Source: an uncultured Opitutia bacterium
GTDB lineage: Bacteria > Verrucomicrobiota > Verrucomicrobiia > Opitutales > Opitutaceae
Reading direction: 5' to 3'
Assembly (NCBI GenBank): GCA_903820035.1
Contig: CAIJFT010000012.1
Location: 1-34,036, forward strand
DNA: 34,036 bases
A program made the position numbers and the translations under genes. The notes under the pieces are model-generated. The model did not search any database. It was not told where the DNA came from and saw nothing but the letters and a program-made list of their open reading frames with translations. Every line of letters begins with the position of its first letter. Within the stretch, counting starts at the first letter, position 1. Below are positions 1-34,036 of this stretch, in pieces.

Positions 1-2
1 GG

Positions 3-1031
3 GTGGAGGGCACCGACATTCTGGTGGCGCCGGGCGCCGCGGACAAAATCACGACGCAGTCGATGAGCGCGGGCGTGCTACTGAACCTGGGCGCCCGCAG
101 TTCCGCCGATTACACTTTCTCTCGCACTTACTACTCGACCGACAGGCTGGCGGACACCTCCGACCATAATGTCCGGGTGAGCACCGGTCTGACCCAGGGC
201 GAGTGGAAGGCAGGTTTGAGTGGATCGTACGGCACCAGCTCCAACATTCTGGCCGAGACCGGGCGCCAAACCCGGGACGAAACCTACGCCACCTCCGCGA
301 ACGTCTCGCACGAGATCGGGCGCGCCACGGAGATCGAGGCATCGCTCTCCAACGCGATCCGCTCCGCCTCGGCCATCCGGGGCAGCGCAGGTTGGAAAGG
401 CACGGATTGGACCTCTTGGAGCGCAGTGTCGCGGGTCCGTCACCATCTCTCGAAACAGCTCAATGCCTCCGGTGGAATCGAGGCGACCTACGACGTGATC
501 CAAGGCAGCCCCGACATGAGTTCCTGGGGGCCCAAGGTAGATCTCAATTGGAATCCGACCCAGAAACTTTCCTTCTCGGCCGATCTCGGGCTTATACGGC
601 ACAGCACCAAGGCAACCCCGGTCTATACCCAGAATTTCTGGACCTATGCCGTGTCTGGCAGTTACAGCCCGCTCGCGACCACGACCTTTTCCATCTCGGG
701 ACAGCGCTCCATCAACGCCTCCTATTTCGGGCAGGCCATTCAGGGCGACACCTGGACCGCCAGCGTCCGCCAACGGCTGCTCACCAGGTTTTTCCTGTCC
801 GCGGGCTACTCCCATAGCTACTCCAACCTGCACTTTACGACGAGCACCACAATTGCCCGCTTCCCGGATCGCATCGACCGGGGCAACTCCTTCCACACCT
901 CCCTGAGCACGGCTTTGTTTGGCCGGGCCTATTTTAGCGTTTTTTATCAACGAGGCCAAAATCAGTCCAACGACCGGCTTTTTGGCTATAGCAACCATCA
1001 GATCGGAGCCTCGGTTTCATATAGTTTCTAG
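3..1031 (+). CDS. Outer-membrane beta-barrel protein, 5' end outside window
   Basis: The visible 342 residues are alternating polar/hydrophobic strands rich in Tyr, Ser, Thr and Gly, with aromatic residues at strand ends. The protein ends in SYSF, a terminal Phe typical of outer-membrane barrels that are recognised by the Bam machinery. The frame is open to the left edge, and the GTG at position 3 is probably an internal Val, so the true start lies upstream. The next genes are an exosortase and a TPR lipoprotein on the same strand, so a role in exopolysaccharide or exosortase-linked envelope export is likely. It resembles in style the barrel proteins associated with PEP-CTERM/exosortase loci, but I cannot name a family from sequence alone. 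No catalytic motif was seen. Confidence 0.7.
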   Translation: MEGTDILVAPGAADKITTQSMSAGVLLNLGARSSADYTFSRTYYSTDRLADTSDHNVRVSTGLTQGEWKAGLSGSYGTSSNILAETGRQTRDETYATSANVSHEIGRATEIEASLSNAIRSASAIRGSAGWKGTDWTSWSAVSRVRHHLSKQLNASGGIEATYDVIQGSPDMSSWGPKVDLNWNPTQKLSFSADLGLIRHSTKATPVYTQNFWTYAVSGSYSPLATTTFSISGQRSINASYFGQAIQGDTWTASVRQRLLTRFFLSAGYSHSYSNLHFTTSTTIARFPDRIDRGNSFHTSLSTALFGRAYFSVFYQRGQNQSNDRLFGYSNHQIGASVSYSF

Positions 1032-1336
1032 GCGGACGCCTGCGAACGGGACCAAGGCCCTCCTCGGACTTGCCGGTTCAGCCCGCCGCCACGCTATTGG
1101 GTCGTCTGCTGGCGACCCTCCTGGATTCCGGATCCGCAGCTTCGGGGTTGAACCATTTCCCAAATCCCCCTCGGGCCGGCCGGAGCCATTGGAAACAAGG
1201 GCTAATTGCGCCGCGGTGGCATTCGCGTCCGGGCGAATGCAGCACGGCGAACGGCATCAATCTACGGCCCACTAGAACCAAAACCGAGGCGGAAACTCCG
1301 CAATAACCCGCCACGATCCAAAATCGAACCCCTCTC
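1032..1336. other. Gene-free spacer with two perfect hairpins
   Basis: This 305-base spacer between the barrel gene and the exosortase gene holds no convincing reading frame. It contains a 6-bp stem (1099-1104 with 1113-1118) and an 8-bp perfect stem GCATTCGC/GCGAATGC (1219-1226 with 1233-1240). Neither is followed by a T-run, so they are not classic terminators. A short GCGGA/TCCGC stem lies near 1292-1302. I see no convincing promoter. Confidence 0.5.
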
Positions 1337-2269
1337 ATGGAAAATAACCACTCGGATGCCGACCCGGGCAACGGCGAAGCGAGACGTCGCCCCGACCGCC
1401 CCACCCGCCTTCTCCTTTGGGGCGCCGTACTGCTTCTCTGCTTTTCCCTGCCGCTGTACCAATGGGTCCGGTTCGGTTTGGGTAACGACCTCTACTCGTA
1501 TACGCTGCTCGTGCCGCTCGTCAGCGCGTATCTCTTCGGATCGGGGCCCACGGCGGAATCCGTCCACCCCCGCCCGGCGTTCCGGCTCTTCGGCTACCTA
1601 TCCGCAGGACTCGGCGTGCTGGCCGCTTGCGCGTGGTTGTACGCCGGCGTCACCGGCGCCGGCTTGACGGTGCAGGATGCTGCCGCGCTGAGCATGTTCG
1701 CCTTTGTCCTGAGCTTTGCCGGCCTCTGTGGCCTCACCTTGCCGCCGGCGATGCAAAGCCGCGCGACATTTCCGCTGGGTTTCCTGATCTTCATGGTGCC
1801 GTTCCCTGTGGTGCTGGAACATGGGATCGAGTCGCTGCTGCAACACGGGTCGGCGCCGCCGGCTTATTGGCTTTTCCAACTGGTCGGCACCCCGCTCTTG
1901 CGCGAGGGGCTCGTTTTCAATCTGCCCGGAATTTCGATCCAGATTGCGCCGGAGTGCAGCGGCATCCGTTCCACGTTGGTTCTGTTCATGACGAGTATCC
2001 TCGCCGGGCATCTCTTCCTCCGGACTGCGTGGCGGCGGGTTGCGCTTACGGCGTTTGTCATCCCGCTGGCTCTCGCCAGAAACGGGTTCCGTGTTTTCAC
2101 GATCGGGCAGCTCTGCGTGAGCGTCGGGCCGCATATGATCGACTCGCCTATCCACCACCGCGGGGGCCCGATTTTTTTCGCCCTTTCGCTCATCCCTTTC
2201 TTTATTTTCGTGTTCCTGCTCGTCCGAGCTGATCGCCGCGCCTCCGCTGCTTCGCCAACCGCTTCCTGA
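1337..2269 (+). CDS. Exosortase/archaeosortase family protein
   Basis: This is a 310-residue integral membrane cysteine transpeptidase-like enzyme. Exosortases are thought to cleave C-terminal sorting signals (PEP-CTERM type) on exported proteins and pass them to a surface glycan or anchor. The family signature is visible: Cys207 in ECSGIRS, Arg252 in RNGFR, and His273/274 in IHHRGG, each next to a hydrophobic segment. About eight hydrophobic stretches run from residue 25 to 297. The C-terminal EpsI domain found in some exosortases is absent. The stop is separated by one base from the ATG of the TPR lipoprotein gene, indicating translational coupling. The start was chosen at the ATG just before the charged N-terminus; no Shine-Dalgarno is seen. 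No PEP-CTERM substrate is encoded in the window. The exosortase subtype is not assigned. Confidence 0.9.
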   Translation: MENNHSDADPGNGEARRRPDRPTRLLLWGAVLLLCFSLPLYQWVRFGLGNDLYSYTLLVPLVSAYLFGSGPTAESVHPRPAFRLFGYLSAGLGVLAACAWLYAGVTGAGLTVQDAAALSMFAFVLSFAGLCGLTLPPAMQSRATFPLGFLIFMVPFPVVLEHGIESLLQHGSAPPAYWLFQLVGTPLLREGLVFNLPGISIQIAPECSGIRSTLVLFMTSILAGHLFLRTAWRRVALTAFVIPLALARNGFRVFTIGQLCVSVGPHMIDSPIHHRGGPIFFALSLIPFFIFVFLLVRADRRASAASPTAS

Positions 2270-2270
2270 C

Positions 2271-5200
2271 ATGACGAAATCCATCCACCCCTTTCTCCTG
2301 CGCGCGCTGATCGCCGGCGTCTCACTCGCGCTCCTCGCCGGATGCTCCGCGGAGTCGAAGAAAAACGGCCACCTCAAAAAGGGCGGGCAATACCTCGCGG
2401 CCGGAGCGTACGACAAAGCGGAGCTTGAATATAAAAATGTGCTGACCCTCGACCGGGCGAACGGCGAAGCCATCGCCCGGCTGGGCACGATGTATTTTGA
2501 CCAAGGCCGCGTCATTTCTTCGTTCCCGTTCCTGAAAAAGGCCGTGGCAGTACAGCCGCAAAACAACGACGTGCGGCTACGCTTGGCCAAGGGCTTGATC
2601 GGCTTCCGGCAATACGAGGAAGCGCGGGCCGTGGTGACTCCCATGTTGGAGCAGAATCCGCTGCATGAAGAAGTCCCGGTTTTAGTCGCGGAGGGCGCGA
2701 GCACGCCGAAAGACATCGTCGAGGCCCGAGTACGGTTGTTGCGATTACCCAATCAGTCCGCCGGCGTCCTCACTGGGCTCGCGACCCTGGATCTGCGGGA
2801 AGGCAAGGTCGCCGACGCGGAGGGCCTGCTCGGTAAGGCTTTGAGCCTAAGCCCCACGTTCTCGCCTGCGAATGCGATCTTAGGCATGGTCTATCTCTCA
2901 AAGAAAGATCTCCCCCAGGCGGAAAAAAGCCTGGTTGCTTCCCTGGTCGGAGAACCCGCCCGTTCGCTCCGCCGCGTCCAACTTGCCCAGTTCTACCTCC
3001 AGACCGATCAAATCCCGGCGGCTCGGCGGGTGCTGGGTGAGGCCCTCAATGCGTCGTCCGATTTCGTTTCCGCCCGCATCCTCCTCGCCGAAATCGCCTC
3101 TCGGGAAAAGAAATATGCCGAGGGCCTTACCCTGCTCGATCGGGTTTTCGCCCAAGATCAATACAACCTGGACGCGATGTTGCTGGCGGCGAAAATCCAT
3201 CAGGCCAAGGGTGACCATGACAAGGCGGTGACCGTTTTGGAATCTGCCGCGAAAACCTACGATCGCGCCGCCATGGTGCACCACCAACTCGGCCTCGCCT
3301 ATCTGGAGAAGGGGGAAATTGTGAAGGCCGGTTCGAGTTTTGCGGAGGCGACCACCTTGGAACCCAACTTTGCCGCCGCAATCATTGCGCAAGCGGAGGT
3401 CAACGTACGCCAACGCAATTTCATTCCAGCCATCGCCTCGCTCAAACAGTTGCTGCAAAAGGCGGAAATCCCTGAAGCCCGCTTCCTGCTTGGTAACGCC
3501 TACCGATTGCAGGGCAATCTGGACGACGCGCTGGCAACCTACCGCCGCCTCTCAGCTGCCGCGCCCAACAACGCCCAGGTGCATCTCAATACCGGCCTCG
3601 TGCTTCTCCAGCAGAACCAGGCCGCCGCGGCGCGTGTGTCGCTGGAAAAGGCCGTAACGCTTGCCGGCAACGATCTGTCCGCCTTGGAGCTAATGGTCGG
3701 CCTAGACCTCTCCGACAAGCAACCCGCGGCAGCCCGGAAACGCATCGACGAACAAATCGCCAAAACCCCCGCGTTGGCCGCTCCGCATCTGCTTCTCGCC
3801 AAAGTCCTGCTCGCCCAGTCCGACCCGACGGGCGCAGAAGCCGCCATGCGCAAGGCCATCGAGCTGCAGCCTGACGTGATGGACACTTATCTCCTGTTGG
3901 CTCAACTCTACATCAGCCGTAACGAACAGGGGAAAGCCTTGGCTGATCTAAAAGTCGCCGCGGAAAAGAATCCCAAGGATTTTCGGGCGTTGATGCTCGC
4001 GGCCACCCTGCGGGATCAACAGAAGGACTATGTTGGAGCCCGCGATCTCTACGAAAAAGCCTTGGCGGTGAATCCCAAGATCGGGTTGGCGCTGAACAAT
4101 CTCGCCTATCTCTACGCCGAGCACTTCGGCGACCTCGATAAGGGTTTGGCCATGGCTGAGAAGGCGCGGGAGGTCATGCCGGGTTCCGCTGAAGCGACTG
4201 ACACGCTGGGTTGGATTCACTACCATAAGCGCAACTACGCCCGCGCCGTAACGCTCCTGGAAGCTTCGGCCGCGCGGCTAACCGAGAATCCCGAAGCCGT
4301 CGCCCACTTGGGTTTCGCCAGCTACACCGTGGGAGACGAGGCCAGGGCGAGGACGGCATTCGAGAGCGCCCTTAAACTAAGTTCGGCGTTTTCCGGAGCA
4401 GAAGAAGCCAAAAAAGCGCTCGCCGTAATTAACGTTGATCCGGTCAAGGCGGGAACTGAAGCGAAAGCGGAATTGGAGAAAATCATCGGCGCGCGGCCTG
4501 AAGACTCGATCGCTCTGGCCAAACTCGGCGCCATTTATGAGCGGGAAGGAAAAACGGATAAAGCGCTCGCCGCGTATGAGGGCGCGCTCAAGGGCAGCCC
4601 GGCCAATATCACCGCCGGTCTCAATTTAACCCGCATGTACCGGGCCAGTAAAGAAACCGCCAAGGCGCTTGAGATCGCGAACGCGCTCCGCAAGACCGCT
4701 CCAGCCGACGGGCGCGTCTCAGCGCTCCTGGGTCAGCTCACCTTTCAAAAAGGGGAACATCTGCGAGCCTACAGCTTGTTGCAGGAGTCCGCCCGCCGCC
4801 TCCCCGATGACGCCGACGTGCTTCTGGATTACGGCTTCGCAGCGTACAGTGTGGGGCGGGTGGCGGACGCGGAGAGCACGGTCCGCGACGCGCTAGAGAA
4901 GTCGCCCAATTTCCCCCGCGCACCAGCGGCGAAACGCTTTCTCGAATTGACCACCATTGCCGCGAAACCCGCCACCGCAGGCGCCGGTGACACGGCGGAT
5001 ACGGCCCTAAAAACCGACCCCGCCAACGTCGCCGCTCTGATCGCCAAGGCGGCGCTGGCGGAATCCGCGCGGAACGCAGACGCGGCCCGGCAGGACTACG
5101 AGAAGGCGCTCGCGCTGTTCCCCGAGTTCACTCCCGCCAAGAAGCAGCTGGCCATCCTCTACGCCGAAAAGTCGATCGACGACAAGAAGGGCATCGAACT

Positions 5201-5492
5201 CGGCACCGCGGCACGGGAAATGTTCCCGAGCGACGCCGACCTCGCCCGCGCCCTGGGTATCATGGCGTACCGCACCGGAAATTTCTCCCGCGCGGTCAGC
5301 CTCCTCCAAGAAAGCGCCGGCACCCGCGCCACCGATGCCGAATTGATGTACACGCTCGGCATGGCGCAGCGCCAAACCAAGGATAGCGCCGGCAGCGCCA
5401 AATCGCTGCAGAAGGCGCTCGATCTTGGCCTCAAAGGCGATGCGGCCAAGGAAGTGCGTGCGCTCATGACGTCGGAAAAGCCGGCCAAGTAA
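2271..5492 (+). CDS. TPR-repeat lipoprotein, PrsT-like, of exosortase locus
   Basis: The 1073-residue protein begins with a lipoprotein signal peptide; the lipobox LAGC puts the lipidated Cys at residue 25. The rest is almost entirely tetratricopeptide repeats, for example the helix pairs around residues 40-75, 300-470, 560-690 and 730-830, with the usual small residue/A/Y/P spacing. TPR superhelices act as protein-binding scaffolds, here probably in the periplasm. Size, lipobox and adjacency to an exosortase match the PEP-CTERM-system TPR lipoprotein (PrsT) family, which is associated with exopolysaccharide production. A less regular linker near residues 700-720 and another near 880-905 divide the repeats into blocks. 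The gene starts one base after the exosortase stop and is the last gene before a terminator at 5668-5701. Confidence 0.85.
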   Translation: MTKSIHPFLLRALIAGVSLALLAGCSAESKKNGHLKKGGQYLAAGAYDKAELEYKNVLTLDRANGEAIARLGTMYFDQGRVISSFPFLKKAVAVQPQNNDVRLRLAKGLIGFRQYEEARAVVTPMLEQNPLHEEVPVLVAEGASTPKDIVEARVRLLRLPNQSAGVLTGLATLDLREGKVADAEGLLGKALSLSPTFSPANAILGMVYLSKKDLPQAEKSLVASLVGEPARSLRRVQLAQFYLQTDQIPAARRVLGEALNASSDFVSARILLAEIASREKKYAEGLTLLDRVFAQDQYNLDAMLLAAKIHQAKGDHDKAVTVLESAAKTYDRAAMVHHQLGLAYLEKGEIVKAGSSFAEATTLEPNFAAAIIAQAEVNVRQRNFIPAIASLKQLLQKAEIPEARFLLGNAYRLQGNLDDALATYRRLSAAAPNNAQVHLNTGLVLLQQNQAAAARVSLEKAVTLAGNDLSALELMVGLDLSDKQPAAARKRIDEQIAKTPALAAPHLLLAKVLLAQSDPTGAEAAMRKAIELQPDVMDTYLLLAQLYISRNEQGKALADLKVAAEKNPKDFRALMLAATLRDQQKDYVGARDLYEKALAVNPKIGLALNNLAYLYAEHFGDLDKGLAMAEKAREVMPGSAEATDTLGWIHYHKRNYARAVTLLEASAARLTENPEAVAHLGFASYTVGDEARARTAFESALKLSSAFSGAEEAKKALAVINVDPVKAGTEAKAELEKIIGARPEDSIALAKLGAIYEREGKTDKALAAYEGALKGSPANITAGLNLTRMYRASKETAKALEIANALRKTAPADGRVSALLGQLTFQKGEHLRAYSLLQESARRLPDDADVLLDYGFAAYSVGRVADAESTVRDALEKSPNFPRAPAAKRFLELTTIAAKPATAGAGDTADTALKTDPANVAALIAKAALAESARNADAARQDYEKALALFPEFTPAKKQLAILYAEKSIDDKKGIELGTAAREMFPSDADLARALGIMAYRTGNFSRAVSLLQESAGTRATDAELMYTLGMAQRQTKDSAGSAKSLQKALDLGLKGDAAKEVRALMTSEKPAK

Positions 5493-5498
5493 GAGCAA

Positions 5499-5541
5499 GG
5501 CAGTTGTTTGACTGCCGAAAGGTGGAGGCAAAGCGGCCTCC
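5499..5541 (+). other. Two short hairpins after the TPR gene
   Basis: A GGCAGT/ACTGCC stem (5499-5504 with 5511-5516) is followed by GGAGGC/GCCTCC (5524-5529 with 5536-5541). Neither is followed by a T-run, so these may be mRNA 3'-end stabilising structures rather than the terminator itself. Confidence 0.4.
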
Positions 5542-5667
5542 CCCCTCGATCATTTCGTCCCGACCCTACCCACCCACGCGGCGAGGGAGCCTCCCTTACA
5601 ACGGAACGACCGCGCGACGCCGCAGCGCGAGAAGATCGGCGTTTTCAACGTCGGGATTTTTAAGCAC

Positions 5668-5701
5668 AGCCCAACCACGCACTGCGTCGTTGGGCTTTTT
5701 T
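5668..5701 (+). terminator. Intrinsic terminator of the exosortase/TPR operon
   Basis: An 8-bp perfect stem AGCCCAAC/GTTGGGCT (5668-5675 with 5689-5696) has an extra inner ACGC/GCGT pairing and is followed directly by a run of T to 5701. Orientation fits termination of plus-strand transcription from the exosortase genes. The minus-strand rhamnose isomerase gene ends at 5748, just beyond it. Confidence 0.85.
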
Positions 5702-5747
5702 GCGTTTGGACCGCACGAATCGTTCGAAAACGAACCCGACCCATCGC

Positions 5748-6947
5748 TCAGGCAAAACTACCGCCCTGCACCAAACCCATTTCCCGGCGACGACGCTGGC
5801 GGTCGGCGGCGGCGGCCTTCACGTAGCCGCTGCGGCGGTGTTCAGCGATGGGATCGGCGGCGAGCTTGTTGGCCTTGCGCCAGCCGGCGAGAGCGGGACC
5901 GACGTCCGCGAAAAACGCGCGCTTCAAGATCAGTTCGGCGTCGACGACATTATTCCGGGCCTGGGCCTTGCGCAGCGCATGATGGTCGACGAGTGCGGCC
6001 TTGGTGTAGAGTTCCTGGGCCATCCCCACGGTCTGAATCGTCGCCTCGATCTTGGGTTTCTCGTTGTGGCACTGGTCGATCATGTAGGCGATCTTCGGCA
6101 TGCGACCGCGGTCGGCGGCGAAGAAGTGGATTTCGTGGAAGATCCGGAAAACCTGATACGGGTCAATCGAGCCCAACGTCAGGTCGTCGTCGGCGTAGCG
6201 CCGGTCGTTGAAATGAAAGCCGCCGAGCATGTCCTCGTCCAAAAGCCACGCGACGATTTGCTCGATGTTCTGCGCGTTGTAGTGATGGCCGGTATCCACC
6301 AGCACCTTGGCCCGCGGCCCAGCTTTCTTGGCCAGCAGGAGGGCCATGCCCCAGTCGGCGATGTCCGTGGCGTAGAAGGCCGGTTCAAACGGCTTATACT
6401 CTACCAGCATCGTCTGCTTCGGCCCCAGCTTCTGGTGGCAGGCGCGCAGGGCCGTCTCGAAGTGCCGCTTGCGGCCGCGAATGCTGTCCTGGCCCGGATA
6501 ATTGGTACCGTCGGCAAACCACAACGAGATGTATTCGCTGCCGACCGCGCGGCCGATGGCGATCGAGTCGACGCAATGCTGTAACGCATGTGCGCGCACC
6601 GCCGCGTCGTTGTTGCCGAATGATCCCCACTTGTAGCACTGGTCCTGAAACAGGTTCGGATTGATCGCGCCGATCTGGACACCGTGTTTGCGCGCGAGGC
6701 GGGACACCGCCTTCGGATCCTCATCCGGCTTGAAGTCCCACAATACGTGCACCGCCACGGTCGGGCAGCAGCCCGTCAACGCATGGACGTGCCCCGCATC
6801 GGCCAACTTGTCGCCTAGGTCGATCGCCGCCGCCGGCTGGAAAAACTTACCGAACCGCGTGCCGGTGTCGGCAAAGCCCCACGACGGGGTCTCAACGGTG
6901 AAGTGATCAAGGGCGGCTCGGGCGCGGCGGAGTTGGGCGGGAGTCAT
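5748..6947 (-). CDS. rhaI: L-rhamnose isomerase, Pseudomonas stutzeri type
   Basis: This TIM-barrel enzyme (399 residues from the ATG at 6947) converts L-rhamnose to L-rhamnulose in the cytoplasm. The metal-binding residues are all visible: Glu183, Asp218, His221, His245, Asp253, Asp255 and Asp291. Their spacing equals that recalled for the P. stutzeri enzyme (Glu219, Asp254, His257, His281, Asp289, Asp291, Asp327), a constant offset of 36, which strongly supports the substrate class. That family has broad aldose specificity, so other sugars are possible. An alternative start at 7013 would add 22 residues with no family resemblance, so the MTPAQ start is preferred. It lies downstream of a TonB-dependent receptor on the same strand, about 120 bases away with no terminator seen between them. 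This suggests uptake and first-step catabolism of rhamnose-containing glycans. No kinase or aldolase is present here. Confidence 0.88.
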   Translation of the reverse strand: MTPAQLRRARAALDHFTVETPSWGFADTGTRFGKFFQPAAAIDLGDKLADAGHVHALTGCCPTVAVHVLWDFKPDEDPKAVSRLARKHGVQIGAINPNLFQDQCYKWGSFGNNDAAVRAHALQHCVDSIAIGRAVGSEYISLWFADGTNYPGQDSIRGRKRHFETALRACHQKLGPKQTMLVEYKPFEPAFYATDIADWGMALLLAKKAGPRAKVLVDTGHHYNAQNIEQIVAWLLDEDMLGGFHFNDRRYADDDLTLGSIDPYQVFRIFHEIHFFAADRGRMPKIAYMIDQCHNEKPKIEATIQTVGMAQELYTKAALVDHHALRKAQARNNVVDAELILKRAFFADVGPALAGWRKANKLAADPIAEHRRSGYVKAAAADRQRRRREMGLVQGGSFA

Positions 6948-7066
6948 GATGAGGGTGGTTTTTTGCGCGGCGGACTCGGCAAAGTCACCCGGGAAATCAC
7001 GCGGACAGTCCACGGCGCCGCTCGGCTTACCCGAACCAAAGCGGGACCAAACGCATCGCGACGCGG

Positions 7067-10000
7067 CTAGAAATCAAACCGAGTGGTGAAGATGAACTGC
7101 CGCGGATCAATAATACGGTAGTTCCAGTACTTGCCGTCGGGATTCACTGCGACGCCCTGCAGGTGCCCGTTTTCCGTCACGTTGGAGACGTTCAGCTGGA
7201 ACGTCGTCCGCACCTTGTTGCGGAACAGGCGCGTGCTGTACGTGAGCAGGAGGTCGAGGTTCCCGACGGGCTGGTCGAAGATTGGCCGATCCGGGTCGAG
7301 CCGACGGACAACCCCGTCCGCATCGGCCGGGGCAGCATAGTAGCCGATCGCGCCCTTGCTGGCCCAACGATAGGAGCCGCCGACCGACATGCTCTTCAGC
7401 CAGCGGTGATCGGGGACCACGCCGGCCAATTGAAAATTGGTGGTCGTCTTAAAGGTGTACTCCCGCGTCTGGGGCTTGCGCTTGCCTTGGGTTGTAATCG
7501 CCAGATTCAGCGGCGCCTCAATGTTGGCGGTGTAGTAGTCCCGCGGCACGCCGGTTGAACCGAGGCGGGTGGTCCACCAGGTGTTACCATCCGGATCCTT
7601 GACGGTAGTCCAGTAGGGCAGGCGCTGGTGGATGAACTCCTGGATGAAGAGTGAGACGTGGTCGTCCATCGCGACTTGCTGACCACCGGTCACCTTGAGC
7701 GTCCAGAAACGCGTGGGGTTGAACTGTAATTCAACCTCGGTGCCTTTGGCCGTGGCATCGAGTGCATCCGAGATGGTCTTGCCCGTCGCGCCGGCGATGT
7801 AATCGGTGGAGTAACCGATCTGTTTCGCCGCGGCTTCCTGCGCTTGGGCGAGGGAATACTCGGGATGCTGCGTCTGCTGCCACCCTGTCGCGGTCGTATA
7901 AAGGTCAAAGGTCAGGTTCTGGCCGGGAACGTCAAAGTCCATCGCCATCGCCCGCGTCGCCACGGTTCCGATACCGGTTCGGGCGTGGAACTGCGTGGTC
8001 TCGAAGTGCGTGACGCGGGCGTAGAGCCGGCTGTCAAACAGGCTCAGGCTGAAGCCGTACTCCTTGGTCTTGCCCTGCGGATTCGGTAATTGCTCGAGGA
8101 AGACGTTATAGGCCGTGTCGGCCGGCTGAAAGCTGTCCGACTGGTTGTAGTGCACCCGGAAGCCCTGGACCAATTGACCGAGCAGGCGGGCCAAGCCGGC
8201 GCCCTCGTTGGCGGCGTTTTGCACGAACGATAATCCCTTGAACGGCACGACCACCAGGCCCTTGGTCTCGGTCTCGCCGGCGCGCCACTTCTTGTTCGGG
8301 CCGAAGTTGAGGAGATTCACCTCGTCGAAGAAGCCGTCGACGAGCGTCGTGCCGTAGTTGTCGACCGTGTACACTCGGTCCTTGCGGCGGCCGATCGTCG
8401 GGATGATCTGGTCGTTAACGAGGTAGCTTTGGAGGCTGAGTCCGGCGCTGCGGACCTTCTTCTTCTGGTTGCCGAGCGAGAAGTAGATCTCGTCGACCGT
8501 CACGGGGGTCGTCTTCCACACGGCGGGACCGACGCCGTTGGCGGTCGGAATCGAAGCGTTCACGGTGCCGGTCCAGTTGATCGGACCGGAGTTCGGGCCC
8601 TGCACGCCCGCGTTCGTGCCGCCGAAGTAGAAGACCGGATACGTCAGCAGGCCGGCACTGTTGGTAAGATTTCCCGCTGTGCTGGTGATCAGGTCCGGGC
8701 TGGAAACGACTGAGTCGTGGAAGCGCAAGCTGCTCGGTGCGCCAATCGACATCCGATATTCGCCGTAACCTAGGAGGCGGTGGTAACCGAGCCACTTGAA
8801 GACGTCGCCCCGGCGACGGAGATCCAGCTGGTAGGCCAGCTGCGCGCGATACTGGTCGGTGAAGTTGGGGCGCTTGGTGACCTGCGGGTTCACGCCGCCG
8901 ATGTAGGGGCGGAGAAAGAACGGGTTTCTGCGGCCGTCGAGCAGGGTTTCGTTGGTGTCGAGGACAAGCGTGTTACCGACGCCGTCCTGCTGGGCGATGA
9001 ACATCCGGCGGTAGTTGATCTGGTCCTCCCGACGCCACGCGACCTCGAGATCGAGTTGGTGGGGCCCGGAGCGGGCGACATTTTGTTCCAGCTTCACGTT
9101 GAAGATACCCGCGCGGTTCGTCTCGTAGTTCGGGGCCGCGAGGTTCACGTCGCTCCAGTCGTAAATCGCACGATCGGTCGTAGCGGGAATCTTCCACAGC
9201 GGCCGCGTCTCGATGAAGTTGGCACTCTGCGTAAGCTGAAACGGCGTCGTGGCGTTGTTCGACGGATTTCCGCCGCGCATGAAAATCTGGATCTGCCCTG
9301 CGTCGATGAACTCGAGATTACGCACGTTAGAGCTGCCAAAAAGCTGCAAGCCCGCGGGCAGCGTGCCGTTCATCGTGGTGATCGGCACGGCCGTGGTCGG
9401 CCGGCCGTTGACCGTGAAGGTCTGGGTCAACGGATTGTAGGTGGGCATGCCCTGGGTGCGCCAGTAAGAGATATTTTCTCGCGGCATCAGAGAGTTTGCC
9501 CGGCTGGCATACTGCTGAAAACGCTCGGCGCTCGCCGTGAGCGTCGTGGTGCGGAACGGCCGAAACGCGAGGGCAAGTTGCTGCCGGTTGGTCCGGTCGG
9601 TGGCGGGCTTGCGGATGAAGCCCTTCTCCTCGTAAACCGCGGCGAAGCGCAGCGAAAGCAGGTCGCGGATCAGCGGACGATTGGCGTCCATGCTCGCCCG
9701 GAAACCACCGTAGCTGTCCACGCGGGCGGTCAGGTTGGTGGAGGCCCGGTTCAGGTTGGCGCGACTGGTGACGAGGTTCACGGAGCCACCGGCATCGCTG
9801 AGGCCCGCGAGATTCGAGTTAGGACCGCGCACGATTTCGATCGCGTCGATATTATACGTATCGATCGGGATGCTGCTGCTGGCGGCGAAACCGCCGGACG
9901 TGATGTTGGCGGCGGCGAGACCGCGGATGCGGTTGGCGCCGGTCGGATTCCCAGTGACGTTATCGTAGTCGCCGCGACCGTCGCTGGTGGGATCGGTGAA

Positions 10001-10483
10001 CTGCTTGGTGCCTTCGGTGCCGACTTCGAACTGGAAAATATCGTTGATGTCGACCGCCGCGGTATCGAGCAACTGCTGCTTCGTGATCACGGATACGGAC
10101 CCGGCGAGGTCCTCGAGTTTGGACGCGAGTCGGGTGCCGGAGAGCGTGCTCGAAGCCGAGTAACCGCGATCGGTGGCGGCGCTCACTTCAAACGGGGATA
10201 GCGCCACAACCTCCGCCTTGGAGTCGACGGCACGACCCGCCAACGCCGCCTTGGCTTCATCCGCCCGCATGGCGGCGACCTCCTCCGGATCAAGCCGGCC
10301 GTTCCGGTTCACGTCGTAACGGGCCAGAGCGCGCGCCGCCTGCGTTGGGCTGGCGACCGGAGAGGTCAGTTGAGCCGACACCGGGATCGGTGCGAGCAAC
10401 AGGCAGGCAAACGTCAAAATGAGCGTACGATACGGGGGAATCACGGGGAAATGATTTAGGGGGTAGAACGACCGCGGCAGCAT
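7067..10483 (-). CDS. TonB-dependent receptor with N-terminal EF-hand
   Basis: This is an outer-membrane receptor of about 1138 residues. From the ATG at 10483 it has a signal peptide (residues 1-37, cleavage after VSA). A canonical 12-residue EF-hand loop follows at 57-68 (Asp57, Asn59, Asn61, Gly62, Asp65, Glu68). Next come a TonB-box-like VVALSPFEVSA (about 82-92), a plug domain (TLSGTR, SVSVITKQQLLD, VRGPNSNLAG) and a large beta-barrel ending in Phe. The LSPFEVSA start and plug style are typical of the expanded receptor families in Opitutaceae. Such receptors import siderophores or glycans; the neighbouring rhamnose isomerase favours a sugar ligand, but this is inference. An upstream start at 10537 would add 18 residues before the signal peptide and is less likely. 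No clear Shine-Dalgarno is present. Confidence 0.93.
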   Translation of the reverse strand: MLPRSFYPLNHFPVIPPYRTLILTFACLLLAPIPVSAQLTSPVASPTQAARALARYDVNRNGRLDPEEVAAMRADEAKAALAGRAVDSKAEVVALSPFEVSAATDRGYSASSTLSGTRLASKLEDLAGSVSVITKQQLLDTAAVDINDIFQFEVGTEGTKQFTDPTSDGRGDYDNVTGNPTGANRIRGLAAANITSGGFAASSSIPIDTYNIDAIEIVRGPNSNLAGLSDAGGSVNLVTSRANLNRASTNLTARVDSYGGFRASMDANRPLIRDLLSLRFAAVYEEKGFIRKPATDRTNRQQLALAFRPFRTTTLTASAERFQQYASRANSLMPRENISYWRTQGMPTYNPLTQTFTVNGRPTTAVPITTMNGTLPAGLQLFGSSNVRNLEFIDAGQIQIFMRGGNPSNNATTPFQLTQSANFIETRPLWKIPATTDRAIYDWSDVNLAAPNYETNRAGIFNVKLEQNVARSGPHQLDLEVAWRREDQINYRRMFIAQQDGVGNTLVLDTNETLLDGRRNPFFLRPYIGGVNPQVTKRPNFTDQYRAQLAYQLDLRRRGDVFKWLGYHRLLGYGEYRMSIGAPSSLRFHDSVVSSPDLITSTAGNLTNSAGLLTYPVFYFGGTNAGVQGPNSGPINWTGTVNASIPTANGVGPAVWKTTPVTVDEIYFSLGNQKKKVRSAGLSLQSYLVNDQIIPTIGRRKDRVYTVDNYGTTLVDGFFDEVNLLNFGPNKKWRAGETETKGLVVVPFKGLSFVQNAANEGAGLARLLGQLVQGFRVHYNQSDSFQPADTAYNVFLEQLPNPQGKTKEYGFSLSLFDSRLYARVTHFETTQFHARTGIGTVATRAMAMDFDVPGQNLTFDLYTTATGWQQTQHPEYSLAQAQEAAAKQIGYSTDYIAGATGKTISDALDATAKGTEVELQFNPTRFWTLKVTGGQQVAMDDHVSLFIQEFIHQRLPYWTTVKDPDGNTWWTTRLGSTGVPRDYYTANIEAPLNLAITTQGKRKPQTREYTFKTTTNFQLAGVVPDHRWLKSMSVGGSYRWASKGAIGYYAAPADADGVVRRLDPDRPIFDQPVGNLDLLLTYSTRLFRNKVRTTFQLNVSNVTENGHLQGVAVNPDGKYWNYRIIDPRQFIFTTRFDF

Positions 10484-10809
10484 TGCACCGGGACGAAGAA
10501 ACGCGGCAAGGGGAAGTGGAGTGCCAAGTTCTGCCAAGGAAGTCTTCCCGTTCGATTTATGGTGTTCAGGCAGGGTTTGCGTTGGTCAGAACGCAGGGGA
10601 CCTTAGTCCAGTCGCGCGACCCGGAGTCAGCAGCGCTACGAGTGCGCTGGAGAAGCAAGGCCCGTTGGTTGGGTAAACGAGGCGGCACAGGTGGGTAATC
10701 CAACGGCAATTCGTACCGTTAGACCCGTTCACCAGCAGGGCAACCGCAGCCCTCGTCTGACAGTCTGGCATTGCCACGCCACCCCCAAAAAAAATCTCGC
10801 GACCAGAGA
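10484..10809. other. Upstream region of the TonB receptor gene
   Basis: This 326-base spacer lies between the receptor start and the end of lnt, both on the minus strand. It contains the lnt terminator at its right end and an AACGG/CCGTT inverted repeat at 10702-10720. I see no convincing gene or consensus promoter. A promoter for the receptor gene must lie here because lnt is separately terminated. Confidence 0.5.
10702..10720. promoter_or_regulatory. Possible operator: AACGG-N9-CCGTT
   Basis: A perfect 5-bp inverted repeat with a 9-base spacer stands about 220 bases upstream of the receptor start. On the minus strand a further AACGG occurs a few bases before it as a direct repeat. It could bind a dimeric regulator, but short repeats like this arise by chance. 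Confidence 0.2.
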
Positions 10810-10810
10810 T
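10786..10810 (-). terminator. Intrinsic terminator of lnt
   Basis: Read on the minus strand, ATCTC (10810-10806) pairs with GAGAT (10798-10794) across a 7-base loop and is followed by a run of eight T (10794-10787). The stem begins at the lnt stop codon itself, so the gene and its terminator overlap by a base. Confidence 0.7.
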
Positions 10811-12471
10811 CAGGCAGCGGGGGCCGCTACGCGCCCCGCGGACTCGCTCATTTTGAGCGCTGCCACCCCGAACATCATCAGCCCCGCCGACACGAGAACG
10901 AACCAGTCGCCGTACTCGGTATAGACGCTGTTCTGTTCCACCCACCGCATGTCACGCGTCACTTCGATGATCCGCACGCCACGAAAGTAAATGGTGCCGC
11001 TGCTGTTCGTCGCCACCGAGCGCACGGCGCCAAATTCGTCGATCCAGCCGCTCCACCCCCCGTTGCCGACGCGCAATACCGGGCGACGGGTCTCGACCGC
11101 CCGAAGCACCGAATGCGCGGCGTGCTGATAAGCCGCGCCGCCTTCGCCAAACCACCCGTTGTTGGTCACGACGGTCAAAACACTGGCCCCACCCAAAGCG
11201 CTGAGCCGGGCAAGTTGCGGGTAAATATCTTCGTAGCAGATGAGCGGACCGGTCACGACCATCTGGTCACGGATCGGCACCAGGAGCGGCGATGAATCTT
11301 CGCCGCGGGCAAAATCGCCGCCGATCGGGACAAACTTGCCGAGCCAGCCAAGCAGGGGACGCAAAGGGACAAATTCACCGAAGGGCACGAGTTGGCGTTT
11401 CGCATAATAACGTTCGGACACGCCATCACTCGGCGTAACGAGGAACGTGCCGTTGAACCAACGCTCATCCGCCGTCTGCGGTTTCTCGATCGCGATCGAA
11501 CCAAGTAACAAGGGCACACCGGCGCGCTTGACCAACCGCTCGACCCACGCCTTGACCATCGGATCGCCGCGTACCGCCAACGGGGTAACGGCTTCCGGCC
11601 AGATAATCAGATCCGGGCGGGCGGCAGCCGCCTCCAGCGTTAAATTCTCCAACGTGGCCAAAATTTCCGGCGCCTTCGCCTCATCCCACTTCACCGTTTG
11701 GGGGATGTAGGGCTGCACTAACGCGACCTTTGCGAGCGGACGGGCGTACCCCCGTCGGTTGAACGCCTCCGTAAATTGGACGCAGACGCACGCCAACAGG
11801 AGAAACAGTGCGAGGAAAAACTCCTGACTGCGTTTGTTGAGTCCCGAAACATTTTCCCGGAAGAGACGATGGGCGTAAGCAGCAAATCCCAAGTTCATCA
11901 TCACAAGCACAAACGAGGTCCCGTAGGCCCCAGTGTAAGAGGCGATCTGGAGGATGCTCGAACGCTCCCATTGGCTGGCCGCGAGCGGGAGCCACGGAAA
12001 TCCACCAAGCAACCAGGTACGCGACCACTCTATCATGACCCACGCCCCGGCTAGACCCAGAACGGCGAGAAGCCGGGTGGGCGCGGGCCTACCGATCAAC
12101 CGCGGCATGGTCCAGGCGACAGCAAGGTACCAAACTCCCACCCAAGTCCCTATAAACGGCCCAAGCAAAAGGAGTCCGGGCCAAGTTACATGGTGTAGCC
12201 AGCTCAGGAGGATCGTCCAAGTGACACCTTGAGCCGCCAACATCGTCCAAACGTAAGTCTTAAACTGCGGCCTCGTGTAGGCCCAGAATATCCCGGGGAC
12301 GAGCATCGCGTAGGCGAACTCCGGCGCCTTAAACGGCGGAAACGAAGCAACCCCCAGCACCACCGAAAGTGCAAAAACCGCAATCGCGGCCAAAACTTCG
12401 CGATGCCGTTGCACAAACGTCGGGCAAGGCTCGTAGGGATCATTCGGCGGGAGGTCGGTGGCAGTAGACAC
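10810..12471 (-). CDS. lnt: Apolipoprotein N-acyltransferase
   Basis: This inner-membrane enzyme adds the third acyl chain to the N-terminal Cys of lipoproteins, the last step of lipoprotein maturation. The N-terminal half has about six hydrophobic segments, then a periplasmic nitrilase-type domain and a final membrane helix near the C-terminus. The catalytic triad motifs are clear: Glu in IIWPEAVTPL, Lys in YAKRQLVPFGEFVP and Cys in VTGPLICYEDIYP, with the NNGWFGE loop following. The GTG at 12471 (553 residues) is chosen because the longer frame to 12516 would start at a TTG inside a palindromic element. No Shine-Dalgarno is visible for either. It is divergent from the HIT gene and is followed directly by its own terminator. 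The TPR lipoprotein at 2271 is a plausible client. Confidence 0.93.
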   Translation of the reverse strand: MSTATDLPPNDPYEPCPTFVQRHREVLAAIAVFALSVVLGVASFPPFKAPEFAYAMLVPGIFWAYTRPQFKTYVWTMLAAQGVTWTILLSWLHHVTWPGLLLLGPFIGTWVGVWYLAVAWTMPRLIGRPAPTRLLAVLGLAGAWVMIEWSRTWLLGGFPWLPLAASQWERSSILQIASYTGAYGTSFVLVMMNLGFAAYAHRLFRENVSGLNKRSQEFFLALFLLLACVCVQFTEAFNRRGYARPLAKVALVQPYIPQTVKWDEAKAPEILATLENLTLEAAAARPDLIIWPEAVTPLAVRGDPMVKAWVERLVKRAGVPLLLGSIAIEKPQTADERWFNGTFLVTPSDGVSERYYAKRQLVPFGEFVPLRPLLGWLGKFVPIGGDFARGEDSSPLLVPIRDQMVVTGPLICYEDIYPQLARLSALGGASVLTVVTNNGWFGEGGAAYQHAAHSVLRAVETRRPVLRVGNGGWSGWIDEFGAVRSVATNSSGTIYFRGVRIIEVTRDMRWVEQNSVYTEYGDWFVLVSAGLMMFGVAALKMSESAGRVAAPAA

Positions 12472-12489
12472 GCGGAGTAAGTCAGCGAG

Positions 12490-12529
12490 GTAGCCTGAGG
12501 TCGCCGTCGCCTGCAAGCAGGCAGGCTAC
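12490..12529. repeat. REP-like palindromic intergenic element
   Basis: An outer inverted pair GTAGCCTG (12490-12497) and CAGGCTAC (12522-12529) encloses a second, nearly perfect hairpin GCCTGC-AA-GCAGGC (12509-12522). Together they make a compact imperfect palindrome in the divergent lnt/HIT spacer. The architecture resembles REP/BIME-type dispersed elements. Only one copy is seen in this window, so its repeated nature is not shown here. Confidence 0.5.
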
Positions 12530-12577
12530 GGTAATTTCGCCGTGGCATGGACCGTTAAAAGCTACACGCTGCACCTC

Positions 12578-13003
12578 ATGACCACCCTCCCCGACTGCCT
12601 TTACTGCCGAAAGGATAAGCGCCTGCAGGATCTGATGATTGAAATCGCGCCTTTGGCATTTTCGACCCTGTATCTATTTAAAGAACAGTCCCACCCGGGG
12701 CGCTGCGTCGTGGCCTACCGGGCGCACGTGAACGAACTGTTTGAGTTGGATGGCGCCGAGCTGGTCGGATTTACCCGCGATGTCGCAACGGCAGCCCGGG
12801 CAATCAAGGCCGCGTTCAACCCGAACAAGATCAACTACGGCGCATATTCCGACAAGTTGCCACACCTGCATATGCACCTCGTCCCTAAATACCAGGGCGG
12901 GGTCAGCTGGGGTGCGCCGTTTGAGATGATGCCGGCCGACAAGAAGCTCCTTACCGAGACGGATTACACCGCGATGATCGCGTTAATAAACGCGAAGCTT
13001 TGA
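12578..13003 (+). CDS. HIT-family nucleotide-binding protein
   Basis: The 141-residue protein carries the histidine triad HLHMH at residues 96-100, followed by LVPKYQGG. This is the active site of HIT hydrolases and transferases, which act on nucleoside phosphoramidates, dinucleoside polyphosphates or similar bonds. A CLYC motif near residue 7 followed by a basic stretch may form a small zinc site, as in some HIT branches. The ATG at 12578 is chosen over the GTG at 12542 because homology-like sequence begins at DCLYC. The exact substrate cannot be read from sequence. It is divergent from lnt and convergent with the small zinc-ribbon gene. Confidence 0.88.
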   Translation: MTTLPDCLYCRKDKRLQDLMIEIAPLAFSTLYLFKEQSHPGRCVVAYRAHVNELFELDGAELVGFTRDVATAARAIKAAFNPNKINYGAYSDKLPHLHMHLVPKYQGGVSWGAPFEMMPADKKLLTETDYTAMIALINAKL

Positions 13004-13036
13004 GCCTCACCCGTTCAGCTCCCGTCCTGGGGTAAA

Positions 13037-13264
13037 TCAGAATCTGAGGCGCACGTTGGCGTGCGCGCACTGCGGGCACGCGCAGGTTTCCATGCCAACT
13101 GGAGCCGAGTAGAGTGTATCGCACCGGATGCAATGGAAAGTGCCTTTTCGCCGCTCAAGTTCAAACGCGCGATGGTCACGGTGATCGTAATAGAGCCAGA
13201 GCCCGAGAAAAACCACGGCGACGAGCACGCAATAAATCACAGCGGCGGTGGTGAGTTCGAACAT
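13037..13264 (-). CDS. Small membrane-anchored zinc-ribbon protein
   Basis: This 75-residue protein has one membrane helix at about residues 6-25, then a charged stretch (YYDHRDHR...ERRK), then two CxxC pairs: Cys45/Cys48 and Cys63/Cys66. The pattern predicts a single N-terminal anchor with a cytoplasmic zinc ribbon. The function is unknown. It lies just downstream of the terminator of the ribosomal operon on the same strand, so it needs its own promoter or readthrough. The coding call rests on the coherent TM-plus-zinc-ribbon layout and on its fit in the space between the HIT gene and rplQ. Confidence 0.72.
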   Translation of the reverse strand: MFELTTAAVIYCVLVAVVFLGLWLYYDHRDHRAFELERRKGTFHCIRCDTLYSAPVGMETCACPQCAHANVRLRF

Positions 13265-13333
13265 CGAACGTTATGCTGGGCGCCAGTCGGCGTTGGCCGC
13301 AAACCAGTTCTCGGCGCCACCCCAACGTTATCG

Positions 13334-13366
13334 CAAAAAAAACGCACCGGCGCTAGCCGGTGCGTT
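13334..13366 (-). terminator. Terminator of the str-S10-spc-alpha run
   Basis: On the minus strand a 10-bp perfect stem AACGCACCGG/CCGGTGCGTT (13357-13366 with 13341-13350, loop 13351-13356) runs into a T-tract (plus-strand A-run 13335-13342). It lies 40 bases after the rplQ stop and is a strong rho-independent terminator. Confidence 0.92.
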
Positions 13367-13405
13367 GAGAGAGAGGCGAAGGTTAATAAACCTCCGACAC
13401 GTAGC

Positions 13406-13912
13406 TTAGCTCTTCGCTTCGCTTTCGGCCTTGGGGGCCTCAGCGGCGGGAGCGGCTTCAGCTGAAGCGGCCTTGGCCTTCTTGCCCTTTGCAGACTTCT
13501 TACCCTTCGACTTCTTGTAGCCGGGGTCGTCGGCCTTCACGAATTCGATGAGCGCAAGTTCCGCGGCATCACTCTGGCGCTGGGCGCCGAGCTTGTAAAT
13601 GCGGGTATAACCCCCGCTACGGTTCACGAACTCCTTGTAAAGTTCGTTGAACAACTTGGTGATCGCATCCTCGTTGCGTACGTCCGCGAGCGCGAGACGA
13701 CGAAGATGGATGGCATCCTTCTTTTCGGTCTTGGCCGCAGCCTGCTTGGCCTTGGTGATGATCTTCTCGATGAAGGGACGAAGGGCCTTGGCCTTCGTCA
13801 GGGTGGTCTGGATACGACCGTGCTCGATCAAAGAAGCGCCCATGTTGGACAACATGGCAGCGCGATGCTCGCGGGTGACGCCCAAAGAGGCGTGGTGTTT
13901 ATTATGACGCAT
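13406..13912 (-). CDS. rplQ: 50S ribosomal protein L17 with long C-terminal tail
   Basis: L17 (bL17) lies near the polypeptide exit region of the large subunit. The conserved start MRHNKHHASLG and the REHR, LIEHGRIQTT and KALRPFIEK motifs are present. The ATG at 13912 is used rather than the upstream frame start at 13945, since L17 begins at MRH. The protein is 168 residues against about 120-130 in most bacteria. The extra 40 residues (129-168) are a Lys block followed by an Ala/Glu/Pro-rich acidic tail, predicted to be disordered. It is the last gene of the operon. A spacer of about 170 bases separates it from rpoA and may contain an internal promoter. Confidence 0.97.
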   Translation of the reverse strand: MRHNKHHASLGVTREHRAAMLSNMGASLIEHGRIQTTLTKAKALRPFIEKIITKAKQAAAKTEKKDAIHLRRLALADVRNEDAITKLFNELYKEFVNRSGGYTRIYKLGAQRQSDAAELALIEFVKADDPGYKKSKGKKSAKGKKAKAASAEAAPAAEAPKAESEAKS

Positions 13913-13991
13913 GGTATTTTTCGATTTTTGGCTCCCGATCGGCAATCCGGTCGCAGCGTTGGGCGGCAGCGGACGGCGCGAGCGCCAATGC

Positions 13992-14021
13992 TAAATATGG
14001 GGTGGCAGAGTCTAATAACAA
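13992..14021 (-). promoter_or_regulatory. Candidate internal promoter for rplQ
   Basis: On the minus strand TTGTTA (14021-14016) and TATTTA (13997-13992) are separated by 18 bases in the unusually long rpoA-rplQ spacer. They match four of six bases of the sigma-70 consensus in each box. The spacing is acceptable, but this is a weak sequence-only call. Confidence 0.3.
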
Positions 14022-14079
14022 ACCGGCGGGGTCCTTGGCGCAGCGCGCCGCGAACTCCGCCGATCGAAATTCACTCGTA

Positions 14080-15081
14080 TTAGGCTTCTTTCTTGGTGTC
14101 GAGGAGGCGCTCGTCGAACTTCATGCCGAGCGAAAGGCCGAGGGCTTCGAGCTTCTCCTTGATCTCGTTCAGCGACTTCTTGCCGAAGTTGCGATACTTG
14201 AGCATCTCCTGCTCGGTCTTCATGGCGAGTTCGCCGACCGTTGTGATGTTCGCGTTATTGAGGCAGTTGGCGGCGCGAACCGACAGTTCAATTTCGTTAA
14301 CCGACATGTTGAGAAGCTTGCGGAGCTTGTTCTGCTCTTCGCTAACCTCGGACTGTTGGTTCTCGAACTCATAGGCTTCCTCACTGACGCGATCGAAGAC
14401 ATCGAGATGATGCTTGAGGATCGAGGCGGCCTGCTTGAGGGAATCGTCGGGCGTGATACGACCGTCGGTCCAAATCTCAATGATCAGCTTGTCGTAGTCG
14501 GTAATCTGACCGACACGGGTCGCTTCAACCGCGTACTTCACAAGGCGAACCGGGGAGAAGAGCGAATCAATCGGAATGACCCCAATGGCCTGTTCTTCTT
14601 TCTTATTGGCTTCACCCGGGTAATATCCACGGCCGGTCTTGATCTCGATTTCAGCCTCGAAGGACCGCTTGTGATCGAGCGTGCAGATGACTTGGTCGGG
14701 GTTGACGATCTGGATGTTCGCGTCGGCCTGAATGTCGGCCGCCGTGACAGCACCCGCCTTGGAGGCACGGATGAGGAGCGTAATCGCCTCGCGCTTCTGC
14801 GAAACAATCAAGACCTTCTTGAGGTTGAGAACGATGTCGGTGACGTCCTCAACTACACCGTCGATCGACTGGAACTCATGGTTCACGCCATCAATCTTGA
14901 TGGAAGAAATCGCGGCGCCCTCGATGGAACTCAAAAGCACGCGGCGGAGCGAATTGCCAACCGTGTGGCCATAACCCGCTTCGAAGGGTTCAGCGATGAA
15001 TTTGGCGTAGGTAGGCGTAGCGCCTTCCTCAACCTTGGTGAGCTTGCTGGGCAGTTCGAACTTTCCGAGACGTTTTGGCAT
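14080..15081 (-). CDS. rpoA: RNA polymerase alpha subunit
   Basis: The 333-residue alpha subunit dimerises to start RNA polymerase assembly and contacts UP elements and activators. The N-terminal assembly domain (residues about 10-235) has the conserved FAKFIAEPFEAGYGHTVGNSLRR-like region and the GYYPGE loop. The C-terminal DNA-binding domain (about 250-320) shows the LSVRAANCLNNANI and GKKSLNEIKEKL helices. Length is normal. It lies between rpsD and rplQ as in the standard alpha operon. No Shine-Dalgarno is visible. Confidence 0.98.
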   Translation of the reverse strand: MPKRLGKFELPSKLTKVEEGATPTYAKFIAEPFEAGYGHTVGNSLRRVLLSSIEGAAISSIKIDGVNHEFQSIDGVVEDVTDIVLNLKKVLIVSQKREAITLLIRASKAGAVTAADIQADANIQIVNPDQVICTLDHKRSFEAEIEIKTGRGYYPGEANKKEEQAIGVIPIDSLFSPVRLVKYAVEATRVGQITDYDKLIIEIWTDGRITPDDSLKQAASILKHHLDVFDRVSEEAYEFENQQSEVSEEQNKLRKLLNMSVNEIELSVRAANCLNNANITTVGELAMKTEQEMLKYRNFGKKSLNEIKEKLEALGLSLGMKFDERLLDTKKEA

Positions 15082-15138
15082 GGCTGGGTAGTTCTGACGT
15101 TAAGCAGTAATTGTTGGATGGATGCGGCAGTATCGCGC

Positions 15139-15750
15139 TTAGAAGCGCGAATAGAACTCAACGATGAGCTGCTCGTTGATTTCTTGGGTCATCTCTTCGC
15201 GGGTCGGGAGACGCACGATGGTGGCTTTGAACGTTTCCGCGTTCATCGTGAGCCAACCGGGGACATTACGAATGCGACTCTCCTCGAGACAACGGGTGGC
15301 CAGCTGGCGTGAAGCCGGAGTGTTCTTCACTTCGATTTCGTCGCCTGGCTGCACATTATAACTCGCGATGTCGACCTTGTGGCCGTTGATACGAATATGC
15401 CCGTGGTTTACGAACTGGCGGGCAGCTGCCCGGCTCTTGGCAAGCCCGAGCAAGTAGATGGTGCTATCCAGACGGGTTTCGAGGAGCTGCAGGAAGCGCT
15501 CGCCGGTGACGCCACGCTCACGCTTCGCAATTTCGAAAACTCGACGGAACTGGCGCTCAAGCAAACCGTAAATATAGCGGAGCTTCTGCTTCTCATTTAA
15601 GCCGACGGCGTATTCGGATACTTTGCGGCGAAGCTTCGGGCCATGCTGGCCAGGAGGATAGCCGCGACGTTCGAAGGCCTTGCCGGAGCCAAGCAGGTGC
15701 TGACCAAAGCGGCGGCTGATGCGGGTGGTGGGGCCGGTATAACGAGCCAT
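15139..15750 (-). CDS. rpsD: 30S ribosomal protein S4
   Basis: The 203-residue protein is a primary 16S rRNA binder that nucleates assembly of the small-subunit body. The start MARYTGP, the KLRRKVSEYAVGLNEKQKLR region and the S4 domain (RLDSTIYLLGLAKSRAAARQFVNHGHIRINGHKV) are clear. The N-terminus lacks zinc-binding cysteines, so this is the zinc-free form. In the alpha operon of many bacteria S4 is the translational repressor; whether this holds here is not shown. It lies between rpsK and rpoA, and no Shine-Dalgarno is seen. Confidence 0.98.
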   Translation of the reverse strand: MARYTGPTTRISRRFGQHLLGSGKAFERRGYPPGQHGPKLRRKVSEYAVGLNEKQKLRYIYGLLERQFRRVFEIAKRERGVTGERFLQLLETRLDSTIYLLGLAKSRAAARQFVNHGHIRINGHKVDIASYNVQPGDEIEVKNTPASRQLATRCLEESRIRNVPGWLTMNAETFKATIVRLPTREEMTQEINEQLIVEFYSRF

Positions 15751-15795
15751 TGTAGTAAAGTGCTAGAATTAAAGAGGTCGAGTGGTCCGTACGCG

Positions 15796-16446
15796 TTAGA
15801 CGCGGCGGCGTTTACGTGGGCGGCAACCGTTGTGGGGAATCGGCGTAACATCGACGATCGAGACGATCTCGAGGCCAATCGCCTGCAGGGCACGGATCGC
15901 TGAGTCCCGGCCGAGGCCAGGACCGGAAACGCGAATAATAATATCCTTCAAGCCGTGGGACATCGCATTGCGTGCAGCATCCTGAGCAACAACTTGAGCG
16001 GCATAAGCCGTGGACTTACGCGAGCCGCGGAAGTTACACTTGCCGGCGGACGACCACGCAATCACTGCCCCCTTCTGGTCTGTGATCGAAACGATCGTGT
16101 TATTAAAGGAAGCGAGTACATTGGCGACGCCAGAAGTGACATTCTTAGACCCCTTGGCCTTACGAACCTTGATAGCTCCCAACTCCTCCTTCAGGAGCTC
16201 TTCAGCAGTCGGTTGCTTGGCGACACCATGCACCATCTCGACCGGTTTCTGCTCGGCGGCAGGTGTGGGAGATGTAGCACCGGCAGGGGCGACGACGGCG
16301 GTAGGTGCGGCGCCCTCAGGGGCGCCCTTTGCGGCAGTAGCTTTAGAGCCCTTGGCCTTCTTTTCGGCAGGGGCTGCAGCGGCCACGCCTTCAACAGCGG
16401 GCTTCGCGGGCTTTTCTTTCTTCGGAGCGGACTTTTCTTCGGCCAT
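15796..16446 (-). CDS. rpsK: 30S ribosomal protein S11 with 92-residue N-terminal extension
   Basis: The C-terminal 124 residues are typical S11, a platform protein near the mRNA exit: [40 protein letters not shown], and the basic end CRPRKRRRV. Before this comes a 92-residue stretch very rich in Ala, Pro, Lys and Glu, almost without aromatic residues and predicted to be disordered. Usual S11 is about 125-130 residues, so the protein is nearly doubled. The ATG at 16446 is supported because the extension stays open in the same frame and starts 12 bases after the rpsM stop, where a gene start is expected. A downstream Met (residue 71) is the only shorter ATG. Confidence 0.95.
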
Positions 16447-16458
16447 GAGGGAAAAAGG

Positions 16459-16842
16459 TTAAGCGGTTTCTTTAGCTTTGCTGACACCAACGGTCTTGCG
16501 GGGGCCCTTACGGGTACGAGCATTGGTGCTCGTGCGCTGACCGCGGACCGGAAGGCTGCGGCGATGACGGATACCTCGATAGCAGTTGATCGCTTGGAGG
16601 CGCTTCAAGTTGCCGGCGATTTCGCGGCGGAGGTCGCCCTCAAGGACCCACTTGTGCTCAGTGATCAGGTGAAGGATCTTATTGAGTTGCTCCTCGGTGA
16701 GGTCCTGAGCCCGCATATCAGGATTCAGGCCCGCTTCTTTAACGAGCAAATCGGCCCGCGTGGGACCGATGCCGTTGATGTAACGGAGGGAATACGCGAC
16801 TTTTTTCTTCGCGGGGATGTCGACGCCAAGGAGACGAGGCAT
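16459..16842 (-). CDS. rpsM: 30S ribosomal protein S13
   Basis: The 127-residue head protein forms intersubunit bridges and contacts P-site tRNA through its basic tail. The start [15 protein letters not shown], the helix-two-turn-helix region [13 protein letters not shown] and the motif [16 protein letters not shown] are diagnostic. The protein ends in a basic, Lys-rich tail. It follows map directly. In most genomes infA and/or rpmJ lie between map or secY and rpsM, but only 45 bases separate the genes here, so both are absent from this position. Confidence 0.98.
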
Positions 16843-16887
16843 GGTGTTTGTTCTAGTTGAGAGTTGGTTAGTGAGATTTAAAGAATA

Positions 16888-17688
16888 TCAGGCTGAAATG
16901 TGGTAACTGGCGATATCTGAGCAACGTGGCTTGGTCAGTACTTCTGGGCCCTCTTCCGTCGTGAGCACGGTGTGTTCGAAATGAGCCGAAGCTGTCCCGT
17001 CGGCGGTAACGACTGTCCAACCGTCGGACAATGTCTTCGTTCGATAGCCGCCAAAGTTAACCATCGGTTCGATGGCGAGGGTCATGCCAGGCTTGATTTT
17101 GTCGCCAGACCCACGCCGACCAAAATTCGGTATCTCCGGCGGCTCGTGCATGGATGATCCGACCCCGTGGCCGACCATATCACGAACAACGCTGAAGCCG
17201 TTCGACTCGACGTGCTGTTGGATTGCTGCCGAAACGTCACCGATCCGATTACCGACGAGAGCTTGCTTGATTCCCCTGTCGAGTGCCTCGCGTGTGACGA
17301 GGAGCAGCTTTTCATTCGCGGCCGTGATTTGACCGACCGGAACGGTGCATGCGTTGTCCCCTACGTAGCCTTGGTGCCAAACGACCACATCAAGAGAGAC
17401 AATGTCGCCGTCACGGAGAATTCGCCGGAATGAAGGTATCCCATGGACTACCTCTTCATTGACCGATATACAGGTGTGAGCTGGGTAGCGGCGGGAACCG
17501 TGCTGATAGCCAAAACAGGCGCTCTTCGCGCCCAGACGCGCGATATAATCGCGGCCTGCTTCTTCCAAGTCCTGCGTCGTGATACCAGGCCTGACCATGG
17601 TCTTGAGATGCTCAAGTACCGTGGCGGCAATAGCACACGCCTCACGCATCCGTAAGATTCCATCCTTTGACTTGATGGGGATCGTCAT
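16888..17688 (-). CDS. map: Methionine aminopeptidase type I
   Basis: The 266-residue metalloprotease removes the initiator Met from nascent proteins. All five metal ligands are in context: Asp in SLDVVVWHQG, Asp in YVGDNACT, His in GHGVGSSMHEPP, Glu in AIEPMVNFG and Glu in AHFEHTVLTTEEG. Length fits bacterial type Ia enzymes. Its ATG overlaps the stop of the upstream adenylate-kinase-like gene by four bases (ATGA), so the two are probably translationally coupled. The secY-adk-map-rpsM order is the classic spc arrangement, with a degenerate gene in the adk position. Confidence 0.97.
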   Translation of the reverse strand: MTIPIKSKDGILRMREACAIAATVLEHLKTMVRPGITTQDLEEAGRDYIARLGAKSACFGYQHGSRRYPAHTCISVNEEVVHGIPSFRRILRDGDIVSLDVVVWHQGYVGDNACTVPVGQITAANEKLLLVTREALDRGIKQALVGNRIGDVSAAIQQHVESNGFSVVRDMVGHGVGSSMHEPPEIPNFGRRGSGDKIKPGMTLAIEPMVNFGGYRTKTLSDGWTVVTADGTASAHFEHTVLTTEEGPEVLTKPRCSDIASYHISA

Positions 17689-18119
17689 GAGAGCGCGAGA
17701 ATACCCGTCTCCTGGAGGAGACCGAGTGTACGATAGTGTTGGATAACGGACTCGTCGGCATCAGGGCCAGCGATGACGGCGTTAAGCGCCTCATCGCGAA
17801 CATCGAGCCATTCGTCGAACACTTTGGCTTGGAGCAGCGTAGCCGGGAATTCGCTTAAAACGAATCCCGCATCAGGTTTGCGCGCGAAGAACCAACGGCG
17901 CATCAGCGCCAACCGGTTCGCTTCCTCCGCAGCGGCTGTTGCCGCGCGGCGCGAAATCTCCTTCCGCAGCAAGCGGTGGGGAGAGACGTGCTCAAGATTC
18001 AAAGAACGGACTTGGTTCATCAGGCTTTCGGAAAGAAAATCCGGCGAACCAAGGAGAAGATATTTCGCCTTAACCAGAAGGCTGGATGCGGCGAGGGGTA
18101 CGAAATTGCCAGCCGTCAC
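17685..18119 (-). CDS. Degenerate adenylate-kinase-like protein in the adk position
   Basis: The 144-residue protein starts at a GTG 15 bases after secY and overlaps map by four bases. It resembles adenylate kinase in order: YLLLGSPDFLSES (20-32) at the P-loop position, HVSPHRLLRKEI (44-55) at the ISTGDMLR position, GFVLSEFPATLLQA (85-98) at the GFLLDGFPRTxxQA position, and VIQHYRTLGLLQE (125-137) matching the usual C-terminal YYxxxGLL helix. Key catalytic features are gone: the P-loop Gly-Lys pair, the Arg of GFPRT (Ala93), and the whole LID/core segment between about residues 110 and 122. It cannot be an active kinase by the known mechanism. The frame is intact and tightly coupled, so a retained non-enzymatic role or an early stage of gene decay are both possible. 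A functional adk is expected elsewhere in the genome. Confidence 0.75.
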   Translation of the reverse strand: MTAGNFVPLAASSLLVKAKYLLLGSPDFLSESLMNQVRSLNLEHVSPHRLLRKEISRRAATAAAEEANRLALMRRWFFARKPDAGFVLSEFPATLLQAKVFDEWLDVRDEALNAVIAGPDADESVIQHYRTLGLLQETGILALS

Positions 18120-18134
18120 TGCCAGAGTAAAGAC

Positions 18135-19640
18135 TTATTTCAGGAAGACCTTGTAAGCCCAAATCGATGTGCCCAAAAGCAGCAGGCCAAGCATAGGCAG
18201 GGCTATTTTCATCACCGCCTCATGGCTGAGTGCCTCCCCAGATACACCCTGCTGAGGGTTGGCGCTGCGGGCTCGAATGCGACCCCTCTTCAAAAAGCCA
18301 TCATAATGACGCTGAAGGAGGAAGGTCTCGATTTGACGCATCGTGTCGAGAATTACACCGACCGTAATCAGCATACCCGTGCCGCCAAAGAAATAAGCAA
18401 TGCGCGTCGGAACCTTGAGTTCGAACAGAAGCACATCCGGCATAATCGCGATCAGGGTCAGGAACACCGCACCCGCAAGGGTTAGACGGGTCATGATGAA
18501 ATCGAGGAACTGAGCTGTCGGCTCGCCCGGACGGACGCCAGGAATGTAACCACCGTACTTCTTCAGGTCGTCGGCGATCTGGATGGGCTTGAACATCACC
18601 GACACCCAAAAATAACTAAAGAACAGGATCAGGATCGTATTCAGGAAGTAATACCAGAAGTTCCCACGAAGGAGCTCGTTTGAGAACTCGGTGAGGAATT
18701 TCAAATGGAAGTGAGCACCAACCCAGGAAAAAATTTGCTGAGGGAACAGGAGGATAGCACTGGCAAAGATCACGGGCATAACGCCCGAGTAATTGACCTT
18801 GAGTGGCAGGAAGGAACTCTGCCCACCCATGACCTTATTACCCACAACACGCTTAGCGTACTGCACTGGGATCTTACGCTGCCCCTGAACAACCGCAATA
18901 ATTCCCATCGTAACCAGTAGAAATAGAGCTATCATAATGGCCGCCTGCGGCAAGCCGAGGCTAGCACCGGTCCCGACCGGCTTGAAGAAAAGTTGGTAGG
19001 TTTGAGTGGCTGCTCCCGGAATGTCGGCCAGAATTCCCACCGTAATTAACAAGGAAACACCGTTGCCGATACCACGCTGGGTGATCTGCTCACCAAGCCA
19101 CATCAAAAGCATTGTGCCGGCGGTCATGAAGATCACCGAAGTCAAGATAAAGCTCCACTTGTCGACGATTACGATTGGACCGTAGGTCTCAACGCTATAG
19201 CCAGTAAAGAGTTGCGCTGGATTCTGGAGGGCGAGCAAAAGAAGCGTTCCTTGGATCACACAAATCAGCACAGTCGCATACCGAGTATACTGGGTGAGCT
19301 TTTGCCGTCCGACATCACCTTCTTGTTGCAAACGGCTCAACGCCGGCACCACAGCGGTCATTAATTGAAAAATGATCGATGCGCTGATGTATGGCATAAT
19401 GCCCAGCGCCGCAACCGCCCCTTTAATCAGGGCGCCGCCAGTAAACATATTATATAGGCCAATAAGAGCGCCTGCGCCGCCGGCCGACTGCTCGGCAAAA
19501 AAGTTTTGCAACGGACGGGGATCAATTCCCGGCAGGGGAATGTGAGAAGCAACACGCGAAAGAAAAAGCAGCGATAGCGTGTAAAAGATACGGGAGCGCA
19601 ACTCCGGAATCTTCAGGGAATTCGTGAAAGCAGAAAACAC
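18135..19640 (-). CDS. secY: Preprotein translocase subunit SecY
   Basis: The 501-residue channel subunit of the Sec translocon spans the inner membrane ten times. Visible signs are the N-terminal amphipathic segment IPELRSRIFYTLSLL, the plug-region loop after TM1, IPLPGIDP near residue 36, the YFWVSVMFKPIQIADDLKKYGG cytoplasmic loop and the GVRPGEPT motif. Length is somewhat above the usual 430-450 because of longer loops near residue 40-60 and in the C-terminal third. It starts at GTG. A 96-base spacer with a strong hairpin separates it from rplO. It is followed by the adk-like gene. Confidence 0.98.
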   Translation of the reverse strand: MFSAFTNSLKIPELRSRIFYTLSLLFLSRVASHIPLPGIDPRPLQNFFAEQSAGGAGALIGLYNMFTGGALIKGAVAALGIMPYISASIIFQLMTAVVPALSRLQQEGDVGRQKLTQYTRYATVLICVIQGTLLLLALQNPAQLFTGYSVETYGPIVIVDKWSFILTSVIFMTAGTMLLMWLGEQITQRGIGNGVSLLITVGILADIPGAATQTYQLFFKPVGTGASLGLPQAAIMIALFLLVTMGIIAVVQGQRKIPVQYAKRVVGNKVMGGQSSFLPLKVNYSGVMPVIFASAILLFPQQIFSWVGAHFHLKFLTEFSNELLRGNFWYYFLNTILILFFSYFWVSVMFKPIQIADDLKKYGGYIPGVRPGEPTAQFLDFIMTRLTLAGAVFLTLIAIMPDVLLFELKVPTRIAYFFGGTGMLITVGVILDTMRQIETFLLQRHYDGFLKRGRIRARSANPQQGVSGEALSHEAVMKIALPMLGLLLLGTSIWAYKVFLK

Positions 19641-19686
19641 GGTAAAAGATAGAATTTAGAGGATGCGACGGCTTAGCTAAGTTTAG

Positions 19687-19721
19687 CTCGGGATGTGTCC
19701 GTGATTCGGAATCATCCCGAG
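19687..19721. promoter_or_regulatory. Stable hairpin in the rplO-secY spacer
   Basis: A 9-bp perfect stem CTCGGGATG/CATCCCGAG (19687-19695 with 19713-19721) encloses an inner TCCG/CGGA pairing (19698-19701 with 19707-19710). It is not followed by a T-run on the minus strand. It may act in mRNA processing or in partial attenuation between ribosomal-protein genes and secY. Confidence 0.5.
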
Positions 19722-19736
19722 TGCCCCCAACAAAGG

Positions 19737-20183
19737 TCAGGCGATAATCGCCTGACCACCGGCCGCTTCAATCTTCGCTTTGGCCGTCGCGGAGAACTTT
19801 TTCGCGGTGACCTTAAGCGGGCGAGTCAGCTCACCATCCCCGAGAATCTTTACGGCGACCTCGCCGTCGCGTATAAGTCCATTGGCGGATAGCACCGCCG
19901 CATTAACTTCTGTGATGCTAGGCTCCAATGAAGCTATGTCTCCGACATTAGAGACCGCGATTTCGACACGGAAATTGTAACTATTGAAACCGCGATGCGG
20001 CAGCTTCCGGTAGAGAGGCATCTGTCCGCCTTCGAATCCGGGACGAATGCTGCTGCCGGAACGCGCGGATTGGCCCTTGCCACCACGACCGCTTGTTTTT
20101 CCGTGCCCGCCGCCTTCGCCGCACCCTACGCGCTTCTTGCGGTGTACTGCGCCGGGGACATTCTTGAGTTCGTGTAATTTCAT
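19737..20183 (-). CDS. rplO: 50S ribosomal protein L15
   Basis: The 148-residue late-assembly protein of the large subunit shows the conserved start MKLHELKNVPGAVHRKKRVGCG, the Gly/Arg-rich loop GKTSGRGGKGQSARSG and the motif GFEGGQMPLYRKLPHRGF. A clear AGGA lies seven bases before the ATG. It follows rpsE with only 89 bases between, so rpmD (L30), which usually sits here, is absent. Confidence 0.98.
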   Translation of the reverse strand: MKLHELKNVPGAVHRKKRVGCGEGGGHGKTSGRGGKGQSARSGSSIRPGFEGGQMPLYRKLPHRGFNSYNFRVEIAVSNVGDIASLEPSITEVNAAVLSANGLIRDGEVAVKILGDGELTRPLKVTAKKFSATAKAKIEAAGGQAIIA

Positions 20184-20272
20184 ATCGGATTCCTAGATGA
20201 AGCTCGCCGCGGGCCGAGAGAGACGGTTCGCGACTCGGATTTAAATTATGATAAAGGAGAGGCTAAAATCGC

Positions 20273-20926
20273 TCAGACCGCAGCGCGGGCCTTCGCGATG
20301 TCCTCAGCCAAGCGGAGCTTTTGTAGTCCGGCTAGTGTAGCATGGACTACAGCGATGTGATTCGAGGAACCCATCGATTTTGTCAGAATATTTTTAATCC
20401 CAGCAGCCTCAAGAACGGCACGTACTCCGCCACCGGCGATAAGTCCCGTACCAGGCGAAGCCGGCTTCAACATAACGCGACCGCCATCGTACTCGCCCAT
20501 CACGTCGTGGGGAATGGTGTCACCCTTGAGCTTCACAGTCACAAGATGCTTGTGGGCGTTGGCTGTACCCTTCTTGATTGCATCGGGCACTTCATTGGCC
20601 TTTCCGTAACCGATACCAACCTTACCCTTACCGTCGCCGACAACAGCAAGTGCAGCGAATGAAAAGCGACGTCCACCTTTCACCACCTTGGCGCATCGGT
20701 TGATGAAGACGACCTTCTCAATCATGGTTGGGCCATCGCCCTCTGTATGCTTGTCGCGGTTGTCACGGCGACCGCCGTCGCGGCGGGGACCACGCATACC
20801 ACCCTGACCGCGGAAGCCACCCTGGCCACCACGCGATTCACGTTGCGGGCGCTCAGCCGCGGGAGCGGGAGCGGGAGTGGCAGCGGGGGCTGACTCAGGA
20901 GCGGGAGCTGAATTTTCTGTGCTCAT
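20273..20926 (-). CDS. rpsE: 30S ribosomal protein S5 with RGG-like N-terminal extension
   Basis: The C-terminal 150 residues are standard S5, which maintains decoding accuracy: [46 protein letters not shown] and the [13 protein letters not shown] region. The first 65 residues are extra. Residues 1-28 are Ala/Pro-rich and residues 29-58 are Gly/Arg-rich with repeated RGG/GGFRG/GGMRG units, resembling RNA-binding RGG boxes. Usual S5 is about 165 residues. The ATG at 20926 is the natural start, nine bases after rplR ends. No Shine-Dalgarno is present. Confidence 0.96.
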
Positions 20927-20935
20927 GCGGATACT

Positions 20936-21298
20936 TTAGAATTGAAGGCCACCTTCGCGTGCAGCGTCGGCGAAGATTTTGACTTTTCCGTGATAGGGAG
21001 CACCGCTGCGGTCGAATACGACCGAGGCAATCCCGGCAGCCTTCGCCTTGCTAGCAAAAGCCACGCCGAGCGTCTTAGCGCTGGCGATGTTGGCCTTGAG
21101 CTTCTGCTTCCGCAGTTCAGCGTCGAGGCTGCACAGGAACACAAGTGTTCGGCCAGCATCGTCGTCGATAGCCTGAGCGTATATATGTTTTGCCGTAAAG
21201 CGCACGGATAGCCGCGGGCGGGCAGCAGTGCCCGCTACCTTCTTGCGGATGCGCCAACGACGGTTTTGAAGCAGACGGGACTTGGTGATAGTTTTCAT
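20936..21298 (-). CDS. rplR: 50S ribosomal protein L18
   Basis: The 120-residue protein binds 5S rRNA with L5. Diagnostic parts are the basic N-terminus RLLQNRRWRIRKKV, RPRLSVRFTAKHIYAQAIDDDAG and the end FDRSGAPYHGKVKIFADAAREGGLQF. A GGAG sits eight bases before the ATG. It lies between rplF and rpsE as in the standard spc operon. Confidence 0.98.
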   Translation of the reverse strand: MKTITKSRLLQNRRWRIRKKVAGTAARPRLSVRFTAKHIYAQAIDDDAGRTLVFLCSLDAELRKQKLKANIASAKTLGVAFASKAKAAGIASVVFDRSGAPYHGKVKIFADAAREGGLQF

Positions 21299-21315
21299 TC
21301 GTTGTACTCCAGGCG

Positions 21316-21852
21316 TTAGGCGACGGTCTTGCCTTCCTTGCGGCGAACACGCTCGCCAACGATGCGCACGCCCTTGCCTTTGTAAGGCTCTGGCGGGTAG
21401 TACCCGCGGATCTCTGCAGTTACCGCACCGACAAGCTGCTTATCTGCCCCCTCGACCTTAAGTTTGGTCTGGTCGGTAACTGTAATTTTAATCCCAACAG
21501 GAATTTCCATCACTATCGGATGAGAATAGCCCAAAGCGAGATCGAGTTGACTACCCTTGAGGTTCGCCTTGAAGCCGACCCCCTGAATCTCGAGTTCCTT
21601 GACGTAACCATCCGTAACGCCCTTGACCATACCAGCAACCACAGATCGCGCCGTGCCATACATGGCATTAGCAAAACGACTGTCTTCAGTAGGGGCGAAG
21701 GTAACTACTTTGTCAGCGACGGTCACTTTAACGACAGGCGCAAAAGATTTCTGTACTTTGCCCTTAGGGCCCTCAACGAGGACAGATTCACCGGTAACGG
21801 TGACTTTTACCTTGTCCGGGATAGGAACGGGTTGTTTGCCGATGCGGCTCAT
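21316..21852 (-). CDS. rplF: 50S ribosomal protein L6
   Basis: The 178-residue protein has the two repeated L6 domains and ends with the signature PEPYKGKGVRI followed by a basic tail; the start MSRIGKQPVPIPDKV is typical. It sits near the sarcin-ricin loop and is important for factor binding. Position and length are normal. No Shine-Dalgarno is seen. Confidence 0.98.
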   Translation of the reverse strand: MSRIGKQPVPIPDKVKVTVTGESVLVEGPKGKVQKSFAPVVKVTVADKVVTFAPTEDSRFANAMYGTARSVVAGMVKGVTDGYVKELEIQGVGFKANLKGSQLDLALGYSHPIVMEIPVGIKITVTDQTKLKVEGADKQLVGAVTAEIRGYYPPEPYKGKGVRIVGERVRRKEGKTVA

Positions 21853-21888
21853 TTTATAAGAGTTGCTAGTGGAAGTGGCTTAGGCCGC

Positions 21889-22281
21889 TTACCAGACGTT
21901 ACAGATCAGTTCACCACCGGCCTTGTTACGGCGGCAGTCGGCGTCTTTCATTAGACCCTTGGAAGTTGAAACAATCGCAATGCCCAAGCCGTTTAGCACG
22001 CGAGGAATTTCCGTATAGCTGCTGTATAGACGGCGGCCCGGCGTAGAAACCCGCTTAATGCCGGTAATTGCGGGAGCCCCATCGACGTACTTCATTTTCA
22101 CAACGAGGGTCCTGTGACCCCGTACATCAATCCCGACGCTATGGCTGGAAACGTAACCCTCGGCCTTCAGAATAGCCGCAAGGCTCTCTTTCATGTTTGA
22201 GTGCGGGATAATGCACTCATCAAGCTTCGCCTTGGCGGCGTTGCGGATACGGGTGAGGAAATCGCTAATCGGATCGGTCAT
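21889..22281 (-). CDS. rpsH: 30S ribosomal protein S8
   Basis: The 130-residue primary 16S rRNA binder shows the start MTDPISDFLTRIRNA, the central RVSTPGRRLYSSYTEIPRVLNGLGIAIVSTSKG region and the end CRRNKAGGELICNVW. In Escherichia coli S8 represses the spc operon by binding near the L5 gene; no equivalent structure was identified here. It lies between rpsN and rplF. Confidence 0.98.
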   Translation of the reverse strand: MTDPISDFLTRIRNAAKAKLDECIIPHSNMKESLAAILKAEGYVSSHSVGIDVRGHRTLVVKMKYVDGAPAITGIKRVSTPGRRLYSSYTEIPRVLNGLGIAIVSTSKGLMKDADCRRNKAGGELICNVW

Positions 22282-22341
22282 GGTGGATGTTTTTGAATGC
22301 GGCCGCTCGGGTCATATCCGACCCCCGTTGGCCAATGAAAA

Positions 22342-22647
22342 TTACCAAGAGGACTTGGTTACACCGGGTATCTTGCCAGAGAGGGCAAGTTCCCTGAATT
22401 GGATACGGGAAACGCCAAATTTACGGATGAACGCACGCGGGCGCCCGCTCATCGAACAACGATTTCGGATGCGGGTTGGGGAGGAGTTCCGGGGAAGCTT
22501 TTGTAATTTTTTCTGCGTCGCGTGGAATTCCTCGTCGGTCGTGGCCGGATTGATAAGGACTGACTTCAGTTCGGAGCGCTTGGCGGCGAACTTGGCGGCG
22601 AGCTTGATGCGCTTTTTATTGCGCTCGATTGCGGAGGTCTTCGGCAT
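22342..22647 (-). CDS. rpsN: 30S ribosomal protein S14, zinc-free form
   Basis: The 101-residue long-type S14 shows [41 protein letters not shown] at its end. The four-cysteine zinc motif of the short form is missing, so this is the zinc-independent type. It sits in the standard position between rplE and rpsH. It has no Shine-Dalgarno. Confidence 0.98.
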
Positions 22648-22665
22648 GGCGGAAAATAGTTTGAG

Positions 22666-23238
22666 TTAAGCTGCCTTCGGGGTGTTGGTCGTCTCAATCC
22701 GTCGGAAAGGCATGCCGAGCAGGCGGAGGAGCTCACGACCTTCATCGTCAGTCTCAGCACTAGTCACGATTGTGACATCAAGGCCCATATGTTTCTTCAC
22801 ATTCTCGACGGTTATTTCGGGGAAAATACTGTGGTCGGTTACACCGAGGCTGTAGTTCCCTTGGCCGTCTAGTTTCGAGGGTACGCCGCGAAAGTCGCGG
22901 ATAGTCGGAAGTGCGACGGCCAAAAGCCGCTGGAGAAATTCCCACATGTTATCACCGCGAAGTGTTACGCTGCAACCTGTGATCTGATTCGGCTTCAACT
23001 TGAAGTTAGCGATCGCCTTCTTCGAACGGTTCAAAATTGCCTTTTGCCCAGCAATCGCAGCGATATCGCGGGCAATATCGGCAATTTGGTTCTTGTCCGC
23101 ATCAGCATCAATACCGGTGTTGAGGCTGATCTTAATCAGCTTAGGTACCTGATGTTTATTCTTGTAGCCGCGGTTCTTGACTAGTTCAGGGGCGACCTGC
23201 TCGGAGTACAGTTTTTTAAGGGAAGGGATGTTGCTCAT
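22666..23238 (-). CDS. rplE: 50S ribosomal protein L5
   Basis: The 190-residue protein binds 5S rRNA and contacts the P-site tRNA elbow. Motifs include the L5 start region PSLKKLYSEQVAPELVKNRGYKN, GQKAILNRSKKAIANFKLK, and GVTDHSIFPEI. A 114-base spacer before it (after rplX) holds no clear gene. It has no Shine-Dalgarno. Confidence 0.98.
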   Translation of the reverse strand: MSNIPSLKKLYSEQVAPELVKNRGYKNKHQVPKLIKISLNTGIDADADKNQIADIARDIAAIAGQKAILNRSKKAIANFKLKPNQITGCSVTLRGDNMWEFLQRLLAVALPTIRDFRGVPSKLDGQGNYSLGVTDHSIFPEITVENVKKHMGLDVTIVTSAETDDEGRELLRLLGMPFRRIETTNTPKAA

Positions 23239-23352
23239 TTGAATAGGCCCGCGATTACCGACCGCGAGGCATTGGAGAGTGAGTGAAGAGTGGAAAAGAA
23301 TCCAGTAACGCAGGCGCGCAGGCTGGTTGGCAAGCGTGCTCTCGCATCAAAA

Positions 23353-23628
23353 TTAGGCCGCCGGCTTATCGGATTTCTTTCGCTTGGTGGCGTCGAAATC
23401 GGTCTGCAGCATCAAATTACTTACGTGCACAGATCCCTCTAGCTCGGTTATGGCCCCCTGTGGATTTTTCTCCGATTTCTTAAGATGCTTCTTAATCATC
23501 GCAACACCCTCTACCCTAGCCCGTTGCTTTGCGGCGAGGATCTCAAGGACTTTGCCGGACTTACCCTTCTGGGAACCGGCGATGACGACGACTTGATCGC
23601 CGCGTTTGACGTGGAATTTCTGGGCCAT
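23353..23628 (-). CDS. rplX: 50S ribosomal protein L24
   Basis: The 91-residue protein has the KOW motif KRGDQVVVIAGSQKGKSGKVLEI at its N-terminus; it initiates large-subunit assembly. It is slightly shorter than the usual 100 or so residues. Its start is one base past the rplN stop, and a strong GGAGG nine bases before the ATG lies inside the end of rplN, indicating coupling. Confidence 0.97.
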   Translation of the reverse strand: MAQKFHVKRGDQVVVIAGSQKGKSGKVLEILAAKQRARVEGVAMIKKHLKKSEKNPQGAITELEGSVHVSNLMLQTDFDATKRKKSDKPAA

Positions 23629-23629
23629 G

Positions 23630-23995
23630 TTAAAGAACCTCCGGGGCGAGCGAGATGATCTTCATGAAATTCTTCGCACGCAGTTCGCGGGCCACCGGTC
23701 CGAAGATACGGGTGCCACGAGGATTGTTGGTCGCATCGATGATCACGATTGCGTTAGAATCAAACCGTAGATAGCTCCCATCGGCGCGACGTACAGCCGC
23801 CTTAGTGCGGACGACGACAGCCTTGGCAACTTCACCTTTTTTAACGGTCGCATCGGTCGTGCTTTCTTTAATGTGCACGGTAACGATATCGCCAATGTGG
23901 GCGGTATTTTTCTGCTGCCCCATGCGTTGGATGAGAGCGGCTTTCCGGGCGCCGGTATTGTCGGCGACTTCAAGAATGGAGCGGAGTTGGATCAT
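23630..23995 (-). CDS. rplN: 50S ribosomal protein L14
   Basis: The 121-residue protein starts at the ATG at 23995 ([19 protein letters not shown]). The frame is open further upstream, but that part overlaps rpsQ in another frame and has no L14 resemblance. L14 forms an intersubunit bridge with 16S rRNA. The motif [13 protein letters not shown] is conserved. A GGGGAG lies seven bases upstream of the ATG. Confidence 0.98.
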
Positions 23996-24032
23996 GGAGG
24001 GACTCCCCGATTGGGTTTGGTTGTTAGGAGGG

Positions 24033-24410
24033 TCAGCCCTTGGATTGCGGGGCTGAGCCGGCAACCTCGGTACTCTTGGTGGTCTTTGTCGGCACGGAGG
24101 CGGCGACATCTTTTTCTGTAATCGCCACGCCGTCTGCGGCGATGGCCTTGTGCAGCACCGACACGACACGCCAACGTTTGAGTCGGCTGATCGGGCGGGT
24201 CTCCATGACCTCAACCTTGTCACCTATGGAAGTTTCGTTTTTTTCGTCGTGGACGTGAAGAACGGTCTGCCGATTGACGACCTTATGGTACAAAGGATGA
24301 GGCGTCTTAAAGGCGACAGTAACCTTGATCGACTTGTCGCCGGAGCGACTTGAGACGAATCCGATCTGGGTCTTGCGCACGGTGCGCTTGCCTGCGGTGG
24401 CGTTGGACAT
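24033..24410 (-). CDS. rpsQ: 30S ribosomal protein S17 with C-terminal tail
   Basis: The OB-fold 16S rRNA binder is recognised by [22 protein letters not shown], the [11 protein letters not shown] stretch and [21 protein letters not shown]. The ATG at 24410 is chosen over an upstream in-frame start at 24443, which would overlap rpmC. The protein has 125 residues, whereas S17 is normally 80-90. The extra 35 residues (91-125) are Thr/Ala/Lys-rich and predicted to be disordered. It lies between rpmC and rplN. Confidence 0.97.
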
Positions 24411-24439
24411 GATGTATTTTCCGGTTTGACGCTGGTGCC

Positions 24440-24646
24440 TCAAGCGGCCTTCTGCGTTTGGGCTTTCTTTTCGTTCTGGATCGTCTCGAGGCGGGCGATG
24501 TCTTTACGGAGCGTGCGCAGCTCGTGGGTCTTTTCCACCTGGCCAGTCTGCTTACGCAGACGAAGCTGGAGGAGTTGCTCGCGAATCTCGCTGAGCTTTG
24601 TGGTGATCTCGGCGGGCGAGAATGCGCGTATTTCTTTCGAAGTCAT
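24440..24646 (-). CDS. rpmC: 50S ribosomal protein L29
   Basis: The 68-residue helical protein sits at the polypeptide exit tunnel and contacts signal recognition particle and trigger factor. The pattern [21 protein letters not shown] followed by [16 protein letters not shown] is typical. It lies between rplP and rpsQ. Confidence 0.97.
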
Positions 24647-24670
24647 GGCAGGGCTTTTTTAAGTTTCAGC

Positions 24671-25096
24671 TCAGGACGCGGTAGTTTCGCGCGCTATGAA
24701 GCGGCAATGGAACGGGAGCTTCGCGTCGGCCAGGCGGAAGGCCTCCTTGGCAACAGTCAACGGTACGCCAGCAAGTTCAAATAGAACAGCGCCCGGCTTG
24801 ATCACGGCAACGTAATATTCAACCGGGCCCTTTCCTGAGCCCATGCGGACTTCCGCGGGCTTCTTGGTGACAGGCTTGTGGGGGAAGATACGGATCCAGA
24901 GTTTGCCCTTGCGCTTGAGGTGGCGAGAAATCGTGACACGCGCAGCTTCGATTTGCTGCCCTGTCATCGGACCACGAGTTAGCGACTGCAGGCCGAATTC
25001 GCCGAATGCGAGGGTGTTGCCGCGCTTGGCGTTGCCGGCGCGCGAGCCCTTCATCGTCTTGCGGTACTTGGTACGGGCGGGTGAAATTGCTGCCAT
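24671..25096 (-). CDS. rplP: 50S ribosomal protein L16
   Basis: The 141-residue protein organises the A-site region of the large subunit. Motifs include [53 protein letters not shown] and the Glu/Ala helix near the C-terminus. The conserved Arg region around [12 protein letters not shown] is intact. AGGAG lies nine bases before the ATG. Confidence 0.98.
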
Positions 25097-25138
25097 GGGA
25101 GTTGTCTCCTAAAGTTGTTTACGACGAAATGACGCCGC

Positions 25139-25771
25139 TCAGTTGTTATCGGATTCTTTTTTGCAGATCCAGCACTTGACGCCGATCTTGCCGTAGACGG
25201 TCAGCGCCTCAGCGAAACCGTAGTCGATATTCTCACGCATGGTGTGCAACGGGACGCGGCCCTTACGCTGCCACTCGCGACGGGCAATATCTGCACCGCC
25301 AAGACGACCGGAGCATTGAATTCGAATGCCCTCTGCGCCAATTGCCATGGCCATTTCGACGGCCTTCTTCATCGCACGACGGAAGGCTATGCGGCGTTCC
25401 AGCTGGAGGGCAACGTTCTCAGCGACGAGGGCGGCCTCAATCTCCGGCTTTTTCACCTCCTGAATATCGAGGAGAATTTCCTTACCCGTAAGCTTGGACA
25501 GCTCCTCCTTGATTTTTTCAATTTCCTGTCCCTTGCGCCCAATTACGATGCCTGGACGTGCGGTGTAAATCTTTACACGGACACGATTAGAAGCGCGTTC
25601 AATGAAGATACGCGGGACGGAGGCCTGCTTTAACTTCTCCATCAACTTTGACCGTATGATCTGGTCTTCGAGGAGTAGTTTGCTGAAATCCTTCTTGCCC
25701 GCGTACCAGCGGGACTGCCAGTTGCGGCGGACGGCGAGACGGAAGCCGATCGGGTTAGTTTTTTGGCCCAT
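25139..25771 (-). CDS. rpsC: 30S ribosomal protein S3
   Basis: The 210-residue protein lines the mRNA entry tunnel and has helicase activity with S4 and S5. The N-terminal KH domain is visible with the GxxG loop in [13 protein letters not shown], and the C-terminal domain has [25 protein letters not shown]. The start [14 protein letters not shown] is diagnostic. It follows rplV by nine bases. Confidence 0.98.
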
Positions 25772-25780
25772 GGAAGTAAA

Positions 25781-26125
25781 TTACGAGTTGGAATTGCCGT
25801 CCGAGAGAACGATACGAATATGGGACATCTTTTTACGCCTAGGCATCGCTGTACCGCGAGCACCTGCCTTGAAGCGTTTTAGCACGGGTCCATTCTCGAT
25901 AATTGCACTCTTTACGGTCAGCGTATCAGCAGAAAGGTTATTGTTGTTCTCCGCATTCGCGATGGCGCTCTTGAGTGTCTTGGCAATGAGCTTTGCTGAC
26001 TTGCGCGGGACCAGCATGAGGTACTCTACGGCATCCGCGGCCTTACGGCCTTGGATCGTGCGGGCGACTTCGCGCACTTTCTTGGGTGACATCCGCGCGT
26101 AGCGGGTGAGGGCTTGAACTTCCAT
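25781..26125 (-). CDS. rplV: 50S ribosomal protein L22
   Basis: The 114-residue protein lines the nascent-peptide tunnel. Conserved parts are RYARMSPKKVREVARTIQG, SAIANAENN and the hairpin-loop region GARGTAMPRRKKMSHIRIVLSD. An unusual small gene and an 83-base spacer with two hairpins separate it from rpsS, its normal immediate neighbour. Confidence 0.98.
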   Translation of the reverse strand: MEVQALTRYARMSPKKVREVARTIQGRKAADAVEYLMLVPRKSAKLIAKTLKSAIANAENNNNLSADTLTVKSAIIENGPVLKRFKAGARGTAMPRRKKMSHIRIVLSDGNSNS

Positions 26126-26141
26126 GATGGTGGTGAGGATT

Positions 26142-26184
26142 CCGAAATTGATTTCGGCGATAGTAACGTGACGAAAATCACGTT
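26142..26184. promoter_or_regulatory. Tandem hairpins between the secreted-protein gene and rplV
   Basis: CCGAAAT/ATTTCGG (26142-26148 with 26151-26157) and AACGTGA/TCACGTT (26165-26171 with 26178-26184) are two perfect 7-bp stems in an 83-base spacer. No T-run follows on the minus strand. They may be mRNA processing or regulatory structures around the inserted gene. Confidence 0.45.
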
Positions 26185-26208
26185 CTACCCTTTAGTTATT
26201 TTTCTGAG

Positions 26209-26538
26209 TTAAGATTTGAGAACTTTGATGGTCGCGGCGTCGCCTCGATGGATAGACTCGCTAGCACCAACTTTGAGAATCAGCGCGGCGCCGCAAGAGG
26301 GACGTAGTTCCACGAGCAGCACTTCGGCAATTTCGGAGCCATCGCGGGAAAGGCGACAAACCATTCCCTGTCGCAGCCCAGCGTTGTAGCCCTGATTGAT
26401 CAGAACGATATCTGCCGAATGGATGGACTGTACCCCGAGGACTTCGGCAACTACCGGCGACTTTGCCGCTGAAGTTGGGGTAAACCCGACCAGAGCGGTA
26501 AGCGCAAGAACACTGCCAAATGTAAAACGACGCAGCAT
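26209..26538 (-). CDS. Small predicted secreted protein inside the S10 operon
   Basis: The 109-residue protein has an N-terminal signal peptide (MLRR, hydrophobic core 5-20, likely cleavage after TSA at residue 24). Its mature part is a short beta-rich domain: DIVLINQGYNAGLRQGMVCRL, then GSEIAEVLLVEL, then a late IHRGDAATIKVL. The pattern of a hydrophobic strand, a Gly-Leu-x-x-Gly-Met turn and a final GD resembles small beta-barrel domains like the C-terminal domain of flagellar FlgT and related envelope proteins; this is only a resemblance. Two Cys (61 and 82) could form a disulfide outside the cytoplasm. It lies between rpsS (20 bases upstream) and rplV, on the same strand, so it should be co-transcribed with ribosomal genes. 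No Shine-Dalgarno is seen. Function unknown. Confidence 0.75.
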   Translation of the reverse strand: MLRRFTFGSVLALTALVGFTPTSAAKSPVVAEVLGVQSIHSADIVLINQGYNAGLRQGMVCRLSRDGSEIAEVLLVELRPSCGAALILKVGASESIHRGDAATIKVLKS

Positions 26539-26558
26539 AGAGGTCGGATCTGGAAACT

Positions 26559-26834
26559 TTAAATTTCCTTCCGAGTCATGCCACCGTGCGCCTTAAAGAT
26601 GCGTGTCGGTGAGAATTCACCGAGCTTGTGGCCAACCATGTTTTCGGTGACGTACACGGCGATAAACGCCTTGCCGTTATGGACGCTGAACGTATGGCCG
26701 ATGAAATCGGGCGTAATCGTTGAACGACGGGACCAAGTTTGGATCGGCTTCTTAGCGCCGGCCTTCGCAGCCTTCTCGATTTTTTCGAGCAGGTGGTAGT
26801 CGACGAAAAAACCTTTTTTGATGGAACGTGCCAT
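26559..26834 (-). CDS. rpsS: 30S ribosomal protein S19
   Basis: The 91-residue head protein shows [36 protein letters not shown] and the end [11 protein letters not shown]. It contacts S13 and the A-site region. It directly follows rplB, as usual, but is separated from rplV by a foreign small gene. Confidence 0.98.
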
Positions 26835-26852
26835 GGTACGAAAGGTGCGGGG

Positions 26853-27719
26853 TTACTTCTGACCGCGCGGCTTGCGGCCGTTGTGGTGTACAATGATCTG
26901 TGAGTTCGAGGTCTTCGAACGACGGCGGGTCGGGAAGCCTTTGGCAAGTTGTCCCCATGGGGAAACAAGCTGCTGACGACCGCCACCACCCTTTGACTTA
27001 CCCTGACCACCACCGTTGGGATGGTCTACCGGGTTCATCGCCATACCGCGCACAGTCGGCCTCACGCCGAGCCAGCGCTTGCGGCCAGCCTTACCGAGGG
27101 ACTGTTGATTATGGTCTCCATTGCCAACTTCGCCTATGGTGGCTCGGCATTTTGCGTTGACGTAACGCAGCTCGCCAGAGGGCATTTTGAGCGTCGCGCG
27201 ATTGTCCTCAATCGCTACCAACTCAAGACCGGCTCCGGCTGAACGCGCTACTTGAGCGCCGCGTCCAGGAAGGAGTTCAACACAGTGGAGAAGTGTTGAA
27301 GGTGGGATAATCGACAGCGGAAAGTTATTTCCGATATTGAAATCGTTCGTGGTGGCCTTGTCGGACGCGAATACGGTATCGCCAACCTTCAGCCCCTTAG
27401 GCGCAAGGATATAGGCTTTGTCACCATTCGTGTAGGCGATCAGGGCAAGATTCGCAGTACGATTAGGATCGTATTCTAGCGCCTGAACCCGGGCCGGCAT
27501 GTCGCGAACATCGCGACGAAAATCAACGATACGATACAGCTGCTTATGACCACCACCACGATGACGGGACGTTACGCGACCGTAGACGTTACGACCACCA
27601 GACTTGTGCTTGCTCTCGGTGAGAGCGCGCTGGGGTCGCTCCTTGGATAGCCCGACCTGCTTATTGAGCGAGGTGAAGCGGCCTGAGGGCGTAAGCGGAC
27701 GAAATGAATGAATTGGCAT
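26853..27719 (-). CDS. rplB: 50S ribosomal protein L2
   Basis: The 288-residue protein is essential for the peptidyl-transferase centre and intersubunit bridge formation. Conserved motifs are SGGRNVYGRVTSRHRGGGHKQLYR, LLPGRGAQVARSAGA, and the catalytic-region loop RGMAMNPVDHPNGGGQGKSKGG with its key His in VDHPNGGG. CGGAG lies eight bases before the ATG. It lies between rplW and rpsS. Confidence 0.98.
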   Translation of the reverse strand: MPIHSFRPLTPSGRFTSLNKQVGLSKERPQRALTESKHKSGGRNVYGRVTSRHRGGGHKQLYRIVDFRRDVRDMPARVQALEYDPNRTANLALIAYTNGDKAYILAPKGLKVGDTVFASDKATTNDFNIGNNFPLSIIPPSTLLHCVELLPGRGAQVARSAGAGLELVAIEDNRATLKMPSGELRYVNAKCRATIGEVGNGDHNQQSLGKAGRKRWLGVRPTVRGMAMNPVDHPNGGGQGKSKGGGGRQQLVSPWGQLAKGFPTRRRSKTSNSQIIVHHNGRKPRGQK

Positions 27720-27746
27720 TGGGATGTCTCCGTTGGGTCGGCGGCG

Positions 27747-28028
27747 TTAGACGAGTTCGATTTTATCGCCAGCCTTCAGCGTCACGATCGCCTTCTTATA
27801 ATCGGAGCCAACGCTGGGTTGGCCCTGCCGGCTCTTCTTGTTCTTTCCGCGGTAGGTCTGCGTGTTAACGCGACGCACGGAAACTTTGAAGGTCTTTTCG
27901 ACAGCCTCGGCAATCTGATGCTTGTTGGCGTGTCCAAAAACCTCGAAGGTGTACTGGCCCAGTTCCGACGAGAGCTTGTTGGACTTCTCAGTCAATCTGA
28001 CGAGTTTGAGTATCTTGTCGGCTTGCAT
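27747..28028 (-). CDS. rplW: 50S ribosomal protein L23
   Basis: The 93-residue exit-tunnel protein is the docking site for trigger factor and SRP. The TEKS start, the central NKHQIAEAVEKTFKV and the loop VNTQTYRGKNKKSRQGQ match L23. Its ATG shares one base with the rplD stop (TAATG), and GGAGG lies nine bases upstream inside rplD, a clear coupling arrangement. Confidence 0.97.
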   Translation of the reverse strand: MQADKILKLVRLTEKSNKLSSELGQYTFEVFGHANKHQIAEAVEKTFKVSVRRVNTQTYRGKNKKSRQGQPSVGSDYKKAIVTLKAGDKIELV

Positions 28029-28663
28029 TAGTTTTTACCTCCGTTGACGCGGGCGATGATGGCATCCAGCGCCTTGGTGCTAACGATAATCTTGGCGTAT
28101 TGAGCCAGATCGAGGGTATTGAGCTTTGCGGCTTCTTGGAGGTAAACACGCTCGATGTTGCGAGAAGCCAAGGCGGTCGCGACAGCAAAAGGAGCATCAA
28201 CCAAGAGAACGCGCCCTTTGGGCGCGATGCGCTCAACAACTGCGTCCATCGCCTTGGTCTTCGTGGCTTTTGAATCGAACGAATCGATTACGGCAAGCTC
28301 GCCAGCAGAGGCGCGGTCGAAGAGCGCGCGGCTGAAAGCGAGCTGCTTTACCTTGTCATTTATTTTCTTGGAGTAATCGCGGGGCTTAGGTCCAAAGACC
28401 ACGCCACCCCCAACCCACAGCGGAGAGCGGATCGAACCAGCCCGGGCACGACCTGTGCCCTTCTGGCGCCATGGTTTTTTACCGCCGCCACGTACTTCAC
28501 CACGTGTTTTCGTGGAGTGTGTGCCTTGGCGGTTGTTGGCGTTGATGGCAACGATAACTTCCTTGACGGCCTGAAGGCCCTTGTCGCCCTCGAACGTGGG
28601 AATGCTGGCGAAATCCTTTTCGCTGCTCGTCTTGCCGTCGGAACTAAAAACGGTGAGTTTCAT
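28028..28663 (-). CDS. rplD: 50S ribosomal protein L4
   Basis: The 211-residue protein reaches into the exit tunnel with the loop [31 protein letters not shown]. In Escherichia coli it also represses its own operon by binding the leader. The C-terminal Rossmann-like part is normal. AAGGAG lies ten bases before the ATG. Confidence 0.98.
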
Positions 28664-28677
28664 GTCTGCTGGTCTCC

Positions 28678-29397
28678 TTATTTCTTGGCAGCGGGTTTGG
28701 CTGCGGGTTTAGCCGCGGCCTTGTCAGCCTTTACCGGTACGGGGGCCGGGGTCGGGAGCGCCCACTGGCCCTTGATGGCCTTGCGGACAATGACATCGTC
28801 GCCATTGGCACCAGGAATCGCACCCTTTACGAGGATAAGATTCTTTTCGGCGATGACCTTAACAATCCGAAGGTTTTGAACGGTGCGTTTTTCGCTACCC
28901 ATGTGCCCAGGCATCGACTGATTTTTCCATGTGCGGCCGGGCGTCTGCCTCATACCGATAGAGCCGATACGCCGATGGAACATGGAACCGTGGGTGGCGG
29001 GACCGCCAGCGACGCGAAAACGCTTCACCACGCCTTGAAATCCTTTTCCCTTCGTGATGCCAATGACATCGACCAACTGGCCTTCAGAAAAGGAGGTCGC
29101 GTTAACGATATCACCTACATTGAGGGTCGGGGCATCAACGAGGCGGACCTCGGCGAGGACGCGCGGAGCGTTTTCGAGGCCGGCCTTTTTGGCATGGCCG
29201 ATTTCGCCGGCGGCTGTATTCTTTTCCTTTTTGAGGGAAAAGCCAAGCTGGACGGCATTGTAGCCGTCAATAGCGACAGTCTTGACCTGGACCACAGAGC
29301 AGGGTCCGGCTTCGACTACGGTGACGGGAACGAGCACGTTTTGCGCGTCGTATACCTGCGTCATGCCGAGTTTCTTACCTAAAATTTCAGAGATCAT
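28678..29397 (-). CDS. rplC: 50S ribosomal protein L3 with Ala/Lys/Pro tail
   Basis: The 239-residue protein reaches the peptidyl-transferase centre. Conserved parts are ILGKKLGMTQVYD, GITKGKGFQGVVKRF, the loop GGPATHGSMFHRRIGSIG and GRTWKNQSMPGHMG, which contains the usual methylated Gln site. Residues 214-239 form an extra tail of Pro/Val followed by Lys-Ala-Ala-Lys-Pro repeats ending in AAKK. The 152-base spacer upstream, after rpsJ, is rich in inverted repeats and may be a regulatory leader. Confidence 0.97.
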   Translation of the reverse strand: MISEILGKKLGMTQVYDAQNVLVPVTVVEAGPCSVVQVKTVAIDGYNAVQLGFSLKKEKNTAAGEIGHAKKAGLENAPRVLAEVRLVDAPTLNVGDIVNATSFSEGQLVDVIGITKGKGFQGVVKRFRVAGGPATHGSMFHRRIGSIGMRQTPGRTWKNQSMPGHMGSEKRTVQNLRIVKVIAEKNLILVKGAIPGANGDDVIVRKAIKGQWALPTPAPVPVKADKAAAKPAAKPAAKK

Positions 29398-29549
29398 AGG
29401 CTAAGCGGTAGGTGGAAAATTTTCCGTTTAACGGACCTACTTTAGCGAGGGGCTTGGCGGTGCCGATTGGCACACAAGCAACTGCTAACTGTAGAGTGAA
29501 GAAATCCGGGTGCGGATTTTAGCTTCGTTCGCGGGTTGATGGTTTGAAC
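29398..29549 (-). promoter_or_regulatory. Structured rpsJ-rplC spacer, possible ribosomal-protein leader
   Basis: This 152-base spacer is much longer than most others in the cluster. Its stems are GTAGGT/ACCTAC (29408-29413 with 29435-29440), the perfect palindrome GGAAAATTTTCC (29414-29425) overlapping TCCGTTTAACGGA (29423-29435), GTGCC/GGCAC (29460-29464 with 29469-29473), and AAATCC/GGATTT (29502-29507 with 29514-29519). Several are mutually exclusive, as expected for a switch or protein-binding leader. No consensus promoter is obvious. Confidence 0.45.
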
Positions 29550-29858
29550 TTAGACGTTGATGGTAATATCAACGCCCGAGGGGAGATTGAGCTTCTTGAG
29601 CTCATCGACTGTCTGCGCGGTCGGCTCGATGATATCGATAAGACGCTTGTGGGTACGGGTTTCGAACTGCTCCATCGACTTCTTATCGACATGCGGGGAG
29701 CGGTTGACCGAGAGCTTTTCGATTCGAGTAGGCAACGGGATCGGGCCGGAGACCCGAGCGCCAGAGCGTTTTGCGGTTTCGACGATATCCTGCGCGGATT
29801 GATCGATAACGCGATAATCGAAGCCCTGTAGTTTGATGCGAATTCGTTGGCCTTTCAT
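29550..29858 (-). CDS. rpsJ: 30S ribosomal protein S10
   Basis: The 102-residue head protein, also called NusE, takes part in antitermination complexes. The motifs [31 protein letters not shown] and [35 protein letters not shown] are diagnostic. It follows fusA directly. The tuf gene that often sits between fusA and rpsJ is missing. Confidence 0.98.
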
Positions 29859-29878
29859 GGCGAAAAAAGAACGGAGGA

Positions 29879-32074
29879 TTAAGTGCGAGCGGGGGCTTTC
29901 GAGGAAGTCTCGACGATTTTGGCGAGGAGCGAGTTCGGAACCTGCTCAAAGTGTGAGGGAGTAATACCAGCGCTGGCGCGGCCCTTGGAAAGTGAGCGGA
30001 TATCAGTCACATAGCCGAAGAGCAACTCAAGCGGAACAAAGGCATTAATGATGCAAGCGCCGTTCTTATTCTCCATGCCCTGAATTTGACCACGGCGACG
30101 GTTGATGTCACCCATTAGATCGCCCTGATATTCCTCGGGAGTCGTAACCTCGACACCCATGATAGGCTCGAGTAAGATCGGATTGGCCTTTTTCATGGCT
30201 TCCTTGAAGCCAAAGATACCAGCCATCTTGAAAGCGAGTTCGGACGAATCGACCTCATGAAAGGAACCGTCAACGATGCGGATGATCGCGTCGACAACCG
30301 GGTAACCCGCGACTACACCGTTGTTACAGCCTTCGAGGATGCCTTCGGTCGCCGGCTTAATGAATTCCTTTGGAATAGATCCGCCAACAATCTCGTTAAC
30401 AACCTCGACGCCCTTGCCCTTTTGATTCGGCTCGATTTTGACGACAACGTGACCGTACTGGCCTTTACCGCCAGACTGGCGGATGAACTTTCCTTCAGCC
30501 TCTGCGAGCTTAGTGATTGTTTCGCGGTAAGCGATCTGAGGTTTCCCAGCAGTGGCCTCAACCTTGAACTCGCGCTTCATACGGTCACGGATGATATCCA
30601 GGTGAAGTTCACCCATGCCAGCAAGAATGGTTTGGCCGGTATCGGGGTCAGTCTTGACCCGCAGCGTAGGATCTTCTGCCACCAGCCGCTGCAAGGCGGT
30701 GCCCATCTTTTCCTGATCGCCCTTGGTGTTCGGCTCGATCGACATCGAGATAACAGGCTCAGGGAAAGAGGGCGGCTCCAAGCGAATGTCGAAATCGTCG
30801 TCGCAAAGGGTATCACCGGTGATGACATCTTTTACGCCAACAACAGCGCAAATATCACCAGAGTACGCCTTTTCAATTTCTTCGCGCTCGATCGCGCGCA
30901 TCAGTACCAATCGGGATACACGTTCAGAACGGCGGGTCCGCGGGTTGTAGACTGCCGTGCCTTTATTCAGAATGCCGGTGTAAACACGGAAGAATACCAA
31001 ACGACCAACGAATGGATCGTTCCAAAGTTTGAACGCAAGACCAGCCATCTTGGCTTTGTCATCTACGATTGCCGCAACTTCCTTACCGTCGCTGTCCTGG
31101 CCAAACATCGGGGGAACGTCGATCGGGTTCGGGAGGTAGTTAACCACACAATCAAGCAGTCGCTGGACACCCTTCTTCTTAAAGGCGGAACCGGGTACAA
31201 CCCCCGTAAACTTAAGTGAAATTGTCGCTTTGCGCACGGCGAGCATCAGCTCTGGGGTGGTGATCTCAGCGCCACCCAGATATTTCTCGGCAATCGTGTC
31301 ATCGAAGTCAGAAACCGCCTCGATCAACTTATCGCGGTATTCTTTAGCCAGATCCAGCATCTCCTCCGGGATCGGCATGGTTGTCGGGTTGAGTCCCAAC
31401 TGGTCGTTGGGATTTTCCTCGAAGGAATAGGCCAAATTCTGAACCAAGTCGATCAGACCCGTAAAATTCTCTTCCTTGCCGATGGGCAGAAAAATCGGGT
31501 GGGCGTTGGCCTTGAGCTTCTCGCGCATCTCCGAGACGGCGCGGAAGAAATCGGCACCAGTACGGTCCATCTTGTTGATGAACGCGATGCGTGGAACTTT
31601 ATACTTATTTGCCTGGCGCCAGACGGTTTCAGATTGTGGCTGCACACCGGCAACCGCGCAAAACACTGCTACCGCTCCGTCGAGCACGCGGAGCGAACGC
31701 TCAACTTCGGCGGTGAAATCGACGTGCCCTGGGGTGTCGATAATGTTGATGCGCTGCTTGATTCCCTTCCAAGGGCCCCAAGACGCATTCCAAGCGCAGG
31801 AAATGGCGGCGGCGGTAATAGTGATTCCGCGCTCGCGCTCCTGTTCCATCCAATCGGTCACAGTGGTTCCCTCATGGACTTCACCCATCTTGTGGACAGC
31901 GCCAGAGTAGAAAAGAATCCGCTCGGTCGTCGTCGTCTTGCCGGCGTCAATGTGCGCGGCGATGCCGATATTACGCGTCCACTCCAATGGGAAAGGACGT
32001 TCCTTCGAGTTGACCGGAGAAATCTTAGCCTTGTCGTTGACGACAGTAATGACAGGTGCGGGGACGGAAGACAT
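29879..32074 (-). CDS. fusA: Elongation factor G
   Basis: The 731-residue translational GTPase drives tRNA-mRNA translocation and ribosome recycling. GTPase motifs are visible: [14 protein letters not shown] (P-loop), DTPGHVDF (G3) and NKMDR (G4). EF-G domain II-V sequences such as GMGELHLDI and the domain IV loop region follow. The ATG at 32074 is chosen because the upstream GTG at 32119 lies inside rpsG. An N-terminal stretch of about 30 residues before the G domain ([20 protein letters not shown]...) is longer than usual. Confidence 0.97.
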
Positions 32075-32093
32075 GGGCAGAGGAACCGAAAAA

Positions 32094-32567
32094 TTACCAG
32101 CGGAGGTGGGCGAAGGCACGATTCGCCTGCGCCATTTTGTGGGTGTCTTCCTTCTTCTTCACGACGCTGCCTGTGTTATTATAGGCGTCGATAATTTCAG
32201 CGGCGAGGGCTTCCTTCATCGGAATACCCTTGCGGTTCGAAGCGGCGTCTACGATCCAGCGTAGCGCCAGCGATTCCTGACGCTCAAAGGAGATCTCAAC
32301 GGGCACCTGATATGTTGCACCACCCACACGGCGGCTCTTTACTTCGAGGCGGGGACGGGCGTTTTCAAGTGCGCCAAGCATCAAGTCAACCGGATCGCCC
32401 TTTTCGAGCTTCTCGGACACCTTCTCAAACGCGCCGTAGACAATGCGCTGTGCAATGTTTTTCTTGCCGCTCTTCATGATGACATTGACGAGGTGGGCAA
32501 CCAAGGGGCTGTTGTAGCGACTGTCGGGTACAACCTGACGTTTTTCGGCTCTGTGACGACGTGACAT
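32094..32567 (-). CDS. rpsG: 30S ribosomal protein S7
   Basis: The 157-residue head-nucleating protein shows [36 protein letters not shown], the YQVPVEI strand and [13 protein letters not shown] at the end. In Escherichia coli it also represses the str operon. It sits between rpsL and fusA as in the canonical order. Confidence 0.98.
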
Positions 32568-32595
32568 GGCGAGATTCGGTTAAAAGAACGGTTGC

Positions 32596-32976
32596 TTACT
32601 TGGCGGCCTTCGGGCGCTTGACGCCGTACTTAGAGCGGGAGCGGCGACGCTTCTCGACGCCAGTTGCGTCAAGGGTGCCGCGAACGATATGATAGCGAAC
32701 ACCGGGGAGGTCCTTCACACGGCCACCGCGCACGAGCACAATCGAGTGCTCCTGCAGGTTGTGGCCCTCGTCGGGAATGTAAGAGATGACTTCGTTGCCA
32801 TTGGTGAGACGAACTTTCGCGACCTTCCGGATGGCGGAGTTCGGCTTCTTCGGGGTGCGGGTCATCACCTGCACGCAAACACCGCGGCGGAAGGGATTAC
32901 CGGCCAAAGCGGGAGACTTTGACTTGGTGGTCACCTTGCGGCGGCCTTTGCGCACGAGTTGATTGATGGTCGGCAT
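32596..32976 (-). CDS. rpsL: 30S ribosomal protein S12
   Basis: The 126-residue decoding-centre protein starts at the ATG at 32976 ([15 protein letters not shown]). The upstream open frame to 33198 has no resemblance to S12. Conserved features are the [11 protein letters not shown] loop with Lys43 and Lys44, and the [13 protein letters not shown] loop with Asp89, the methylthiolation site of RimO. Streptomycin-resistance substitutions are not present at Lys43. It is the first gene of the run. The bases before its ATG are pyrimidine-rich, with no Shine-Dalgarno. Confidence 0.98.
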
Positions 32977-33553
32977 ACGAGGAAGGAGGAAACGTGAGAG
33001 TGGTAAGTGACGAAAAGGGGACGACGCTACCTTGCGCCGAAAGCGGGGCAAGCACTTTTTGGCGAAAAGTAGAGGAAGCTGGAGAAATCGGCGGTAAAGA
33101 CAGTGTCGCGGAGGCAACATCTCCACCGGTGGAGCCGGTGATGCGAGCGACGGACGGAAAAGAGAGGTCAATAGTCGGGAGCGCCGGGGAGATAACAAGC
33201 CGGAACTGACATGCCGGTGAATAAATCGCGTGGGTGGAATTTCCCTCGGTTATCCAGCGTCGACTGACTAAACACCGCGTTTGAAGACATGCGCTAGGCC
33301 TCGCGCACGCTAGATTAGCCGCGGTCGATACGGGCTTTGAATCGAGTCCTGCGTAGCCCGGCGCGCCGAGCACTCATCGCGGGGCACGGAACAAAGGCTC
33401 AGACGCATACCAGCCAGTGGAGAAAGACGGCAGGAGATCATTACGCCTAGCGGCTTTCCTTGAGGATTTGCGGTTGACCAACAGAACACGCTGACGTTTT
33501 TTGGCCGTTCGTCCAATTGGTGGCTGTCTTAAACGACGGTCCGCCGGTAACTC
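32977..33553. other. Gene-free upstream region of the str operon
   Basis: This 577-base stretch between rpsL and tRNA-Ser holds no convincing gene; the long antisense and extension frames have random composition. It should contain the promoter and leader of the minus-strand ribosomal run and the promoter of the plus-strand tRNA. I found no confident -35/-10 pair. The main structure is the 14-base perfect palindrome at 33121-33134. Confidence 0.55.
33121..33134. promoter_or_regulatory. Perfect 14-base palindrome upstream of rpsL
   Basis: CTCCACCGGTGGAG is a perfect palindrome 145 bases upstream of the rpsL start. It could be an operator or a leader hairpin. Function is unknown. Confidence 0.3.
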
Positions 33554-33643
33554 GGAGAGGTGGCAGAGTGGTCGAATGCGCGCGCTTGGAAAGCGCGTGT
33601 AGGTGAAAGCCTACCGGGGGTTCGAATCCCTCCCTCTCCGCCA
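33554..33643 (+). tRNA. tRNA-Ser (anticodon GGA)
   Basis: The 90-base sequence folds as a class II tRNA: acceptor stem GGAGAGG (33554-33560) with CCTCTCC (33633-33639), D arm, anticodon loop TTGGAAA with anticodon GGA at 33588-33590, a long variable arm (GTAGG/CCTAC stem) typical of Ser, T arm with GGTTCGAATCC, discriminator G and encoded CCA at 33641-33643. It reads UCC and UCU codons. Confidence 0.97.
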
Positions 33644-33842
33644 GTTCCCGCATCTGCACACGGACCGGAAATGTTGGCCGATGCCAGAATCGTTGCACAG
33701 AAGCGGCTCTGTAGCGCCTCCGAGCTTCCCTCTGATTCGCCAGCTTCGTTCTCGGGCTAATTTTCCTCAAGAGGCTGGGTGCGCCTCGGCCATGCACTCG
33801 CCCTTGTCATCCGAACCGACACTCCTCCACGCTTGCGCGCAC

Positions 33843-34036
33843 ATGGATAAGCAGAAGCTAGCTTGGCGAATCAATGCAGCACAGCGAGGCGTTCGCCTTG
33901 ACCACTTTCTCGCCTCGGGCTTGGCAAAGGCGTTCAAGCACGAAATCCCGCGCTCTTTGGCGTGTAGGATCATCGAGTCAGGGGCCGTCAGCCGCGACGG
34001 CCTACGCGAGCGGTTGGCCTCCAGCAAGCTAGCCAC
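33843..34036 (+). CDS. Start of an S4-domain protein, possibly RluA-family pseudouridine synthase
   Basis: The frame is open from an ATG at 33843 to the right edge (64 codons, 3' end outside window). Residues 16-58 contain GVRLDHFLASGL and SLACRIIESGAVSRDG. This matches the RNA-binding S4 domain pattern RLDxFLxxxL...SRxxxxxxIxxGxVxxNG seen at the start of RluA/RluD-type pseudouridine synthases. The SR and NG positions are imperfect (RS and RD), so the family call is tentative. An in-frame upstream ATG at 33792 is also possible. The catalytic domain is not visible. Confidence 0.45.
   Translation, partial: MDKQKLAWRINAAQRGVRLDHFLASGLAKAFKHEIPRSLACRIIESGAVSRDGLRERLASSKLA

Follow-up and report, generated by a model that had tools for sequence, protein, structure and literature searches.

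An exported-looking barrel-protein gene between rpsS and rplV in an Opitutaceae ribosomal operon and its linkage to rplV

The rpsS-rplV junction is normally closed in bacteria. Why, then, should a gene for a small exported-looking protein lie inside it? The question is raised by the window, which here denotes the whole stretch of 34,036 nucleotides that was analysed, contig 12 of a 6.05 Mb genome. A sequence-only reading of this DNA had described a 109-residue open reading frame, denoted X below, between rpsS and rplV and in the same direction. The frame was found exactly at 26209-26538, and all three genes are on the minus strand. The features of the locus are as follows.

26209..26538, minus strand: X, gene of a 109-residue exported-looking barrel protein, stop codon included (from the open reading frame list, conservation and position)
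26559..26834, minus strand: rpsS (S19), upstream neighbour of X, a conserved flank
25781..26125, minus strand: rplV (L22), downstream neighbour, a conserved flank and the partner with which X stays
25139..25771, minus strand: rpsC (S3), the operon gene after rplV
26467..26538, minus strand: putative Sec signal peptide of X, about residues 1-24, limit judged by eye (model confidence is low here)
26212..26451, minus strand: predicted six-stranded beta barrel of X, about residues 30-109 (AlphaFold, pLDDT blocks of 94-97 over residues 31-100)
26137..26195, minus strand: conserved structured RNA before rplV (model R1), with hairpin 1 at about 26159-26189 and hairpin 2 at about 26142-26157

The X protein has the sequence MLRRFTFGSVLALTALVGFTPTSAAKSPVVAEVLGVQSIHSADIVLINQGYNAGLRQGMVCRLSRDGSEIAEVLLVELRPSCGAALILKVGASESIHRGDAATIKVLKS. 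Its ATG start lies 20 nt after the rpsS stop, and in the window the gene ends 83 nt ahead of rplV. A site scan of 25600-27000 returned neither a promoter-like site nor, on the minus strand, one resembling a terminator. The possibility of intrinsic terminators in the X-rplV gap was considered and set aside; the two terminator sites that were found are both on the plus strand, compared to 1.8 expected.

The earlier reading had named the absence of any ortholog or coding signature in relatives as what would overturn it. Both were found, and the claim stands. X matches at E <= 5.2e-9 in 48 of 200 genomes of the window's family. Among 273 genomes of the order searched by profile, 123 reached E <= 0.001; at least two of these (G071 and G093) owe their match solely to a longer paralogue at another site. 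X lies between rpsS and rplV in all of the first 30 loci fetched. Of 126 ortholog loci, which correspond to 93 distinct X sequences since named and unnamed records overlap, 125 place it after the rpsS stop and ahead of rplV; the remaining locus (L045) begins inside X, at a contig end. Many of the named ortholog records (47 loci) are Opitutaceae or Opitutus, and others are Opitutae or Verrucomicrobia. In the ortholog loci X starts 1-39 nt past the rpsS stop, and the gap from X to rplV is 3-130 nt overall. Identity to the window's protein in the first 30 loci is roughly 43-59% for X compared to 71-96% for rplV, rpsC and rpsS, a range that sets aside one 28-residue rplV fragment. Among the 60 closest pairs listed, some of which are one genome taken twice, X has a dN/dS of 0.08-0.55; the median over all 2198 pairs, many of them with high dS, is 0.40. 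Residues invariant in 29 aligned rows include D43, G50, L55, R56, G58, M59, R65, D100 and K105. Because relatives match, the position at the junction is kept and dN/dS is 0.08-0.55, a chance open reading frame is ruled out. X is a real conserved gene under purifying selection. A viral origin was also considered; none of 36 pattern stretches in IMG/VR encodes a relative of X, with patterns that catch close relatives only.

The N-terminus had been read as a clear signal peptide. By simple criteria it looks exported in X and in its relatives. A hydrophobic core near the N-terminus was found by heuristic in all 56 representatives of the short form, that is, of X as it occurs in the window's order; K or R precedes the core in 53 and a small-x-small site follows it in 55. 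These criteria are not specific, and 33 of the same 56 have an equally hydrophobic window further along. A lipoprotein was rejected, as a lipobox-like pattern occurs in one of the 56 representatives. The two cysteines that had been pointed out are present in the window's X (Cys61 and Cys82), but the pair is not conserved: Cys61 is kept in 26 of 29 rows, Cys82 in 15 and both in 15, which rules out a conserved disulfide.

The compact beta-rich domain proposed from the sequence is borne out by the AlphaFold prediction, a six-stranded barrel with mean pLDDT 83.6 and values of 94-97 over residues 31-100. That reading had not recognised the family, and the databases agree: Pfam gave nothing above cut-off for X and NCBIfam only weak MreC matches, so the short form has no entry above cut-off in either and is probably annotated as hypothetical. 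A likeness to FlgT-C-type barrels had been called suggestive. Using the X model in Foldseek, the first match is a flagellar LPHT-ring chain of 352 residues that we take to be FlgT (E 9.4e-4), followed by alanine racemase in second place and then MreC, with FlgT itself fourth (E 6.8e-3). The structural Z-scores of the model (VIA) are 11.2 and 10.8 for FlgT chains vs 10.7 for the N-terminal barrels of F1-ATPase, which amounts to a tie. The N-terminal barrel of the F1/V-ATPase alpha and beta subunits is part of large ATPases, and what it shares with X is fold resemblance only. The likeness thus holds insofar as a FlgT-type chain ranks first with the short model and, as shown below, with the long one. 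The models suggest that the fold class of X is clear and its family is not; the barrel fold is common, and the likeness to FlgT is not specific. In profile comparison FlgT_C (PF16538) gave no match to the short form at E <= 1 in the 29 and 33 members scanned, it is above cut-off in none of 19 relatives' genomes, and the window's own X is unmatched.

Outside the order, the barrel profile mostly finds longer open frames of about 150-400 residues. Their layout is a signal or membrane start, a coiled coil and the X barrel; many lie directly before rplV, and others are paralogues elsewhere. The model of a long form (234 aa) has helices and a six-strand barrel, again one barrel only, and HHalign relates the short and long forms with a probability of 99.3%. 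On this sequence comparison the two are taken to be one family. In Foldseek the long-form model places FlgT chains first and second, with MreC chains among its matches. FlgT_C matches five of 17 long forms at E <= 0.01 (best 6.2e-5), and the best PDB sequence match of the long-form profile is TsaP, labelled 'LysM domain protein | TsaP' (E 0.0016). The FlgT_C and TsaP matches both lead towards the collar proteins found in envelope machines. A defence system was also considered and discarded: PADLOC gave weak matches for the long form, and in the member shown they fall within the coiled coil.

These matches bear on what X might be. It could be an accessory of a ring complex, i.e. a collar protein like the C-terminal part of FlgT or TsaP serving a secretin or pilus-type machine, and the first rank of a FlgT-type chain, the five FlgT_C matches and TsaP as best PDB match speak for it. 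PMC3872333 describes FlgT as a ring protein of greater size that serves the flagellum. Its C-terminal domain, from the H ring of the Vibrio flagellum, is a small barrel like X, ranking first and fourth with the short model and first and second with the long one, whereas X is a lone barrel or a coiled coil with a barrel, is found in a ribosomal operon, and in its short form lacks a family match. In TsaP, a secretin-associated protein of type IV pili, it is residues 313-356 that match the barrel region of the long form, marginally. TsaP carries a LysM domain and X does not; the LysM family is absent among the Pfam matches listed for either form. Moreover, the matches are weak, and unrelated coiled-coil families reach comparable E-values with the long forms (MscS_porin, 2.5e-5). 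We consider a ring accessory unlikely.

The other candidate suggested by these searches is a factor like MreC, in which the coiled coil and barrel would act with the cell-wall elongation machinery and link wall growth to ribosome supply. MreC (PF04085) and the long form share the order of an export or membrane start, a coiled coil and a barrel, MreC chains appear in Foldseek, and NCBIfam gives MreC matches, although weak ones (E 0.052 for the short and 9.1e-4 for the long form, with scores of 11-19 bits where the cut-offs are 92.75 to 505). MreC has two beta domains behind its coiled coil, whereas the X models, short and long, have a single barrel. HHalign against MreC gave the short form a probability of 0.2%, which does not improve on shuffled columns, and the long form one of 12%, neither of them significant, and a separate true MreC is above cut-off in 18 of the 19 genomes searched, the window's own included. 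The separate MreC and the HHalign values rule out X being MreC itself, and a role like that of MreC seems rather unlikely to us.

The sequence-only reading had treated X as a local insertion at rpsS-rplV. This part did not survive: the linkage is to rplV, widespread and probably old. Among 60 genomes from 57 families besides the window's, X directly precedes rplV in 39 (23 of 30 in a phylum set and 16 of 30 in a class set); many of the 60 genomes were picked for a profile match, so the proportion should not be read as an unbiased one. The profile of this rplV-anchored survey was partly built from the same genomes; position did not enter into it. Of the 39 genomes, 27 have rpsS upstream of X as usual, and 12 have no rpsS within 1500 nt (L258, L263, L265, L266, L267, L270, L271, L274, L276, L277, L279 and L280), so that X leads rplV-rpsC. 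Eight of these 12 loci were read and have no ribosomal gene ahead of X; in L279 the X frame fills the stretch. Searching the 12 whole genomes located rpsS in 11, on another contig in eight and on the same contig in three, at a distance of about 37 kb (G749), 567 kb (G752) and 662 kb (G675). The ribosomal cluster is split in those genomes, and X stayed with rplV. As X remains with rplV where rpsS has moved, the link that is kept is that of X and rplV.

Copies away from the junction were noted as well. At L127, L129, L130 and L248 there is a paralogue that combines a membrane start, a coiled coil and the X barrel; at L248 it is beside pgi (tblastn), and the neighbours at the other three are presumably pgi and rsmI. 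In a family search of a paralogue the lowest E-value is that of TPR_MLP1_2 (5.1e-5), which falls in the coiled coil, and FlgT_C is not among the matches listed. A tandem pair of coiled-coil and barrel frames (294 and 298 aa) is found at L238, in a class-level genome that has the junction form too (L195).

X is also missing from many junctions. No X-like open reading frame is at the junction in 29 Opitutaceae genomes selected for the absence of a strong X match (a 30th, G015, gave no rpsS match); their rpsS-rplV gap is 13-218 nt, and four of them are in the window's genus. Several Opitutaceae lack X, so some lineages can dispense with it. In the window's class, 12 families that form one clade likewise have a junction without X, at an rpsS-rplV distance of 5-30 nt. 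Since the barrel profile matches at other sites in 10 of the 12 genomes of that clade, X does have relatives there. A wider profile gave no match anywhere in five X-less genomes (G002, G003, G004, G006 and G049). On a quick tree of rplV and rpsC (101 rows, 66 with and 35 without X; 319 columns), X is spread over deep branches and requires at least 15 changes vs 29.3 in shuffles, with the starred branches forcing at least six. Old presence of X and many losses is the simplest reading, and a tree this short would accommodate other histories. This patchy presence, together with the faster evolution of X than of its neighbours, is what one would expect of a neutral passenger, an old insertion that persists since an essential operon is costly to rearrange. 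However, the dN/dS values indicate purifying selection, X-less junctions recur, which means that removal is possible and yet many lineages keep X, and X stays with rplV where rpsS moved. We regard a neutral passenger as highly improbable.

What we infer for X concerns its export, co-transcription, oligomerisation, partner and function. The gene layout hints that expression of an envelope protein is tied to ribosome production, as had been proposed. In the reading that we prefer, and in which we place about even confidence, X is an exported, growth-scaled envelope scaffold or assembly factor whose dose tracks ribosomal-protein expression. X would be made from the ribosomal message, directly ahead of rplV, so its amount should track ribosomal-protein output and hence growth rate. 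After Sec export the mature part would be one FlgT-C-type six-stranded barrel. The export signal suggests that X acts in the envelope, and the barrel and coiled coil suggest a scaffold: the barrel may dock onto a complex of the envelope, and where there is a coiled coil it may make X oligomeric. X appears to have an N-terminal coiled coil in other families, and in the window's order to be a barrel with little else.

The position of X can also be read in terms of regulation. SecM, a secreted protein, senses secretion capacity through its own translation and export for secA, and translation and Sec export of X could do likewise and tune the translation of rplV-rpsC. In favour of this, rplV follows X immediately, X comes first in the cluster in genomes whose rpsS has moved, and only 3-46 nt separate X from rplV in the order's loci outside the window's family. 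Such an export monitor would be expected to keep an arrest motif, but the C-termini differ among families (...VKTLKA, ...IKTLQNS, ...VKTIN) and share none; the whole barrel is conserved, as in a working protein, and the distance to rplV varies across the full 3 to 130 nt. We think this quite unlikely, and retain the growth-scaled envelope factor as the preferred reading.

The two hairpins that had been noted downstream of X are confirmed by folding, and they belong to a separate RNA. The X-rplV gap of the window has a minimum free energy of -20.3 kcal/mol (z -3.8). Its motif, AAAGGGYAG-stem-CTRTCGCC-loop-GGAATC, is found by a loose pattern in 64 of 65 distinct gaps of the window's family, among them 15 of 16 X-less gaps of 60 nt or more, which rules out an RNA dependent on X. 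In helix 1, seven of 10 pairs have double changes, one pair being U-A in 24 rows and C-G in 20, and its scores were reached by none of 500 shuffles, a figure that kinship of the sequences can also give. Hairpin 2 (P2) is a weak candidate for a covarying helix; its first variable pair forms in 30 of 47 sequences, where shuffles average 22.3 and reach at most 31. Searched across 132 genomes of the order with filters that lose weak matches, the covariance model R1 gave a single copy in each of eight genomes; all eight belong to the window's family, and each copy is just after X or rpsS. A second weak match in the window (19582-19612, plus strand, E 0.031) is taken as chance. Rfam left the element unmatched, with only a tRNA at gathering score in the window, and over 19 loci it returned two chance-level matches at E <= 5, neither above the gathering score. 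Judged from sequence, the RNA is a candidate new rplV leader, independent of X. At one locus (L027) a long C run is found between both conserved ends of the element, before rplV.

Taking protein and RNA together, one may tentatively suppose that exported X is a phylum-ancestral partner of rplV which ties envelope growth to the output of ribosomes, whether through matched dosage or through export feedback on L22/S3 synthesis, and that in Opitutaceae the new rplV leader RNA is a second control layer outlasting the loss of X; we find this broader picture possible, though doubtful.

In X, a fold that is already known is found in a genomic partnership that is unexpected and has long been kept. The nearest parallel in layout is secY, an envelope protein gene inside the ribosomal spc operon; like X it places an envelope protein within a ribosomal-protein operon, and unlike X, SecY is universal and of known function. 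By length and spread, not by sequence, X may also be compared to the PVC signature protein CT421.2, given as about 53 to over 80 residues in PMC3444138, which is likewise small, of a role not known, and common to related phyla. In the literature searched by title or abstract, subscription papers and supplements lying outside that search, neither the X insert nor the RNA element is described. An exported-looking protein kept by rplV gives a handle on the coordination of envelope growth and ribosome synthesis, and besides X the RNA element before rplV is also open to testing. For Verrucomicrobium spinosum, a saturated transposon data set and targeted mutagenesis exist, according to PMC12283558.

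Two further observations were made in the window. The spacing of rplO and rpsE, between which rpmD (L30) usually sits, is only 89 nt (20184-20272) and thus too small for rpmD. The tRNA gene found by Rfam is at 33554-33640 on the plus strand, past the ribosomal cluster and opposite to it in strand.
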